Source: Thermodesulfovibrio sp. 3907-1M (GTDB taxonomy: Bacteria > Nitrospirota > Thermodesulfovibrionia > Thermodesulfovibrionales > Thermodesulfovibrionaceae). From it: a stretch of DNA of 64,000 nt. Both the position numbers and the translations under genes were made by a program. Location of the stretch: positions 624,001-688,000 of the forward strand of contig NZ_CP144373.1 of NCBI RefSeq assembly GCF_040450955.1, written 5' to 3'. Below are positions 1 through 64,000 of the stretch, piece by piece (within the stretch, counting starts at the first letter, position 1; every line of letters starts with the position of its first letter). The notes beneath the pieces are model-generated. The model had not been told where the DNA came from. It did no database searches and saw only the letters and a program-made list of their open reading frames with translations.

Positions 1-493
1 AAGAGTTGCTTTACCAATATAGGTTTCACCTTTTAAAAGCAACTGATACGCTGGATGATTTCTATCAAGAGTTGTTCCAACCGCTCTTGTGCCATCTTCC
101 TTTTTAAGAGACGTGGCAATTCTAAGAAAATCATTACCCTCTCTTTTAAATATTGTTGCCACTGAGCCACCTGTAAGGGCTGTAAACTTATCTGGAATTG
201 AGTTGTCCGGTTTTATTGAAGCTGCCCCTTGTGGAAGCATAGTTTGAAAAATCTTCATGAATTTTTCTGCAGAATCTTTTGCAGCCTCATCAAAACATGC
301 AATCTGTTTCTTTAATAAAATTTACTTCCTTTTTAAGGAATTCAACATTGTAATGCTCAATCTTTGACTTTGTCTGAAGATAAATAATCAAAGCCACTGC
401 TGAATAGACGATAAGTATTGACACAATAGAAAGAATAAATACCTTCTTACTTAATGAAAAGGAATTAAATAAATTCTGAATCTTACCAAACAT
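1..493 (-). pseudogene. Methyl-accepting chemotaxis protein, 5' part, frameshifted
   Basis: The first reading frame starts at 493 with the Shine-Dalgarno site AGGGGGA just upstream. It encodes a short cytoplasmic tail and one transmembrane helix (ILIVYSAVALIIYL), then runs into TGA near 290. Translation resumes in another frame from about 300 down to the window edge. It shows the hallmarks of a periplasmic Cache_3-Cache_2 sensor domain: FLRIATSLKKEDGTRAVGTT, then HPAYQLLLKGETYIGKATL. The order TM helix then Cache domain fits a chemoreceptor; the HAMP and signalling domains would lie outside the window. A single-base indel around 290-305 would restore one frame. It may be a real pseudogene or a sequencing error. 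Confidence 0.75.
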
Positions 494-547
494 ACCCCAT
501 CCCCCTTTTAAATTTTCCAATAAATTTACAAAGACCTGTCTTACTTT

Positions 548-577
548 TTCACAGTTCTCAAAATTTTGGATTATAAT
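548..577 (+). promoter_or_regulatory. Promoter of the cupin gene (leaderless type)
   Basis: TTCACA (548-553), an 18-nt spacer and a perfect TATAAT (572-577) precede the ATG at 586 by 8 nt. There is no Shine-Dalgarno site, so the transcript probably starts at or next to the start codon. Confidence 0.6.
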
Positions 578-585
578 TATATATC

Positions 586-1035
586 ATGTCAAAAGAAAAA
601 AATCAACAAAAAAATTTTTTCTGTGAACTACCTTCAAGGCAGAAAATAACAAAAAGTAGGATAATCAGATTTAAAGATGGATTATGGCAGGGAATAAAAA
701 GCATTCCCTATAAAGATGAAAAAGGAAGCTGGTTTTATATTGAAAGATTTCCTCTTGTAAAGTCTGATTCAATTAAATTTGAAGTAAGATACTTTGAAAT
801 TGCACCTGGTGGTAGTTCCTCTCTTGAGTATCATCAGCATTCCCATGTTGTTATATGTTTAAAAGGAAAAGGAAAGGTATGTCTTGGAAAGAAAAGCCAC
901 ATTTTAAAATATCTTGATATAGTCTACATAGCACCCAATGAGATACATCAGCTAATTAATCCTTTTAATGAGCCTTTCGGATTTCTATGTATTGTTGATT
1001 CTGAGAGAGACAAACCTGTTGAGATTAATGAGTAG
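586..1035 (+). CDS. Cupin-domain protein
   Basis: This 149-residue protein has a single cupin barrel. Motif 1 is visible around residues 80-90 (EYHQHSHVVICLKGKG) with metal-binding histidines. Motif 2 is around residues 112-124 (DIVYIAPNEIHQLIN). Such small cupins bind a metal ion and act as sugar isomerases, dioxygenases or ligand sensors; the sequence does not say which. The N-terminal 60 residues are not cupin-like. It has its own promoter and stands alone between the receptor fragment and secA. The fold call is firm, the function unknown. Confidence 0.75.
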   Translation: MSKEKNQQKNFFCELPSRQKITKSRIIRFKDGLWQGIKSIPYKDEKGSWFYIERFPLVKSDSIKFEVRYFEIAPGGSSSLEYHQHSHVVICLKGKGKVCLGKKSHILKYLDIVYIAPNEIHQLINPFNEPFGFLCIVDSERDKPVEINE

Positions 1036-1214
1036 ATAGAGAGTTCTCTTAGCTTTGCCAGTGCCTTAAGGATAAAGCCAACTCTATCCTCAATCAGCTT
1101 TAATGTTCAAACTGGAAATAACCATTTTCTATTGTCTCAAAATGCTTTGTCCTTTTGAGAACCAAAGAGGTAACAGATTAAAACTCCATGTTTTTTAAAG
1201 ATTTCATCAAGCAT
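1036..1214 (-). pseudogene. Decayed MNT/HepT toxin-antitoxin remnant
   Basis: Reading the minus strand from an ATG overlapping the secA stop (ATGCTTGA, 1214-1207) gives a 25-residue peptide, [20 protein letters not shown] plus five residues, ending at TGA (1137). It resembles the N-terminus of MNT-type nucleotidyltransferases, whose signature is GS immediately after a GxxxxxLFGS strand. After two stops the same frame reads LIEDRVGFILKALAKLREL, which resembles the first helix of a HepT (DUF86) protein. The middle of both genes is missing. The match is by eye and the segments are short, so this is tentative. Confidence 0.4.
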
Positions 1215-3849
1215 TTTTACCGCAGCATTTTTTATATTTTTTCCCACTACCGCATGGACAGGGATCATTCCGTCCTATTTTTTTAGGTTTTTGGGCAGGC
1301 CTATTTGCACCATCTCCACCGCTTCTTTGAATCTTTTGTGTCTTTTGGAGTTTAACCTGAGATTCTTCCCTTACCTGAATTTTAAACAACCTTGTAAGTA
1401 TGTCTGATATGATATTTCTTGACATCTCTTCAAAAAGCTCAAAGGCTTCTTTTTTGTATTCTACGAGAGGGTCTTTCTGAGCATAACCTCTCAATCCAAT
1501 CCCTTCTTTAATATGGTCTATTGCAAGAAGATGGTCTTTCCATTTCGTATCAATTACATGAAGAAAAATCATCTTTTCCACATCACGCATCAGTTGAGAG
1601 CCAATTTTTGCTTCCTTTTGTTCATAGGCTTCCTTAAGTTTTTCAATTAGATGCTGTTTTATTTCATCCTTTGATTTATTGTTCAAATCAACATCAACAT
1701 CAAATCTCACATTTATCTGTTCCTTTAATTTTTCAATACCTCCGTCTTCATCGGATAGATAAAAATCAACCAGTTCATCAACTTCTGTCTCAAGAAACTC
1801 AAAAACTTTCTCTTTTAAAGAACTGCTCTCAAGCACTTCTTTACGGAAGGAGTAAATCTCCTTTCGCTGAGTATTCATAACATCATCGTATTTAAGCAAA
1901 TGTTTTCTTATATCAAAATTATGGGCTTCAACTCTTTTCTGGGCATTTTCAATTGCCTTTGAAACCATTTTGTTTTCAATTGGCATGTCATCTTCAATTT
2001 TCAAAAAATGCATGAGACTCTGAAGTCTTTCACCACCAAAAAGCCTCAGAAGCTCATCTTCAAGAGAAAGGTAAAAACGGGATGAACCAGGATCACCCTG
2101 TCTTCCTGCCCTACCCCTCAGCTGATTGTCAATTCTTCGTGATTCATGTCTTTCTGTTCCAATTATATGGAGACCACCAAGTGAGACAACTTTTTCATGC
2201 TCTTTTTCGCAAACTTCCCTGGCTTTTTTTAAAGTCTGCTGAAATTCCTCTTCAGTGTAATCTTTTCCATCAAGCATTTCCCTTGCTAAAAATTCTGGAT
2301 TTCCACCAAGAAGTATATCCGTTCCTCTTCCAGCCATGTTTGTTGCAATTGTCACAGCACCAATTCTTCCAGCCTGGGCAACAATTTCAGCTTCTTTATC
2401 ATGATACTTGGCATTTAAAACATTGTGGGGAATTCCCTTTTTCTTAAGCATTCTGCTTAAAAGTTCAGACTTTTCTATTGATGTTGTTCCAACCAGCACA
2501 GGTCTTCCTGCTTGGTAGCATTCCTCTATTTCTCTAACAACTGCTTCATACTTTGCCTTTTCAGTCTTATATACTGCGTCTGGATAATCCTGTCTAATCA
2601 TTGGCTTATGAGTTGGAATAACGACCACATCAAGATTATAAATCTCTGCAAACTCAGCAGCCTCTGTATCTGCTGTTCCCGTCATTCCAGCAAGTTTTTT
2701 GTACATTCTAAAGTAATTTTGGAAGGTTATCGTTGCAAGTGTTTGATTTTCCGCCTCTATTTTTAATCCTTCCTTTGCCTCAATTGCCTGATGAAGTCCA
2801 TCGGACCAGCGCCTTCCTGGAAGAAGTCTTCCTGTAAACTCATCAACAATGATAACTTTTCCATCTTTTACGACATAATCCACATCTTTCTTAAAGAAGT
2901 AATGAGCTCTTATTGCCTGATTTATGTGATGCACTGTCTGAATATTTGCAGGATCATAGAGATTGTCTATTCCTAAAAGTCTTTCAGCTTTACGAGAACC
3001 CTGTTCAGTGAGAACAACTGTTTTAAGTTTTTCATCAAGCTTAAAGTCTTCCTCAGGTTTTAAATATTTAATAATTCTGTTTACAGCATAGTAAATATCT
3101 GTTGACTCCTCTGAAGGACCTGAAATAATAAGGGGAGTTCTTGCTTCGTCTATGAGAATACTGTCAACTTCATCAACAATTGCATAGTTAAGTTCTCTCT
3201 GACACTGTTCTTCAATTCTATAGCACATATTATCTCTTAAATAATCAAATCCAAACTCATTGTTTGTTCCATAGGTAATGTCTGCAAGATAAGCTTCTTT
3301 TTTACTGCATGGACGAAGCCTATCAAAGCGTTTATCAGGAACTCTGTAAGCGGGATCATAAACGAAAGAAGCATCAGGTTGAATTACACCAACACTTAGC
3401 CCCAGAAAATTATATATTGGTCCCATCCATTGAACATCTCTTCTGGCAAGATAATCATTAACTGTTACCACATGAACACCTTTGCCTTCAAGAGCATTTA
3501 AGTATGCAGCAAGAGTTGCAACGAGGGTTTTACCTTCTCCTGTTTTCATTTCTGCAATCTTTCCTTCATGTAACACCAGTCCACCAACGAGCTGAACATC
3601 AAAATGTCGCATTCCAAGAGTCCTTTTTGCAACCTCTCTCACTACTGCAAAGGCTTCAACTAAAATGTCATCGAGACTTTGTCCTTTGGCAAGTCTTTCT
3701 TTAAATTCTTCTGTTTTTGCTTTCAGAGCTTCATCAGAAAGGTTGGAAATTAATGATTCCAGTGCATTGATGGTCTCAACAATTTTAAAATATCTCTTAA
3801 GCTCTCTTTCATTCTTCGTTCCAAAAATCTTCTCCAGAATCTTAACCAT
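1207..3849 (-). CDS. secA: Protein translocase ATPase SecA
   Basis: SecA is the ATP-driven motor that pushes preproteins through the SecYEG channel. The 880 residues are the usual length. Walker A ([13 protein letters not shown]) lies near residue 101, and the [19 protein letters not shown] block and helicase motifs ([20 protein letters not shown]) follow. The last 20 residues carry the zinc-binding SecB/phospholipid tail [13 protein letters not shown]. Upstream on the minus strand, TTGAAT-18-TAAGAT ends 6 nt before the ATG and no Shine-Dalgarno site is visible, so the gene is probably leaderless. It is monocistronic and divergent from the 3918 gene. Confidence 0.98.
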
Positions 3850-3855
3850 AGTTGT

Positions 3856-3885
3856 ATCTTAAAACACCGTAACTTATTAATTCAA
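3856..3885 (-). promoter_or_regulatory. secA promoter (leaderless type)
   Basis: On the minus strand TTGAAT (3885-3880), an 18-nt spacer and TAAGAT (3861-3856) are followed after 6 nt by the secA ATG at 3849. Confidence 0.5.
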
Positions 3886-3905
3886 GAAAAACCTCCCAAA
3901 TATGG

Positions 3906-3911
3906 TATGAT
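3906..3911 (+). promoter_or_regulatory. -10 box of the 3918-6010 operon (leaderless type)
   Basis: TATGAT ends 6 nt before the ATG at 3918, with no Shine-Dalgarno site. The -35 is weak (TTCAAG at 3881, spacer 19 nt). Confidence 0.4.
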
Positions 3912-3917
3912 AAAAAT

Positions 3918-4955
3918 ATGTTAAATCCAGATTTTTTTAAAACAGTAAGTTATAATTGCGATGTGTCAGATGCCAATTACTGGGGTTATTTTTCAATCTG
4001 CACACTGCTACTTCGTCTTAGAGAGCTTTTCAAAATTGAAAGAGGACTTGAACCCTGGGATAGCATAAGCAATGAAGAGATACTTCCGTGGATTGAAAAA
4101 AAAGAAGCAGTCTGGAAAAAGCTTGAAAATGCCACCTTAGTTCCAATTCAAATTAATGGTAACTCCTATTCACCCTTTGATATTGACGAAATAAACAGCA
4201 TTATTGTGAATAATGGCTTTGTTTACGGAGCTGGTTTTGCTTTATTTATGAAACCGAGCTTTTTTGTCGGCTCAATTTACAGGTTTGAAAAAATTGATGG
4301 ATACAATGTTTATTTTATAGATAAAGAAATTGTAAGAGATATCTTTTCTTCGCCCGGGATGAGTGTGGGTGATACTATTTTCATAAGATTAACAGACATA
4401 AAATACAGGCTATGGGAAGATTTACAGAGCTGGAGAGGGAAAAACAGTCATGAATTTTTTTTAAAATATGGAATTCTCCATGACTCTCAAATCTCTTCTG
4501 AAGAGTTTAAAAAAATTGTTAATACATATTCAAAAATAGTGCTCTATCATGAAATAGCAGAACAGCAGTTGAACTCATCTTGCTGGAATGAAATGATAAA
4601 AAAATGTGATAACTCAAAAACAGAGCATATTTTAAGAGGAATTATAGACTTTATTGCTGACTTTTCAGAAAAAGGTCCTGTTTATAAAGCTGTTCTTGAA
4701 AGGAATAAAGAGCTTCTCAGTTTATACATACTTACACAAGGTGCTTATCAAAAGAAGATACTGAAGCCTGTTTTTTTGCAGATACAAAAAGCACTGATAT
4801 CAGATGACTGGCAGAAAATTGAAGAAATAAGAAATTTAGAGTTTAACAGATGGAAGAACAATCATAAACAAATACTGGAAATTTTTAAATTGCAAGGCTT
4901 TGAAGCTGTTAAAAATTTAACAGATAAGATATTCGTGGAAGGAGGAATAAATTGA
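3918..4955 (+). CDS. Conserved hypothetical protein coupled to hypD
   Basis: I do not recognise this 345-residue protein with certainty. It has no signal peptide, no transmembrane segment and no obvious catalytic motif. The N-terminal half is rich in aromatic residues (DANYWGYFSICTLLLRLREL), the C-terminal half is helical and charged. Its stop (TGA 4953-4955) overlaps the TTG start of hypD (4952-4954), so the two are translated together. That links it by context, not by motif, to hydrogenase metallocentre assembly or a process shared with it. Confidence 0.7.
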   Translation: MLNPDFFKTVSYNCDVSDANYWGYFSICTLLLRLRELFKIERGLEPWDSISNEEILPWIEKKEAVWKKLENATLVPIQINGNSYSPFDIDEINSIIVNNGFVYGAGFALFMKPSFFVGSIYRFEKIDGYNVYFIDKEIVRDIFSSPGMSVGDTIFIRLTDIKYRLWEDLQSWRGKNSHEFFLKYGILHDSQISSEEFKKIVNTYSKIVLYHEIAEQQLNSSCWNEMIKKCDNSKTEHILRGIIDFIADFSEKGPVYKAVLERNKELLSLYILTQGAYQKKILKPVFLQIQKALISDDWQKIEEIRNLEFNRWKNNHKQILEIFKLQGFEAVKNLTDKIFVEGGIN

Positions 4956-6010
4956 AAGAATTCGTTGAAACCATTGAAAAACTATCAAAAAAAATCCAAA
5001 GACAGATAAATCTAATGGAAGTCTGTGGAACTCATACTGTCTCCATTTTTAGACACGGCATAAGAAGCCTTATACCCTCTAACATAAAACTGCTGAGCGG
5101 TCCTGGATGCCCTGTTTGCGTAACTCCAATACAAGACATTGACAGAATGCTCTATATTGCAAAACAGCCCAATGTAATTGTTACAACCTTTGGTGATATG
5201 ATGAGAGTTCCTGGAAGTGATGGTTCTCTTTACAGAGCAAAAGCTGAAGGAGTGGATGTAAGAATGGTTTATTCACCACTGGATGCATTAAAAGTGGCAG
5301 AGCAAAACAGAGATAAAAAAGTAGTATTTTTTGCAGTAGGATTTGAAACAACCTCACCTCTGATAGCAGCCACAGTTGCTGTTGCAGAAGACAAAAAAAT
5401 TGAAAACTTTTACATTTATTCAGTTCATAAATTAGTTCCGCCAGCACTTGAAGTTCTGGTTAATACAGAGGAACTCAAACTTGATGGATTTATTCTTCCA
5501 GGTCATGTAAGCACAATAATTGGGAGTAAACCCTATGAATTTATTGTATCAAAATACAAAAAAGCGTGCGTAATCACAGGATTTGATGCTGATGATATTC
5601 TTCAGGCAATAGCCATGTTGCTGAAACAAATTTTAGAGGATGAGCCAAGAATACAGATACAGTATAAAGATGCTGTGAAACCGGAAGGGAATCCAAAGGC
5701 AGTTGAATTTATAAATATGTATTTTGAACAAGCTGATAGTAACTGGCGAGGTATTGGAGTAATTCCCAAGAGTGGTCTTAAACTTAAGAAAGAATACTCA
5801 CATAGAGATGCCGAAAAAGTTTTTGATATTCCTCCACTGCAGTCAAAAGAACCAAAAGGATGTCAATGTGGTCTTGTTCTTAGAGGAGTGAAACTTCCAC
5901 CTGAGTGTCCTTTATTTGGAAAAATCTGCACACCTCAGAATCCTGTTGGAGCATGCATGGTAAGCTCTGAAGGAAGCTGCGCAGCCTATTACAAATATGC
6001 AAGAGGCTAA
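4952..6010 (+). CDS. hypD: Hydrogenase maturation factor HypD
   Basis: HypD works with HypC to assemble the Fe(CN)2CO centre of [NiFe]-hydrogenases. The 352 residues include the conserved blocks MEVCGTHTVSIFRHGIRSL, LLSGPGCPVCVTP, GFETTSP and LPGHVSTIIG. The C-terminus is cysteine-rich (GCQCGLVLRG, PECPLFGKICTP, GACMVSSEGSCAAYYKY) and holds the 4Fe-4S cluster. The start is TTG at 4952 with a strong GGAAGGAGG site 6-7 nt upstream. hypC and hypE are not in the window; hypF is at 32738, so the maturation genes are scattered. Confidence 0.97.
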   Translation: MKEFVETIEKLSKKIQRQINLMEVCGTHTVSIFRHGIRSLIPSNIKLLSGPGCPVCVTPIQDIDRMLYIAKQPNVIVTTFGDMMRVPGSDGSLYRAKAEGVDVRMVYSPLDALKVAEQNRDKKVVFFAVGFETTSPLIAATVAVAEDKKIENFYIYSVHKLVPPALEVLVNTEELKLDGFILPGHVSTIIGSKPYEFIVSKYKKACVITGFDADDILQAIAMLLKQILEDEPRIQIQYKDAVKPEGNPKAVEFINMYFEQADSNWRGIGVIPKSGLKLKKEYSHRDAEKVFDIPPLQSKEPKGCQCGLVLRGVKLPPECPLFGKICTPQNPVGACMVSSEGSCAAYYKYARG

Positions 6011-6429
6011 TCAACCTCTTCTATTTTATATGAATGAATTATCTTTGCTGAGTGCTCAAGCGTTGCCTTTACAGAGCAGTATTTTTCCATTGAAAGCTGG
6101 ACAGCTCTTTTTACAGCTTCCTCTGATAGATTTTTACCCTTCACTATAAACTCAATCTCTATTTCTGTGAATCTCTTCGGGTATTCATCAGGCTGTTTGC
6201 CCTTAACATTTATCTCTATACCTCTTACATCCTGCTTTTTCTTTGCAAGAATTGAAGCAATATCCATACCACTGCATCCTCCCAGCCCTACAAGCAAAAG
6301 CTCCATAGGACGCATTCCTGTATTTTCACCACCATAGTCCGGGCTTCCATCTATAACAATTGCATGACCTGTGCCTGATTGTCCTATAAACTGTAGCCCT
6401 CCTGCCCATTTTACCTTTGCCTTTAGCAT
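6007..6429 (-). CDS. OsmC family protein
   Basis: OsmC-type proteins are small dimeric, cysteine-based peroxidases. The 140 residues show the family core: GGENTGMRPMELLLVGLGGC, then SGMDIASILAKKKQDVRGIE. The cysteine in LGGCSG and a later one in MEKYCSVKATLEHS fit the two active-site cysteines. Start at 6429 follows GGGAGGG with 5-nt spacing. The gene converges on hypD and overlaps it by 4 bp, so the 3' ends share sequence. It looks monocistronic. The YhfA-like subgroup is as likely as true OsmC/Ohr. Confidence 0.88.
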   Translation of the reverse strand: MLKAKVKWAGGLQFIGQSGTGHAIVIDGSPDYGGENTGMRPMELLLVGLGGCSGMDIASILAKKKQDVRGIEINVKGKQPDEYPKRFTEIEIEFIVKGKNLSEEAVKRAVQLSMEKYCSVKATLEHSAKIIHSYKIEEVD

Positions 6430-6465
6430 AAAGCCCTCCCATAGAGTTTTTTTTTATTTTACCAT

Positions 6466-6471
6466 TAAAAT
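6466..6471 (+). promoter_or_regulatory. -10 box of folK (leaderless type)
   Basis: TAAAAT ends 7 nt before the ATG at 6479. No Shine-Dalgarno site is present. Confidence 0.4.
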
Positions 6472-6478
6472 AATTTTA

Positions 6479-6931
6479 ATGCATAGGGTTTTTCTTTCTA
6501 TAGGCTCAAATATTGGTGAAAAGGAAAAGAACTGTTTTCAGGCTATTACTATGCTTGAGCAGTCAGGATTGATTATTGATAAAAAATCTTCCATTTATAT
6601 TACAAAACCATGGGGATTTAAAAATCAGCCAGATTTTGCAAATATGGCTGTTGAAGCATTTACTGAGCTCAAACCTCTTGAACTTCTTCAATTATTAAAA
6701 AAAATTGAAAGTAACATGGGGCGAAGACCTTCAATAAAATACGGTCCAAGAATTATTGACATTGACATCATTTTCTATGATGACCTTATTTTAAAAAGCG
6801 AGGAGCTCATCATTCCCCATCCTCTCATGCATGAAAGGTATTTTGTATTAAAACCATTGAGTGAAATAGCACCTGATTTTGTTCATCCGGAACTTAAATT
6901 GTCTGTTAAAAAGTTACTTGAAAAGCTTTAA
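6479..6931 (+). CDS. folK: 2-amino-4-hydroxy-6-hydroxymethyldihydropteridine diphosphokinase
   Basis: FolK (HPPK) transfers pyrophosphate from ATP to 6-hydroxymethyl-dihydropterin in folate synthesis. Family motifs are FLSIGSNIGEKEKN at the N-terminus, NMAVEAFTELKPLELL, MGRRPSIKYGPRIIDIDII with the metal-binding aspartates, and IIPHPLMHERYFVLKPLSEI. Starting at ATG 6479 gives 150 residues, the normal size. An upstream in-frame start at 6371 would add 36 residues lying over the osmC gene and is rejected. The gene is alone, divergent from osmC. Confidence 0.95.
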   Translation: MHRVFLSIGSNIGEKEKNCFQAITMLEQSGLIIDKKSSIYITKPWGFKNQPDFANMAVEAFTELKPLELLQLLKKIESNMGRRPSIKYGPRIIDIDIIFYDDLILKSEELIIPHPLMHERYFVLKPLSEIAPDFVHPELKLSVKKLLEKL

Positions 6932-7030
6932 TAACTCTATTTTAAAATTTAATGACTGTATTCTTGACATTTTAACCATGAAATTGTCAAAATTTTACAA
7001 TTTTAAAAAATTTTATCAGGAGGGAAAAGT

Positions 7031-7930
7031 ATGAGTGATATTTATGTAATTGGCCATAAGGCACCTGACACAGACACAGTGTGTTCAGCAATTGTTTATG
7101 CAGGCATTAAAGGCTACAAGGCAGCAACAGCAGGACCTATTAATGAAGAAACAGAGTTTGCTCTCAAGCAGTTTGGAGTATCAGCCCCTGAAGTTCTTGA
7201 AAATGCTTCTGGTAAAACACTGGTACTGGTAGATCACAATGAACCTGGTCAGAGAGTTGATGGTGCAGAAAAAATACTTGCAATCATTGATCATCACAAG
7301 ATGAATTTTAATTATCCTGATCCAATATTTATTCATGTTGAGCCTGTGGGAAGCACAGCAACAGTCATTGCAAAAATGTTTCCTAATGAAGTAAAAGCAA
7401 ACAAAACATATGCTGGTTTGCTTCTAAGTGCAATTCTCTCTGACACAGTTATCTTCAAATCTCCAACAACCACTGAAGAAGACAAAAAAATTGCTCAGGA
7501 ACTTGCCCAGGTAGCAGGAATTTCTGACATTACAAAGTTTGGAGTTGACCTCAAAAAAGCAAAGGCAAGCATAAAAGGGAAACCAATAGCTGATGTCGTT
7601 CATGTTGATTTTAAAGACTATGACTTCAAAGGCAAAAAAGTGGGAATTGGACAGACAGAAGTTGTTGACATTGAAGAAGTTTATGAGCGTAAGGATGAGT
7701 TTGTGAAGTATCTTAATGAACTCAAAAGCAGCAAAGGCTATGACATGGTTATTTTCATGGCAACTGACATCATAAAGGAAGGAACAGAGCTTTACTATGT
7801 TGGAGATTCTGCAAAAATTGAAAAAGCCTTCAATGTAAAAGTTTCAGGTCCTTCTGTATGGCTTCCTGGTGTAATGTCCCGTAAAAAACAGGTAGCACCA
7901 CCTGTTGAAAAGGTTTATCTGGAAGGTTAA
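7031..7930 (+). CDS. ppaC: Manganese-dependent inorganic pyrophosphatase (family II)
   Basis: This DHH-family enzyme hydrolyses pyrophosphate to two phosphates in the cytoplasm. The 299 residues show the metal ligands in order: YVIGHKAPDTDTVCSA, LVDHNE, and IIDHHK (DHH motif). The C-terminal substrate lid ends with SGPSVWLPGVMSRKKQVAPP. The ATG at 7031 follows AGGAGGGA with good spacing. It is followed at once by a strong hairpin, so it is probably a single-gene transcript. Confidence 0.97.
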   Translation: MSDIYVIGHKAPDTDTVCSAIVYAGIKGYKAATAGPINEETEFALKQFGVSAPEVLENASGKTLVLVDHNEPGQRVDGAEKILAIIDHHKMNFNYPDPIFIHVEPVGSTATVIAKMFPNEVKANKTYAGLLLSAILSDTVIFKSPTTTEEDKKIAQELAQVAGISDITKFGVDLKKAKASIKGKPIADVVHVDFKDYDFKGKKVGIGQTEVVDIEEVYERKDEFVKYLNELKSSKGYDMVIFMATDIIKEGTELYYVGDSAKIEKAFNVKVSGPSVWLPGVMSRKKQVAPPVEKVYLEG

Positions 7931-7934
7931 AATA

Positions 7935-7960
7935 AAAGAGGGGGTTAAATCCCCCTCTTT
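7935..7960 (+). terminator. Hairpin after ppaC, abutting the moxR start
   Basis: A perfect 10-bp stem AAAGAGGGGG / CCCCCTCTTT with a 6-nt loop ends exactly one base before the ATG at 7961. Only three T follow the GC core. The 5' arm contains the only purine-rich stretch that could serve the next gene. Confidence 0.7.
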
Positions 7961-8884
7961 ATGATTATAAAGAATAAAAAAATTCTTCAGATTCTTGAAA
8001 GCCTTCAAAGTTGCCTTCAGGGTAAAGAAAAAGCGATTATTCTTTCTTTAATCGCCATATTTTCAAAAGGACATCTTCTTATTGAAGACTTTCCAGGTCT
8101 TGGTAAAACCTCTTTAGCAATTGCTCTTTCAAAAGTTTTAAATTTAAGTTTTGGTAGAATTCAATGTACCAACGATCTTCTTCCAACAGACATTACAGGA
8201 CTTTCAATTTACAGTAAAAATACAGGTGAGTTTGAGTTTAAACCAGGTCCTATATTTAATAACATAGTTCTTGTAGATGAAATTAACAGGGCAACACCAA
8301 AAACCCAATCTGCTCTCTTAGAAGCAATGGCAGAGGAACAGGTCACAGTTGATGGAAAAACATACAAGCTTCCAAAACCTTTTTTTGTAATTGCCACTCA
8401 GAATCCAGTTGAGATTTATGGAACATTTCCATTACCTGAAAGCCAGCTTGACAGATTTATGATGAAAATAAGCATAGGTTATCCAGACAGAGAGGCAGAA
8501 AAGCAGATTCTTAAAGAAGGAAGTTCAAGAGAAAATTTGTACAGATTAACTGCTGCTATTGAAAAAGAAGAAATAATAAAAATTCAAAATGAAATAAAAC
8601 AGATTTACATTTCTGAAAAAATCATTAACTGGATTATTGATTTTGTCAATGCCACAAGACAAGATAGCCGAATTCTTTTAGGCATCTCTACAAGAGCTGC
8701 TCTGGCAATTACTACTACGGCAAAAGCCTATGCATACTTTAAAGGAAGAGATTATGTAATTCCTGAAGATGTAAAAGAGATGATTCCTTTTGTGGTGCCC
8801 CATCGCATTATACTTAAAGAAGAGGAAACATTAAAACAAGAGGTGATATCATCAATCCTTCAAGGTATTTCAACTCCACCGTAA
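7961..8884 (+). CDS. MoxR-family AAA+ ATPase
   Basis: MoxR ATPases act as chaperones for assembly or activation of partner complexes, usually beside DUF58 and transglutaminase genes as here. Walker A (EDFPGLGKTSLA) is near residue 44, Walker B (VLVDEINRATPKTQSALLEA) near 105, and sensor 1 (FFVIATQNPVEIYGTFPLPE) follows. The 307 residues are normal length. It is the first gene of a three-gene unit. No Shine-Dalgarno lies in the usual place, since the preceding hairpin ends at 7960; GAGGGGG inside that hairpin is 16 nt away. Confidence 0.95.
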   Translation: MIIKNKKILQILESLQSCLQGKEKAIILSLIAIFSKGHLLIEDFPGLGKTSLAIALSKVLNLSFGRIQCTNDLLPTDITGLSIYSKNTGEFEFKPGPIFNNIVLVDEINRATPKTQSALLEAMAEEQVTVDGKTYKLPKPFFVIATQNPVEIYGTFPLPESQLDRFMMKISIGYPDREAEKQILKEGSSRENLYRLTAAIEKEEIIKIQNEIKQIYISEKIINWIIDFVNATRQDSRILLGISTRAALAITTTAKAYAYFKGRDYVIPEDVKEMIPFVVPHRIILKEEETLKQEVISSILQGISTPP

Positions 8885-8925
8885 AAATTACAAATACTGG
8901 CTGGATATACATTACAATCACACTT

Positions 8926-9738
8926 TTGATAGGTTTTGGAGCAGTCAATACAGGAAACAATCTATTGTTTTTGATAGTCTCTTTTCTCCTGAGTATTATG
9001 GCTTTGAGTGGCATTGTTTCTTTTTTTAATCTAAAAAATATTGAAATTTCAATACTGCCTCCAGAGGATATCTTTGCCTTAAAACCTGCAAGTTTCAGAA
9101 TAAGAGCAAAAAATAAGTATTTTTTCGGAGTTTTTCTTTTAAGAATTAAAGTTTTTAATGAAGAAAAAATTATTTCTTACCTTAAAGGAGAAAAAAATTT
9201 GATTGTAAATTTAACATTTTCTAAAAGGGGCATTCACACTATCAAAGAAATAATAGTTTCATCATACTTTCCCTTTTATTTCTTTAAAAGAACAAGAACT
9301 CTTCCATTAAAATTTGAATTTACAGTATTTCCATATCCATTAAAATGTGATATATCCTTTTTAATTTCAGAGGGTAAAGCAAAAGTAGATTCAATTATTT
9401 CAAAAGGAAAGTCATATGAGGGTGAAGTCACCGGAGTAAGAGCTTATACTCATGGTGACCCTATAAAATACATACACTGGAAAGCAACAGCTAAGACATC
9501 TTCTCTCAAAACAAAAGAGTTTTCTCCTCCTTCAGGAAACCCTGTAGTTGTGAATTTGAGCGATTTTTCAGGTAACATTGAAGAAAAAATCAGTAAAACA
9601 GCTTATGCTTTAATTGAACTTACAAAGATGGGAAATCCTGCAGGATTAAAACTTAACAATGAATTTTATCCTCCAGAAACTGGACATTCTCACTTAAGGA
9701 GAATGCTTTATGCTCTTGCGGTTTATAACTCAAAGTAA
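8926..9738 (+). CDS. DUF58 domain protein
   Basis: DUF58 proteins are membrane-anchored partners of MoxR ATPases and transglutaminases. Visible here are an N-terminal hydrophobic pair (FLIVSFLLSIMALSGIVSFF) and the DUF58 signature GEVTGVRAYTHGDPIKYIHW with KATAKTSSLKTKEF. The first usual start codon in frame is TTG at 8926, but conserved-looking sequence continues upstream in the same frame (VKITNTGWIYITITLL from 8881). The true start may therefore be a rare codon, for example ATC at 8848 or 8851, 3-6 nt after AGAGGTG. It would then overlap moxR. Confidence 0.85.
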   Translation: MIGFGAVNTGNNLLFLIVSFLLSIMALSGIVSFFNLKNIEISILPPEDIFALKPASFRIRAKNKYFFGVFLLRIKVFNEEKIISYLKGEKNLIVNLTFSKRGIHTIKEIIVSSYFPFYFFKRTRTLPLKFEFTVFPYPLKCDISFLISEGKAKVDSIISKGKSYEGEVTGVRAYTHGDPIKYIHWKATAKTSSLKTKEFSPPSGNPVVVNLSDFSGNIEEKISKTAYALIELTKMGNPAGLKLNNEFYPPETGHSHLRRMLYALAVYNSK

Positions 9739-11560
9739 AACTGAAAACATTATCTTTGTGCTTAGCATCCTGATTGCCCTGATACCTTTTACAGCTATCT
9801 TTTCATACATTTCCAATTATGTGAATTTCATATTTCTCTTGATAATTTTAGCTTCTGTATTTTTACATATCAAAAAAATTTTTTTACCCATATGGCTACT
9901 TAATTTCATATCAATTGGCTTAATTATCATGCCCTTTTTAAGTTTTTCATTAGAGGATATTCTTTTGCCATCAATAGAGGCTCTCATACTCATTCTTTCA
10001 ATAAGATTTCTCAGCAAAAAAAGCTCAAGAGAGTATTTTCAAATTTACCTTCTTTCCCTACTTTTACTTGGAAGTTCTTCACTTTTTAATATTTCATGGA
10101 TATTTCTCATAAGAGTGTTAGGGATGCTTGTTTTCACAATTTTTGCTATTTTGCTTCTTACATACATGAAAGAAGTTAAGGAAGATTTTATAAATTTTGA
10201 GAAAATTATAAATCTTTTCAAAGTTGCCATATTTATCTGTGTTATCTCAATTCCTTTAAGTGCATTATTTTTTGTAATTCTACCAAGAACGCCTGTTCCT
10301 CTTATGGATATAGGTTTCAGCAAAACGAAAACAGGATTTTCTTCCACTGTAAATCTTGGCTCTGTAAGAGATATAGAAGAAGACAAAACAATAATAATGA
10401 GAGTAACAATGGAAAAATTATCTCAGGAACTTTACTGGAGAGTAATTACCTTTGACAGCTTTGATGGTAAAAGATGGCGCAAAAGAGTTTCTGATAAAGA
10501 TAGCGCTAACATTTATGGAGAAAAAATAAACTATACTGTGACTTTAGAACCACTTACAGAACAGTATCTTCCAGTCCTGGATTATCCATTAAAAATTTAT
10601 ATACAGGATATTTCACAGGAGTATCCAGGAGTTTACAGAATGAAATTTTCACCTGAGAAAACAATAAAATACTCTGCCACATCTTTTGTGAATTATCATT
10701 TAAAAGAAGCCTCTGTTTCATCTGCCTATCTTGAAATTCCTAAGATTGTCTCAGAAAAAATTATAAATCTCACACAGAAAATTACATCACATGCATCAAA
10801 CAAAAGAGAAATAGCAGAAAGCATATTAAAATATTTAACTAATTATCAATACGCTTTGAAAGACCTTCCAACAGGTGACAATCCTGTTGAAGATTTTTTA
10901 TTCAACAAGAAAAAAGGAAACTGCGAATACTTTGCAACTGCTATGGCTTTAATGTTGAGAATTAAGAATATTCCATCAAGAGTCGTGGGAGGATTTAAAG
11001 GAGGAACTTATAATGAATTTGGAGGATACTACATAGTAAGAGCCTCTGATGCTCATTTATGGGTTGAGGCATGGATTGATGGACAGTGGCATAGATTTGA
11101 TCCATCAGGGAAAATCTATAGAACTCATGAGTCTGTTATTTTTAATCTAATTGATTATCTCTGGAACAGTATTGTTCTTGATTATGATATAAAGGCTCAG
11201 TTCAAATTAGCAAAATCCTTAAAAACTCCAGAGATTAAATTTACCAGAGAAATTTTTTTAATTCTAATGAGCTTAGGCATTCTTTATGGCTTTCTTAAAA
11301 TCTATCAATATTTCAATAAAAAAAGAGACCTGCTAAACAGATTTTTTATTATAATGAAAAAACAGGGATTTGAAAGAAAAAAGTATGAGGGATTGGAAGA
11401 ATTCGTTTCTAAAATAGAGAATTCTGAAGTGAAACTTAAAGCGGAAAAATTTGTTAAGGAATACGAAAAGATATATTTTAAAGATAGAGAAATTTCAAAG
11501 GAAGAACACAAAAAACTTAAAGCATTACTTGAACAATTAAATGAAACTCACGACAACTGA
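9710..11560 (+). CDS. Transglutaminase-like membrane protein (TgpA type)
   Basis: The 616 residues begin with several transmembrane helices (about residues 10-190). A periplasmic region follows, then a transglutaminase core near residues 400-460: GNCEYFATAMALMLR with the catalytic cysteine, ASDAHLWVEAWIDG with the histidine, and HRFDPSG with the aspartate. One more helix (about 505-525) and a cytoplasmic tail end the protein. It overlaps the DUF58 gene by 29 bp. With MoxR and DUF58 it forms a standard three-gene unit of unclear substrate, perhaps peptide cross-linking or cleavage in the envelope. Confidence 0.9.
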   Translation: MLLRFITQSKTENIIFVLSILIALIPFTAIFSYISNYVNFIFLLIILASVFLHIKKIFLPIWLLNFISIGLIIMPFLSFSLEDILLPSIEALILILSIRFLSKKSSREYFQIYLLSLLLLGSSSLFNISWIFLIRVLGMLVFTIFAILLLTYMKEVKEDFINFEKIINLFKVAIFICVISIPLSALFFVILPRTPVPLMDIGFSKTKTGFSSTVNLGSVRDIEEDKTIIMRVTMEKLSQELYWRVITFDSFDGKRWRKRVSDKDSANIYGEKINYTVTLEPLTEQYLPVLDYPLKIYIQDISQEYPGVYRMKFSPEKTIKYSATSFVNYHLKEASVSSAYLEIPKIVSEKIINLTQKITSHASNKREIAESILKYLTNYQYALKDLPTGDNPVEDFLFNKKKGNCEYFATAMALMLRIKNIPSRVVGGFKGGTYNEFGGYYIVRASDAHLWVEAWIDGQWHRFDPSGKIYRTHESVIFNLIDYLWNSIVLDYDIKAQFKLAKSLKTPEIKFTREIFLILMSLGILYGFLKIYQYFNKKRDLLNRFFIIMKKQGFERKKYEGLEEFVSKIENSEVKLKAEKFVKEYEKIYFKDREISKEEHKKLKALLEQLNETHDN

Positions 11561-12134
11561 AGAAATAAACATTAAAGAAGTTCTTAAAATTCTTGAAAAT
11601 AATGGGATAATAATCTATCCCACCGAAACTCTTTATGGAATAGGAGCAAAATATAACAGCAAAAGAAGTCTAAAAAAAATTTTTGAAATTAAGAAAAGAC
11701 CTGAAGAAAAAAGTTTCCCTCTGATTGTCAATTTAGATCATCTTGAGATGGTTGCTGAATTTATACCTTCAGTAGCACAAAAGCTAATTGAAAAGTTCTG
11801 GCCCGGTCCTCTGACCTTGCTTTTACCAGCTAAAAAAAATCTACCGGAAGAGATAACAAAAGATGGAAAAGTGGCAGTCAGGATGCCTGGTGAGTCTTTT
11901 GCTTTAAAATTAATTCAAGAATCTGCATTCCCTATTACAGCAACATCGGCAAATATATCAGGTTTTCCTGCAGCAGACCGCATTGAAACTATAATTGAGT
12001 ATTTCAAAGAAGCACCCATTGATCTTATCATTGATGGAGGGAAACTTTTAGGAATACCATCAACAATTGTGGATACAACAGTTGAACCCCCTAAAGTAAT
12101 AAGAAAAGGTGCCATAGAGCTATCTTTTGACTGA
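11541..12134 (+). CDS. L-threonylcarbamoyladenylate synthase (Sua5/YrdC/YwlC)
   Basis: This enzyme makes threonylcarbamoyl-AMP from threonine, bicarbonate and ATP for the t6A37 modification of ANN-decoding tRNAs. The YrdC fold shows IIIYPTETLYGIGAKYNSK, FPLIVNLDHLEM, FWPGPLTLLLPA, VAVRMPGESFALKL and ITATSANISGFPAA, with IPSTIVDTTVEPPKVIRKGA at the end. At 197 residues it has the YrdC domain without the extra Sua5 domain, so TsaC-like. It overlaps the transglutaminase gene by 20 bp and converges on relA with a 15-bp overlap. Confidence 0.95.
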   Translation: MKLTTTEEINIKEVLKILENNGIIIYPTETLYGIGAKYNSKRSLKKIFEIKKRPEEKSFPLIVNLDHLEMVAEFIPSVAQKLIEKFWPGPLTLLLPAKKNLPEEITKDGKVAVRMPGESFALKLIQESAFPITATSANISGFPAADRIETIIEYFKEAPIDLIIDGGKLLGIPSTIVDTTVEPPKVIRKGAIELSFD

Positions 12135-14237
12135 TAAAACTTCGCTGATCTGTGATATTTTATTGATAATATCTGACAGATGAGCTCTGTCTTTTACTTC
12201 AATAGTAAAGTCAATTAAAGCTCTTTTGTCAGATGTAGAGTTGGCTTTTACCTGAGTTATATTAACCTGATTTGCTGACAAAAGTCCTGTAAGTGTGGCA
12301 AGAATACCAGGCTTATCCACGCATTCTATGCTAATTTTTGTTTGAACTTTTGAAGTATCATCAGCTGTCCAGAATACCTCTATTAGTCTTTCAGGCTGCA
12401 TGTGCTTAACATTTATGCAATCTTTTCTGTGCACTGAAATACCCTTTCCTCTTGTAATAAAGCCTATTATCTCATCTCCAGGCACAGGCATACAACACTT
12501 TGCTATGTGATACAGCACCTCATCTACTCCTTTAAGAGAAATAAACTGTTTATGGTCTTTTCTATTACTGGTTTTTTTTGCAATAACAAATTCTTCTTGA
12601 GGAATCTCGGGAGACAATCTATTTACAACCTGATGAACAGATATTTTTCCGTGTCCTATAAGAAGATACAAGTCTTCAAGACTCTGAACAGAAAAAGCCT
12701 GTAAAACTTCTAAAACTTCTTCAATTTTTTCATTTTTAAGGATCGCTGTTTGAATTCCCTGTTTACGCAACTCTGCTTCCAGTAACTGCTTACCTATGTC
12801 AATTCCCTGTTGTCTTTCTTCCTGTCTGAGAAAATGCTTTATTCTGTTTTTTGCTCTCTGAGTAACAACAAATTGTAACCAATCTTTTCTTGGTTTTTGA
12901 TGTGGGCTTGTTATTATCTCAACCACATCTCCACTTTGAAGTTGATAGTTAAGTGGAACTATTCTACCGTTGACTTTTGCTCCTGCACATTTAGCTCCTA
13001 CTTCGGAATGTATTGCATAGGCAAAATCTACTGGTGTTGAGCCAACCGGAAGTTCTTTCACATCTCCTTTTGGCGTAAAAACATAGATTGTATCAGGCAC
13101 AACTTCGGCTTTTACTGCATCAAGAAGCTCCTTTGGATCAGATATCTCTTTAATTAAATCCCTGAGCCAGGATACCAGCTTTGCTTCTCTTTCAGTTAAA
13201 TCCTTTCTTTCTTTATACCTCCAGTGAGCAGCAATACCTTCTTCAGCAATTATATCCATCTCCTCTGTCCTAATCTGAAATTCCACTCTTTCTCCTCCTG
13301 GTCCAATCACAGTAGTATGAAGGGACTGATAATAATTAGACTTTGGAAGACTGATAAAATCTTTAAATCTTCCAGGTATCAGTGTCCACAGGGAATGAAT
13401 AATGCCTAAAATATCATAACAATGAGGGACTGTATCAGTAATAATCCTTATTCCTATAACATCATAGACCTGCTCAAAAGAGATTTTTTGTTTAATCATC
13501 TTCTGATATATTCCAAAGTAGTGTTTTACTCTTCCATATATCTTAAAGGGAATATTCATTGCTTTAATTTTCTCTGAAAGAATTTTTATAACATTGTCAA
13601 TATATGCCTGCTGATCTTCTTTTCTTTTTGCCACTTTTCTGACAAGCTCTTCATATTCCTCAGGATAAAGGACCTTAAATGAAAGATCTTCAAATTCCGT
13701 TCGCATCCAGCCAATTCCCAGCCTGTTTGCAAGGGGAGCATATATCTCAAGAGTTTCTTTTGCTATTCTTTTTTGTTTCTCTACAGGAAGAAATTCAATG
13801 GTTCTCATATTATGAAGTCTATCAGCAAACTTTATGAGAATCACTCTTATATCCTTTGACATAGCAAGGAACATCTTTCTGAAACTCTCTGCTTGAGCCT
13901 CCTCTACAGTGGAAAACTGAAGTTTACTTAACTTTGTAACAGCATCAACCAAAAAAGCAACATCAGGATTAAAAATTTCACTTATATCATCAATTGTCAT
14001 TTCAGCATCTTCCACTGTATCATGAAGAAGTCCCGCTGCAATTGTGGTAGAGTCAAGTTTCATCTGAGCAAGTATATCTGCTACAGCCAGAGGATGGTAT
14101 ATGTAAGGAATTCCCTCTTTTCTTTTCTGAGCACAATGGGCTTCTCTTGAGAAAATATAAGCCTTTTTTATAAGCTCAACATTGGCTTTGGGCCTATACT
14201 GTAAAACTTTTTTAATTACATCATCTATTGTAAGCAT
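12120..14237 (-). CDS. Bifunctional (p)ppGpp synthetase/hydrolase (RelA/SpoT)
   Basis: This enzyme sets alarmone level in the stringent response. Domain order over 705 residues: HD hydrolase (YIYHPLAVADIL, LLHDTVEDAEMT), nucleotidyltransferase synthetase (YDVIGIRIITDTVPHCYD, PKSNYYQSLHTTV), TGS (YVFTPKGDVKELPVGSTPVD), zinc-finger/helical region (HIAKCCMPVPGDEIIGFIT) and C-terminal ACT (CVDKPGILATLTGLLSANQV). The intact HD motif indicates a bifunctional Rel rather than a hydrolase-dead RelA. Start at 14237 follows a G-rich site (GGGGG, 9 nt). It is divergent from murA. Confidence 0.96.
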   Translation of the reverse strand: MLTIDDVIKKVLQYRPKANVELIKKAYIFSREAHCAQKRKEGIPYIYHPLAVADILAQMKLDSTTIAAGLLHDTVEDAEMTIDDISEIFNPDVAFLVDAVTKLSKLQFSTVEEAQAESFRKMFLAMSKDIRVILIKFADRLHNMRTIEFLPVEKQKRIAKETLEIYAPLANRLGIGWMRTEFEDLSFKVLYPEEYEELVRKVAKRKEDQQAYIDNVIKILSEKIKAMNIPFKIYGRVKHYFGIYQKMIKQKISFEQVYDVIGIRIITDTVPHCYDILGIIHSLWTLIPGRFKDFISLPKSNYYQSLHTTVIGPGGERVEFQIRTEEMDIIAEEGIAAHWRYKERKDLTEREAKLVSWLRDLIKEISDPKELLDAVKAEVVPDTIYVFTPKGDVKELPVGSTPVDFAYAIHSEVGAKCAGAKVNGRIVPLNYQLQSGDVVEIITSPHQKPRKDWLQFVVTQRAKNRIKHFLRQEERQQGIDIGKQLLEAELRKQGIQTAILKNEKIEEVLEVLQAFSVQSLEDLYLLIGHGKISVHQVVNRLSPEIPQEEFVIAKKTSNRKDHKQFISLKGVDEVLYHIAKCCMPVPGDEIIGFITRGKGISVHRKDCINVKHMQPERLIEVFWTADDTSKVQTKISIECVDKPGILATLTGLLSANQVNITQVKANSTSDKRALIDFTIEVKDRAHLSDIINKISQISEVLSVKR

Positions 14238-14262
14238 ATTTTCTTACCCCCTTATTTTAGTT

Positions 14263-14268
14263 TAATAT
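14263..14268 (+). promoter_or_regulatory. -10 box of murA (leaderless type)
   Basis: TAATAT ends 7 nt before the ATG at 14276, with no Shine-Dalgarno site between. The divergent gap to relA is 38 bp. Confidence 0.45.
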
Positions 14269-14275
14269 ATTTAAC

Positions 14276-15526
14276 ATGGATAAGTTACTTATTTCTGGTG
14301 GAATGCCACTAAAAGGCACAGTAACGATAAGTGGAGCAAAAAATGCTGCTCTACCAATCATGGCATCTTCTCTCCTTGCTCAAGGAGTGCATACACTTAA
14401 AAAAATTCCAAGACTAAAGGATGTGTTAACTATGACAGAACTTATAAAAAGAATGGGAGGAGCAGTTGAATTTAACGATGTCTGTAGCATCAATACGACA
14501 AAAATAAATAAATTTGAAGCTTCATATGAGCTTGTCAAAACAATGCGAGCATCAATCCTGGTGCTTGGACCTCTTGTAGCAAGATTTGGCAGGGCAAAGG
14601 TTTCTTTGCCAGGTGGATGTGCAATTGGAGCAAGACCTGTAAATCTTCATTTAGCAGGGCTGGAAAAAATGGGAGCTAAGATATCCCTTGAAGAAGGTTA
14701 TATAATTGCTAAAGCATCAAGACTTAAAGGAGCCAAAATATATTTTGATATTCCAACAGTAACTGGAACAGAAAATCTCATGATGGCTGCAACACTTGCA
14801 AAGGGCACTACAGTTATTGAAAATGCTGCAAAAGAGCCAGAAATTGTTGACCTTGCCAATTATTTAATACTCATGGGAGCTAAAATAGAAGGTGCTGGAA
14901 CAAGCATTATACTAATAGAAGGCGTAAACGAACTTAAACCTCCCCATGAATACGAAATTATACCTGACAGAATAGAAACAGGAACATTTATTGCAATTGC
15001 TGGAGCCTCAGGAGGAGATATAACACTTAAAGGATGCAAAATTGAGCATATTGATGCTATAATGGTTAAAATGAAGGATGCAGGAGTAAGCTTCAAACAA
15101 ACAAAGGATGGTCTGAGAGTAATCGGACCAAAAAGACCTGAAGCTGTTGATATAAAAACAATGCCTTATCCAGGATTTCCCACTGATATGCAGGCACAGT
15201 TTATGGCAATGATGACAGTAGCAAATGGAACCAGTGTCATAAAAGAAACGATTTTTGAAAATAGGTTCATGCATGTGGCAGAACTCAGAAGAATGGGAGC
15301 AGATATAACAGTAGAAGGCAATACTGCCACTGTAAGAGGAGTAAGAAAACTTAAAGGCGCTCCTGTAATGGCAACTGATTTAAGAGCCTCAGCCTCACTT
15401 GTAATTGCAGGATTAATTGCTGAAGGAGAAACCATTATTGACAGAATCTACCACCTTGACCGGGGTTATGAAGAGCTTGATAAAAAGCTCATTCAACTCG
15501 GTGCAAAAATAAAGAGAATAAAATAA
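14276..15526 (+). CDS. murA: UDP-N-acetylglucosamine 1-carboxyvinyltransferase
   Basis: MurA adds enolpyruvate from PEP to UDP-GlcNAc, the first committed step of peptidoglycan synthesis. The 416 residues start with the usual [20 protein letters not shown]. The PEP-binding loop [20 protein letters not shown] holds the catalytic cysteine, the residue alkylated by fosfomycin, so the enzyme should be drug-sensitive. The EPT repeat and C-terminal [17 protein letters not shown] are present. It is transcribed alone; a fresh promoter precedes the next gene. Confidence 0.98.
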
Positions 15527-15528
15527 AC

Positions 15529-15557
15529 TTGACAAATTATTTCCTGTCAAATTAAAT
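15529..15557 (+). promoter_or_regulatory. Promoter before the H-protein gene
   Basis: TTGACA (15529-15534), a 17-nt spacer and TTAAAT (15552-15557) precede a Shine-Dalgarno site (GGAGGG) and the ATG at 15591. TTGACA is repeated inverted as TGTCAA at 15545-15550. Confidence 0.5.
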
Positions 15558-15590
15558 AATCAGAATAAAAACTTTTTGAATGGAGGGAAA

Positions 15591-15980
15591 ATGACTTTAG
15601 AAAACTACAAATTTCACAAAGAGCATACCTGGGTGAAACTATCAGGTAGAAGCAAAAAAGTAAAAGTTGGGATTACAGATTATGCACAGGAATCTCTTGG
15701 AGACATTATTTATATTGAGCTTCCAGAGGTTGATACTCATGTAGAAGCAGGTACTGAAATGGCAGAGATTGAGTCAACAAAAACATCTTCTCCTGTAATA
15801 GCTCCAGTAAGTGGCACAATCGTTGAAGTAAATGAAGAATTAATTGATCATCCAGAAATTATTAATGAAGACCCTTATGGAAAGGGCTGGATTGCTGTAA
15901 TTGAAATGGATAATACTGAGGAACTGGAAGATTTAATGGATTATGAAGAGTATGAGAGTTATCTTGAAGAAGAAAGATAA
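15591..15980 (+). CDS. gcvH: Glycine cleavage H-like lipoyl carrier protein
   Basis: H-protein carries the aminomethyl intermediate on a lipoyl-lysine. The 129 residues show YKFHKEHTWVKL, IGITDYAQ-type core (VGITDYAQESLGDIIYIELP) and the lipoylation site EIESTKTSSPVIAPVSG with its lysine. Start at ATG 15591 follows GGAGGG by 4 nt; an upstream in-frame codon at 15576 overlaps that site and is rejected. The acidic C-terminal tail is longer than usual. Its stop overlaps the next ATG by one base. No gcvT or gcvP is nearby, so it could serve another lipoyl system. Confidence 0.9.
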   Translation: MTLENYKFHKEHTWVKLSGRSKKVKVGITDYAQESLGDIIYIELPEVDTHVEAGTEMAEIESTKTSSPVIAPVSGTIVEVNEELIDHPEIINEDPYGKGWIAVIEMDNTEELEDLMDYEEYESYLEEER

Positions 15981-17302
15981 TGAAAGCCATTATAGTTGGA
16001 GGAGGACCTGCCGGTTATGTCTCTGCCCTTGTTATGAGAAGACTGGGGGCAGAGGTATTTCTTATTGAAAAAGAAGAAATTGGTGGAACATGCCTCAACA
16101 AAGGCTGCATTCCCACAAAAACAGTAATTCACAATCTTAAACATGCTTCTTCCTCTATGAATTTACAGATTTTAATGGAAAAAAAGGATAAAGTAGTTGA
16201 TACACAAAAAAAAGGACTTATGATGCTGCTAAAACAGGCAGGAGTAAAAATTATCAAATCCGAAGCAGAGTTAGTTAATCCAAAAACAGTTTTTTTAAAA
16301 AGCACAGGAGAAAAACTTCAGGCAGACAGGATAATTATTGCTACAGGCTCAAGACCCAGAGAGCTTCCAATGCTTAATTTTGATGGAGAAAAAATACTTT
16401 CAAGTGATGACCTATGGAAACTTAAAAAAATACCTGAATCTATCACAATCATCGGTGCAGGTGCTATAGGATGTGAGTTTGCATGGATATTTCATCTTCT
16501 CGGAAGTAAAGTTTCTCTGGTGGAACTGATGCCAAGAGTGTTACCTATGGAAGATGAAGATGTGTCCAGAGAAGTGGAAAAGCTTTTTAAAAAGAAAAAG
16601 ATAGAGTTTCATACGGGAGTAAAAATTGAGGATTTAAAAAAAATTGATAATTCAGTTCAGATAAGCCTCTCTAATGCAAAAAGTATATCCTCACAAGTTG
16701 TTCTTGTTTCTGTAGGAAGAGCTTTTAATACTGAGTGTATTCAGACTTCAGAGGTAAAGCTTGGCAGTAAAAAAGAGATTATTGTAGATGAGAAAATGCA
16801 AACAAATATTGAAAATATTTTCGCAGCTGGTGATGTTACCGGACAGTGGCTACTCGCCCATGTTGCATATAGAGAAGCAGAAGTGGCTGCAAAAAATGCC
16901 ATGGGATACAGCGAAAAAATGGACTACAGCGTAATACCATCAACAATTTATACAGTTACAGAAGTTGCCTCTGTTGGATTAAAGGAAGCTGAGGCAGTGA
17001 AAAAAGGAATTGATATTAAAAAAGGAATCTTCCCATTCAGAGCATCAGGCAAAGCTCACATTATCGGAGAAATTGATGGATTTGTTAAGGTAATTGCAGA
17101 TAAAGAATCTGACGCTATCATTGGAGCTCATATAGCTGGTGCAGATGCCTCTGAACTTATCCATGAACTTGCAATGGCTGTAAAACTCAAAGCAAAAGCA
17201 AGAGATTTAAAGGATTTAATTCATTCTCATCCTACCCTTTCTGAGTGCGTTGGTGAAGCAATTAAGGACCTTTTTGGTGAGGCAATTCACAAAATAAGAT
17301 GA
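15980..17302 (+). CDS. lpdA: Dihydrolipoyl dehydrogenase (E3)
   Basis: This flavoprotein reoxidises dihydrolipoamide with NAD+. The 440 residues show the N-terminal FAD site (IIVGGGPAGYVSALVMRRLG), the redox disulfide GGTCLNKGCIPTK, the NAD site (ITIIGAGAIGCEFAWIFHLL), a second FAD motif (ENIFAAGDVTGQWLLAHVAY) and the C-terminal catalytic HSHPTLSECVGEA. It is somewhat shorter than typical E3 (about 460-475). Translational coupling to the H-protein gene suggests that pair is a working unit. Confidence 0.95.
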   Translation: MKAIIVGGGPAGYVSALVMRRLGAEVFLIEKEEIGGTCLNKGCIPTKTVIHNLKHASSSMNLQILMEKKDKVVDTQKKGLMMLLKQAGVKIIKSEAELVNPKTVFLKSTGEKLQADRIIIATGSRPRELPMLNFDGEKILSSDDLWKLKKIPESITIIGAGAIGCEFAWIFHLLGSKVSLVELMPRVLPMEDEDVSREVEKLFKKKKIEFHTGVKIEDLKKIDNSVQISLSNAKSISSQVVLVSVGRAFNTECIQTSEVKLGSKKEIIVDEKMQTNIENIFAAGDVTGQWLLAHVAYREAEVAAKNAMGYSEKMDYSVIPSTIYTVTEVASVGLKEAEAVKKGIDIKKGIFPFRASGKAHIIGEIDGFVKVIADKESDAIIGAHIAGADASELIHELAMAVKLKAKARDLKDLIHSHPTLSECVGEAIKDLFGEAIHKIR

Positions 17303-18495
17303 TTGATATCATCAAAGTTTCTTTTATTTTTCTCTTTATTCTCTTCTTGCTCAGGAAAAAACTAAGCGTTGGATATGCTCTCTTAGTTGGTTCTTTGATA
17401 TTTTTAGTTTTTTATTCTTTTGATTTTAAAAGTTTACTATATATAATTTTCAAAGGTCTTACTTCCTCAAGTTCTATAAATCTTTTTCTGTCACTCACCT
17501 TAATTAAATCATTTGAGTATGCTTTAAGACAGACAGGATTAATGCAAAAAATGACAGAAACCTCACAGACCCTGCTTAATAGCAAAAAACTCTCAATTCT
17601 GTCAATGCCTCTTATAATTGGAATGTTACCATCTCTTGGAGGAGCTTATCTTTCAGCACCAATGGTTGATTCAGCCACGAAAAATATTAATATGCCAAAA
17701 GAAGAAAAGGCATTTATAAATTACTGGTACAGACACCCTTGGGAACTCATTTTACCTCTTTATCCGGGAGTAGTTCTTGCTTCTGCGGTTTCAGGTGTTT
17801 CATTAAGGAAACTGATAATTTTAAATCTTCCAGTTGCAGTAATACTCTTTATTGCTGGTTTTTTATTAAGCATGCACGGTGTAAAGAATGAGAAAAAAGT
17901 AAATAAACCCGCTTCTTTTAAAGGCTTAATGAGCTTTGTTCCAATAGTTTTGGTTCTTTTACCTGTAATATTTTTTAAAATTGAGCTTTACATAGCCCTC
18001 ATTTCTAACCTCTTAATAGTGTGTATTTATCACCAGAAAACCATTAAAGAAACTCTATCAATCATAAAGTATGGTTTTACTGCAGATGTTTTCATTCTCG
18101 TAGCGGGAGTAATTATTTTTAAGGAAATGCTTCAAGCATCAGGTGCTGTAGATGGAATTGCAACTACAATAACACAGTCAGGGATTCCATATCTTGTTGT
18201 TTTCATAACACTACCGCTTTTTATCGGACTTATCACAGGACTGAGTGTAGGGTTTGTAGGAAGTACTTTCCCACTGCTTATCCATTTAAAAGAAACTTTA
18301 CCCTACGAAATCTCCATTGCCTTTGTCTCAGGATATGTGGGAGTACTTCTTTCTCCTCTTCATCTTTGTTTGATTCTTACAAGGGAATACTTTAAAGCAG
18401 ATATGACAGGAATTTACAGGAAAATCATTCCTGGTTGCATTATGATATTTTTTACTGCATTGATTGAATTTGTTATTTTGAGATATTATAGTTAA
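17299..18495 (+). CDS. DUF401 family integral membrane protein
   Basis: The 398 residues are almost entirely hydrophobic helices (about ten or eleven). Conserved-looking loops include IGMLPSLGGAYLSAPMVDSA, YWYRHPWELILPLYPG and GLITGLSVGFVGSTFPLL, which resemble the DUF401/TIGR00529 family, distantly like GntP-type carriers. The substrate is unknown. It overlaps lpdA by ATGA, so it is co-translated with the H-protein and E3, which may mean import or export of a compound used by that system. Confidence 0.8.
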   Translation: MIDIIKVSFIFLFILFLLRKKLSVGYALLVGSLIFLVFYSFDFKSLLYIIFKGLTSSSSINLFLSLTLIKSFEYALRQTGLMQKMTETSQTLLNSKKLSILSMPLIIGMLPSLGGAYLSAPMVDSATKNINMPKEEKAFINYWYRHPWELILPLYPGVVLASAVSGVSLRKLIILNLPVAVILFIAGFLLSMHGVKNEKKVNKPASFKGLMSFVPIVLVLLPVIFFKIELYIALISNLLIVCIYHQKTIKETLSIIKYGFTADVFILVAGVIIFKEMLQASGAVDGIATTITQSGIPYLVVFITLPLFIGLITGLSVGFVGSTFPLLIHLKETLPYEISIAFVSGYVGVLLSPLHLCLILTREYFKADMTGIYRKIIPGCIMIFFTALIEFVILRYYS

Positions 18496-18520
18496 ACTTT
18501 ACTGAAAAGGAGGCTTTATA

Positions 18521-19801
18521 ATGGGAGAAATTATTGACATAATTGCAAGAGAAGTTCTTGATTCAAGAGGTAATCCCACAGTTCAGGTTGATGTTTACCT
18601 TGACAGTGGAGTCAAAGCAACAGCAACAGTTCCCTCCGGAGCATCTACTGGAACAAAAGAGGCTCTTGAGCTCAGAGATGGTGATAAAAGAAGATATCAT
18701 GGCAAGGGAGTTCAAAAAGCCGTTGAAAATATAACAAATGAAATAGCACCAAACATTGTTGGTATGGAGTCTCTTGATCAGGAAGGAATTGATAAGTTTC
18801 TGATAGAGCTTGATGGAACAGAAAATAAAAGTAGACTTGGTGCTAATGCAATTTTAGCAGTATCAATGGCTGTTTGTAAGGCTTCTGCAGAAGAACTCGG
18901 ATTATCCCTTTACAGATATCTGGGTGGAACAAACGCAAAGGTTTTGCCAGTTCCAATGATGAATATAATAAATGGAGGAGTTCATGCAGACAACAATCTG
19001 GATATTCAGGAGTTTATGATTGTTCCTGCTGGTTTTACAAAGTTTTCTCAAGCTCTGAGAGCTGGTGTTGAAGTTTTCCACACTTTGAAGTCGTTACTAA
19101 AAAATAAGGGATTGAGCACAGCAGTTGGTGATGAAGGCGGATTTGCTCCAATGCTTAACAGTAACGAAGAAGCAATTAGATTGATTATGGAAGCAATAAA
19201 AGAGGCAGGATATGAACCTGGAAAAGATATATACATTGCACTGGACGCAGCAGCATCAGAATTTTTCTCTGAAGGCTTTTACACAGTGGAAGGTAAAAAA
19301 CTGAGTTCAAAAGAGATGATAGATTATTATGAAGCCTTGATTGATAAATATCCTGTAATTTCAATAGAAGATGGAATGAGTGAGGCTGACTGGGAAGGAT
19401 GGGAAATGCTAAGTCAAAGACTAAAAAATAGAATTCAACTTGTGGCAGATGACCTTGTTGTTACAAACCCAAAAATTATTAGAGAAGCAATGAAAAGAGG
19501 AATTGCCAACTCAATTCTGATTAAACTTAATCAGATTGGCACAGTTTCTGAAACTCTTGAAGCAATTGAACTTACAAAAACCAGTAAATACACTGCGGTT
19601 ATATCTCATCGTTCTGGTGAAACAGAAGATACGACAATAGCAGACCTTTCAGTCGCCTGCAATACAGGTTTTATAAAAACCGGCTCTCTTTCAAGGGGAG
19701 AAAGAATTGTAAAATACAACAGACTCTTACAGATAGAGGAGGAACTTGGTGATGTAGCTCAATTTAATGGTCTTTCAGCTTTTTATAATCTGGGTCTTTA
19801 A
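18521..19801 (+). CDS. eno: Enolase
   Basis: Enolase interconverts 2-phosphoglycerate and PEP. The 426 residues include [16 protein letters not shown] at the start, [29 protein letters not shown], the magnesium ligands in [26 protein letters not shown] and [11 protein letters not shown], and the catalytic lysine region [21 protein letters not shown]-terminal [17 protein letters not shown] is intact. AAGGAGG precedes the ATG. The gene is followed without gap by the ftsB-like gene. Confidence 0.99.
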
Positions 19802-20131
19802 ATGAAGAGGCATTCTCTCAAGGAGCAACTATTAAAGGAAAAAAAAAGAAATGAAAGAGTGTTTTTCTTTCTGGTGTTTCTGATTATCCTGTTTCTTGCT
19901 TATAGTTTTTTATTTGGAGATATGGGCTATCTAAAGTACCTTGAGTTGAAAAAAAACGAACAAAAGCTTATTAAAGAAATTGACCAGATTTCAATGGAAA
20001 ATAACACCCTAAAAAATGAGATAGAACTCTTAAAAAACGATCCTTCTTACATGGAAAAATACGCCAGAGAAAAATTTGGAGTTGTTAAACCAGGAGAAAT
20101 GATTTTTCAATTTCAAAAAGAAGAAAGATGA
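19802..20131 (+). CDS. FtsB/DivIC-like septum formation initiator
   Basis: The 109-residue protein has a short basic cytoplasmic tail, one transmembrane helix (FFFLVFLIILFLAYSFLFG) and a coiled coil (LKKNEQKLIKEIDQISMENN), then YAREKFGVVKPGEMIFQF. This is the FtsB/DivIC pattern; the family joins the FtsQLB divisome subcomplex. The eno-ftsB order also occurs in Enterobacteria, which supports the call. It starts immediately after the eno stop and overlaps the GH57 gene by 4 bp. Confidence 0.88.
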   Translation: MKRHSLKEQLLKEKKRNERVFFFLVFLIILFLAYSFLFGDMGYLKYLELKKNEQKLIKEIDQISMENNTLKNEIELLKNDPSYMEKYAREKFGVVKPGEMIFQFQKEER

Positions 20132-22257
20132 GCATTAATTTAGCAATTCTCTGGCATATGCATCAGCCTTACTATTATGATCCCTTAAAAAATAAATTTA
20201 TATTACCATGGGTAAGGCTTCATGCCACAAAGGACTATCTTGATATGCTTCTTATTTTGAAGAAATTTCCTGAGATCAGGGTAAGCTTTAATCTCGTCCC
20301 CTCTCTTTTAAAACAACTTAAGGAATATGAGGCAGGCACAACTGATATTTTTTTTGAATACTCCCTTGTTCCTGCAGAAGAGCTCAATGAAGAACAGAGA
20401 GCTTTTATTCTTGAAAACTTTTTCCTTGCAAACTGGAAAACCATGGTTGAAGCTTTTCCAAGATACAAAGAATTACTTGAAAAAAGAGGTAAAATATATG
20501 GAGATCCTTTAAAACTCTCAAAAAAATTTAACGCGCAGGAACTAAGAGATCTTCAGGTTCTCTTTAATCTTGTATGGATAGATCCGTTACACAGGCAAAG
20601 AGACCCTTTTTTAAAGGAACTGGACCGCAAAGGAGAGAATTTCACAGAAGAAGAAAAGAGACTGCTTCTTGAAAAACACCTTGAAATTATAAGACAAATC
20701 ATTCCTGCCTATAAAGAAATGGCTTCCTCAGGACAGATTGAACTCACTGTTTCGCCCTTTTACCATCCCATTCTTCCTCTTATTTGCGACAATTATAAAG
20801 CAAAGGAATGCATGCCAGGTGTGCAACTACCTCAATTTAACTTTAAAGCACCAGAAGATGCAGAAGCTCAAATAAATAAAGCAGTTAACTTTTTTGAAGA
20901 AATCTTTGGTTTTAAACCTCAAGGAATGTGGCCATCTGAAGGCTCTGTAAGTGAAGAAGTCATAGGATTGACTGCAAAGGCAGGAATTAAATGGATAGCA
21001 ACAGATGAAGAAATTTTAAGTAAATCAATAAATGAAAATTTAAGAAACGGTGAGAAGTTGATTAATCCTTCAATTTTATATCAGACCTATGAGTTTGAAG
21101 GGGTAAAGATTTTTTTTAGAGATAGAATTCTTTCAGATTTGATAGGATTTGTCTATTCAAACTGGCAACCTCAAAAAGCAGTAGATGATTTTTTAAAAAG
21201 GATTATTGATTCAACAGATTCTGGCATAGTTTCTGTAATCCTTGATGGAGAAAATGCATGGGAGTATTATAAAAATGATGGCATAGAATTTCTTGAAAAG
21301 CTGTATGAAACTTTACAAAAAATTAAGGATATAAAAACTGTAACTTTTTCTGAGTATCTACAGGAAAATCCTCGGGCAATACCTTTAAAAAAGATTTTCC
21401 CTGGATCATGGATTGGAGCAAACTTTTCAATATGGATCGGGCATGAAGAAGACAATCTCTCATGGGATTATCTTTATAAAGTCAGACAGGAGTTGCTTTT
21501 ATACAGCAAAGAAAATCCAGATAAAGATTTATCAGAATGCTGGGAGGAGATATTTATTTCAGAAGGAAGTGATTGGAACTGGTGGTATGGTGATGAACAC
21601 TATACAGAAACAAAGGATGCTTTTGATGAGATTTATAGACATCATTTAATGAGCGTGTATTTAAAGATCGGGAAAGAGCCTCCTGCATTTCTTTATGTTC
21701 CTATCAGTAAAAAGATGAGAGAGATTAAATCAGAAATTGAGCCAAAAGGTTTTATTTATCCGAAAATTGACGGAAAAGTAACAGGATATTTTGAATGGCT
21801 TGAGGCAGGAAGATTCAATCTTCAGAGAATGGGTGGAAGCATGCATAAATCAGAAAGCCTGTTTTCCTATCTTTATTATGGATTTAACAGGCAGAGTCTT
21901 TTTATCAGACTTGATCCTCAGATGCCAGTAAAAGACTATGAAGACTTAAAAATACAAATACAGATTATTGAGCCTTCAAGAGTAAAGATAGTTTTTGATA
22001 ACACGAAAAATAAATTAGCTCAGGTATTTATTCAGGAAAATGAAAGATGGTTAAAAAAGGATGAGATAGAAACTGTTGCTTTTGATGAAATATTTGAAAT
22101 AGAAATACCCTTTAATGTCATAGAAATAAAAGATGAAGAAATCTCACTTTTTGTGGAGATTTTTAAAAATTGCTATTTAATTGATCGTGCTCCAGTTTTT
22201 GGCTTTATAAACATTCATGTTCCCCCACCAGACTTTGATAGGTTAATGTGGCTTTAA
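20128..22257 (+). CDS. Glycoside hydrolase family 57 protein
   Basis: GH57 enzymes are alpha-glucan amylases, transferases or branching enzymes, common in thermophiles. Of 709 residues the N-terminal part holds the family blocks: LWHMHQPYYYDP (residues 9-20), GQIELTVSPFYHPILPL (about 209), GMWPSEGSVSEEV (about 266, nucleophile Glu) and ILDGENAWEYY (about 371, acid/base Asp). About 200 extra C-terminal residues look like a beta domain. No signal peptide is seen, so it is probably cytoplasmic and acts on stored glycogen. It is co-transcribed with eno and ftsB. Confidence 0.92.
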   Translation: MSINLAILWHMHQPYYYDPLKNKFILPWVRLHATKDYLDMLLILKKFPEIRVSFNLVPSLLKQLKEYEAGTTDIFFEYSLVPAEELNEEQRAFILENFFLANWKTMVEAFPRYKELLEKRGKIYGDPLKLSKKFNAQELRDLQVLFNLVWIDPLHRQRDPFLKELDRKGENFTEEEKRLLLEKHLEIIRQIIPAYKEMASSGQIELTVSPFYHPILPLICDNYKAKECMPGVQLPQFNFKAPEDAEAQINKAVNFFEEIFGFKPQGMWPSEGSVSEEVIGLTAKAGIKWIATDEEILSKSINENLRNGEKLINPSILYQTYEFEGVKIFFRDRILSDLIGFVYSNWQPQKAVDDFLKRIIDSTDSGIVSVILDGENAWEYYKNDGIEFLEKLYETLQKIKDIKTVTFSEYLQENPRAIPLKKIFPGSWIGANFSIWIGHEEDNLSWDYLYKVRQELLLYSKENPDKDLSECWEEIFISEGSDWNWWYGDEHYTETKDAFDEIYRHHLMSVYLKIGKEPPAFLYVPISKKMREIKSEIEPKGFIYPKIDGKVTGYFEWLEAGRFNLQRMGGSMHKSESLFSYLYYGFNRQSLFIRLDPQMPVKDYEDLKIQIQIIEPSRVKIVFDNTKNKLAQVFIQENERWLKKDEIETVAFDEIFEIEIPFNVIEIKDEEISLFVEIFKNCYLIDRAPVFGFINIHVPPPDFDRLMWL

Positions 22258-22271
22258 TAGGAAAAATCTAT

Positions 22272-22300
22272 TTTACTTTTCGGAAATACTTATTTTAAAT
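22272..22300 (+). promoter_or_regulatory. Possible promoter of the tRNA gene
   Basis: TTTACT (22272-22277), a 17-nt spacer and TTAAAT (22295-22300) end 7 nt before the mature 5' end at 22308. Both boxes match consensus at four of six positions. Confidence 0.3.
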
Positions 22301-22307
22301 TTATCAG

Positions 22308-22400
22308 GAGGGATGTGGGACTGGTGTCCCTCCTGGTCTGCAAAACCAGTGATGGAGGACGATTTACTCCAGTGGGTTCAATTCCCACCATCCCTCTCCA
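22308..22400 (+). tRNA. tRNA with selenocysteine-tRNA architecture and Cys anticodon GCA
   Basis: The 93-nt sequence folds cleanly. Acceptor 8 bp: 22308-22315 with 22389-22396. D stem 5 bp: GGGAC/GTCCC, 22317-22321 with 22326-22330, loop TGGT. Anticodon stem 5 bp: CTGGT/ACCAG, loop CTGCAAA with anticodon GCA at 22340-22342. Long variable arm: stem TGGAG/CTCCA (22353-22357 with 22367-22371), 9-nt loop. T stem 5 bp: GTGGG/CCCAC (22372-22376 with 22384-22388), loop TTCAATT. Discriminator U at 22397, encoded CCA 22398-22400. The 8/5 helix, long arm and 4-nt D loop are traits of bacterial tRNA-Sec. GCA and U73 are the main tRNA-Cys determinants. Normal tRNA-Cys has 7/5 and a short variable loop. 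Confidence 0.93.
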
Positions 22401-22436
22401 TAAATGAATTCTCACCTGAGCTGGTAAAATTAATGT

Positions 22437-22442
22437 TATAAT
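22437..22442 (+). promoter_or_regulatory. -10 box of ubiA/mqnP (leaderless type)
   Basis: A perfect TATAAT ends 8 nt before the ATG at 22451. There is no Shine-Dalgarno site; the -35 is poor. Confidence 0.5.
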
Positions 22443-22450
22443 ATTCTACT

Positions 22451-23314
22451 ATGTCCATATTGAACAAAGCTGTTCTTTATCTCAGAATGATTAAAATTGA
22501 ACACAGTGTTTTTGCCCTTCCCTTTGCTTTTGCAGGAGCATTGCTTTCAGCAGGAGGGATTCCACAGCTTGAAAAGTTACTCTGGATTACTGTTGCAATG
22601 GTTACTGCAAGAGCCGGTGCTTTTGGATTTAACAGAATAATTGACAGAAAAATAGACGCCCTTAATCCAAGAACTGCTCAGAGAGAGATTCCCACAGGAA
22701 AGATAAAGCTATGGGAGGCAGTTTTATTCACTGTGCTCTGCCTCATAATATTTGTTTATTCAGCATGGATGCTAAATCCCCTTTGTTTTAAACTTTCTCC
22801 TTTGGCTATTTTTATACTGTTCATATATTCATACACAAAGAGATTCACATGGGCATGCCATTTTGTGCTTGGATTAGCACTTGCCCTTGCACCACTTGGC
22901 GCATGGATTGCTGTGCGGGGAAGTTTTAACTGGGAGATAATCCCTATGGTTTTGACAGTTGTATTCTGGCTTGCTGGCTTTGATACCCTTTATGCTCTGT
23001 GGGATGTGGATTTTGATAAAAAATACGGCATCTATTCCATTCCCAAAGCCTTTGGAGTAAAAAAGGCAATACAGCTTGCAAGGCTTTTTCATTTTATTGC
23101 ATGGAGCTTTCTTGTTTTAACAGGTTTAGTATTCAAGCTAAATATATTTTACTGGCTTGGAATGGCAGTAGTTGCCTATTTATTCATACATGAACACAGG
23201 CTTGTAAAACCCCATGACCTTTCAAAGCTTGACATTGCTTTCTTTAATATGAATGGCTATATAAGTGTAACAGTATTCGTATTTACAGCAATGGCTGTAT
23301 TGATAAGGATTTAG
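22451..23314 (+). CDS. UbiA-family prenyltransferase, probably MqnP
   Basis: The 287-residue membrane protein has about eight helices. The first Asp-rich motif is FNRIIDRKIDALNPRT followed by REIPTGKI; the second is YALWDVDFDKKYGIYSIPKA. Such enzymes transfer a polyprenyl chain to an aromatic acid in quinone synthesis. The next gene is an amidohydrolase of the aminofutalosine/SAH deaminase type, so I infer the futalosine menaquinone route (MqnP) rather than ubiquinone, which anaerobes lack. A TATAAT box ends 8 nt before the ATG. Confidence 0.88.
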   Translation: MSILNKAVLYLRMIKIEHSVFALPFAFAGALLSAGGIPQLEKLLWITVAMVTARAGAFGFNRIIDRKIDALNPRTAQREIPTGKIKLWEAVLFTVLCLIIFVYSAWMLNPLCFKLSPLAIFILFIYSYTKRFTWACHFVLGLALALAPLGAWIAVRGSFNWEIIPMVLTVVFWLAGFDTLYALWDVDFDKKYGIYSIPKAFGVKKAIQLARLFHFIAWSFLVLTGLVFKLNIFYWLGMAVVAYLFIHEHRLVKPHDLSKLDIAFFNMNGYISVTVFVFTAMAVLIRI

Positions 23315-23322
23315 GAGGAGTC

Positions 23323-24651
23323 ATGAAGCAGATTTTTATAGTTCGTGCACAGTATCTGATCACAATGAATAAAAAAGATGAAGTAGTTGAAAATGGTGCA
23401 GTTGTTGTTGAAGACGGAAGAATTAAGGATATTGCAGAGTTTACAGAAATCTTAAAAAAATACAAGGACCCTTCAATTCCTGTATATGGCAACTCTCATT
23501 CAGCCCTGATGCCAGGATTTATAAACACCCATACACACGCTGCAATGGTTCTATTCAGAGGCATTGCCGATGATCTACCTCTCAAAAAGTGGCTTACTGA
23601 GCATATATGGCCCAGAGAGACAAAGTTTCTTAGCCCTGAGTTTGTTTATGATGGAACACTGCTTGCCTCATTGGAGATGCTTAAAAGCGGAACAACAACA
23701 TTTAATGACATGTATTTTTTCACTGAATCAATTGCAGAAGCAGTAAAAAAGCTCGGAATAAGGGCAGTTATCGGTCAGGGAGTTCTTGATTTTCCCACTG
23801 CATCAGGAAATGGAGCTGATGACTATCTTAAAAAAGCTGAAGAATTCATTGAAAAATATAGAAGTGACGAACTCATTATTCCTGCTGTAGCACCTCATGC
23901 CATTTATACATGTAGCAAGGAAACACTTCTTAAATCAAAAGAGCTTGCATTGAAAAACAGTGTTCCCATTCATATCCATCTCAGTGAAACCTTTAATGAA
24001 GTTGAGGAATGCATTAAAAAGCATGGTAAAAGACCTGTTAAATATCTTGATGATATAGGATTTCTTGAGGGTAAAATAACTGCTGCTCATTCAGTATGGC
24101 TTGATGATGAAGAAATTGAGATTATGGCTGAAAGAGGCATTGGAGTATCCCACTGCATTGAAAGCAATCTTAAGCTTTCAAGCGGAGTTGCACCTGTGGC
24201 AAGAATGATCAAAAAAGGTGTAAAAGTAAGCATGGGAACAGATGGTGCAGCAAGCAACAACAACCTTGACCTTCTTGAAGAGATTTCAATTGCAGCAAAG
24301 GTTCAGAAAGGAGTTACAGCAGACCCAACAGTGCTTGATGTAAAAACCTGCATGAAAATGCTTACAGTATGGGCAGCAGAAGCCCTTGGAATTGATAGTG
24401 AAACAGGAAGTATAGAAATAGGTAAAAAAGCTGACATGATTTTAATGAATCTAAGAAAGCCACATTTACAGCCTGTTTACGATATATACTCCACAATAAT
24501 CTATTCTGCAAAAGCGTCTGACATTGAAGATGTCTTTGTCAATGGCATTCCTGTGATACTCAATGGCAGGCATCAATTTGTTGACGAAGATGAGATAATT
24601 GATAAAGCATTGTGGTGGGCTGAAAGAATCAGAAATTTCTGTCATTTTTGA
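23323..24651 (+). CDS. Amidohydrolase (MTA/SAH or aminofutalosine deaminase)
   Basis: The 442-residue metal-dependent deaminase shows the TIM-barrel ligands in order: FINTHTHAAMVLFRG (near residue 69), VAPHAIYTCSKETL, IHIHLSETFNEVEE, and GTDGAASNNNLDLLEE with the catalytic aspartate. DLPLKKWLTEHIWPRE is typical of the S-adenosylhomocysteine/5'-methylthioadenosine deaminase group, which includes 6-amino-6-deoxyfutalosine deaminase (MqnX). The upstream prenyltransferase favours the futalosine role; the sequence alone cannot separate the substrates. AGGAGG precedes the ATG, and the gene follows ubiA by 8 bp. Confidence 0.9.
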   Translation: MKQIFIVRAQYLITMNKKDEVVENGAVVVEDGRIKDIAEFTEILKKYKDPSIPVYGNSHSALMPGFINTHTHAAMVLFRGIADDLPLKKWLTEHIWPRETKFLSPEFVYDGTLLASLEMLKSGTTTFNDMYFFTESIAEAVKKLGIRAVIGQGVLDFPTASGNGADDYLKKAEEFIEKYRSDELIIPAVAPHAIYTCSKETLLKSKELALKNSVPIHIHLSETFNEVEECIKKHGKRPVKYLDDIGFLEGKITAAHSVWLDDEEIEIMAERGIGVSHCIESNLKLSSGVAPVARMIKKGVKVSMGTDGAASNNNLDLLEEISIAAKVQKGVTADPTVLDVKTCMKMLTVWAAEALGIDSETGSIEIGKKADMILMNLRKPHLQPVYDIYSTIIYSAKASDIEDVFVNGIPVILNGRHQFVDEDEIIDKALWWAERIRNFCHF

Positions 24652-24690
24652 GCTGCCTTGTTAAAAAAACATACATAGAAAGCTCAAACT

Positions 24691-25581
24691 TCACTCTTTC
24701 ATCAACTCATAGACAAGCATATCAAGGCTTAAGCTACGAGCCTGTCTTAATGAAAGATTTGCTCTATAAAGCAGGTAGTAGACTTTTTCATCTGTATCGG
24801 TTTTATTGTTATAATACCAGTTCAATGCTCCAAGAATCATGTCTGGTTCAATGTTTTGAAGCTTATCGAGAAGTTTGAATGCCCTTTGTCTATCCTTTTT
24901 CTTTATAGCATCAACGAGGTCAAAGGCTGTAAACTCACCAAGCTCTGTGAGAATGTCCTTGATGTCAAAAACTCCTATATGAGACTTCTCTGTAAGAAGT
25001 GATATTTTTTCAATCTCAGAAGAAATCAAACCAGGCTGCCCACCGGTAATATCAATTAAATAACAAACAGCATCTGGTTTGAGAGATATACCAAACTGTG
25101 ATGCCTTATAAGTTATCCATGCATGAAGCTGTCTTTCATGAATATCAAAATTATAAACAGTAGCACTAAATCTCTCTTTGTCACTACTACCATCAGCAGC
25201 TTTTTTTATAAAGTTGATCTCCTCAGAAATATCCTTGTATGAAGCATTGCACAGAATGATGAGATTAACATATGTATTACTCCTGGCTTTAATCTTTTTC
25301 AACCATTCTATTTTTTTTTCAGTTTTTTTTAATTTTTCAAAATTATATACAAGCAGTATTCTTTTTGGAGTGAATAAAGAAACAGACTCAAATGAGTTTG
25401 TATCAACTTCTTCTGGTGAATCATATATTTCAATGGAAATCGGATCAAAGCTTCTACGAATAAGTCTTCCTGCTTCAAAAAGAAAAAACTGTTCCTGAGC
25501 ATAGCAAAAATAAAGGTATTTCAGAAGTCCTTTTTTAATTTCCTGTTCAAATTTCTGTATTTCAAGTAAGGAATCTCTCAT
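24691..25581 (-). CDS. holA: DNA polymerase III subunit delta
   Basis: HolA opens the beta clamp within the clamp loader. This 296-residue protein fits the family in size and layout: an N-terminal nucleotide-fold domain (YLYFCYAQEQFFLFEAGRLI, RILLVYNFEKLKKTEKKIEW), then the AAA+ lid (AVCYLIDITGGQPGLISSEI EK region) and a helical collar (AFDLVDAIKKKDRQRAFKLL). Delta has no working Walker A, as seen here. It overlaps lptE by ATGA; lptE-holA is a common pair. Confidence 0.9.
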   Translation of the reverse strand: MRDSLLEIQKFEQEIKKGLLKYLYFCYAQEQFFLFEAGRLIRRSFDPISIEIYDSPEEVDTNSFESVSLFTPKRILLVYNFEKLKKTEKKIEWLKKIKARSNTYVNLIILCNASYKDISEEINFIKKAADGSSDKERFSATVYNFDIHERQLHAWITYKASQFGISLKPDAVCYLIDITGGQPGLISSEIEKISLLTEKSHIGVFDIKDILTELGEFTAFDLVDAIKKKDRQRAFKLLDKLQNIEPDMILGALNWYYNNKTDTDEKVYYLLYRANLSLRQARSLSLDMLVYELMKE

Positions 25582-26111
25582 TCTTGCTGTTTTTCTTCTT
25601 TGTCAAAAATAAGTTTTCTTACCATGTCATCGCATATGTCCCTCATTAGTGAATCAATAGCAAGGTCTCTGTCGGCAAGAACACTTGGTAAGTCTCTTGT
25701 GGTTCTGAAAAATGTTGTAAAAGGGGAAGATGGTGTGAATTCTTTTATTTTATTACCTTTTTCATCATAAAGAACTGCTTTAACTTCCATAACGATCTGA
25801 TACTCCACAGTATTAAGTCCAATTTCTGAAAGAGTAACAAGGCGATAATTTTTTATATGAATGTCAAGCACTCTACTGGCAGATGAAGTAAGGGTAAAGC
25901 CATTGTTAATAAGTGTTTGATAGGCAATTTTTCTCATTTTATCCTGAAGTCCTGGTTCAAGAGTAGAATTTTCAACATTTCTAAAGTAAATTTCCTGAAA
26001 AGGTAAATCAGCTTTTGTGTAAATACTGTATCCACAGCTCTGTAAAAAGAGGCTAAAAATTAATAGGTAAATAAAAATGGTTAAAATCTTTCGTTTTTCT
26101 TTAATCTTCAT
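25578..26111 (-). CDS. lptE: LPS-assembly lipoprotein LptE
   Basis: LptE plugs the LptD channel that places LPS in the outer membrane. The 177 residues begin with a basic stretch, a hydrophobic signal (ILTIFIYLLIFSLFLQSC) and a lipobox with acceptor cysteine 26, followed by GYSIYTKADLP. The mature part has the LptE core (YFRNVENSTLEPGLQDKMRK and RVLDIHIKNYRLVTLSEIGL). Its presence implies a diderm cell. A TATCAT box ends 7 nt before the ATG. It is the first gene of the lptE-holA unit, divergent from iorB. Confidence 0.9.
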   Translation of the reverse strand: MKIKEKRKILTIFIYLLIFSLFLQSCGYSIYTKADLPFQEIYFRNVENSTLEPGLQDKMRKIAYQTLINNGFTLTSSASRVLDIHIKNYRLVTLSEIGLNTVEYQIVMEVKAVLYDEKGNKIKEFTPSSPFTTFFRTTRDLPSVLADRDLAIDSLMRDICDDMVRKLIFDKEEKQQE

Positions 26112-26118
26112 GTAATTT

Positions 26119-26124
26119 ATGATA
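26119..26124 (-). promoter_or_regulatory. -10 box of lptE-holA (leaderless type)
   Basis: On the minus strand TATCAT (26124-26119) ends 7 nt before the ATG at 26111; no Shine-Dalgarno site and a weak -35. Confidence 0.4.
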
Positions 26125-26184
26125 CCATAACTCAGTTATTCTTTGCTGACCTTGCGGTATGATTTAAAAAATTCAGGCATACTG

Positions 26185-26214
26185 TTGCAAACTATTTTTA
26201 TCATATGTTAGAAT
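26185..26214 (+). promoter_or_regulatory. Promoter of iorB-paaK operon (leaderless type)
   Basis: TTGCAA (26185-26190), an 18-nt spacer and TAGAAT (26209-26214) end 7 nt before the ATG at 26222. No Shine-Dalgarno site is seen. Confidence 0.55.
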
Positions 26215-26221
26215 TTTTTCC

Positions 26222-26845
26222 ATGTCTGTAACCAACATAATTTTATCTGGAACCGGCGGGCAGGGAATTGTTCTTGCAAGCAGAATTATTGCCCAAGTTG
26301 CTTTTCAGAGTGGATATGATGTGAAAGAAAGTGAGATTCATGGAATGGCTCAAAGAGGTGGAAGTGTCGTAAGTCATATAAGATTTGGAGATAAAGTTTT
26401 CTGTCCACAGATTCCCTCAGGTGATGCTCATATAATGATAGCATTAGAAGAACTTGAAGCACTAAGATATTTAAGATTTCTTAAAAAAGATGGTATCGTA
26501 ATCTTAAATAAGAAAAAAATTCTTCCAGCAATGGCTGAAGAAAAAGAATATCCCCAGGATGTAGAAAATCTGCTTCAGCAAAGAGGATTTCTCGTTATCG
26601 CAGTAGAAGCAGAAAAAATTGCAAAACAAATGGAAAACCCGAGAATAGAAAACTCTGTAATCTTGGGAATTCTTTCAGCCCTTTTGTCTTTTAATGAAGA
26701 AACATGGTATGACGTGATTTCAAAAGCGGTTCCACCAAAAACAGTTGAGCTTAACATAAAAGCATTCAATGAAGGCAGGAGGTTAATAAAAGAAAATGCC
26801 ATTCTGGAACAAAGAATTAGAAACATTACCGAGGCAAAAACTTGA
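26222..26845 (+). CDS. iorB: Indolepyruvate:ferredoxin oxidoreductase beta subunit
   Basis: IorB is the gamma-domain subunit of the enzyme that oxidatively decarboxylates aryl pyruvates to aryl-acetyl-CoA, reducing ferredoxin. The 207 residues show ILSGTGGQGIVLASRIIAQV, ESEIHGMAQRGGSVVSHIRF and CPQIPSGDAHIMIALEELEA, all typical. The alpha subunit gene is 18 kb away at 44417, an unusual separation. The 3' end overlaps paaK by 50 bp, so the two are translationally linked. Acyl-CoA ligases beside it fit aromatic amino acid breakdown or the reverse, reductive synthesis. Confidence 0.95.
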   Translation: MSVTNIILSGTGGQGIVLASRIIAQVAFQSGYDVKESEIHGMAQRGGSVVSHIRFGDKVFCPQIPSGDAHIMIALEELEALRYLRFLKKDGIVILNKKKILPAMAEEKEYPQDVENLLQQRGFLVIAVEAEKIAKQMENPRIENSVILGILSALLSFNEETWYDVISKAVPPKTVELNIKAFNEGRRLIKENAILEQRIRNITEAKT

Positions 26846-28091
26846 GGAGTTACAGTTTTCAAGATTAAAAAAGGTTCTCACAAGAGTTTATCAAAAAGTT
26901 CCTCACTACAGAAAAAAATTTCAGGATACAGGAATCACCCCAACAAAACTTAAATCTCTTGATGATATCAAATATTTTCCATTTACAACGAAAGAGGATC
27001 TTTTTGTTGACTATCCTTATGGACTTCTCACTGTATCACCTGAAAAGGTGATAAGACTTCATACATCAAGTGGAACAACCGGAAAACCTAAGGCAATATT
27101 TTTTTCAAAAAAAGACATAAACAACTCAGCAGAGCTTATTGCTCGCTGTCTTGTAATGACAGGTGCTACAAAGGGAGACATTTTACAAAACAGCATGACC
27201 TATGGACTTTTTACTGGAGCTTTTGTAATGCATTATGGAGCTGAAAAAGTGGGAATTCTTGTAATTCCTGCTGGACCTGGAAATACAGAAAGGCAGATTA
27301 ATTTAATGAAAGACTTTGGAACAACCATGCTTCACATAACTCCCAGTTATGCTCTTTATGTTGCCTCTGTGCTTTATGATAAGGGAATTGATCCAAAAAA
27401 GGAACTGAAACTCAAAAGAGCCTATCTTGGTGCAGAACCTTACTCTGAAGAAACAAGAAGAAAAATTGAAAATATGCTTGGCATAGATATTTATAACTGT
27501 TATGGACTTACAGAGATGAATGGACCTGGAGTTGGGTTTGAATGTCCATACAAAGACGGACTTCACATATGGGAAGACAATTTTCTTATGGAGATCATCA
27601 ATCCTGAAACAGGTGAACCTTTACCTGATGGTGAGATTGGTGAGCTCGTTTTAACAACCCTTAACAGGGAAGCAATGCCTCTTATAAGATACAGAACAAG
27701 GGATTTAACAAGAATTATTTCAGAACCATGCAGATGTGGGAGAACTCACAGAAGAATTTCAAGAATTCTTGGCAGATCCGATGACATGTTCATAGTTAAA
27801 GGAGTAAATATCTTTCCTCAGCAGATTGAGCAGGTGCTTATGGGAATAAAGGGTGTTGCCCAGAATTATCAAATCGTACTTGAGTCTTATGATGAAATGG
27901 TTGTAAGGGTTGAGATTGACAGAGAGCTTTTTGACGGAAAAATTGAAAAACTAATTAAATTAAAAGAGGAAATCATAGAGAAAATCAGGTCTGCCACACT
28001 GGTAAAGCCAAAAGTAGAACTTCTTGAGCCAGGAACACTACCTGTAAGTGAAGGAAAAGCAAAAAGAGTTATTGATAAAAGAACAATTTAG
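26796..28091 (+). CDS. paaK: Phenylacetate-CoA ligase, copy 1
   Basis: PaaK activates phenylacetate or related aryl acids with ATP and CoA. The 431 residues show the adenylate-forming signature [19 protein letters not shown], then NCYGLTEMNGPGVGFEC, YRTRDLTRII and the C-terminal GRSDDMFIVKGVNIFPQQIE. The start lies inside iorB with GGAGG 14 nt upstream. It is followed by an ACT-domain gene, and the whole pair is repeated downstream. Aryl-CoA ligase plus indolepyruvate oxidoreductase links this to aromatic amino acid metabolism. Confidence 0.95.
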   Translation: MPFWNKELETLPRQKLEELQFSRLKKVLTRVYQKVPHYRKKFQDTGITPTKLKSLDDIKYFPFTTKEDLFVDYPYGLLTVSPEKVIRLHTSSGTTGKPKAIFFSKKDINNSAELIARCLVMTGATKGDILQNSMTYGLFTGAFVMHYGAEKVGILVIPAGPGNTERQINLMKDFGTTMLHITPSYALYVASVLYDKGIDPKKELKLKRAYLGAEPYSEETRRKIENMLGIDIYNCYGLTEMNGPGVGFECPYKDGLHIWEDNFLMEIINPETGEPLPDGEIGELVLTTLNREAMPLIRYRTRDLTRIISEPCRCGRTHRRISRILGRSDDMFIVKGVNIFPQQIEQVLMGIKGVAQNYQIVLESYDEMVVRVEIDRELFDGKIEKLIKLKEEIIEKIRSATLVKPKVELLEPGTLPVSEGKAKRVIDKRTI

Positions 28092-28100
28092 GAGGCTTAT

Positions 28101-28523
28101 ATGGATAAAGTTTATATAATCTCAGTATTTGCTGAGAACAAACCTGGAAGACTTGAAAGAATTACAAAAGTCCTTGCAGAAGCAAACATAAATATTCTTG
28201 CTTTTTCCATTACAAGCACCAATGGATTTGGAATAATAAAGTTTATGGTTGACAGATGTAAGGAAGCATTCCAACTGTTGAAAGAAAAAGGATTTACGGT
28301 ATCACTCAATGAAACGATTGGAATTGAGATGAAGGATCAACCTGGTGGACTTTACGAAGTTGTTAAAATTTTATCTTCAAAGGGCATAAATATTGAAAGT
28401 GCTGCTGTTTATGTTGCTGAAACAAGAAAAAAAGCCTACTTAATTGTTGAAGTTGAAGACACTCAAAAGGCTATGGAAGCTCTTAAAGGTGAAAATCTTA
28501 TTTTTTTAAAACCAATTGAATGA
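28101..28523 (+). CDS. Tandem ACT-domain regulator, copy 1
   Basis: The 140-residue protein consists of two ACT folds: residues about 1-65 (ISVFAENKPGRLERITKVLA) and about 70-135 (IGIEMKDQPGGLYEVVKILS). ACT domains bind amino acids, and free-standing pairs often occur beside paaK, presumably sensing an aromatic amino acid. No DNA-binding or enzymatic part is present. AGGAGG precedes the ATG by 6 nt. It sits 9 bp after paaK and 9 bp before the second ligase gene. Confidence 0.9.
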   Translation: MDKVYIISVFAENKPGRLERITKVLAEANINILAFSITSTNGFGIIKFMVDRCKEAFQLLKEKGFTVSLNETIGIEMKDQPGGLYEVVKILSSKGINIESAAVYVAETRKKAYLIVEVEDTQKAMEALKGENLIFLKPIE

Positions 28524-28532
28524 GGTGATATT

Positions 28533-29837
28533 ATGATGTGGAATAAAGAAGTGGAATGCATGGCAGAAGAACAACTCAGAGCATTACAGCTTGAGCGGTT
28601 AAAACAAACAGTTAAAAGAGCATATGAAAAAGTTCCTTACTACAGAAAAAAGTTTGATGAAGTGGGACTTAAACCAGAAGACATAAAAACCCTTGATGAC
28701 ATTAAAAACATTCCATTTACATCCAAGGCAGACTTAAGAGAGGTTTATCCCTTTGGAATGTTTGCTGCTTCATTGAGTGAAATCGTTGAGATTCACATGT
28801 CAAGTGGGACAACCGGGAAACCTGTTGTGGCAGGATATACGCGCAATGACATTGAAGTATGGGCTGAAGTAATGGCAAGATGCCTTACAATGGCTGGAGC
28901 CACAAAAGAAGATATTGTTCAAAACTGTTATGGATATGGACTTTTTACTGGTGGATTTGGAGTTCACTATGGAGCTCAAAAAATTGGAGCAATGGTTGTG
29001 CCAGCAAGTGCTGGAAATACAAGAAGGCAGATTGAAATAATGAGAGATTTTGGTTCAACAATCCTTACATGTACTCCATCTTATGCTCTTTATATGGCTG
29101 AAGTAGCACAGGAGATGGGAGTTGAACCAAAAACTCTTAAGCTTAAGGCAGGATGTTTTGGTGCTGAAATGTGGACCGAGCAGATGAGAAAAGAGATTGA
29201 GAAGAGATTTAACATAAACGCGCTTAATATCTATGGATTAACTGAAATAATCGGACCAGGCGTTGCCCATGAATGTATTGAGAAAAAAGGATTGCATGTT
29301 TTTGAAGACCATTTTTATGTGGAAATAATTGATCCTGACACAGGTGATAATTTGCCCGATGGAAAAAGAGGAGAACTTGTTCTTACAACCCTTACACGGG
29401 AAGGAATGCCCATGTTAAGATTTAGAACAAGGGATATAACTTCAATCATCAGAGAAAAATGCGCCTGTGGAAGAACCTTTGCAAAAATTGAAAGAATTCG
29501 TGGAAGAACTGATGACATGATAAAAGTAAGAGGAGTTATGATATTCCCATATCAGATTGAGAGAGCTATTCTGGAAGTTCAGGGAATTGAACCTCATTAT
29601 CAGATTGTTGTTACAAGACCTCAGCATCTTGACGAGATAGAAGTAATGGTTGAAATGTCAAAGGAAACTTTTTCTGATGAAGTAAAACACATTGAGAATC
29701 TCAGGAAAAAGCTTGAAAAAAGAATTGAAGAAACAATAGGAATAAGAGTAAAAGTTACGCTCGTAGAGCCAAAGAGTCTGCCAAGAAGCGAAGGAAAAGC
29801 AAAAAGAGTTGTTGATAAAAGAACATTAATAGATTAG
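28533..29837 (+). CDS. paaK: Phenylacetate-CoA ligase, copy 2
   Basis: This 434-residue paralogue of the upstream ligase has the same motifs: [46 protein letters not shown] and [20 protein letters not shown]. The pair of ligases likely arose by tandem duplication of a ligase-ACT unit and may prefer different aryl acids (phenylacetate, 4-hydroxyphenylacetate, indoleacetate). GAGGTGAT precedes the start. ATG occurs twice (28533, 28536) and either could be used. Confidence 0.95.
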
Positions 29838-29846
29838 GAGGAAAAA

Positions 29847-30278
29847 ATGAAAATAAAGCAGATCTCGGTTTTTCTGGAAAATAAAAGAGGAAGACTTTAT
29901 GAAGCTCTGAAAGCACTGGCAGAGCAAGAAATAAACATCAGAGCACTTTCAATTGCTGATACTTCTGAGTTTGGTATTTTAAGAATGATTGTTACAGATC
30001 CTGAAAAGGCTAAAGAAATTCTTGAAAAAAATGAATTTACAGTAAAACTTACCAATGTAATAGCTATGGCAGTTAAGGACAAACCAGGAGGACTGGCAGA
30101 GGCTCTGAAACATCTTTACGATTCAAACATAAATATTGAATATATTTACGCCTTTGTGGAAAAATCAGGACAGAAGGCTGTTGTTGTTCTGAGGACTGAA
30201 AATCTTGATAAAACAATATCAATTCTTCAGGAAAAAGGAGTGACTCTTTTAAGCTGGGATGATGTTTTAGCTCTTTAA
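29847..30278 (+). CDS. Tandem ACT-domain regulator, copy 2
   Basis: The 143 residues again form two ACT folds: ISVFLENKRGRLYEALKALA and IAMAVKDKPGGLAEALKHLY. It pairs with the second ligase as copy 1 pairs with the first, which supports duplication of the whole unit. AGGAGG lies 6 nt before the ATG. It is the last gene of the iorB-paaK-ACT-paaK-ACT operon; about 150 bp without genes follow. Confidence 0.9.
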   Translation: MKIKQISVFLENKRGRLYEALKALAEQEINIRALSIADTSEFGILRMIVTDPEKAKEILEKNEFTVKLTNVIAMAVKDKPGGLAEALKHLYDSNINIEYIYAFVEKSGQKAVVVLRTENLDKTISILQEKGVTLLSWDDVLAL

Positions 30279-30368
30279 TACCTACGAGACTTTGGAAACA
30301 TATCAAATTCTCCGAAGTCGCTCAATATAGCTTAAATCCTATTGGAAATTTTGAATTTTAAAACATAG

Positions 30369-30397
30369 TTGAATTTAATGGCGATAATGTAATATAT
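30369..30397 (+). promoter_or_regulatory. Possible rpsP promoter
   Basis: TTGAAT (30369-30374), a 17-nt spacer and ATATAT (30392-30397) lie upstream of a Shine-Dalgarno site GGAGG (30421-30425). Confidence 0.4.
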
Positions 30398-30432
30398 TTA
30401 TAGTTATAAATTAATTACTCGGAGGTATGCAA

Positions 30433-30669
30433 TTGGTTAGAATAAGACTTATGAGGTTGGGAGCAAAGAAAAAACCATTTTACAGAGTGGTTGTAGCTGA
30501 TGCAAGAGCAAGAAGGAATGGACCTTTTATTGAAATTTTAGGTACCTATAATCCTAAGACAGACCCTGCAGAAATCAATCTTAATATGGACAGGGTCAAA
30601 TACTGGCTACAGAAGGGCGCACAGCCTTCGGATACTGTTAAAAAGTTAATTGAAAGGGTTTCTGCTTAA
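30433..30669 (+). CDS. rpsP: 30S ribosomal protein S16
   Basis: S16 is a small-subunit assembly protein. The protein reads [20 protein letters not shown], then [14 protein letters not shown] and [17 protein letters not shown], all conserved. An ATG at 30427 is only one base after GGAGG (30421-30425). The TTG at 30433 has ideal 7-nt spacing and gives the universal MVRIRL start, so I choose it; the other choice adds two residues. It heads the rpsP-khpA group. Confidence 0.95.
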
Positions 30670-30670
30670 C

Positions 30671-30689
30671 ATACCCAGTGGGGTATTTT
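30671..30689 (+). terminator. Weak hairpin between rpsP and khpA
   Basis: ATACCC (30671-30676) and GGGTAT (30681-30686) form a 6-bp stem with a 4-nt loop followed by TTT. It may attenuate read-through or protect the rpsP 3' end. Confidence 0.35.
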
Positions 30690-30715
30690 ACTACTCTTTT
30701 GACGGAGGTTAGAAC

Positions 30716-30952
30716 ATGAGCATGAAGACACTCATTGAGACAATGGCAAAGTCATTGGTGGACAAACCAGAGGAGGTTAAGGTTACTGAGATTGAGGGTG
30801 AGAAAACCACTGTTTATGAGCTCAGAGTTGCTCCAAGTGATCTTGGAAAGGTTATCGGAAAGCAGGGTAAAACCGCAAGGGCTATGAGGACCATCCTTGG
30901 TGCTGCTGGAACAAAAGTTGGCAAAAGATGCGTCCTTGAAATTTTAGAATAG
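30716..30952 (+). CDS. khpA: KH-domain RNA-binding protein KhpA
   Basis: This 78-residue single KH-domain protein shows the RNA-binding GxxG loop in [20 protein letters not shown]. KhpA (YlqC) proteins bind RNA and affect cell division and ribosome function. The start could be ATG 30716 or 30722 (both follow CGGAGG); the first has slightly better spacing. It lies between rpsP and trmD, the usual place. A terminator follows directly. Confidence 0.92.
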
Positions 30953-30972
30953 TCCATTAAAAAGAGTTAAAT

Positions 30973-31004
30973 AAAGGGCGTGAACTTCACGCCCTTTTCT
31001 TTTG
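30973..31004 (+). terminator. Rho-independent terminator after khpA
   Basis: AAAGGGCGTG (30973-30982) pairs perfectly with CACGCCCTTT (30988-30997), 5-nt loop, followed by a T-rich tail TTTTCTTT. It closes the rpsP-khpA transcript and shows that the trmD start must lie further down. Confidence 0.85.
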
Positions 31005-31021
31005 AGTTTGAATTAAAGTTT

Positions 31022-31789
31022 ATGAAATTTGAAGTTTTAACCATATTTCCTGAAATAATTGAATGTTACATAAAGCATGGAGTTTTAGGAAAGGCACTGA
31101 ATAAAGGGATTGTAGAGGTAAAGGTATATAATTTACGAGACTTTACATCTGATAAGCATAAAAAAGTGGATGACTATCCCTATGGTGGTGGGGCAGGAAT
31201 GGTTATGCAGATTGAGCCATTTTACAATGCAATAATGCATTTAAAGGCTGATGAAAAGCCAAGAAAGCTGGTACTGCTTTCTCCTCAGGGAAGAAAATTT
31301 ACGCAGAAGCTTGCACAGAAGTTTATGGAGGAAAGTAAGGCAATGGTCTTAATATGCGGCAGATATGAAGGTATTGATGAAAGGGTTAAAGCTTTTGTGG
31401 ATGAGGAAGTCTCTATTGGAGATTATGTTTTAAGTGGTGGAGAACTGGCAGCATTGGTTATAATAGATAGTGTTGTAAGACTTATACCAGGTGCACTGGG
31501 CGATGAGCTTTCAGCAGTGGAGGATTCTTTTATGAAAGGATTTTTAGACTATCCCCATTACACAAGACCAGAGGATTTTAAAGGAATGAAAGTTCCTGAG
31601 GTTTTATTAAGTGGTGACCATAAAAAAATAGCCCTGTGGAGAAAAAGGCAAGCTTTGAAAAACACACTTAAAAACAGACCTGATTTATTGAAAAACTTAT
31701 CCCCAGAGGACATGAGAATTCTCAAAGAGCTTTGCTCTGAAATAAATAAAAAAATTCTGGAGGGAGTCCATGAATCAGTTAATAATTAG
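31022..31789 (+). CDS. trmD: tRNA (guanine-N1)-methyltransferase TrmD
   Basis: TrmD methylates G37 of tRNAs to prevent frameshifting. The 255 residues begin [43 protein letters not shown] and the trefoil-knot SAM site [13 protein letters not shown] and [20 protein letters not shown] follow. A start at 30980 would place the khpA terminator inside the gene; ATG 31022 gives the normal N-terminus. rimM, usually just upstream, is absent. It overlaps rplS by 20 bp. Confidence 0.96.
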
Positions 31790-32132
31790 AGCCATAGAGG
31801 AGAGATTTAAGAAGACCGATATCCCTGATTTTAAACCAGGAGATACTGTGAAGGTTCATGTAAAGGTAAAAGAGGGAGACAAAGAAAGAATTCAGGTTTT
31901 TGAAGGCGTTGTTATTGCCCGTAGAGGCGGAGGATTAAGAGAGAGCTTTACAGTAAGAAAAATCTCCTTTGGAGTTGGCGTTGAGCGTGTGTTTCCACTT
32001 CATAGCCCAATAATTGACAAAATTGAGATTGTAAGAAAAGGTGACGTTAGAAGGGCTAAACTTTATTACCTGAGAACAAAGAAAGGTAAAGAGGCAAAGG
32101 TTAAAGAAAAGACAGACTATCAAAAGGCATGA
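31770..32132 (+). CDS. rplS: 50S ribosomal protein L19
   Basis: L19 sits at the subunit interface. The 120 residues show the family blocks [56 protein letters not shown] and [18 protein letters not shown]. The start overlaps the end of trmD and follows GGAGGG. Its stop overlaps the rnhB start (ATGA). The order trmD-rplS-rnhB is widely conserved. Confidence 0.97.
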
Positions 32133-32734
32133 ACCTCTTTGCCTTTGATGAGGCAGTTCTTGCTCAGGGATATAGCAGCATTGCAGGTATAGACGAAGCT
32201 GGAAGAGGATGCCTCGCAGGTCCTGTGGTTGCAGCCTGTGTGAGTTTCAGAGATAATGTTTTTATTGAAGGAATAAAGGATTCAAAAGAATTAACCCCTG
32301 AGCAAAGAGAAAGTCTTTTTGAGAAAATAATCAGCAATGCCTTTGTGGGAGTGGGAGTTATTGATGTAGAGCTTATTGATAGATTAAATATAGTTGAAGC
32401 CACCCGTCTTGCAATGACCCTTGCTTATAAAAATCTCGGCAGAAAAGTAGAACTCTTACTGATAGATGCTGTTTCTCTGCCAGATTTAAAAATCCCGCAG
32501 AAAGCAATCATAAAGGGAGACAAGAAGAGTGCCTCAATTGCCTCTGCAAGCATTGTAGCCAAAGTAACAAGAGACAGAATAATGAAAGAATATCATAAAA
32601 AATACTGTCAGTATGGTTTTGACAGACACAAAGGATATGCCACAAAGGAACATCTCAAAGCTTTAAAAAAATTCGGACCCTGTCCCATTCACAGAAAAAG
32701 CTTTTCTCCAGTAAGAGAATTAATGTTATTCTAA
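32129..32734 (+). CDS. rnhB: Ribonuclease HII
   Basis: RNase HII removes ribonucleotides from DNA and RNA primers. The 201 residues show [19 protein letters not shown] with the first catalytic Asp-Glu, [20 protein letters not shown] and [20 protein letters not shown], and the [11 protein letters not shown] motif. Length is typical. It is coupled to rplS by ATGA and ends 3 bp before hypF. Confidence 0.96.
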
Positions 32735-32737
32735 TAC

Positions 32738-35092
32738 ATGAAGCGCCTCCACATAAGAGTCAAAGGAGTTGTTCAGGGAGTAGGATTCAGACCCTTTGTC
32801 TATAATCTTGCAAAAAGCCTTAATTTAAACGGATATGTTACAAATACATCAAAGGGAGTAACAATTGAGATAGAAGGTGAAAAGGTTAATGAGTTCCTCA
32901 ACAGGTTACAGAACGAGCCTCCTCCTCTTGCAAAGATTTACTCAATTGATACTGAAGAGCTTCCGCCTAATAACTATCAAAGCTTTGAGATAATTGAAAG
33001 CATAGATGATGCAGGATTTACTCATATATCAGAGGATGTATCCATATGTGATGACTGTCTGAGAGAGCTCTTTAGCCCTTCTGACAGAAGATATCTTTAT
33101 CCCTTCATTAACTGCACAAACTGTGGTCCCCGTTATACGATTACACTAAAAGTTCCCTATGACAGACCAAATACAACAATGTCTGTTTTTAAGATGTGCC
33201 CTGATTGTCTTAAAGAATACAAAGATCCATCCAATAGAAGATTTCACGCTCAGCCTAATGCATGTCCAGTGTGTGGTCCTGAGATCAGGCTTTTTTTAAA
33301 GACTGATACAGGACTAAAGGAGCTTGAAAATCCTGTTTTAGAGGCTATAAAGCTTATAAAACAGGGTAAAATCCTTGCAATAAGAGGGCTTGGAGGCTTT
33401 CATCTGTGCTGTGATGCTAAGAATGAAAAAGCTATAGAGGAATTACGAAGGAGAAAAAAAAGAAGCAACAAGCCCTTTGCTTTAATGAGTCCTCATGTTG
33501 AGTCAGTGGAAAAGTTTTGCTTTCTTTCAGAAGCTGAAAAAAGAATTTTGACATCACCCATGCGACCCATTGTTGTCTTAAGGAAAAAACCTGAGTGTGA
33601 GCTTCCCGAAGCCCTTGCTCCAAAAAATTCATGCCTTGGATTTATGCTTCCCTATACTCCACTTCATTATCTGTTGTTTTACTATCCAGAGAAAGATTCC
33701 TCGTCACCCTCTCTCCTTCAGCCTTTAGCCTTAAGCCCTCAGCCTCACTTTGAAGCCCTTGTAATGACAAGCGGAAACATCTCTGAAGAACCAATCATAA
33801 CAAAAAACGAAGAGGCATTGGAAAAGCTTGACAGTGTGGCAGATGCTTTTTTACTGCACAACAGAGAAATCTTTATGCGCGTTGATGACTCAGTCGTAAG
33901 AGAGCTTGAAGGCAACATCTACTTTATAAGAAGAGCAAGGGGATTTGTTCCTAAGGCAGTATCACTGAAGGAAGAACTGCCAGAGGTGCTTGGTGCAGGT
34001 GCTGACCTGAAGAATACTTTTACGCTTATAAAGTCAAACTATGCGATAATGAGCCAGCACATAGGAGACATGGAAAATCTTGAAACTCTTGAGTTTTATG
34101 AAGAGGTTTTAAACAATCTAAAATCAGTATATCGCATAGAGCCTTTAGCTGTAGGGCATGACCTTCATCCCATGTATTTTTCAACTCAATGGGCGAAGGA
34201 ATATGCAGAAAAAAAGGGAGTTCCAGCCTTTGCTCTTCAGCATCATTACTGTCATATAGCATCCCTCATGGCAGAATACGGATTGAATGAACTTTTTGGA
34301 ATCGCCTTTGATGGAACAGGCTATGGCACAGATGGCAGCATCTGGGGAAGTGAGTTCTTATACTGCACTGTGAATGACTTCAAAAGACTTGCCCATCTAA
34401 AGCCAATCATTTTGCCCGGAGGGGAGAATGCTATAAAGGAGTGTTCAAGAATAGCTCTTTGTCTGATTGATGATGCCTTTGGAGAAGATATGGATTTAAT
34501 TAAAAAGCTTCCTTTGGCAACTGCCATGGAAGAAAACAAAATCAGGCAGATACTGAAACTTAAGAAACTACCTCAGTTTAGCCCTTCTTCCTCTGGAATG
34601 GGAAGGCTTTTTGACGGAGTTTCCTCCCTGATTGGAGTTTGCCATTACAACACATTTGAAGCAGAGGCAGCAATAGCCCTTGAAAGCTTAATTGAGCAAG
34701 GTATGGAGTATTCTCAAAAAGCCTGCTACAGCTTTGATATATCTGAAAAAGAAACTGAGGCTTTAGTTATTGATTACACTTACATGATAAAACAGCTCAT
34801 TGATGACTTTTTTGTAGGAAGACCAGTTTCAGAAATCTCGTGGAAGTTTCACAACACAATAATCAAAATAATCATTGAACTTACACAATATTTCAGAAAA
34901 GAGATAGGCTTTGACAGAGCTGGCTTAAGTGGAGGGGTCTTTCAGAATGCCTATTTAATAAGGGAAACCATAAAAGCTCTGAAAAAAACAGGCATAGAGC
35001 CCATTTATCACATAAATGTTCCAAGCAATGATGCCTGCATCTCCCTTGGACAGGCTTACATAGTGGGAAAGAGATTGAAAAAATCCATATGA
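32738..35092 (+). CDS. hypF: Carbamoyltransferase HypF
   Basis: HypF makes the thiocarboxamide on HypE that becomes the cyanide ligands of [NiFe]-hydrogenase. Domains over 784 residues: acylphosphatase (VKGVVQGVGFRPFVYNLAKS), two zinc fingers (CDDCLREL...CTNCGPRYT; CPDCLKEY...CPVCGPE), YrdC-like (GKILAIRGLGGFHLCCDA, LVMTSGNISEEPI) and a Kae1-like C-terminus (HDLHPMYFST, QHHYCHIASLMAE, AFDGTGYGTDG). About 22 extra residues interrupt the YrdC domain near residue 320. The gene follows rnhB by 3 bp, so it may ride on the trmD operon. Confidence 0.97.
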   Translation: MKRLHIRVKGVVQGVGFRPFVYNLAKSLNLNGYVTNTSKGVTIEIEGEKVNEFLNRLQNEPPPLAKIYSIDTEELPPNNYQSFEIIESIDDAGFTHISEDVSICDDCLRELFSPSDRRYLYPFINCTNCGPRYTITLKVPYDRPNTTMSVFKMCPDCLKEYKDPSNRRFHAQPNACPVCGPEIRLFLKTDTGLKELENPVLEAIKLIKQGKILAIRGLGGFHLCCDAKNEKAIEELRRRKKRSNKPFALMSPHVESVEKFCFLSEAEKRILTSPMRPIVVLRKKPECELPEALAPKNSCLGFMLPYTPLHYLLFYYPEKDSSSPSLLQPLALSPQPHFEALVMTSGNISEEPIITKNEEALEKLDSVADAFLLHNREIFMRVDDSVVRELEGNIYFIRRARGFVPKAVSLKEELPEVLGAGADLKNTFTLIKSNYAIMSQHIGDMENLETLEFYEEVLNNLKSVYRIEPLAVGHDLHPMYFSTQWAKEYAEKKGVPAFALQHHYCHIASLMAEYGLNELFGIAFDGTGYGTDGSIWGSEFLYCTVNDFKRLAHLKPIILPGGENAIKECSRIALCLIDDAFGEDMDLIKKLPLATAMEENKIRQILKLKKLPQFSPSSSGMGRLFDGVSSLIGVCHYNTFEAEAAIALESLIEQGMEYSQKACYSFDISEKETEALVIDYTYMIKQLIDDFFVGRPVSEISWKFHNTIIKIIIELTQYFRKEIGFDRAGLSGGVFQNAYLIRETIKALKKTGIEPIYHINVPSNDACISLGQAYIVGKRLKKSI
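33717..33745 (+). repeat. Short degenerate tandem repeat inside hypF
   Basis: Four near-identical 7-8 nt units (CTTCAGCC, TTTAGCC, TTAAGCC, CTCAGCC) lie in a row. They encode part of an in-frame insertion, about PEKDSSSPSLLQPLALSPQP, between the conserved LLFYY and EALVMTSGN segments. Confidence 0.6.
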
Positions 35093-35103
35093 TTTGATAA
35101 TAT
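35075..35103 (+). promoter_or_regulatory. Promoter of the defence operon (leaderless type)
   Basis: TTGAAA (35075-35080), a 17-nt spacer and TAATAT (35098-35103) end 7 nt before the GTG at 35111. The -35 lies within the hypF 3' end. No Shine-Dalgarno site is visible. Confidence 0.6.
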
Positions 35104-35110
35104 TTTCATA

Positions 35111-38100
35111 GTGTTAAAGGAAGGTTCAATAATTGAAGCGCCCTTTTGGCATGAGCCTGTTGAAGTAAAAAAGGTTGAAGAAAGAAGTATCGGCATACGC
35201 ATAATAGGTTCAACGGTTTACTCTCATTCTCATGTGGATGACATAATTCCCCATGATGAACTAAGTAAGATAAGACATCAAGATTCTTCCTTTACCTTTA
35301 CAGCTAATGCTGAAGAAGTGTTTCTTGCTGTAGAATGTTTGCGATTCTACTATGCCTCACTTTTTGATCCTTTTTTAGCGATGAATATCTCAAAAATTGA
35401 TCCCCTTCCCTTTCAGATAGATGCTGTCTATGGATATGTGCTTAAGCTACCAAAGATAAGATTTATGATTGCTGATGATCCAGGAGCAGGCAAAACCATA
35501 ATGGCTGGTTTGATTATCAAAGAGCTTAAACTCAGAGGAATAGTCAATCGCATACTTATTGTAGTTCCAGGACATCTTAAAGACCAGTGGAGACGAGAGC
35601 TTAAAGAGAGATTTCAAGAGCCATTTACAGTTGTAACAAGGCAGATAATGGATGCCCACTATGGTGAAAATGTATGGGAAAGGGATAATCAGATAATCAC
35701 ATCTATTGATTTTGCAAAGAGAGATGAAATTTTACAAACTTTAACCAGTGTTCACTGGGACTTGGTAGTTGTTGATGAAGCTCATAAAATGGCTGCATAT
35801 AGGTATGCAGGAACCGTTTCAAAAACGGACAGATACAGGCTTGGCAAAGTGCTCTCAAAAAACACCAAGCACTTTTTATTCCTTACTGCCACACCTCATA
35901 AAGGAGACCCTGAAAACTACAGACTCTTGCTTGACCTCTTGCTCCCTGGTTTTTTTGCCACTACACAGATGGTTCAAGAATCAATAGAAAAGAGTGAAAA
36001 TCCTCTTTTCATAAGAAGACTAAAAGAAGACCTCAAAGACTTTGAAGGCAAACCCATATTTACCAATCGCTATGCAAAAACAGTTAAATTCAGGCTTTCT
36101 GACAGAGAAAAGCTCCTGTATAATAAACTCTCTGAATATGTCATATCCCAGTATAACAAAGTGGCACAAAAAAATCAGAAAAGAAATGTTGCCTTTGCTC
36201 TTCTTATTTTACAGCGAAGGCTTGCTTCAAGTATCTATGCTCTTCATTGTTCTTTGCTGAGAAGAAAACAAAAGCTTGAGGAGCTACTAAGAGAACCAGA
36301 AGCCAAACCAGAATTAGCCTTTATAAATATGGAAAAATACGAGGATTACGAAGACTATGAAGAATCGGAAAGATGGCAGGAGGAAAATAAATGGGAAACA
36401 CTAAGCATTGCCGCAAACAGGGAAGAACTAAAAAGGGAGATTAAAACATTGGAGGAACTAATAAATCTCTCAGCGGAACTTATAAAGGATGAGGAGGAAG
36501 TGAAACTTAAAGAGTTAAAAAAGGCAATAGAGGAAGGATTTAGAAAAATAGAGGAACTAAAAGGGAACAAAAAAATTCTCATCTTTACAGAATCCAGAGA
36601 TACAATGGATTATCTTTACGGAAAGATAAAATCGTGGGGTTATTCAGTGAACTTCATTCATGGTGGAATGAGTCTTGACCAGAGAATTGAAGCTGAAAAG
36701 ATATTTAAAAATCAAACAGAAGTAATGGTAGCCACCGAGGCTGCTGGTGAGGGAATTAACCTTCAGTTCTGCCACATTATGATTAACTATGACATCCCCT
36801 GGAATCCGAACAGACTTGAGCAGAGAATGGGAAGAATTCACAGATACGGTCAGCAAAAGGATGTCTTCATGTTCAATCTTGTAGCTGAGGATACCCGTGA
36901 GGGAGAGGTTTTTTCAAAACTCTTTGATAAACTTGAAGAGATAAGAAATGCTCTCGGCACGGATAAAGTATTTGATATAGTTGGTGATGTATTTTACGGT
37001 AAAAACCTTTACCAGCTAATAATTGATGCAATAACTCAGGCAAAGACAATAGATGAGATAATAAGTGAGATTGACATAAAGATCGATGAAGACTACATAA
37101 AAAAAATAAAAACAGTGCTTGGTGAAAGCCTCGCAACCAGAAATATTGACTATACAAGAATCAAAGAAATGGCAGAAAAGGCAAAAGAACTGAGGCTCAT
37201 TCCTGAGTATGTTGAAGAATACTTCAAAAAAGCTTTTGAAAAAGCTGGCGGTAGATATAAAGTAAGAAGAGATGGATTTTTAAGCATAGAATCAATTCCC
37301 TATGAGCTAAAACAGATTGCCAGTGATGTTAATTTTAAAAACAGATTTGGTTTAATGCTTTCTTCCTATCCAAAGATAACCTTTGATAAAGACATGGCTT
37401 TTAAAAATCCTGAATTAGAGTTTGTCTCATTTGGACATCCTCTTTTTGAGGCATTACTTGAGTGGGTCAAAAAAGAGTATTTAAGTATTCTTCGTAAAGG
37501 AGCTGTCTTTGAAGACCCTGAAGGAAGGCTCAAAGGGTTCTTATATTTCTATGAAGGAGAGATAAAAGATGGTAAGGGTGATATAGCAGCCAAAAAGCTT
37601 ATAGCCCTGTATGAGGATGGAGATCAGATAAGGGAGCTTAATCCTTCAATTATATGGGATCTTGTTCCTGCAAAATCAAAAACTCCAATAGAACTGATTA
37701 GTATCGCAAGAGAAAAACTTGAGGATGTTGCATTTGAAAAGCTAAGACTGTACATGGAAGAAATTCTCAAAGAAAGGCAGAGACAGGCGGAGATAAAGAA
37801 AAAATACGGAGTTTCATCCCTTCAACATCTTATAAATGAGCTTGATTTTGAACTCATTCAGCTCTTAGAAAGGCAGGATAGAGGGGAAAAAGTTGAGGTT
37901 GTTATAAGAAACAAAGAGGAGAGCAAAAAGCATTATGAGAATGTATTGAAAGAGCTTCGTAGAACAATTGAGCAGGAAGTCAGTCTCGTAATATCCATGC
38001 CAAAGTTGATAGGTGCAATATATGTAAAACCTGTAACCTCAGAGATGGTATCTGATGAAGAGATTGAAAAAGTTGGAATGCAGATAGCGATGCAGTACGA

Positions 38101-38434
38101 AATATCTCAGGGAAGAAAGCCTGAGGATGTCTCAAAGGAAAATCTTGGTTTTGATATTCGCTCCAAGGGAAAAGATGAAGTAAGATACATTGAGGTGAAG
38201 GCAAGGGCAGAAGAAGGAGAAATAGCCCTTACACCTAATGAGTGGTTTAAGGCAAAGAGATTTAAAGATCAGTATTATCTCTATGTTGTGGCAAACGCCC
38301 TTACTAATCCGACCCTTTACATCATAAGAAACCCTGCAGAAACCCTTAAGATTCAGGAAAAAGTAGAGATTGTAAGGTTTTTGGTGCCTGATGAAGAATG
38401 GAAGAGAAAGAAAATTGAGGAGTGGAGGAGATGA
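35111..38434 (+). CDS. SNF2-family helicase with C-terminal DUF3883-like domain
   Basis: The 1107-residue protein has a superfamily 2 motor: motif I IADDPGAGKTIMAGLIIKEL (about residue 120), motif II VVVDEAHKMAA (about 220), motif III LFLTATPHKG, and C-terminal helicase motifs VATEAAGEGINLQFC and NPNRLEQRMGRIHRYGQ. Long coiled-coil stretches follow. The last 90 residues (GFDIRSKGKDEVRYIEVKAR, then ALTPNEWFKAKRF) look like DUF3883, whose E-x-K core recalls PD-(D/E)XK nucleases. It starts with GTG and ends by overlapping the methylase gene (ATGA at 38431). Its domain order resembles DISARM DrmD, but the partners differ. Confidence 0.88.
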   Translation: MLKEGSIIEAPFWHEPVEVKKVEERSIGIRIIGSTVYSHSHVDDIIPHDELSKIRHQDSSFTFTANAEEVFLAVECLRFYYASLFDPFLAMNISKIDPLPFQIDAVYGYVLKLPKIRFMIADDPGAGKTIMAGLIIKELKLRGIVNRILIVVPGHLKDQWRRELKERFQEPFTVVTRQIMDAHYGENVWERDNQIITSIDFAKRDEILQTLTSVHWDLVVVDEAHKMAAYRYAGTVSKTDRYRLGKVLSKNTKHFLFLTATPHKGDPENYRLLLDLLLPGFFATTQMVQESIEKSENPLFIRRLKEDLKDFEGKPIFTNRYAKTVKFRLSDREKLLYNKLSEYVISQYNKVAQKNQKRNVAFALLILQRRLASSIYALHCSLLRRKQKLEELLREPEAKPELAFINMEKYEDYEDYEESERWQEENKWETLSIAANREELKREIKTLEELINLSAELIKDEEEVKLKELKKAIEEGFRKIEELKGNKKILIFTESRDTMDYLYGKIKSWGYSVNFIHGGMSLDQRIEAEKIFKNQTEVMVATEAAGEGINLQFCHIMINYDIPWNPNRLEQRMGRIHRYGQQKDVFMFNLVAEDTREGEVFSKLFDKLEEIRNALGTDKVFDIVGDVFYGKNLYQLIIDAITQAKTIDEIISEIDIKIDEDYIKKIKTVLGESLATRNIDYTRIKEMAEKAKELRLIPEYVEEYFKKAFEKAGGRYKVRRDGFLSIESIPYELKQIASDVNFKNRFGLMLSSYPKITFDKDMAFKNPELEFVSFGHPLFEALLEWVKKEYLSILRKGAVFEDPEGRLKGFLYFYEGEIKDGKGDIAAKKLIALYEDGDQIRELNPSIIWDLVPAKSKTPIELISIAREKLEDVAFEKLRLYMEEILKERQRQAEIKKKYGVSSLQHLINELDFELIQLLERQDRGEKVEVVIRNKEESKKHYENVLKELRRTIEQEVSLVISMPKLIGAIYVKPVTSEMVSDEEIEKVGMQIAMQYEISQGRKPEDVSKENLGFDIRSKGKDEVRYIEVKARAEEGEIALTPNEWFKAKRFKDQYYLYVVANALTNPTLYIIRNPAETLKIQEKVEIVRFLVPDEEWKRKKIEEWRR

Positions 38435-39951
38435 AAGATAAAAGCTTTATTGAGGAAAGTTTTCCTGTAAGGGAAGTTAGTGAGATTTCTGCAAAGGAAA
38501 AGAATATAAGGCACGGACATATAAGCACCATTCATATATGGTGGACAAGAAAACCTCTTGGAAGTTCAAGGGCAACAAGCTATGCAGCCTTAATACCTGC
38601 ACCAAAAGATGTAGTAGAATGGGATAAAATAAGGCAGTTCATTATAGAGCTCTCAAAGTGGGAAAACTCCTTAGATCATAACACTATTGAAAAAGCAAGA
38701 AAATATATTCTAAATGCAAACAGCGGAAAACCCTTAAGAGTGCTTGACCCATTTTCAGGCGGTGGCTCCATTCCACTTGAGGCTTTACGGCTTGGTTGCG
38801 AAGTTCATGCGGTTGAGTATAATCCTGTGGCAGTGCTTATTTTAAAATGCACTCTTGAGTATCCCCAAAAGTATGGAAGAACGATAAAGAAAGAGATAAA
38901 GGATGACTTCCTTGAAAAGGAAGTTGAGATAAATCACCTCCTTGAAGATGTAAAGAGGTGGGGGGAATGGGTTTTAGAATCCGCAAAAAAAGAGATCGGT
39001 AAGTTTTACCCTGCAGATGAAGATGGCTCAATTCCTGTTGGGTATTATTGGATGAGAACAATCCCATGCCAAAATCCTGTTTGTGGTGCAGATATTCCTT
39101 TAACCGCAAACTGGTGGCTTGCAAAGAAAGATAATAAAAAAGTTTCCCTTTATCCTTATGTGGAAGGAAAAAAGGTCAAGTTTAAAATTGTAGGAACGGG
39201 CTATGAGAAAATACCTGCTAACTTTAATCCAGAAAAAGGCACAGTTTCAAGGGCTGTGGCAGTGTGTCCTGTTTGCGGAGGGGTGGTAGATGATGATACT
39301 ACAAGAAAACTTTTCCAGCAAGAAAAGGCAGGAGAGCGCTTGATAGCAGTTGTTTTACACAATCCAAAGACAACAGGGAAAAGATATCGCATTGCAACGG
39401 AAAAAGATATGGAAGTTTTCAAAGAGGCAGAGAAATACCTTGAGGAAAAAAGGGCAAAACTTATGGAAGAGTGGGGAATTGACCCTGTGCCTGATGAGCC
39501 TTTAAAAAGAGTGCCTGTAACTTTTGGAGTTATCAATGTATGGGTTTACGGTATGAATACATGGGGTGACCTTTTCAACTCCCGCCAGAAGTTAGCCCTT
39601 ATAACCTTTACGGAAAAGGTAAGAATGGCATATCAAAAGATGATTGAGGAAGGTTATGATAAGGATTATGCAAAGGCGGTGGTGAGTTATTTGGGGCTTG
39701 TCTTAAATCGTCTTGCAGATAAAAATGCTAATTTAGTTGTTTATAATGTGGTTGGAGAAAAAATTGAGCATGTATTTGGAAGACAAGCTTTACCTATGAC
39801 TTGGGATTACATAGAGCTTAATGTGTTTAGTGGTGGTAATGGGGATTGGCAAGCACATCATGACTGGATCCTCAATGTCCTCTCCCACCTTTCCCAAATT
39901 CCGCCAGTGGAGGTAGAAGATGGAGGTGATGGCGATGAAAACGAAAGATGA
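38431..39951 (+). CDS. DUF1156 DNA methylase, N-terminal part (SAM-binding half)
   Basis: The 506 residues match the front half of COG1743 adenine-specific methylases. IRHGHISTIHIWWTRKPLGS is the DUF1156 head. The SAM motif I DPFSGGGSIPLEALRLG is at about residues 106-122. A zinc ribbon follows (CQNPVCGAD ... CPVCGGVV), and NRLADKNANLVVYN and HVFGRQALPMTWDYIE end it. The catalytic DPPY motif is missing; it is encoded 0.7 kb downstream at 40659 after two inserted genes. The last residues (VEVEDGGDGDENER) run over the start of the MNT gene and look non-native. ATG 38431 follows GGAGGAG and overlaps the helicase stop. Confidence 0.9.
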   Translation: MKDKSFIEESFPVREVSEISAKEKNIRHGHISTIHIWWTRKPLGSSRATSYAALIPAPKDVVEWDKIRQFIIELSKWENSLDHNTIEKARKYILNANSGKPLRVLDPFSGGGSIPLEALRLGCEVHAVEYNPVAVLILKCTLEYPQKYGRTIKKEIKDDFLEKEVEINHLLEDVKRWGEWVLESAKKEIGKFYPADEDGSIPVGYYWMRTIPCQNPVCGADIPLTANWWLAKKDNKKVSLYPYVEGKKVKFKIVGTGYEKIPANFNPEKGTVSRAVAVCPVCGGVVDDDTTRKLFQQEKAGERLIAVVLHNPKTTGKRYRIATEKDMEVFKEAEKYLEEKRAKLMEEWGIDPVPDEPLKRVPVTFGVINVWVYGMNTWGDLFNSRQKLALITFTEKVRMAYQKMIEEGYDKDYAKAVVSYLGLVLNRLADKNANLVVYNVVGEKIEHVFGRQALPMTWDYIELNVFSGGNGDWQAHHDWILNVLSHLSQIPPVEVEDGGDGDENER

Positions 39952-40225
39952 AGTAAAAGCAATACTTGAAAAGCATAAAGACGAGATAAGAAAAAAATAC
40001 GGAGTAATTATAATTGGAATATTTGGTTCCTGGGCAAGGGATGAGCAAAAGGAAACAAGCGATGTAGATATACTGGTTGAAATTGAAAGACCCATAGGTC
40101 TTGCATTTTTTGAGCTGTGGGATGAATTGGAAGAGTTGCTTGGTTGTAAGGTTGATTTAGTAAGGCGAAGTTTATTAAGAGAAGAGATAAAAGAAGATGT
40201 GCTTAAGGAGGTGGTGGAAATATGA
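39935..40225 (+). CDS. MNT-type nucleotidyltransferase antitoxin
   Basis: The 96-residue protein has the minimal nucleotidyltransferase signature GIFGSWARDEQKETSDVDIL, the Gly-Ser and Asp-x-Asp residues that bind metal and nucleotide. In MNT-HepT pairs it inactivates the toxin by adding AMP to a tyrosine. ATG 39935 is 6 nt after GGAGGTGA; earlier in-frame ATGs (39920, 39929) overlap that site. Its 5' end lies within the methylase N-part and its stop overlaps the HepT ATG, so all are coupled. Confidence 0.92.
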   Translation: MKTKDEVKAILEKHKDEIRKKYGVIIIGIFGSWARDEQKETSDVDILVEIERPIGLAFFELWDELEELLGCKVDLVRRSLLREEIKEDVLKEVVEI

Positions 40226-40575
40226 AAAGAAAGGCATCCCTTTATGTAAAGGATATAATTGATGCTATTGAAAAAACTCAGGAGTTCATCAAAGGTATGG
40301 ACTTTGACGAGTTTGTCCAAGATGATAAAACTGCAAGTGCAGTTGTAAGAAAGCTTGAAATAATAGGAGAAGCGGTCAAGCAAATGCCCAAAGAGGTTAA
40401 AGATAGATTTACGCAGATACCTTGGTCCGCTATGGCAAAAACAAGGGACAAAATAATACACTTTTATCATGGAGTTGATTACGAGATAGTCTGGAAGATA
40501 GTAAAAGAAGAACTTCCACCGTTAAAGCCTTTGCTCCAGAAAATTTATAATAGTTTGATGGAGGAGGGACTATGA
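40222..40575 (+). CDS. HepT-like HEPN ribonuclease toxin (DUF86)
   Basis: The 117-residue helical protein carries the HEPN RNase motif R-x4-H-x-Y in KTRDKIIHFYHGVDYEIVWK, where the arginine and histidine cleave RNA and the tyrosine is the target of the partner MNT enzyme. VRKLEIIGEAVKQMPKEV is typical of DUF86. The motif is intact, so it may be active. It overlaps the MNT gene by 4 bp and its stop (40573-40575) overlaps the ATG of the methylase C-part. Confidence 0.92.
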   Translation: MKRKASLYVKDIIDAIEKTQEFIKGMDFDEFVQDDKTASAVVRKLEIIGEAVKQMPKEVKDRFTQIPWSAMAKTRDKIIHFYHGVDYEIVWKIVKEELPPLKPLLQKIYNSLMEEGL

Positions 40576-41849
40576 AGACAGTCAAAATTCCCATTGTCCT
40601 TCAAGCCTCTGCTACAGAGCTTCCCTACCCAGATAACTACTTTGATGCTGTTTTTACTGACCCACCTTATTATGACAATGTGCCCTATTCTTACCTTTCT
40701 GATTTTTTCTATGTCTGGTTGAAAAGGAGCATTGGCGACTTATATCCTGAACTTTTCATGACCCCGCTTACACCAAAATCAAAAGAAATCGTAGCTTATT
40801 CCCATCAGGATGGCGGATTTGAAGCAGGCAAAAAATACTTTGAAGAAATGCTCAAAAAAGCTTTTCAAGAGATTGCAAGGGTTTTAAAGCCAAACGGCAT
40901 AGCAACCATTGTCTATACCCACAAATCCACTTCTGGCTGGGAAACTCTAATTAATTCACTTCTTGACTCGGGACTTGTTCCAACTGCCTCCTGGCCTATT
41001 GATACGGAAATGAAGGCAAGACTAAGGGCCAAAGAATCCGCTGCTCTTGCCTCTTCCATCTACTTTGTATGCAGGAAATCGGAGAGAAAGGAAGTTGGGT
41101 GGCTAAATGAAGCGAAGGAGGAGATAAAAAAATACATTTATCAAAAACTTGAGCGTTTGTGGAATGAAGGGGTATCAGGTGCTGACTTCTTTATTGCAGG
41201 CATAGGCTCTGCCATTGAAATATTTGGTAAATATGAAAAAGTCATGGATTATGAAGGAAATATCGTAAGGGCTGATAAGCTTCTTGAGTATGTCCGTAAG
41301 ATTGTTACTGATTATACTGTTCACCAAATCCTCCATAATGGTATAGCAGACGAGCTATCATCTCTTACGAGGTTTTATATCCTCTATCGTTGGACATATG
41401 GAGATGTAAAGGTGCATTTTGACGAGGCAAGAAAGCTCGCTCAGTCCTCAGGAGTTGACCTTGAAAAGGTCTGGAATAGAGGTTTTATAAAGAAAGAAAA
41501 GGAGTTTATAAGAGTTTTAGGACCCCATGAAAGAGATGATATCTCTGTAGATGCATTCAGAACTAAAAATCTCTCAGTGAAAGTTAAAAATTTTGACGCT
41601 GAACTTATTGATGTGCTTCACCAGTGTCTGATTTTATGGGAAAAGGGTAAACGGGATGATATTATAAATCTCCTTAATGCAACCGGATACGGAGACAGAG
41701 AAGTTTTTTTCAGGGTGGCACAGGCGGTTTCAGAGTGTCTGAAAAACGAAAGCAAGGAAAAAAAGCTTCTTGACGGATTTTTAACAGGTAAGGAAAGATT
41801 GATAGATGAGCTTAAAAAGAAAAAACCCCAACAGCAGAGATTAATTTAA
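40572..41849 (+). CDS. DUF1156 DNA methylase, C-terminal part (catalytic half)
   Basis: The 425 residues continue the methylase exactly where the upstream half stops. LQASATELPYPDNYFDAVFT leads into the catalytic motif IV DPPYYDNVPY (residues 30-39), then SDFFYVWLKRSIGDLYPELF and VLKPNGIATIVYTHKSTSGW. It has its own start codon and Shine-Dalgarno site (GGAGGGA), borrowed from the HepT 3' end. Two-subunit methylases such as M.AquI show that splits can be active, so the halves may form a working enzyme. A 13-bp gap separates it from the DUF499 gene. Confidence 0.9.
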   Translation: MKTVKIPIVLQASATELPYPDNYFDAVFTDPPYYDNVPYSYLSDFFYVWLKRSIGDLYPELFMTPLTPKSKEIVAYSHQDGGFEAGKKYFEEMLKKAFQEIARVLKPNGIATIVYTHKSTSGWETLINSLLDSGLVPTASWPIDTEMKARLRAKESAALASSIYFVCRKSERKEVGWLNEAKEEIKKYIYQKLERLWNEGVSGADFFIAGIGSAIEIFGKYEKVMDYEGNIVRADKLLEYVRKIVTDYTVHQILHNGIADELSSLTRFYILYRWTYGDVKVHFDEARKLAQSSGVDLEKVWNRGFIKKEKEFIRVLGPHERDDISVDAFRTKNLSVKVKNFDAELIDVLHQCLILWEKGKRDDIINLLNATGYGDREVFFRVAQAVSECLKNESKEKKLLDGFLTGKERLIDELKKKKPQQQRLI

Positions 41850-41862
41850 AGGAGAAAAACTT

Positions 41863-44388
41863 ATGAAGGCTTTTACTGAAATTGCTATACCACACAGAGA
41901 CATACTGGAAGGTAGACTCAGGATGGAGACCTATGCTGCTGACCTATGGGAGGTGGCAAAGGGAACTGCTCCTGAGGAATACAGAGACCGTGAAATATTC
42001 CTTGAAAGAACCTATGAGACACAAGGGTTAAAACAGATTATAACTGAAGCAGAAAAGAGACTTAGAGGAGAGAATGCAGATTCTGTAATTCAGCTACAGA
42101 CACCCTTTGGTGGTGGCAAAACTCATACACTTATTTATCTTTATCACAAAGCAAAGCAATGGGGAGCAAATGTGGTGGTTTTCTGCGGGGACAAAGTTGG
42201 AGCAAAGGATAACACCATATGGGAAGAGATGGAAAAACAGTTAAGTGGAAAAATTGAGAGATTCAAAGGAAAAGTTCCACCGGGTGGTGAAGCCTTAAAG
42301 GCTTTCTTAAAGAAACATGAACCTCTTTTGATTTTAATGGACGAGGTGCATCACTATCTTGTATCAGCATTAACTGAAATGATTGGAGATAGCACACTTT
42401 CAGCCCAGAGCCTTGTTTTTATCCAGAGCTTAACAAATGTGGTAAAAACAATGGAAAAAACCGCAGTATTTATGAGTCTTCCAGCAAGCAGTCCCTATGG
42501 CGATGAATCATCAGAAAGGCTTTTAAATAATCTAAAGCAGATTGTTGGAAGGGTTGAAAGGGTCTATACTCCTGTAAGTGATGAAGAGGTGGCAGATGTT
42601 ATTCGTAGAAGGCTTTTTTCAAGAATTGATGAGGATAAAGTTAAGAAGATAGTGAAGGAATTTCTTGATTATGCTGAAAGGGAAACCCTTTTACCTGAGG
42701 GAATGGAAAAGTCATTTTACAGAGATAGATTCCTCAGAAGCTATCCTTTTCAGCCAGATGTTATAGATGTTCTTTATAAGAGATGGGGCAGTTTTCCTAC
42801 TTTTCAGAGAACAAGAGGTGTGCTAAGGCTTCTTGCGATGGTTGTTTACTCCCTCGTCAATTTAAAGAGACCATACATAAGACTGGCGGACTTCAATCTG
42901 TCAAACGAAGAAATTAGAAGAGAACTCATTAAACACATTGGTTCAGAATATGACAGCATAATTGCTCAGGATATAACATCACCTAATTCAGGAGCAAAGA
43001 GAGTGGACAAATTAATAGGAGACAGTTACAGACCCTATTATTTCGGCACTTCTGTTGCAACTACAATCTTTATGTATTCCTTTTCTGGAGGACCTGAGAA
43101 AGGAGCCACCACAGCAGAAGTAAAACTCTCATCAGCTGAAACTGCTGTAAGCAGTAGTATAATAGTGGAGACCATTGAAAAGCTTAAAGAACAGCTTTTT
43201 TATCTCTCCGATGAAGGACTTTTCTTCACAAATCAGCCAAATCTAAACAGGGTCCTTATTGATAAAATGGATAGCATAGGTCCGGATAAGATTGAAAGCT
43301 TTGAGGAGGAACTTCTCAAGTCAAGACTTGAAAAATGTTTTGAAACCTACATCTTTCCACGAGAATCAAAAGACATTTCAGATACTCCATCATTGAAACT
43401 TATTATTCTTAACAACAGAAACGGTCTGGAAGAAATACTCCATAACCATGGAGATAGACCCAGAATTTATAAAAATAGTCTCATATTTTTAACGCAGGAC
43501 CCGACTCAGAAAACAAGATTTGAAAATGAGATAAAGAAAAGGATTGCATGGGAGATGATTGAAAATGATAAAACACTGAGACTCACTGACCAGCAGAAAA
43601 GGGAGATAAAGGAGAGAATTAAAAAAGCAGAAGCATCGGTTAAAGCTGCATTGAGAGATTTATACAGAAAAGTATATCTTCCTTCAAGGGATGGTCTTAA
43701 GGAAATTGATATGGGTATTGGCATATATGGCTCTGACAGAGGAATTGACAAGGAAGTATATGAAAGACTCAGACAGGATGGAGAGCTTGTAATGAGCATT
43801 GCACCAATGGTTTTACTGGAGAAATATCTGAAAGAGGCTCAGTTTTCTGAGACAAAGAAGATTTATGAAGCATTTGTAAAGGTTCCCGGAGAGCTGAGAA
43901 TATGTGATCAGGAGGCATTTAAAACCGCAGTTAAAAAGGGAGTAAGAGAAGGCATTTTTGGACTTGGAAGGCTTGAAAACGATAAACCTGTATGTCTGTA
44001 TTTTAAAGAAGACTGCGAAGTTGAGCTTAATGATGGAGAAATTCTGATTAAAAAGGAAGAGTGTGAAGAGAAGTATGAAACTTTGTCGGTGCAGAAAACA
44101 GAACCTATTGAAGGTATTGGAATCTCTGCTGCTGGGACTGTGCCAACTGATAAGCCTATGCAGCTTGATTTATTCTCTCAGATGAGATTTGAAATAAGAG
44201 TGCCAGCAGGGAATTTTTCCAATTTCGTAAGAACTTTAAATTATATTAAAAGCAAATTCAAACATGTCTCAGTGAAAATAACTCTTGAAGCAATGGAAGG
44301 TGAGATCTCAAAGGCAGAGTATGAAGACAAAATCAAAGAAGCCTTTAGACAATCAGAGATTGTTGTTGAAAAAGAGGAGCTTGATTAG
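41863..44388 (+). CDS. DUF499 AAA+ ATPase
   Basis: The 841-residue protein matches COG1483. Walker A is LQTPFGGGKTHTLIYLYHKA (about residue 80-100) and Walker B LLILMDEVHHYLV (about 150). RVERVYTPVSDEEVADVIRR and RSYPFQPDVIDVLYKRWGSF follow, as in the family. The C-terminal third is charged and helical. Its role is unknown; it probably powers or gates the methylase-helicase system. AAAGGAG precedes the ATG. It ends 28 bp from the converging iorA gene. Confidence 0.9.
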   Translation: MKAFTEIAIPHRDILEGRLRMETYAADLWEVAKGTAPEEYRDREIFLERTYETQGLKQIITEAEKRLRGENADSVIQLQTPFGGGKTHTLIYLYHKAKQWGANVVVFCGDKVGAKDNTIWEEMEKQLSGKIERFKGKVPPGGEALKAFLKKHEPLLILMDEVHHYLVSALTEMIGDSTLSAQSLVFIQSLTNVVKTMEKTAVFMSLPASSPYGDESSERLLNNLKQIVGRVERVYTPVSDEEVADVIRRRLFSRIDEDKVKKIVKEFLDYAERETLLPEGMEKSFYRDRFLRSYPFQPDVIDVLYKRWGSFPTFQRTRGVLRLLAMVVYSLVNLKRPYIRLADFNLSNEEIRRELIKHIGSEYDSIIAQDITSPNSGAKRVDKLIGDSYRPYYFGTSVATTIFMYSFSGGPEKGATTAEVKLSSAETAVSSSIIVETIEKLKEQLFYLSDEGLFFTNQPNLNRVLIDKMDSIGPDKIESFEEELLKSRLEKCFETYIFPRESKDISDTPSLKLIILNNRNGLEEILHNHGDRPRIYKNSLIFLTQDPTQKTRFENEIKKRIAWEMIENDKTLRLTDQQKREIKERIKKAEASVKAALRDLYRKVYLPSRDGLKEIDMGIGIYGSDRGIDKEVYERLRQDGELVMSIAPMVLLEKYLKEAQFSETKKIYEAFVKVPGELRICDQEAFKTAVKKGVREGIFGLGRLENDKPVCLYFKEDCEVELNDGEILIKKEECEEKYETLSVQKTEPIEGIGISAAGTVPTDKPMQLDLFSQMRFEIRVPAGNFSNFVRTLNYIKSKFKHVSVKITLEAMEGEISKAEYEDKIKEAFRQSEIVVEKEELD

Positions 44389-44416
44389 GGACATTCAGTA
44401 AGGTATTTTATTAGAG

Positions 44417-45967
44417 TTAGCTCCTTAATTTTTTAGCCAGTAAAACACATGCTCTCTGAGCTATTATGACATTGACGCCCGGATTGTCAAGTCCTCTTTT
44501 AATTGCTTCATAGGTTGTTTTTTTATCGTAGGGATCAACAACTTCCACTGAGTCTGCACCGCAGGCTCTACATAGTTCAGCAAGATCTAATTTTTTTGTA
44601 TCTTCTCCTTTTGCTGTAATTCCAATAACAGGAGTTGGTTGATGCCCTGTCATGGCAACTGAAGAGTTATCAAGAATGCAAACAAGAATATTTAATTTAT
44701 TATAAACGGCATTTATTAATGCAGGAATTCCTGAATGAATAAATGTGGAGTCACCAATTACAGCAACCACTCTCTTAACGCCCTGTGAAGCAATTCCTGC
44801 TGCTTTACTTATACTTGCTCCCATACAAAGACATGTATCAATTGCCCAGAGAGGAGGATTTGCTCCAAGAGTGTAACAGCCAATATCTCCTGTAACAAAA
44901 GATGGTCTTGCCTCATTCAAAGCTTTGTAAAACTCTCTATGAGGACATCCAGGACACAGCATTGGTGGTCTTGGAATGAGACTGTTTACTGAATCAGAAG
45001 ACTTTATTCTGCCAAAAATTTTTAATAAAGGCTCTGGACCAAGCTCTCCTTCAAGAGGTAGATCCCCTGAAAGCTTTCCTATGATGTTTGAACTATATTT
45101 TCTTGCGATATTTTCCACAAAGGGATAACCTTCTTCCATTACAATAACTTCATCAAGTCCTGTAACAAAATCTTTAATTAAGTTTTCATCAACTGGATAG
45201 GCTGAAATTTTAAGAGTTGGCAGGGATTCTTCCAATTCCCTTGCATAAAGATAGGTAATTCCACAGGCAATTATACCTTTTTCCCCTTTACCCGGAAAGA
45301 TCTTATTGAATTCGTATTTTTCTATGAGTTTTTTTATTTTTTCCTGCTTTTTATTTAATTCTCTATGAAGTCTTACAACATTTTTTGGTATAGCAATTAA
45401 ATAATCAGGATTTTTTTCAAGTTTAATTTCTTTTTCAGGTTTAATATTACCTAAACTAACAGGCGCATAGCAATGAAGTAGTCTTGTAATACTTCTTACC
45501 ATTACTGGAAGGGCTAACTCTTCAGATATATCAAAGGCTAAATAGGTCATCTCCTTGGCTTCCTGAGCATCTGATGGCTCAAGGCATGGAATTTTTGCAA
45601 AGGAAGCGTAAAAACGACTATCCTGCTCATTCTGTGATGAGTATGCTCCCGGATCATCACCTACTGCCAAAACAAGACCTCCCCTTACTCCAAGATATGC
45701 GGATGTCATAAATGGATCAGATGCCACATTTAAGCCCACATGCTTCATTGAACATAATGCTCTTCTTCCGGTTAAAGAGACTCCGTAGGCAACCTCATAG
45801 GCTACTTTTTCATTAACAGACCATTCAGCTTTTACATTAGAATTTTTAGCAATGTACTCAAGAATCTGTGTTGCAGGTGTCCCCGGATATGAAGAAGCAT
45901 AGGAAATTCCTGCTTCAATAGCTCCTCTGGCAATTGCATCACATCCTAACATTAAAATCCTTTCCAT
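44417..45967 (-). CDS. iorA: Indolepyruvate:ferredoxin oxidoreductase alpha subunit, lacking the ferredoxin domain
   Basis: IorA binds thiamine pyrophosphate and does the decarboxylation. The pyrimidine domain (GISYASSYPGTPATQILEYI, EKVAYEVAYGVSLTGRRALC), middle domain and TPP domain (RPPMLCPGCPHREFYKALNE, VVAVIGDSTFIHSGIPALIN) are all present. The family normally ends in a domain with two 4Fe-4S clusters. Here the chain stops at NVIIAQRACVLLAKKLRS, giving 516 residues instead of roughly 570-640. The start at 45967 follows GGGGAG. iorB is at 26222. Electrons may go to a separate ferredoxin, for example that at 48899. Confidence 0.93.
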   Translation of the reverse strand: MERILMLGCDAIARGAIEAGISYASSYPGTPATQILEYIAKNSNVKAEWSVNEKVAYEVAYGVSLTGRRALCSMKHVGLNVASDPFMTSAYLGVRGGLVLAVGDDPGAYSSQNEQDSRFYASFAKIPCLEPSDAQEAKEMTYLAFDISEELALPVMVRSITRLLHCYAPVSLGNIKPEKEIKLEKNPDYLIAIPKNVVRLHRELNKKQEKIKKLIEKYEFNKIFPGKGEKGIIACGITYLYARELEESLPTLKISAYPVDENLIKDFVTGLDEVIVMEEGYPFVENIARKYSSNIIGKLSGDLPLEGELGPEPLLKIFGRIKSSDSVNSLIPRPPMLCPGCPHREFYKALNEARPSFVTGDIGCYTLGANPPLWAIDTCLCMGASISKAAGIASQGVKRVVAVIGDSTFIHSGIPALINAVYNKLNILVCILDNSSVAMTGHQPTPVIGITAKGEDTKKLDLAELCRACGADSVEVVDPYDKKTTYEAIKRGLDNPGVNVIIAQRACVLLAKKLRS

Positions 45968-46009
45968 ATACTCCCCTCTCACAATTAATAAAGTTTAATA
46001 TAACATATC

Positions 46010-46039
46010 TTGCTTAATGCTGCAAAAATGTAATATATT
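46010..46039 (+). promoter_or_regulatory. Promoter of the cimA operon (leaderless type)
   Basis: TTGCTT (46010-46015), an 18-nt spacer and TATATT (46034-46039) end 6 nt before the ATG at 46046. No Shine-Dalgarno site is seen. Confidence 0.45.
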
Positions 46040-46045
46040 ACTTTT

Positions 46046-47629
46046 ATGCAAACTGTAGAAATTTACGATACAACTTTAAGAGACGGCTCTCAAGCAGAAG
46101 ACATATCTTTCTCTGTGGATGACAAATTAAGAATCACGGAAAAACTTGATGAACTTGGAATTCATTACATAGAGGGTGGATGGCCAGGCTCAAATCCAAA
46201 GGATGCAGAGTATTTTAAAAAAGTTAAAAAGCTTTCACTTAAAAACGCTCGGGTAGTTGCCTTTGGAAGTACTCATAGACCAAAAATAAAAGTAGAAAAT
46301 GATACAAATGTGAAATCCCTTATTGCTTCTGAAGCAAGGATATTAACAATTTTCGGTAAAACCTGGGATTTTCATGTAACAGAGGCTCTTAAAATTAATC
46401 TTGAAGAAAACCTTGAACTTATTTTTAATACCATCAGCTATTTAAAAAGATACGCCGAGAAAGTGTTTTTTGATGCAGAACACTTTTTTGACGGATATAA
46501 GGACAATCCTGAGTATGCCATAAAGTGTTTAAAAACTGCTCAGGAGGCTCAGGCAGACTGTATTATACTCTGCGATACTAATGGTGGAACTCTTCCATCT
46601 GATCTGGAAAAAATTGTAAAAGAAGTTAAAAGATCAATAGATACTCCTATAGGAATTCACGCACATAATGATTCAGACTGCGCTGTTGCTAATAGCATCA
46701 TAGCAGTTTTAAATGGAGCTACCCAGGTTCAGGGAACCATAAATGGATTTGGTGAAAGATGTGGAAATGCCAATCTCTGCTCTGTTATTCCCAATCTGCA
46801 ACTAAAACTTGGATATAGATGTCTTGATGAAGATAGATTAAAAAAACTTACTGAAATTTCAAGATTTGTTTACGAGATAGCTAATCTCATTCCCTTTAAA
46901 CGACAACCCTTTGTTGGAGAAAGTGCCTTTGCCCACAAAGGAGGAGTTCACGTAAGTGCTGTAAGAAAACGACCTGAAACCTATGAGCATATCAGGCCAG
47001 AGCTTGTGGGAAATCGTCAGAGAATACTTGTTTCAGACCTTGCTGGAAAAAGCAATATCCTTAAAAAAGCAGAAGAATTCGGCATTGCTCTTAATCCTGA
47101 TTCTCCTGAGGTTCAGGCAATAGTGGATGCTGTAAAAACTCTGGAAAATGCAGGATTTCAATTTGAAGGAGCTGAAGCATCACTTGAACTTTTATTCCGA
47201 AAAACACTGGGATTAAAGAGAAAATTTTTTGATTTAATCGGATTCAGGGTTATAGATGAAAAAAGAAAGGGAGATGAACCCACACTCAGTGAAGCAACAA
47301 TAATGGTAAAAGTAGGAAAAAGCATTGAACATACTGCTGCCACCGGAAATGGACCTGTAAATGCCCTTGATAATGCTTTAAGAAAAGCTCTTGAAAGATT
47401 TTATCCAGAACTAAAAAAAGTGAAACTTAAAGATTACAAAGTAAGAGTAGTTAATTCAGGCAGAGGTACAGCTTCAAAGGTTAGAGTCCTTGTGGAGTCA
47501 GGAGATGAGGAAACTGTCTGGAGTACTGTTGGCGTATCTGAAAATATTATTGAAGCCTCATGGCAGGCAATAGTTGACAGCATTGAATATAAGCTTTGCA
47601 GGGAAAAAATAAAGAAAGGAGAAATATGA
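46046..47629 (+). CDS. cimA: (R)-citramalate synthase
   Basis: CimA condenses acetyl-CoA and pyruvate to citramalate, the threonine-independent entry to isoleucine. The 527 residues show the DRE-TIM barrel start [20 protein letters not shown], the metal-binding [13 protein letters not shown] and [20 protein letters not shown], and a C-terminal LeuA-type regulatory domain ([19 protein letters not shown]) where isoleucine would bind. The WPGSNPKD segment is typical of CimA rather than LeuA or homocitrate synthase. Its stop overlaps the hisI ATG. Confidence 0.93.
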
Positions 47630-47961
47630 AACTGCCTGAGCTAAAATTTGATGCATCCGGTCTCATTCCAGCAGTAATTCAGGAGGTAGATACAAAAGAA
47701 GTTTTAATGGTTGCTTATATGGATAAAGAAGCTTTAAGAAGAACTATTGAAACAGGATTTACTCACTTCTGGTCTCGTTCAAGACAGACTTACTGGAAAA
47801 AAGGTGAAACCTCTGGATGTGTTCAGGAAGTAAAAGAGATTTATTACGATTGTGATGCTGATACATTGCTTGTTATGGTTAAACAACATGGACAGGGCGC
47901 CTGCCATACAGGAAACAGAACCTGTTTTTATAGAAAAATTGATTTTAAGGACATAAAATGA
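47626..47961 (+). CDS. hisI: Phosphoribosyl-AMP cyclohydrolase
   Basis: HisI opens the purine ring of PR-AMP in histidine synthesis. The 111-residue protein has [39 protein letters not shown], the metal-binding [20 protein letters not shown] and [15 protein letters not shown]. No HisE domain is fused. ATG 47626 follows AAAGGAG and overlaps the cimA stop by 4 bp; an earlier in-frame start inside cimA is rejected. The other his genes are not in the window. Confidence 0.96.
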
Positions 47962-48299
47962 ATTGTGTATTTTGTAAAATTATAAAAAAGGAAATTCCAT
48001 CAAAAATTGTTTATGAAGATGAGTTGGTTTTAGCCTTTGAAGACATTGCTCCACAGGCACCAATTCATATTCTTGTAATCCCTAAGAAGCATTACTCTAC
48101 TCTGCTTGAAATGAATGAAGAAGAAAAGGAGCTCCTCGGACATATTTTTATGGTTATAAATAAAATTGCTAAAGAAAAAGGTGTTGATGAAAGAGGCTTT
48201 AGAGTGGTTCTTAACTGCAATTCTCAGGCAGGACAGACAGTTTATCATATTCATTTTCATCTTTTAGCAGGAAGGCAGATGCACTGGCCTCCTGGATAA
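47958..48299 (+). CDS. HIT-family nucleotide hydrolase
   Basis: The 113-residue protein carries the histidine triad near its end ([20 protein letters not shown]) and the N-terminal [19 protein letters not shown] typical of the HinT group, which hydrolyse AMP-lysine and phosphoramidates. The two CxxC cysteines could bind zinc. It overlaps hisI by ATGA and is followed after 4 bp by the nudix gene. A HinT call is likely; the cellular substrate is unknown. Confidence 0.94.
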
Positions 48300-48303
48300 T
48301 ATC

Positions 48304-48864
48304 ATGAAAATACTTAAAAAAGAAATAGTCTGGCAGGGAAAATATCTTAGAGTTGTTTTGCTTTCCTATGAAGACAATCAGGGAAAGATAAGACAGTGGG
48401 AAGCTGTTGAAAGAGTAAACTGTAAAGGAATTGTCGTTGTTATACCGGTAACACAAAACAATGAAATTGTTTTTATCAGGCAGTTCAGACCTGTTCTCGG
48501 TGGCTTTGTCGTGGAGTTTCCAGCAGGATTAAATGATAGAAAAGAGTCACTAATAGAAGTTGCAAAGAGAGAATTGATTGAAGAGACAGGTTTGTTTTCA
48601 GATGAAATTGTCTTTCTTGCAGAAGGACCTGTTTCATCAGGACTCTCTACAGAGGTTTTAACAGTATTTATTGCAAAAAATGTAAAAGAAGCTCCTGAAG
48701 AACTTAAAAAAATTTATCCTCCAGATGAAAGTGAAAATATTGAAGTTTTAAAAATTTCATTTAATCAAGCATTGGAAAAACTTAATGAATTAAGAGCTCA
48801 GGGAAACTATTTAGATTTAAAAATTTTTGGTTTTTTAGAGCTTGCCAAAAAATTTATAAATTAA
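48304..48864 (+). CDS. Nudix hydrolase, ADP-ribose pyrophosphatase type
   Basis: The 186 residues hold a complete Nudix box: GLNDRKESLIEVAKRELIEE followed by TG, matching G-x5-E-x7-RE-U-x-EE-x-G-U. FIRQFRPVLGGFVVEFPAG just before it is typical of ADP-ribose pyrophosphatases (NudF/YqkG). These clear ADP-ribose and related nucleotides. It is the last gene of the cimA-hisI-HIT-nudix unit and ends at a strong hairpin shared with the converging ferredoxin gene. Confidence 0.93.
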   Translation: MKILKKEIVWQGKYLRVVLLSYEDNQGKIRQWEAVERVNCKGIVVVIPVTQNNEIVFIRQFRPVLGGFVVEFPAGLNDRKESLIEVAKRELIEETGLFSDEIVFLAEGPVSSGLSTEVLTVFIAKNVKEAPEELKKIYPPDESENIEVLKISFNQALEKLNELRAQGNYLDLKIFGFLELAKKFIN

Positions 48865-48894
48865 TTGAGGGTAGAGGCTATCCTCTACCCTCAA
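48865..48894. terminator. Bidirectional hairpin between nudix and ferredoxin genes
   Basis: A perfect 13-bp stem (TTGAGGGTAGAGG / CCTCTACCCTCAA) with loop CTAT lies between two converging genes. An A-run follows on the plus strand, so neither direction has a classic long U-tract. Confidence 0.7.
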
Positions 48895-48898
48895 AAAA

Positions 48899-49081
48899 CT
48901 ACTCCAGTTTGATTGCCTGAGATGGACAGAGATCAGCTGCCTGCTGACAATCACAGGTAGAACACTTATCAGGACCAATAACCCAAGCTTTGTCGTCTCT
49001 CAATTCAAAAACTTCAGGACATATCTCCACACAGCTTCCGCAACCCACACAAAGGTCATAATCAACTACTGGTGTTGGCAT
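48899..49081 (-). CDS. Small 4Fe-4S ferredoxin
   Basis: The 60-residue protein begins PTPVVDYDLCVGCGSCVEIC and contains one clear cluster motif C-x2-C-x2-C-x3-CP. The second half (CSTCDCQQAADLCPSQAI) supplies the remote CP and extra cysteines, resembling single-cluster ferredoxins with a disulfide or an altered second site. ATG 49081 follows AAGGAGGAGGG. It could be electron acceptor for the IorAB enzyme, whose alpha subunit here lacks a ferredoxin domain; that is inference from context. Confidence 0.92.
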   Translation of the reverse strand: MPTPVVDYDLCVGCGSCVEICPEVFELRDDKAWVIGPDKCSTCDCQQAADLCPSQAIKLE

Positions 49082-49171
49082 AATACCCTCCTCCTTTTTT
49101 AAAATTATATTTTTATAAAATATACCAAAAAAAGTTAAAATATGCAATTAAATTTTTTAGGAGGTGACAAG

Positions 49172-50428
49172 ATGGATATTAAACAACTGGTTTTAAGCAA
49201 AGCAAAGGAAGCTAAAGAGGCTTCAAGACTTATTGGAAAAGCCTCAACAGAAAGGAAAAACAAAATTCTTACGAGGATGGCTGAATATCTTAAACATGGA
49301 AAGGATGAACTGATTAAGGCAAACAGTATTGATGTGCAAAGGGCTCAAGAAAAAGGACTGTCAAAAGCTCTAATTGACAGACTTACTTTAACAGAAAAAA
49401 GAATTGATGAAATGATAAAAGGACTTGAAGAGGTAATTGCTCTTGCAGACCCTGTGGGAGAAATAACAAAAATGTGGCTCAGACCAAATGGAATGCTTGT
49501 TGGTAGAATGAGAGTTCCCATTGGAGTAATCGGAGTGATTTATGAGGCAAGACCGAATGTTACGGTAGATGTAACAGGGTTATGCCTTAAGGCAGGGAAT
49601 TCAGTTGTTTTAAGAGGAGGATCTGAAGCCATAAATTCTAATGCAGCTCTGGTAAGAATTTTAAAAAAGGCTTTAAAAGATGAAGGAATGCATGAGGGTG
49701 TTGTAAGTTTCATTGATACTCCTCAAAGAGAGGCAGTACTTGAGATGATCAAACTTGAGGGCTTGATAGACTTAATAATTCCTCGTGGCGGAGAGTCCCT
49801 CATAAGAACTGTTACTGAAAACTCAAGAATTCCTGTGCTAAAACATTACAAAGGTGTATGCCACGTTTTTGTTGACAGAGATGCTGATTTAGAAATGGCT
49901 CAGGAGATCTGTTTTAATGCAAAGGTTCAAAGACCTGCCACATGCAATGCAATGGAAACAATGCTCGTTGATGAGGCTATAGCTGAGGTATTTTTACCCA
50001 AGATGTTAAAGAGATTTGAAGAAGCAGGTGTTCAGCTTAAAGGTTGTCCAAAAACAAAGAAGATATATCCAGATGTAATGGAGGTAGCAGAAGAAGACTT
50101 TTATAAAGAATACCTTGATCTAATTCTCAATGTGAGAGTTGTAAAGGATATGGACGAAGCTATTGAGCACATAACAAAATACGGTTCAGCCCATTCTGAT
50201 GCAATTGTTACGAGAGATTATAATAAGGCAATGAAGTTTTTAAGAGAGGTTGACTCATCTGCTGTTTTTGTTAATGCTTCAACAAGACTTAATGATGGAT
50301 ATCAATTTGGCCTTGGTGCTGAAATAGGAATTTCAACGGACAAAATTCATGCTCGTGGACCAATGGGACTTGAGGAGCTTACATGCACAAAATTCATAGT
50401 TTTCGGATCAGGACAGTTAAGGCAATGA
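49172..50428 (+). CDS. proA: Gamma-glutamyl phosphate reductase
   Basis: ProA reduces glutamyl-5-phosphate to the semialdehyde in proline synthesis. The 418 residues show RMRVPIGVIGVIYEARPNVT, LKAGNSVVLRGGSEAINSN, LIIPRGGESLIRTV, the catalytic cysteine region KVQRPATCNAMETMLVDE, and GLGAEIGISTDKIHARGPMG. ATG 49172 follows AGGAGGTGA; the upstream in-frame codon at 49142 is rejected. It overlaps nadD by ATGA. proB is not in the window. Confidence 0.97.
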   Translation: MDIKQLVLSKAKEAKEASRLIGKASTERKNKILTRMAEYLKHGKDELIKANSIDVQRAQEKGLSKALIDRLTLTEKRIDEMIKGLEEVIALADPVGEITKMWLRPNGMLVGRMRVPIGVIGVIYEARPNVTVDVTGLCLKAGNSVVLRGGSEAINSNAALVRILKKALKDEGMHEGVVSFIDTPQREAVLEMIKLEGLIDLIIPRGGESLIRTVTENSRIPVLKHYKGVCHVFVDRDADLEMAQEICFNAKVQRPATCNAMETMLVDEAIAEVFLPKMLKRFEEAGVQLKGCPKTKKIYPDVMEVAEEDFYKEYLDLILNVRVVKDMDEAIEHITKYGSAHSDAIVTRDYNKAMKFLREVDSSAVFVNASTRLNDGYQFGLGAEIGISTDKIHARGPMGLEELTCTKFIVFGSGQLRQ

Positions 50429-51045
50429 AAATAGGGCTCTTTGGTGGAACCTTTAATCCCATTCATTATGGGCATTTAAGAGTTGCAGAAGAGGTAAGGG
50501 AGGCTTTTTTGCTGGACAAAATTTTATTTATTCCAGCAGGGATTCCACCGTTAAAAAAATACGATATTCTGCAGCCTATGCACAGATTGAAAATGACCGA
50601 GCTGGCAGTAAAGGATAATCCCTTTTTTGAGGTTTCTGATTTTGAAGCAAAACAGAAAAAACCTTCTTATACCATCAATACTCTTACGCATTTAAAAAAA
50701 CTTTACCAAAATGATACTCTTTTTTTTATAATGGGTATTGACGCTTTTCTTGAATTAAAATCTTGGCACAGGTATGAAGAACTATTAAGGATGGTTGATT
50801 TTATAGTAATGTCAAGACCCGGCTTTGATAGTTTACAGAATTATGAATTGATTGAAGATGAAGAGGCAGAAAACTGTTTTAAAATAAAAAATTCAGATAA
50901 AAAAGCTTTTTTTATTTCAGTTTTTCCATTCTGGATATCATCAACTCAAATAAGAAAGATGATTCAGAATGGAAAAACTATTCGTTACCTTGTACCAGAA
51001 GAAGTGCGAGAGTATATTGAAAAAAACAAACTTTACAGGGAGTAG
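50425..51045 (+). CDS. nadD: Nicotinate-nucleotide adenylyltransferase
   Basis: NadD makes nicotinate adenine dinucleotide for NAD synthesis. The 206 residues start IGLFGGTFNPIHYGHLRVAE with the nucleotidyl-transferase GxFxPxHxGH motif, then LFIPAGIPPLKK, FFIMGIDAFLELKSWHRYEE and the C-terminal ISSTQIRKMIQNGKTIRYLV. Starting at 50425 overlaps the proA stop by 4 bp. The next gene starts 4 bp after its stop. Confidence 0.96.
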   Translation: MKIGLFGGTFNPIHYGHLRVAEEVREAFLLDKILFIPAGIPPLKKYDILQPMHRLKMTELAVKDNPFFEVSDFEAKQKKPSYTINTLTHLKKLYQNDTLFFIMGIDAFLELKSWHRYEELLRMVDFIVMSRPGFDSLQNYELIEDEEAENCFKIKNSDKKAFFISVFPFWISSTQIRKMIQNGKTIRYLVPEEVREYIEKNKLYRE

Positions 51046-51049
51046 ATTT

Positions 51050-51916
51050 ATGGAGCTGATGCAATTTCAGAGATTATACAAAAGCCCGATAATGCGAGAG
51101 CTTTTGGAAAGCATAAAAAAACTCTCTTTTGATAGCACTGTATTTTTTATATATGGAGAAAAAGGGACTGAAAAAGACTACATATTGAAATTAATACTCG
51201 CAAACATACATGAGCCAGATATTATAAAAATTCCCGAGGATATGAGTAAAAAGAGTCTCATTAAGCATGAAAATATTGTTTATTTAATTAAGAATCCTGA
51301 AAACATTGATACATCCTTTGTTTTTAATCCTGAAAAAAGTTTTAAATGCGCAATTTTTTTATCTGACTGTGATTATGTGCAGCTATATAAAAATGGTTTA
51401 ATAACGTTTGAATTATACGAAAATTTATTAAACTCCAGAAAGTTTTACATACCACCTCTAAGAGAAAGAAAGCAGGATATAATTCCCCTTGCCAACTTTT
51501 TTCTACAGGAAATTTCAGAATGTTTAAATCTTCCTAAAAAAGAATTATCAAAAGATGCTCAGGAGGCAATATTAGAGCATTCATGGACGGAAAATGCTTA
51601 TCAACTCAAGCAATGTCTTGCTAAAGCCTGTATTCTGTCAAGACATCAGAGACTTACATCTAAAGATTTATTCGGGCAGTACGATGATCAACTGTCAATA
51701 AAAAATTTTCTTGAATTAAAAATTGGCAATCTTTTAAAAGACTTTGCAAATATTGAGAATTCAAACCTGTATGAAACTGTTATACAGGAAGTGGAAAAGG
51801 CACTCTTTATTCTTGCCATTAATGAAACAGGAGGTAATCAGGTAAAAGCTGCAAAGATTCTGGGAATAAATAGAAACACCCTGAATAAAAAATTGAAACA
51901 TTATAATTTGATTTAA
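51050..51916 (+). CDS. Degenerate NtrC-like protein with Fis-type DNA-binding domain
   Basis: The 288 residues look like a worn sigma-54 activator. A decayed Walker A reads YGEKGTEKDYIL, where the normal GTGK has lost its glycine. No GAFTGA loop or Walker B DE is found. The sensor/arginine region survives (PPLRERKQDIIPLANFFLQE). The C-terminus has an intact Fis-type helix-turn-helix (ETGGNQVKAAKILGINRNTL). It probably binds DNA but cannot drive sigma-54 by ATP hydrolysis. It lies between nadD and the rpsF promoter. ATG 51050 follows GGGAGTAG. Confidence 0.85.
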   Translation: MELMQFQRLYKSPIMRELLESIKKLSFDSTVFFIYGEKGTEKDYILKLILANIHEPDIIKIPEDMSKKSLIKHENIVYLIKNPENIDTSFVFNPEKSFKCAIFLSDCDYVQLYKNGLITFELYENLLNSRKFYIPPLRERKQDIIPLANFFLQEISECLNLPKKELSKDAQEAILEHSWTENAYQLKQCLAKACILSRHQRLTSKDLFGQYDDQLSIKNFLELKIGNLLKDFANIENSNLYETVIQEVEKALFILAINETGGNQVKAAKILGINRNTLNKKLKHYNLI

Positions 51917-51937
51917 AATTCACAAATATGTTATAAA
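51908..51937 (+). promoter_or_regulatory. rpsF promoter
   Basis: TTGATT (51908-51913), an 18-nt spacer and TATAAA (51932-51937) overlap the end of the preceding gene and would give a leader of about 65 nt for rpsF. Confidence 0.5.
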
Positions 51938-51963
51938 ATAAGTTGAAACTTTGGTTACTCCAT

Positions 51964-51986
51964 GCCCTTACCTTAAGGAGAAGGGC
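51964..51986 (+). promoter_or_regulatory. Hairpin in the rpsF leader
   Basis: GCCCTT (51964-51969) pairs with AAGGGC (51981-51986) around an internal palindrome CCTTAAGG (51971-51978). It lies just ahead of GGAGG (52000-52004). It could be a regulatory site for the S6:S18 proteins, but the CCG loop known from that motif is not evident. Confidence 0.35.
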
Positions 51987-52010
51987 TTAAAATCTATATG
52001 GAGGTATTGT

Positions 52011-52373
52011 ATGAATAATTTTTATGAAAAAATGGTGCTTCTTCTGCCAACACTTTCTGAAGAAGAAGTGCAGGAAGCAGTTAACAAGATTTCTTCTGTT
52101 ATTACTGAGAATGGTGGAGAAATTTTAAAGATTGACAACTGGGGCAAAAGAAAACTTGCCTATAAACTTAACAAACAAAATATGGGATACTATGTGCTAT
52201 TTCTTTTCAAAGCTCCATCTTCAGCAATAAAAAAAATGGAACAATTTTACAGAGTTTATGACCCTGTTTTCAAATTCATGATAATTAAACTCACAAAACA
52301 ACAGATTGCTGCACTGCCACCTGACATAAAAGGCATACCAGTAGAGCCATCTGAAGTTACTCCCAAGGTGTAG
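52011..52373 (+). CDS. rpsF: 30S ribosomal protein S6
   Basis: S6 pairs with S18 on the 30S platform. The 120 residues read YEKMVLLLPTLSEEEVQEAV at the start and KIDNWGKRKLAYKLNKQNMG, YYVLFLFKAPSSAIKKMEQF, with a short C-terminal tail. ATG 52011 follows GGAGG; an upstream frame from 51951 covers the leader and is rejected. Order rpsF-ssb-rpsR is the usual one. Confidence 0.97.
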   Translation: MNNFYEKMVLLLPTLSEEEVQEAVNKISSVITENGGEILKIDNWGKRKLAYKLNKQNMGYYVLFLFKAPSSAIKKMEQFYRVYDPVFKFMIIKLTKQQIAALPPDIKGIPVEPSEVTPKV

Positions 52374-52374
52374 G

Positions 52375-52761
52375 ATGTTTAATAGAATAATACTTATAGG
52401 AAATCTTACCAGAGACCCTGAAATAAGATATACGCCTTCAGGAGTAGCAGTTGCTACAGTTCCAATAGCTGTTAATTCAAGATATAAGCAGGGTGAAGAG
52501 CTTAAAGAAGAAACTCTTTTTATTGATGCTATAGTTTTTGGTAAGCAAGCTGAAACCTGTAGCCAGTATTTGAACAAAGGAAGAACTGTACTGGTTGAAG
52601 GACGATTAAGGGAAAGAAGATGGGAGTATGAAGGACAGAGAAGGAGTAAATTTGAAGTTATCGCAAACAATATAAGATTTTTCCCAAAGAGAGAATCTGT
52701 GGAGCAACATGAATTAACAGAAACTCCACCGGAAGAATACACAGATTTAGAACCATTTTAA
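52375..52761 (+). CDS. ssb: Single-stranded DNA-binding protein
   Basis: SSB coats single-stranded DNA in replication and repair. The 128-residue protein has an OB fold: [52 protein letters not shown] and [20 protein letters not shown]. The linker is very short. The tail ends in TDLEPF, a weaker version of the acidic DDDIPF tip that recruits partner proteins. It begins one base after rpsF, and AAGGAGG for rpsR follows. Confidence 0.96.
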
Positions 52762-52772
52762 AGGAGGTTAAT

Positions 52773-53006
52773 GTGCAACAGGCAACACAAAGAAGATTTT
52801 TCAGAAAAAAATACTGCCGATTCTGTGCAGAAAAAATTGATTTTATTGATTACAAAAATGTTAAAATGTTGAGAGGTTTTATGACTGAAAGAGGTAAGAT
52901 TCTGTCAAGAAAAATGACAGGAACATGCTCAAAACATCAAAGACAATTAACAAAAGCAATTAAAAGAGCAAGATCTATTGCACTACTACCATACATAGAG
53001 ATTTAG
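52773..53006 (+). CDS. rpsR: 30S ribosomal protein S18
   Basis: S18 binds S6 on the platform of the 30S subunit. The 77 residues include [40 protein letters not shown] and [19 protein letters not shown]. Two cysteines of CRFC and the later C-x2-H suggest the zinc-binding form of S18. The start is GTG at 52773, 5 nt after AAGGAGG. An ATG two bases earlier is out of frame. Confidence 0.97.
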
Positions 53007-53007
53007 A

Positions 53008-53289
53008 ATGAGGATACCTAAGAGCTGGGTACCATACATAGCAAACAAAATAATAGAAAATCTCCTAAAGAAAGATATGATTGAAATGACTGTTCCAAAG
53101 GAACAGCTTCTTGAGGAAGCTGAAAAGCTTATTTTAGACGAATTGATGGTGGAAGACAGACTTAATGAAGAAGTAAGAGAGCTTCTCAAGAAATATGAAG
53201 CTGAAATTGAAAGAGATAAACTTGATTACAGAAAACTTTTTGAGATGACGAAACAAAAACTGGTAAAGCAGAGAAATTTAGTTCTATGA
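53008..53289 (+). CDS. DUF507 family protein, copy 1
   Basis: The 93-residue helical, charged protein matches DUF507 by length and features: RIPKSWVPYIANKIIENLLK, then EEAEKLILDELMVEDRLNEE and KYEAEIERDKLDYRKLFEMT. The function of the family is unknown. It starts one base after rpsR and overlaps copy 2 by 4 bp. DUF507 genes commonly occur as adjacent pairs, as here. Confidence 0.85.
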   Translation: MRIPKSWVPYIANKIIENLLKKDMIEMTVPKEQLLEEAEKLILDELMVEDRLNEEVRELLKKYEAEIERDKLDYRKLFEMTKQKLVKQRNLVL

Positions 53290-53564
53290 TGCTTTCAGAG
53301 GAAAAAATAACTCATACTTCACATGTTTTATTCAATGGCTTGATTAATAAAGGATTAATCAAGCTTAAGGTTGAAGAACAGGAAGTAAGAAGAGAGATTA
53401 AAAGAAGTTTTATTCAGGCTTTAAAAATCGGTGAAGCAATTGATGAGATTGTAAGAAGGAAACTTCAATCTTTTTCAAAGAAAATCATCGAGGGAAGTCC
53501 TGAATGGAATGTCCTTTACAATAAATTCTTTGAAGAAGAAGAAAAAAAGAGATTCGGCCGTTAA
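53286..53564 (+). CDS. DUF507 family protein, copy 2
   Basis: The 92 residues share the DUF507 outline with copy 1 (LSEEKITHTSHVLFNGLINK, EIKRSFIQALKIGEAIDEIV, then WNVLYNKFFEEEEKKR), but sequence identity is low by eye. The two may form a heteromer. ATGATG at 53286 offers two starts; the first overlaps the stop of copy 1. The stop shares one base with the HNH gene start. Confidence 0.82.
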   Translation: MMLSEEKITHTSHVLFNGLINKGLIKLKVEEQEVRREIKRSFIQALKIGEAIDEIVRRKLQSFSKKIIEGSPEWNVLYNKFFEEEEKKRFGR

Positions 53565-53878
53565 TGGATAGATTTATACCTTCTGTTACCCCTGAAGAGA
53601 TTAAAAAAGAAAAAGAGAAAGCGAGACTTCTTAAAAACAGCGCCTGGTGGCGTAAAAAAATTTCCAGAAAAAGATGTTTCTACTGTGGTAAAGAAGTCCC
53701 AGAAAAAGAGCTTACAATGGATCATGTGGTGCCTCTTATCAGAGGAGGTAAATCAGTAAAAAGCAATTTAGTTCCTGCCTGCAAAGAATGCAACAATAAA
53801 AAAAAGTATATGCTTCCCTTAGAATGGGAGCAATATTTACAAAGCCTGAATTCTTTTGACTCTGAAAATTTTCTTTAA
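53564..53878 (+). CDS. HNH endonuclease-like protein
   Basis: The 104 residues hold a compact HNH zinc finger: RCFYCGKEVPEKELTMDHVV, PLIRGGKSVKSNLVPACKEC, NNKK, with metal-binding CxxC pairs and the catalytic Asp-His. Such small stand-alone HNH proteins are common and mostly of unknown role, from DNA repair to restriction. It is the last gene of the rpsF operon and overlaps the converging efflux gene by 4 bp. Confidence 0.88.
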   Translation: MDRFIPSVTPEEIKKEKEKARLLKNSAWWRKKISRKRCFYCGKEVPEKELTMDHVVPLIRGGKSVKSNLVPACKECNNKKKYMLPLEWEQYLQSLNSFDSENFL

Positions 53879-54753
53879 TTTCTCTTAAATGGCTCTACAT
53901 GAACCACAACATCAACAACATCTGGAAACTCTTTTTTAATCAATTCTTCAACTCTTTCTGCTATGTCATGGGCTTCTGATACAGAGATTGAGGGATTTAC
54001 TAAAATCTTCAAGTCAACAAAAATCTGGCCTGCTGTTCCCCTTGTCCTTACATCTCTGCAGGCTTCAACATCTCTGCAGGTTTCAACAATACTGGCAATC
54101 TTTTCACCATCAAGAACTGTTCTATCAGCGAGAATATTAGCAGATTCTTTAATTATCAGAATTGCTTCTCTTGCAACAAAAACTCCAACAACTAAACCAG
54201 CTACCGGATCAACGAAATTAAACTCTGTTAATGTGGTAATGACTACACTTACTATTACTCCAATGGTTATATAAATATCAACCTTTGTATGTGCTGAATC
54301 AGCTATTAAAAATTCGCTCTTAAGCTCCTTTCCTCTTTTTCTTTCATAGATTGAGACAAAAATATTAACCATAAGAGTGCCAAGCAGTATGATAAAAGCT
54401 TTTTCATCTGTCAGAGGCTTTTTTGCTTCAATAAGTGATTCATAGGCATTTCTCACTATTTCTATTGCTGTAATAGACATCAAAACCCCTATAAAAATTG
54501 CAAAAACTGTTTCAAACTTTCTGTGTCCATAGGGATGCTCTTTATCAGGTGGATGGCTTGCTATAGAGAGAGCAATTAATCCTCCTATGTTTGAAATCCC
54601 ATCAAAAAGAGAATGAAATCCGTCTGAATAAATAGCTACAGAGTTTGTTAACCATCCGTAAACTATCTTTGCTGAAGAGACAGATAGATTCAATAAAAGC
54701 GTAATCAGAAGAACTTTTCTAATTTGTTTTTTCCTGTCATGAAGATGTAACAT
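53875..54753 (-). CDS. Cation diffusion facilitator family metal efflux protein
   Basis: CDF proteins export divalent metals (Zn, Fe, Mn, Co) by proton antiport. The 292 residues have six helices with metal-site sequences SVAIYSDGFHSLFDGISNIG in TM2 (DxxxD-like), HPYGHRKFETVFAIFIGVLM, FLIADSAHTKVDIYITIGVI in TM5, and a cytoplasmic domain (VRTRGTAGQIFVDLKILVNP, VDVVVHVEP). The TM5 HTKVD variant suggests iron or manganese over zinc, weakly. It lies 4 bp after the DUF1460 gene and shares its transcript. Confidence 0.93.
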   Translation of the reverse strand: MLHLHDRKKQIRKVLLITLLLNLSVSSAKIVYGWLTNSVAIYSDGFHSLFDGISNIGGLIALSIASHPPDKEHPYGHRKFETVFAIFIGVLMSITAIEIVRNAYESLIEAKKPLTDEKAFIILLGTLMVNIFVSIYERKRGKELKSEFLIADSAHTKVDIYITIGVIVSVVITTLTEFNFVDPVAGLVVGVFVAREAILIIKESANILADRTVLDGEKIASIVETCRDVEACRDVRTRGTAGQIFVDLKILVNPSISVSEAHDIAERVEELIKKEFPDVVDVVVHVEPFKRN

Positions 54754-54757
54754 TTTA

Positions 54758-55429
54758 TTATTCCTCTGGTCTGAAGATTATTATACCCTCTTTTTGCTTT
54801 GAATATCTTAAAAAGTCTTCATCAACTACATGACCTTTATGGCTTGAAGCATGCCTGAGCTTCACAATGCCTTCATCTAAAATAATTATTCCTGTATGGG
54901 TAACATCAAGGCTGTGTCTTGACGTATAAAAACCGCAGTAATCGCCTGTCTTCAGTTTAAATGCAATTTTCTCTAATATAGTTGCTGGAATGTAATTAAC
55001 AATTCTTTGTTTTGGCTCTAATCCCTCAATAAAATTAAGCTTTTTGACAACTGTTACAAACTCTTCAGTAATTTCTGCAGTAACATTTTTTACTGTTTTT
55101 AACTCATTCCAGTCAGTAAAATAGTGTCTTCTCTTTTTAAAATCCACAGCTCCATCAAAATATCTAACTTTTTTCAAATTCTCAATGAACGAGTTTAAAT
55201 CATTAGAAAGCCTCAATGCCTCAACGTACTCAATAAAAGTCATGCAATCAACTCCCTCAAGATCAACTACCAGTTTTTCCTGCTCAGTGAGACTACCGAT
55301 TAGTGAATTTTTTTTATAGGGTATGCTGAGAAAATATCGGGAGATTTCAGAGATTCTTAGCTCAGTGGGAAGTTCTTTAACACTGTTCAGTAGGCTATTT
55401 ATATAAATTTTACCTGTTTTAAAAAGCAT
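54758..55429 (-). CDS. DUF1460 NlpC/P60-like amidase
   Basis: The 223 residues fit DUF1460, a cysteine amidase fold acting on murein or N-acyl amides. The likely catalytic cysteine is in VDLEGVDCMTFIEYVEALRL; the histidine is in LDVTHTGIIILDEGIVKLRH, and ASSHKGHVV follows. No clear signal peptide is seen, so the location is uncertain. Together with the divergent short NagA it suggests reuse of cell-wall sugars and peptides. Confidence 0.82.
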   Translation of the reverse strand: MLFKTGKIYINSLLNSVKELPTELRISEISRYFLSIPYKKNSLIGSLTEQEKLVVDLEGVDCMTFIEYVEALRLSNDLNSFIENLKKVRYFDGAVDFKKRRHYFTDWNELKTVKNVTAEITEEFVTVVKKLNFIEGLEPKQRIVNYIPATILEKIAFKLKTGDYCGFYTSRHSLDVTHTGIIILDEGIVKLRHASSHKGHVVDEDFLRYSKQKEGIIIFRPEE

Positions 55430-55433
55430 ATGT

Positions 55434-55440
55434 TATGATA
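55434..55440. promoter_or_regulatory. Shared bidirectional -10 box (DUF1460 / nagA-like)
   Basis: In a 15-bp gap between two divergent start codons (55429 and 55445), TATGATA reads as TATGAT on the plus strand and TATCAT on the minus strand. Both start codons lie 5 nt from the box. Neither gene has a Shine-Dalgarno site. Confidence 0.5.
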
Positions 55441-55444
55441 AAAC

Positions 55445-56272
55445 ATGTCTCTGATTGATATCCACTTTCATGGAACAAACAAAGTAGATGTGAGAGATAT
55501 TAGCAGTCCAGAACAGGTTCTTTTAATTGCTCAGGAATACTGTTCAATGGGAGTTGACAGATTGTTACTTACCCTTTATCCTGATGAGATTAACTCCATG
55601 AGAAAAACTCTTTTAAACATAAAAAAAGCAATGGAACATCAAAAGGAGGAAGCAAGATTACTCGGTGTCTATCTTGAAGGTCCTTTTTTAAATCCAGAGA
55701 AAGCTGGAGCATTGGAAAGTGGTTATTTTTTGAAGCCTCACATTGAAGTTTTATACAAATTAATTGATGGATTTGAAGATATCGTCAAAGTAATCACTGT
55801 GGCACCAGAGCTTCCTCATGCAATTAAAATAATAGAAAAATGCACTGAAATGGGAATTATCGTAAGCATGGGACATTCCAATGCCACATATAAAGAAGCT
55901 CAAGAAGGCTTTAAAGCAGGTGCCTGCCTTATAACACATCTTTTTAACGCAATGCGAGGATTTCATCATAGAGAACCTGGAATAGCAGGATTTGGAGTTA
56001 TCAATCAGGAAGTTTATGTTGAGTTGATCGGAGATGGAAGACATTTAAGCGATGAACTTTTAAAATGGCTCTTTAATGTTAAAAATCCTGAAAAAATTAT
56101 CTTGATTTCTGATATGGTGAAACAAAAGAAAGAAAGTCAGGAACTTCAGGGTGGTTCAATGAGTCTTAGGGATGTGGTAGAAAGGCTTAAAAATCTTAAT
56201 ATTGATGAAGATAAGCTAAAACTGGCTGGAGAAAAAAATCCTGAAAGGCTTTTAAAAATTAACTCTCTTTAA
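55445..56272 (+). CDS. Short N-acetylglucosamine-6-phosphate deacetylase-like protein
   Basis: NagA removes acetate from GlcNAc-6-P. This 275-residue protein keeps the barrel core: metal HxH in DIHFHGTNKVDV, GVYLEGPFLNPEKAGA, GHSNATYKEAQEGF, THLFNAMRGFHHREPG, ELIGDGRHLSDELL and the catalytic aspartate in ILISDMV. Usual NagA is about 380 residues; the small N-terminal beta domain and some C-terminal sequence are absent. It may be a divergent deacetylase. Its 3' end converges on the dksA-like gene with 14 bp overlap. Confidence 0.85.
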   Translation: MSLIDIHFHGTNKVDVRDISSPEQVLLIAQEYCSMGVDRLLLTLYPDEINSMRKTLLNIKKAMEHQKEEARLLGVYLEGPFLNPEKAGALESGYFLKPHIEVLYKLIDGFEDIVKVITVAPELPHAIKIIEKCTEMGIIVSMGHSNATYKEAQEGFKAGACLITHLFNAMRGFHHREPGIAGFGVINQEVYVELIGDGRHLSDELLKWLFNVKNPEKIILISDMVKQKKESQELQGGSMSLRDVVERLKNLNIDEDKLKLAGEKNPERLLKINSL

Positions 56273-56630
56273 GCTTTTCAACTTCTTCCTGCTCTGTTTT
56301 GCATTCAATGCATAAATCAGTGACAGGTCTTGCCTCAAGCCTTTCAATAGGAATCTCTGCACCACAGGACTCACATATTCCGTAAGTGCCATTTTCAATT
56401 TTTTCAAGTGTTTTTTCAATCTTTTTAAGCAGTTTTCTCTCTCTGTCTCTAAGTCTCAAAAGAAAGCTTCTGTCAATCTCCTGAGATGCCATATCTCCTA
56501 TTTCAGATAAGTTGCTTTCAGATGGAAGATTTGAAAGCATTACTCCAGCATCAACGAGAATCTGTCTCTTCTGTTCAAGAAGTTTCTTTTTTATCTCCTG
56601 AATTCTTTCCTGTCTTGTTTTTTTCTTCAT
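56259..56630 (-). CDS. TraR/DksA family zinc-finger protein
   Basis: The 123-residue protein has an N-terminal coiled coil and the C4 zinc finger YGICESCGAEIPIERLEARP with LCIECKTEQEE. DksA-type proteins bind the RNA polymerase secondary channel and act with ppGpp. The acidic tip at the coiled-coil bend is SEIGDMASQEIDRS, similar to DksA/TraR. A relA/spoT gene is elsewhere in the window. Start at 56630 has no good Shine-Dalgarno site. Confidence 0.92.
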   Translation of the reverse strand: MKKKTRQERIQEIKKKLLEQKRQILVDAGVMLSNLPSESNLSEIGDMASQEIDRSFLLRLRDRERKLLKKIEKTLEKIENGTYGICESCGAEIPIERLEARPVTDLCIECKTEQEEVEKLKES

Positions 56631-56702
56631 AATTTAATTTTTTTACATTAACAAAAATCAACATAAACAGTCAAATTTTTCCCGTTCCCGATATGCTTTG
56701 AA

Positions 56703-57518
56703 TTATTTAAAAGCTATATCAAGAATCATCATTAATGTAAATCCAATAATTAATCCTGCAGTAGCTATATCTGAATTTCCACTTCTTTGAGACTCTGGAA
56801 TTAACTCTTCCACTGTAACAAAAATCATTGCACCTGCAGCAAAGCCCAGTGCATAGGGTAAAAGACTATGCATTATCTCAATCATTAAAACACCTATAAA
56901 TGCAAAAACAGGCTCAACCATTCCAGAAAGCTGTCCAATAAAAAAACTCTTTTCCCTTGAAAAACCTTCACTTCTCAAGGGCATAGAGATTGCAAATCCC
57001 TCTGGAATATTCTGAATTCCTATTCCGAATGCAAGCATTAACGAGGATAAAATACTCACAGCTTGAGGATCAGCTCCATGAGCACCAAAAGAAACTCCAA
57101 TTGCAAGCCCTTCTGGAATATTATGAAGTGTAACAGCAAGAACCAGAAGAGTGGTTCTTCTGAAGGAAGTTTTTATTCCCTCTGCTTCATTCATGGGCGA
57201 TTGAAGATGAAGATGAGGAAGAATAAAATCAATCAATCTAAGAAATAATGCACCGATTAAAAAACCAATAGCTGGAGGTATCCATGGAGGTATATTTAGC
57301 TTCTGAGACATCTCAATAGCAGGCTCAAGCAAAGACCAGAAGCTTGCAGCAATCATAACTCCTGCAGCAAACCCGAGAGCAGCATCAAGAAGTTTTTTGT
57401 TAACATTTCTAATGAATAAAACAAGTGATGCTCCAACAGCAGTCAATCCCCATGTAAAAACTCCAGCAATCAGAGCCTGAACAGGATGAGATATGGACTT
57501 CATGTAAGTTTCAATCAT
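56703..57518 (-). CDS. ZIP family metal transporter
   Basis: ZIP proteins import zinc, iron or manganese. The 271 residues form about eight helices with the TM4 metal motif TLHNIPEGLAIGVSFGAHGA and the TM5 motif GIQNIPEGFAISMPLRSEGF, whose His, Asn, Glu residues bind metal. The loop IDFILPHLHLQSPMNEAEG is histidine-poor. It resembles ZupT/GufA. TATAAT ends 6 nt before the ATG on the minus strand. Confidence 0.92.
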   Translation of the reverse strand: MIETYMKSISHPVQALIAGVFTWGLTAVGASLVLFIRNVNKKLLDAALGFAAGVMIAASFWSLLEPAIEMSQKLNIPPWIPPAIGFLIGALFLRLIDFILPHLHLQSPMNEAEGIKTSFRRTTLLVLAVTLHNIPEGLAIGVSFGAHGADPQAVSILSSLMLAFGIGIQNIPEGFAISMPLRSEGFSREKSFFIGQLSGMVEPVFAFIGVLMIEIMHSLLPYALGFAAGAMIFVTVEELIPESQRSGNSDIATAGLIIGFTLMMILDIAFK

Positions 57519-57524
57519 TTTTAA

Positions 57525-57532
57525 ATTATAAT
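57525..57532. promoter_or_regulatory. Overlapping divergent -10 boxes (zip / DUF523)
   Basis: In the 21-bp gap 57519-57539, TATAAT for the zip gene (minus, 57530-57525, 6 nt from its ATG) overlaps TATAAT for the plus-strand gene (57527-57532, 7 nt from its ATG at 57540). Both genes lack Shine-Dalgarno sites. Confidence 0.6.
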
Positions 57533-57539
57533 ATAAATC

Positions 57540-58454
57540 ATGACAAAGCCAAAAATAGTGCTCAGCAGATGTTTTCTTAAGCCCGTGAGGTATAATGGTG
57601 GAGTGGTTGTGGATGAATTTGTTGAAAAACTCAAGCCCTACATTGAATATATAGACTTTTGTCCAGAATCTGACATCGGATTAGGAGTTCCCCGGCAGAG
57701 ATTAATAATTGTTGGCGAAGAATCATCAAAGAGATTAATTCAACCTGAAACTGGAAAAGACTTTACTGAAAAGATGCTTGAATATGTTGAAAAAACAGTC
57801 TCTTCAATAACGAACATTGACGGATTTATTCTTAAAGCAAAATCCCCCTCCTGCGGAGTGGGTTCAACAAAACTTTATAGAAATGGTGCAGTTGCTGGGA
57901 GAACCGATGGTTTTTTTGCTGAAGCAATAAAAAAACACTTCCCCTACTTACCCATTGAAGATGAAGGAAGGCTAAAAGATGAAGGAATCAGAACACATTT
58001 TCTTACAAGAATATTTTCCTTTTCTGAAGTTAGAAATCTTTCCATAAACCCAGAACCGAAAAAATTGGTAGAATTTCATTCTCAATATAAATATCTCCTT
58101 ATGACCTACAGTCAACAATCTCTGAAACAGCTCAGTCAATTAGTGGCTGATGCAAGTATTACATTTGAGGAGAAACTCAACAGATACAGAATAAAATTTT
58201 ATGAAGCTTTCTCAAAAAAACCATCAAAAAAAAGACATGTAAATACACTCATGCATCTAATGGGCTATGTTTCAAGAAAAATAACTTCCAGAGAGAGAAA
58301 TCATCTACTCAGTTTAATCAATAAATACGGTGAGGGCAAAATACCTTTAAAACTCATACTGGAACTGATTAAGAGTTTGTCTTACAGATTTGACAATGAA
58401 TACATACTTATTCAGAAGTATCTTGAACCATATCCTGAAGAATTAGATGTATAG
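57540..58454 (+). CDS. DUF523 and DUF1722 domain protein
   Basis: The 304 residues combine DUF523 at the N-terminus (VLSRCFLKPVRYNGGVVVDE, CPESDIGLGVPRQRLIIV, SPSCGVGSTKLY, with conserved cysteines) and DUF1722/YbgA at the C-terminus (FHSQYKYLLMTYSQQSLKQL, RHVNTLMHLMGYVSRKI). This two-domain form is common, and roles in metal or thiol chemistry or DNA photorepair partnership have been suggested but not shown. It is divergent from the zip gene. Confidence 0.9.
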   Translation: MTKPKIVLSRCFLKPVRYNGGVVVDEFVEKLKPYIEYIDFCPESDIGLGVPRQRLIIVGEESSKRLIQPETGKDFTEKMLEYVEKTVSSITNIDGFILKAKSPSCGVGSTKLYRNGAVAGRTDGFFAEAIKKHFPYLPIEDEGRLKDEGIRTHFLTRIFSFSEVRNLSINPEPKKLVEFHSQYKYLLMTYSQQSLKQLSQLVADASITFEEKLNRYRIKFYEAFSKKPSKKRHVNTLMHLMGYVSRKITSRERNHLLSLINKYGEGKIPLKLILELIKSLSYRFDNEYILIQKYLEPYPEELDV

Positions 58455-58491
58455 ATAAGTCCAAACAGGAATCCCTGGTGTCACTCTTTTT

Positions 58492-58593
58492 TGTCATTCC
58501 GAGCCTGCAAAGCAGGCGAGGAATCTCCTCAGTTTCTTTCAGCATTGGAAGAACTCAGAGATTCCTCGGGGCATTGAGCCCCTCGGAATGACA
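58492..58593. repeat. Large palindromic intergenic repeat (REP/MITE-like)
   Basis: The 102-bp element starts TGTCATTCCGAG (58492-58503) and ends with its exact inverse CTCGGAATGACA (58582-58593). Inside, CGAGGAATCTC (58517-58527) and GAGATTCCTCG (58558-58568) are inverse as well. Each arm has its own small hairpin (CCTGC/GCAGG and GGGGC/GCCCC). This 'GTCATTCCGAG' type is known to be dispersed in many bacterial genomes. The rest of the 58455-58742 gap holds no gene I can support. Confidence 0.85.
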
Positions 58594-58742
58594 ACCCTGA
58601 TCTGTCATTTGCAAGCCGAAATAGAATTATTAAACCTCGTAAGGGATATGAAGAAATAGTATTGATTATGAAAACAGTTTTACATTCTTTTGAATGAAGA
58701 TTTTAAAATCAGACTTTTAGTGAGAGCAATATTAAAATCCTG

Positions 58743-59675
58743 TTAATAAAGAAAACATCTAACTTTTCTGCCTTTGACTGTTTTCAGTTCAGGAATATTA
58801 GTTTCACAGATAGCCATTTTATAGTCGCATCTATTGAAAAATCTACAACCCTTTAAATTCCAAGATATTCTCTCTTCAGTGGATATTCTTGGTGTTTTTT
58901 TTCTATTTCTTCTATGAAAACCAGGAATACTGTTCATGAGAATCCGTGTATAGGGATGAAGAGGTTCTTTAAATATTTCCCCTGTATGACCCTCCTCTAC
59001 TATTCTTCCAAGATGCATTACTGCTACTCGGTTACTTATGGTTCTCACAATGTTTAAATCATGAGTAATGAATAAAATCCCCATTTTCCTGTTTTCTTTT
59101 ATCTTTGTCAATAACTGTAAAAGAGAGGCCTGCAGAGAAATATCAAGAGCAGAAAGTGGTTCATCGGCTATCAAAATTTCTGGATTCAGCATTAAAGCCC
59201 TTGCAATGGCAACTCTCTGTCTTTGTCCTCCACTTAGTTGATGAGGATATCTGCCAAGTATTGTCTCATCAAATCCCATTTCTTTGATAATTTCAATAAT
59301 TTTTGATTTTGCCTCCTCCGCAGAAAGTTTACCGTGTATCTTTAAAGGTTCTTCCACAATACTCTGGATTTTCATTCGTGGATTCAAAGATGCATAAGGG
59401 TCCTGAAATACTATACTTACGGATTTTCTGAAAAGCATTGAATCATCCCTTTTCATCTGCCATATATTCTGTCCTTTGAAAAGGATATGTCCACTATCTG
59501 GTTTTATCAACTTAATTAAAAGTCTTGCCACCGTAGATTTTCCAGAACCACTCTCTCCAACGAGAGCAAAAATTTGCTCTCTATCAATTTCAATGTTTAG
59601 TTTTTCCACTGCTCTGATTTTTAAGGTTTTAATTTTGAAAGTTTTATTTAAGTCAATTGTTTTTAAAACTGCCAA
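58743..59675 (-). CDS. Oligopeptide/dipeptide-type ABC transporter ATP-binding protein
   Basis: The 310 residues show Walker A LVGESGSGKSTVARLLIKL, the Q-loop SIVFQDPYASLNPRMKI, the signature HQLSGGQRQRVAIARALML, Walker B PEILIADEPLSALDIS and switch HDLNIV. The C-terminal oligo_HPY extension (HPYTRILMNSIP, then FFNRCDYKMAICE) marks the DppF/OppF group. No permease, partner ATPase or binding protein is nearby, so it is an orphan here. It starts directly after the stop of the DUF3553 gene. Confidence 0.92.
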   Translation of the reverse strand: MAVLKTIDLNKTFKIKTLKIRAVEKLNIEIDREQIFALVGESGSGKSTVARLLIKLIKPDSGHILFKGQNIWQMKRDDSMLFRKSVSIVFQDPYASLNPRMKIQSIVEEPLKIHGKLSAEEAKSKIIEIIKEMGFDETILGRYPHQLSGGQRQRVAIARALMLNPEILIADEPLSALDISLQASLLQLLTKIKENRKMGILFITHDLNIVRTISNRVAVMHLGRIVEEGHTGEIFKEPLHPYTRILMNSIPGFHRRNRKKTPRISTEERISWNLKGCRFFNRCDYKMAICETNIPELKTVKGRKVRCFLY

Positions 59676-59915
59676 TTATGTCTCCCATATGCTGAACTCT
59701 TCAATTAATCTAATTCCAGTATAATAGCAGCACATTTCATGGTCAAGGTTGTTAATAAAGCATCTCTCAATGCCATCTTCAAAGATAATTCTCACAAGGC
59801 ATAGTCCACCAGGCAGATGTGAGTTTTTCTCTTCAATGACCTCTCCTATACCCCAGCAGGCATAATTGAGATGCCTTACTTTATCGCCTATTTTTAAATA
59901 AGTTCGTGCACGCAT
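59676..59915 (-). CDS. DUF3553-like small protein
   Basis: The 79-residue protein resembles DUF3553 and the Tudor-like CarD/UvrD fold: LKIGDKVRHLNYACWGIGEV, then VRIIFEDGIERCFINN. Such domains often bind nucleic-acid enzymes or RNA polymerase. It is the first gene ahead of the ABC ATPase, with no gap. A TATAAT box ends 6 nt before its ATG, without Shine-Dalgarno site. Confidence 0.75.
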   Translation of the reverse strand: MRARTYLKIGDKVRHLNYACWGIGEVIEEKNSHLPGGLCLVRIIFEDGIERCFINNLDHEMCCYYTGIRLIEEFSIWET

Positions 59916-59921
59916 TTTTTA

Positions 59922-59961
59922 ATTATACCATTTGCAATGCAGGTGCAAATAGCTTTAAAAT
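59922..59961. promoter_or_regulatory. Divergent promoters and inverted repeat (DUF3553 / heptosyltransferase)
   Basis: Minus: TATAAT (59927-59922) ends 6 nt before the ATG at 59915. Plus: TTGCAA (59932-59937), 18-nt spacer, TAAAAT (59956-59961), 6 nt before the ATG at 59968. Between them TTTGCA and TGCAAA (59931-59936, 59944-59949) form an inverted repeat that could be an operator. Confidence 0.5.
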
Positions 59962-59967
59962 ACATGC

Positions 59968-61404
59968 ATGGACAATGTTTTAATCCGTGCTGTTAACTGG
60001 CTCGGTGATGCTGTAATGAGCCTGCCTGCTATAAGAGGAATTAGAAAGCTCCATTCAGATTCGAATATCTCACTCCTCGTAAAGGAAAAACTTTATGACC
60101 TATTTAAATGGGAGAGCTCCATTAATGAAGTAATTATTTATAAACCCAGAATTGCAGGTAAAATAAAAACAATCAAGGAATTGAGAAAAAAGAAGTTCAA
60201 GAGAGCCTATCTTCTTCAGAATGCCTTTGACGCTGCTTTAATAAGCTTTCTTGCTGGAATTCCTGAAAGGGTTGGATGGAGTAGAGACATGAGAGGACTG
60301 CTTCTTACCCATCCTGTTCCATATCATGGAGAGGACAGAAAAATCCACCACATTGATTATTTTTTTGAGATTCCAAAAAGATTTAACCCTTCCCTTTCTC
60401 CTGATTATCCTTGGATAAATCCTCCAGTTGAGGAAAGATTAAGGGCAAGAGAAAAATTAAAGGGGCTTCAGAGACCGATTCTGGCAGTTGCTCCCGGTGC
60501 AAAATACGGAGATACTAAAAAATGGGAAACTCACAAGTTTATTGAGATAGTTGAAAGATTTACTGAAAAGGGCTCTGTTGTTGTTTTTGGAAACTCTGCA
60601 GAAGGCTTACAAATTGAAAATTCCAGCGTTTATGACTTTACTGGAAAAACATCTCTAAGTGAGTTAGTATGTCTTCTTTCAGAGTGTGACCTCTTGCTTT
60701 GTAATGACTCTGGAATAATGCATCTTGGTTATGCAACTGGAGTTCCTCTCATTGCCATATTTGGTTCAACCTCGCCAGAGCTTACAGGACCACCAAGATT
60801 TGCAGGAAAAGTTATAAGAAGTAATATAAGCTGTAGCCCTTGTTTTAAAAACAGATGCGATTACATAAAATGTATGAAATCCATTGATGTTGAAGAAGTA
60901 TGGAATGCTCTGTTAGAACTTTTTCCTTCACAGCGTGCAGTTTTTTTTGACAGAGACGGAACACTCTGTAAAGATGCAAACTACTTAAGAAGATGGGAAG
61001 ATTTTGAGATTTTCCCAGAGATTGAAAGCCTCAAGGAACTAAAGGATTCAGGATTTCTTCTTATCGGCGTAACAAATCAGTCAGGTATCAGAAGGAGCAT
61101 TATTGAAGAGGAGTTTGTAAGGGAAGTGAACAGATTGTTTATTGATAAATACGGATTTGATGATTTCCTATACTGTCCTCATCATCCCGATGAGGGATGT
61201 TTTTGCAGAAAACCAAATCCCGGAATGCCTTTAATAGCAAGGTATAAATACAATATTGATTTTAAAAAATCCTATGTTGTGGGAGACAAGCAGACAGACT
61301 TTGAACTTGCCAGAATGATAGGTGCAAAAGGTATTATTATCGGAAAAGATGCGAAAAATTTGAAAGAAGTAGTGGAGATTATAAAAAGGGATATGAATGC
61401 TTGA
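59968..61404 (+). CDS. Heptosyltransferase II-GmhB phosphatase fusion
   Basis: The 478-residue protein joins two LPS-core activities. Residues 1 to about 315 are a GT9 heptosyltransferase of the WaaF type (LIRAVNWLGDAVMSLPAIRG, VAPGAKYGDTKKWETHKF, LLLCNDSGIMHLGYATGVPL, AIFGSTSPELTGPP). From about 325 a HAD phosphatase follows (AVFFDRDGTLCKDANYLRRW, VTNQSGIRR, and the zinc site CPHHPDEGCFCRKPNPGMP, VVGDKQTDFELA). That matches GmhB, which makes heptose-1-phosphate for ADP-heptose. It overlaps the next heptosyltransferase by 8 bp. Confidence 0.94.
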   Translation: MDNVLIRAVNWLGDAVMSLPAIRGIRKLHSDSNISLLVKEKLYDLFKWESSINEVIIYKPRIAGKIKTIKELRKKKFKRAYLLQNAFDAALISFLAGIPERVGWSRDMRGLLLTHPVPYHGEDRKIHHIDYFFEIPKRFNPSLSPDYPWINPPVEERLRAREKLKGLQRPILAVAPGAKYGDTKKWETHKFIEIVERFTEKGSVVVFGNSAEGLQIENSSVYDFTGKTSLSELVCLLSECDLLLCNDSGIMHLGYATGVPLIAIFGSTSPELTGPPRFAGKVIRSNISCSPCFKNRCDYIKCMKSIDVEEVWNALLELFPSQRAVFFDRDGTLCKDANYLRRWEDFEIFPEIESLKELKDSGFLLIGVTNQSGIRRSIIEEEFVREVNRLFIDKYGFDDFLYCPHHPDEGCFCRKPNPGMPLIARYKYNIDFKKSYVVGDKQTDFELARMIGAKGIIIGKDAKNLKEVVEIIKRDMNA

Positions 61405-62419
61405 AAGAGTAAAAAAACTTCTTCTTGTTAAACCAAGCTCTCTTGGAGATATTGTTCACAGTTTAGCTTTTTTAAATGCAGTAAAAGAAAACTTTCCAGA
61501 TGTTAAAATTCACTGGATTGTATCAAAGGAATTTGAAGAGCTTTTGACTGAACATCCCCTGATTGACAAAGTTATTACAGTGGATAAAAACAGATGGAAG
61601 AACTTAAAAAACATTGCCCTGACTGCCAGAGAGTTTCAAAGTTTGAGAAGGCTTTTGAAAAATGAAAACTATGATATTGCTGTGGATCTTCAGGGACTTC
61701 TCAGAAGTGGAGTTATTACATGGTTGAGTGGTGCCTCTATAAGAGTAGGATTCAAGGAAGCAAGGGAGTTTAGCTCCTGTTTTTACAACAAAAAAATCTC
61801 TGTTTCACTGGATATACATGCTGTTTTGCGATATCTTGAAGTTGCAAAAGCACTTGGGTGCAAAATCAATTCCGTAAAGTTTCCTGTTCCTCAGGCAAAA
61901 GAACCAGACTGGCTCAGTGAGTTTGATGATTTTGTTGTAATAATTCCATCAACAAGATGGCAGTCAAAAAACTGGTGTCTACCCTATTTTGTGGAGCTTA
62001 TAAAGATGTTGCCTTACGATTTTTTAATTGTTGGCTCAAAGTCTGATGAATCAGATGCTTTAAAAATTGAAGGATACTCTCAGGGTAAGGCAAAATCTAT
62101 TGCAGGCAAAACAACTCTTAAAGAGTTAATTGCCATATTTAAAAAATCTCTCTTTGTTATAACCCCTGATACTGGAACCATGCATCTTGCAGTTGCCTGT
62201 GGGAAAAAAGTTGTAGCCATTTTTGGACCAACATCTCCTGAGAGAACAGGTCCTTTCGGAGAAGGACATCTTATAATAAAATCTCCAGTTCAATGCAGTC
62301 CATGTTTTAGGAAAACCTGTAGTGAATTTAAATGTATGAAAGAGATAACACCACAAATGGTATACAATAGAATTATAAACTGGAGGGAGTATGAAATATC
62401 AAAGCGGAAACACAGGTAG
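61397..62419 (+). CDS. Heptosyltransferase I-like protein
   Basis: The 340 residues are a second GT9 enzyme: LLVKPSSLGDIVHSLAFLNA at the start, then IHWIVSKEFEELLTEHPLID, YDIAVDLQGLLRSGVITWLS, VIIPSTRWQSKNWCLPYFVE and FVITPDTGTMHLAVACGKKV. The N-terminal SLGDIVH motif and DLQGL favour WaaC, which adds the first heptose to Kdo. It follows the fusion protein in the same transcript. Its 3' end overlaps the next gene by 29 bp. Confidence 0.92.
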   Translation: MLERVKKLLLVKPSSLGDIVHSLAFLNAVKENFPDVKIHWIVSKEFEELLTEHPLIDKVITVDKNRWKNLKNIALTAREFQSLRRLLKNENYDIAVDLQGLLRSGVITWLSGASIRVGFKEAREFSSCFYNKKISVSLDIHAVLRYLEVAKALGCKINSVKFPVPQAKEPDWLSEFDDFVVIIPSTRWQSKNWCLPYFVELIKMLPYDFLIVGSKSDESDALKIEGYSQGKAKSIAGKTTLKELIAIFKKSLFVITPDTGTMHLAVACGKKVVAIFGPTSPERTGPFGEGHLIIKSPVQCSPCFRKTCSEFKCMKEITPQMVYNRIINWREYEISKRKHR

Positions 62420-62825
62420 AATTTTTGTTGTAAAATTCATGGAGGGAGAAAAGCCATTAGAAGAACTAAAGGAGCTTGCAGTAAAGGAAAACATTAAATC
62501 CGCAGTATTCTGGCTCATAGGAGGGCTTAAAGAAGGAAGATTTGTCTGTGGTCCCAAGGGTGATGAATTTCCTCCTGAACCTATCTGGAAAGAAATTTCA
62601 GGGAACAATGAAATACTGGGCATAGGAACATTATTCTGGTATAATGAAGAACCCAGATTACATATTCACGGAGTTTACGGAAGAGAGGATACTATTAAAA
62701 TGGGCTGTCTCAGAGAGGAAGCCAGAGTGTTTCTTATTCTTGAAGCTATTGTGATGGAAATTGCAGATATTACAGCCAAAAGGCAGTTGGATGAAAGATC
62801 AAAGATGGTCGTTCTTGAAATTTAA
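62391..62825 (+). CDS. PPC (DUF296) domain protein
   Basis: The 144-residue protein matches the PPC/PCC fold, a trimer found alone in bacteria and fused to AT-hooks in plants. VVKFMEGEKPLEELKELAVK, SAVFWLIGGLKEGRFV, HIHGVYGREDTIKMGCLREE and VFLILEAIVMEI are typical; the histidines in LHIHG may bind metal. The function is unknown. GGAGGG precedes the ATG inside the heptosyltransferase gene. It ends directly before trpF. Confidence 0.85.
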   Translation: MKYQSGNTGRIFVVKFMEGEKPLEELKELAVKENIKSAVFWLIGGLKEGRFVCGPKGDEFPPEPIWKEISGNNEILGIGTLFWYNEEPRLHIHGVYGREDTIKMGCLREEARVFLILEAIVMEIADITAKRQLDERSKMVVLEI

Positions 62826-63479
62826 ATGATCAGAGTTAAAATTTGTGGCATAACAAATCTTGAAGATGCCCTATGGGCAGCAGAATGTGGAGCTGATGCC
62901 ATAGGATTTATTTTTTATAAAAAAAGTCCACGATATATAGAGCCTCAGAAAGTAAAAGAAATAATAAAGTCTCTTCCTCCTTTTGTAAACTTTGTTGGTG
63001 TTTTCGTAAACGAAAAAGTTGAAAAAATTAAAGAAATCATGGCTTTTACTGGAATTGATACAGTTCAGCTTCATGGAGATGAGCCTGCTGAGGTTTGTAA
63101 TCATTTCCAGAGAGTTATTAAGGCATTTAGAATTAATGAAACTGGTAATCTACCAGATGGTAAATCTTTAAAAGAAGTATTGCCTGATTACAATGTGTCT
63201 GCCTTTCTCCTTGACAGTTTCAGTAAAGATGAATATGGTGGTACAGGAAAAACCTTTAATTGGGAATGTGTAAAAGTAGCGAAAAAGTTTGGCAGGATTA
63301 TAGTTTCAGGTGGATTGAATATTTTCAATGTAGAAGAGGCAATAAAAAAACTATCTCCATACGGAGTTGATGTAAGCAGTGGGGTGGAGCTTTACAAAGG
63401 TAAAAAAGACCCTGAACTTGTAAAAAAATTTATTGAAAAAGCAAAATTTAAAAAAATTAAAGGAGAAAAAAATGATTGA
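62826..63479 (+). CDS. trpF: Phosphoribosylanthranilate isomerase
   Basis: TrpF does the Amadori rearrangement in tryptophan synthesis. The 217 residues form a TIM barrel: [20 protein letters not shown] with the catalytic cysteine, [68 protein letters not shown] with the catalytic aspartate, and [14 protein letters not shown]. No other trp gene is nearby. It starts at the base after the PPC stop, and its own stop overlaps the next gene by 8 bp. Confidence 0.97.
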
Positions 63480-64000
63480 ATGGTTACCTTTTGAAGAAAG
63501 TTCATTTAAAAAGGCTGAAGTGGAGGACAAACCAATTTTTCTTCATATTACTGCAAAATGGTGTAATTACTGTAAAAAAATGAAGGAAGAATGCTTTGAT
63601 GATCATGAAATCGCAGAATTTATAAACAAAAACTTTATTCCTGTTCATATTGACAGAGATGAAAGACCGGATCTGGATCTATTTTATCAAAAAGCTTCAT
63701 ACATTATTGGACAGGGAAGTGGCTGGCCCCTTAGTCTTTTTTTAACTCCTGATGGTAAGCCTTTTTCTGGAGTTAATTACAAGATTGATAACGGAAAAGA
63801 CTATTTCAAAACAATGATAGAGAAAGCTCTTGATCTTTATAAAACAAACAGGGAGAAAATCTTGTCTCGTTCCCAGACAGTGATTGATGCGATAAAACCA
63901 ACCTCATTTGTCCCCTCTGAAATTAGAGAAGAACTCCTTCAAAATCCTGAGGAAGACATAGTGAAAGAGATTGATTTTGAATTTGGCGGGTTAAAAAAGA
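63472..64000 (+). CDS. DUF255 thioredoxin-domain protein, 5' part
   Basis: The first 176 residues are visible; the rest is beyond the window. The family (YyaL/SSP411) starts with a thioredoxin-like DUF255 domain: [40 protein letters not shown] with a CNYC redox pair, [19 protein letters not shown] and [19 protein letters not shown]. Full members add an (alpha/alpha)6 barrel like N-acylglucosamine epimerases. The role is unsettled. ATG 63472 follows AAGGAG within the trpF 3' end. Confidence 0.92.

Follow-up and report, generated by a model that had tools for sequence, protein, structure and literature searches.

A selenocysteine-tRNA-shaped cysteine tRNA in Thermodesulfovibrio sp. 3907-1M, probably a bulge-free member of the published tRNA-ReC class

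What is the role of a tRNA gene that combines the body of a selenocysteine (Sec) tRNA with the anticodon and discriminator base of a cysteine (Cys) tRNA? Such a gene is found on the plus strand at positions 22308–22400 of the 64,000-nucleotide stretch of Thermodesulfovibrio sp. 3907-1M DNA analysed here (the window). A first-pass annotation had offered two readings: a Cys tRNA with a Sec body, descended from tRNA-Sec and pointed to cysteinyl-tRNA synthetase (CysRS) by its U73, or a tRNA placing Ser or Sec at UGC/UGU codons. The present analysis supports the first and argues against the second, and adds a published reading that the annotation had missed, namely SelB-delivered Cys at Sec UGA codons.

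Base-by-base reading of the 93-nt gene recovered each element of the anatomy that the annotation had drawn. The 8-bp acceptor stem, formed by GAGGGATG (22308–22315) and CATCCCTC (22389–22396), is joined to the D stem by a 1-nt linker, T22316. The D arm, GGGAC-TGGT-GTCCC (22317–22330), has 5 bp and a 4-nt loop; like the acceptor stem, it is seen in the sequence, in covariation and in folding. The anticodon arm, CTGGT-CTGCAAA-ACCAG (22333–22349), carries GCA at 22340–22342 and is supported by the sequence, ARAGORN and covariation. The long variable arm, TGGAG-9 nt-CTCCA (22353–22371), has five pairs, all five of which covary in relatives. The T arm, GTGGG-TTCAATT-CCCAC (22372–22388), has an unbroken 5-bp stem: alignment and comparison with the genome's tRNA-Sec place no bulged base 51a in it, and the 8/4 form with an unpaired 51a is thus absent. 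The gene ends with discriminator U73 (T22397) and an encoded CCA (22398–22400), both read from the sequence and the alignment. The acceptor/T branch is therefore of the 8/5 type (13 bp). An 8-bp acceptor stem and long variable arm constitute the Sec-like body of the published class described below, and U73 with GCA its Cys identity (the class permits UCA too). Neither the 7/5 branch and short variable loop of an ordinary tRNA-Cys nor the G73 of a tRNA-Sec anticodon variant was found in the gene.

The fold was also supported by prediction programs. ARAGORN called 22308–22400 as tRNA-Cys(GCA). The Rfam tRNA-Sec model scored it at 60.8 bits (gathering score 47), whereas the general tRNA model gave 33.3 bits, the lowest score among the genome's 45 tRNAs. 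The 8/5 long-arm cloverleaf is the minimum-free-energy fold (−42.9 kcal/mol, z −3.6), a value equalled by none of 200 shuffles; an ordinary 7/5 short-loop fold, which would have spoken against the annotation, was not obtained.

The structure is maintained across the order Thermodesulfovibrionales. In an alignment of 17 copies from the order, 95.6% of paired cells were standard pairs under the 8/5 structure with 5-bp D, anticodon and variable stems. Double-sided changes were observed in 52 cells, compared with a shuffle mean of 16, and none of 500 shuffles reached 52. Fourteen pairs showed double changes, and sliding the partner columns by 1 to 3 positions destroyed the pairing signal. The compensatory changes fall in four of the five stems; the T stem is invariant in the 17 copies, so the alignment is uninformative either way on its pairing. 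A covariance model built from these copies recovered 72 genes at 70 bits or more in 68 of the 176 genomes of the order (hand counts of result rows), with tRNA-Sec genes at 62 bits or less. GCA was present in every ARAGORN-called copy, and GCA, U73 and CCA were constant wherever copies were read. Covariation, folding and the Rfam score together indicate neither a chance fold nor a lone pseudogene. Bulge 51a was absent from 39 of the 40 copies read within the phylum. The only bulged copy read in the phylum, its T stem carrying a bulged C, is the second tRNA copy of one genome (G135, contig C142; L107 2455–2551), and it adjoins a shortened third SelB of 524 aa. Copies of 127–132 nt, with a much enlarged insertion that is probably in the variable arm, were seen in G026 (C1:1469861–1469987), G064:C58, G066:C60 and G025:C27.

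A tRNA of this kind has been described before. The name tRNA-ReC and the idea of a "safeguard of selenoprotein synthesis" reportedly come from Vargas-Rodriguez and colleagues in 2018. The class papers, Mukai et al. (2017) and Vargas-Rodriguez et al. (2018), are represented here by two reviews (PMC7609411; PMC11415595). Under the name selC* tRNA-Cys, tRNAs with the same identity elements have been reported in Firmicutes, Thermodesulfobacteria, Nitrospirae and Proteobacteria, along with an additional selB in two orders of delta-proteobacteria and, in Desulfobacterales, a CysRS variant that lacks the anticodon-binding domain (PMC7609411). The class is described as having an 8/4 form with an unpaired 51a, which was reported to be dispensable for charging by the variant synthetase, CysRS* (PMC7609411). 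The Desulfotomaculum nigrificans tRNA of the ReC type was reported to insert Cys at Sec UGA codons, with SelB rather than EF-Tu as its carrier (PMC11415595).

Does the Thermodesulfovibrio gene belong to this class? It is likely to be a tRNA-ReC (selC* tRNA-Cys) that is charged by CysRS, delivered by SelB and read at Sec UGA codons. The gene is real, conserved and probably functional, and differs from the published class by the missing 51a. Membership makes it a real kind of gene, but not a new one. Since the review holds 51a to be dispensable, the statement that this tRNA works like tRNA-ReC is firmer than the statement that it is a typical selC* tRNA-Cys. By analogy with the published work on a relative's tRNA, U73 and the GCA anticodon would let CysRS charge the tRNA with cysteine, and the 13-bp Sec-like acceptor/T branch would favour SelB as carrier in place of EF-Tu. 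Once docked on a SECIS hairpin, SelB would place Cys at the in-frame UGA of selenoproteins, such as the host formate dehydrogenase. The GCA anticodon is mismatched to UGA at the third codon position, and the proposed UGA reading therefore leans on the published work. Cys at UGA may serve as a back-up when Sec-tRNA is in short supply, which would rescue selenoprotein synthesis under low selenium.

The host genome, a complete 1.94-Mb contig (C1), encodes the partners that this mechanism would need. A canonical tRNA-Sec(UCA) with G73 is encoded at C1:1098077, an ordinary tRNA-Cys(GCA) at C1:1041664, a single CysRS at C1:1062606, and a single SelB, with its wing domains, at C1:1452867–1454705. The selB gene is not adjacent to the tRNA gene in this genome. 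Formate dehydrogenase FdhA contains an in-frame TGA (C1:830441–830443; context ARI-U-HS) followed by a strong SECIS-like hairpin of −24.1 kcal/mol, and this hairpin recurs in a second species. The tRNA is thus an extra one with a plausible UGA target available. The annotation had left open whether it was the only Cys tRNA or a specialised extra; the former is ruled out by the ordinary tRNA-Cys.

That ordinary gene also bears on the leading rival explanation, in which the tRNA is an additional Cys isoacceptor that reads UGC/UGU, receives its cysteine from CysRS and relies on EF-Tu as carrier, with its Sec shape a relic. GCA, U73 and the CysRS of the genome are all compatible with such a role, yet an ordinary tRNA-Cys is already present, covariation shows the 8/5 body and long arm to be maintained across the order, and the relative's tRNA was reported to operate without EF-Tu (PMC11415595). 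The tRNA moreover tracks SelB. Of 396 genomes sampled from the phylum, 63 carry the tRNA and 59 of these have SelB, versus 113 of the 333 non-carriers (Fisher p ~6e-20, a value inflated by kinship because all carriers belong to one class). Two of the four carriers in which SelB was not matched hold the SelB C-terminal domain, and the others are drafts (G045, G172). In five genomes (G054, G125, G129, G134 and G135; family f10), a second SelB is encoded tens of bases downstream of the tRNA on the same strand (L097 4625–6632, L099, L101, L103 and L105), and all five also encode a separate SelB elsewhere. This pairing of tRNA and second selB is the best evidence in the analysis for SelB as the carrier. 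The isoacceptor explanation is considered unlikely.

The second SelB proteins retain the residues aligned with Escherichia coli SelB D180, R181 and R236, which we take to be the Sec pocket; a literature search for these three residues as the Sec pocket found no paper. The notion of a second SelB without a Sec pocket was thus unsupported. In G054 and G125, the genes facing the second selB in convergent orientation are TusA/YedF-like and cysteine-desulfurase-like (both named by eye). Three of the five genomes also encode a CysRS-like protein of 414–429 aa (L243, L244 and L245; G129:C7, G054:C54 and G125:C47), and in G129 a protein of this type is the sole CysRS match. The match of this protein type ends at position 402 of the 466 in the CysRS model, so that the anticodon-binding domain is seemingly absent, and the shortened protein may be the published CysRS*. 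The bulge-free tRNA of Thermodesulfovibrionales, joined in some lineages by its own SelB copy and a CysRS without the anticodon-binding domain, might even form a complete second recoding machine that directs Cys to a separate set of SECIS-marked codons, beyond selenoprotein rescue alone; this extension of the tRNA-ReC reading is speculative and distinctly improbable.

A further rival holds that the locus is a pseudogene, or encodes a tRNA-like RNA that takes no part in translation and acts as a regulator or decoy. In one species of the genus (G001), the copy is decayed, with an acceptor mismatch and a shortened T arm, and was missed by ARAGORN (L049 1499–1595), although SelB and a UGA-containing formate dehydrogenase are still encoded there; several other Sec-using species of the genus have no gene. 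These cases indicate that the tRNA is dispensable, and could be taken to favour the pseudogene or decoy explanation. Against it stand the compensatory changes in the stems, the constancy of GCA, U73 and CCA in the copies read, and the conservation of the upstream stretch: about 50 bases (22258–22307, plus strand) are shared by four species of the genus, in each of which the same GH57-family gene precedes the tRNA gene. This explanation is considered highly unlikely, and the homologues in relatives confirm that the gene is not a lone pseudogene. Within the conserved stretch, a possible plus-strand promoter was read by eye, TTTACT (22272–22277) and TTAAAT (22295–22300) with a 17-nt spacer, ending ~7 nt before the tRNA; a consensus promoter and terminator scan of the plus strand called nothing, these motifs included. 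As to other neighbours, DksA-like genes (named by eye) were seen near the tRNA in two distant genomes (L097 6852–7271; L113 1232–1603), and a pair of GcvH-like and lipoamide-dehydrogenase-like genes in G054 and G125, as well as in the window about 5 kb upstream (15576–17302).

The weakest rival, a tRNA-Sec with a Cys anticodon of the Aeromonas salmonicida type that SerRS charges and SelA converts from Ser to Sec for SECIS-directed insertion of Sec (or Ser) at UGC/UGU, would account for the Sec-like body and long variable arm and has published precedents (PMC11415595), but is very hard to credit given U73 in the homologues read, where each tRNA-Sec read in the analysis has G73, and a canonical tRNA-Sec(UCA) in the same genome.

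How far does the Sec-shaped tRNA-Cys extend, and where did it come from? Among the matches listed by an exact-pattern search across public genomes, many are chance hits or tandem tRNAs; the clear cases include Carboxydothermus islandicus, an Ammonifex MAG, Desulforamulus aquiferis, Sulfobacillus thermotolerans, Desulfacinum, and Chloroflexota and Actinobacteria MAGs. All 18 of the carriers from other phyla sampled among the matches listed have a tRNA-Sec-type gene above the Rfam cut-off, with UCA and G73 read directly in 15. Desulfacinum-like copies (Desulfobacterota) show the published 8/4 form, with a 4-bp T stem and a bulged A; several Firmicutes copies have five T-stem pairs plus a bulge; and the Nitrospirota, Sulfobacillus and Chloroflexota copies read are plain 8/5 without a bulge. 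The idea that the T arm copies the shape of the same genome's tRNA-Sec was rejected, as in Desulfobacterota genomes the tRNA-Cys is 8/4 and bulged and the tRNA-Sec is plain 8/5. In a tree of 90 nt with the anticodon and discriminator masked, support for the split between the Sec-shaped Cys tRNAs and tRNA-Sec was weak (0.72), and that for a coherent Nitrospirota group was 0.89. On this grouping, the tRNA appears to be of old lineage rather than recently copied from the local tRNA-Sec. Descent from tRNA-Sec, as the annotation had it, is plausible, whereas the direction of descent does not follow from a tree that merely separates the two groups.

Overall, a cysteine-carrying alternative reader of selenocysteine codons appears to be widespread in this anaerobic phylum and to have been conserved there for a long time. 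The bulge-free form and the linked second selB are additions to the class that make the proposed SelB delivery testable in a cultivable thermophile.

How does this tRNA compare with known systems? This tRNA and selC* tRNA-Cys/tRNA-ReC, as the two reviews describe it, share the Sec body, 8-bp acceptor stem, long arm, GCA and U73, and occur alongside canonical tRNA-Sec, SelB and CysRS, with a second selB adjoining in some lineages and Nitrospirae included; the host tRNA differs in its 8/5 branch without the 51a bulge and in its non-adjacent selB. The tRNA-Sec(GCA) of A. salmonicida likewise joins a Sec body to a Cys anticodon, but the host tRNA has U73 instead of G73 and coexists with tRNA-Sec(UCA). 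Allo-tRNAs (8/4 and 9/3) also have an unusual acceptor branch and a long arm, but are Ser-type with a 12-bp branch (PMC7609411), unlike the 13 bp and Cys identity found here. The host's own tRNA-Sec (C1:1098077) shares the 8/5 branch, an identical T stem (GTGGG/CCCAC), closely similar sequence in the anticodon stem and the 3′ side of the D arm, and 67 of 90 aligned positions, and is set apart by UCA, G73, a longer variable arm and another acceptor stem.
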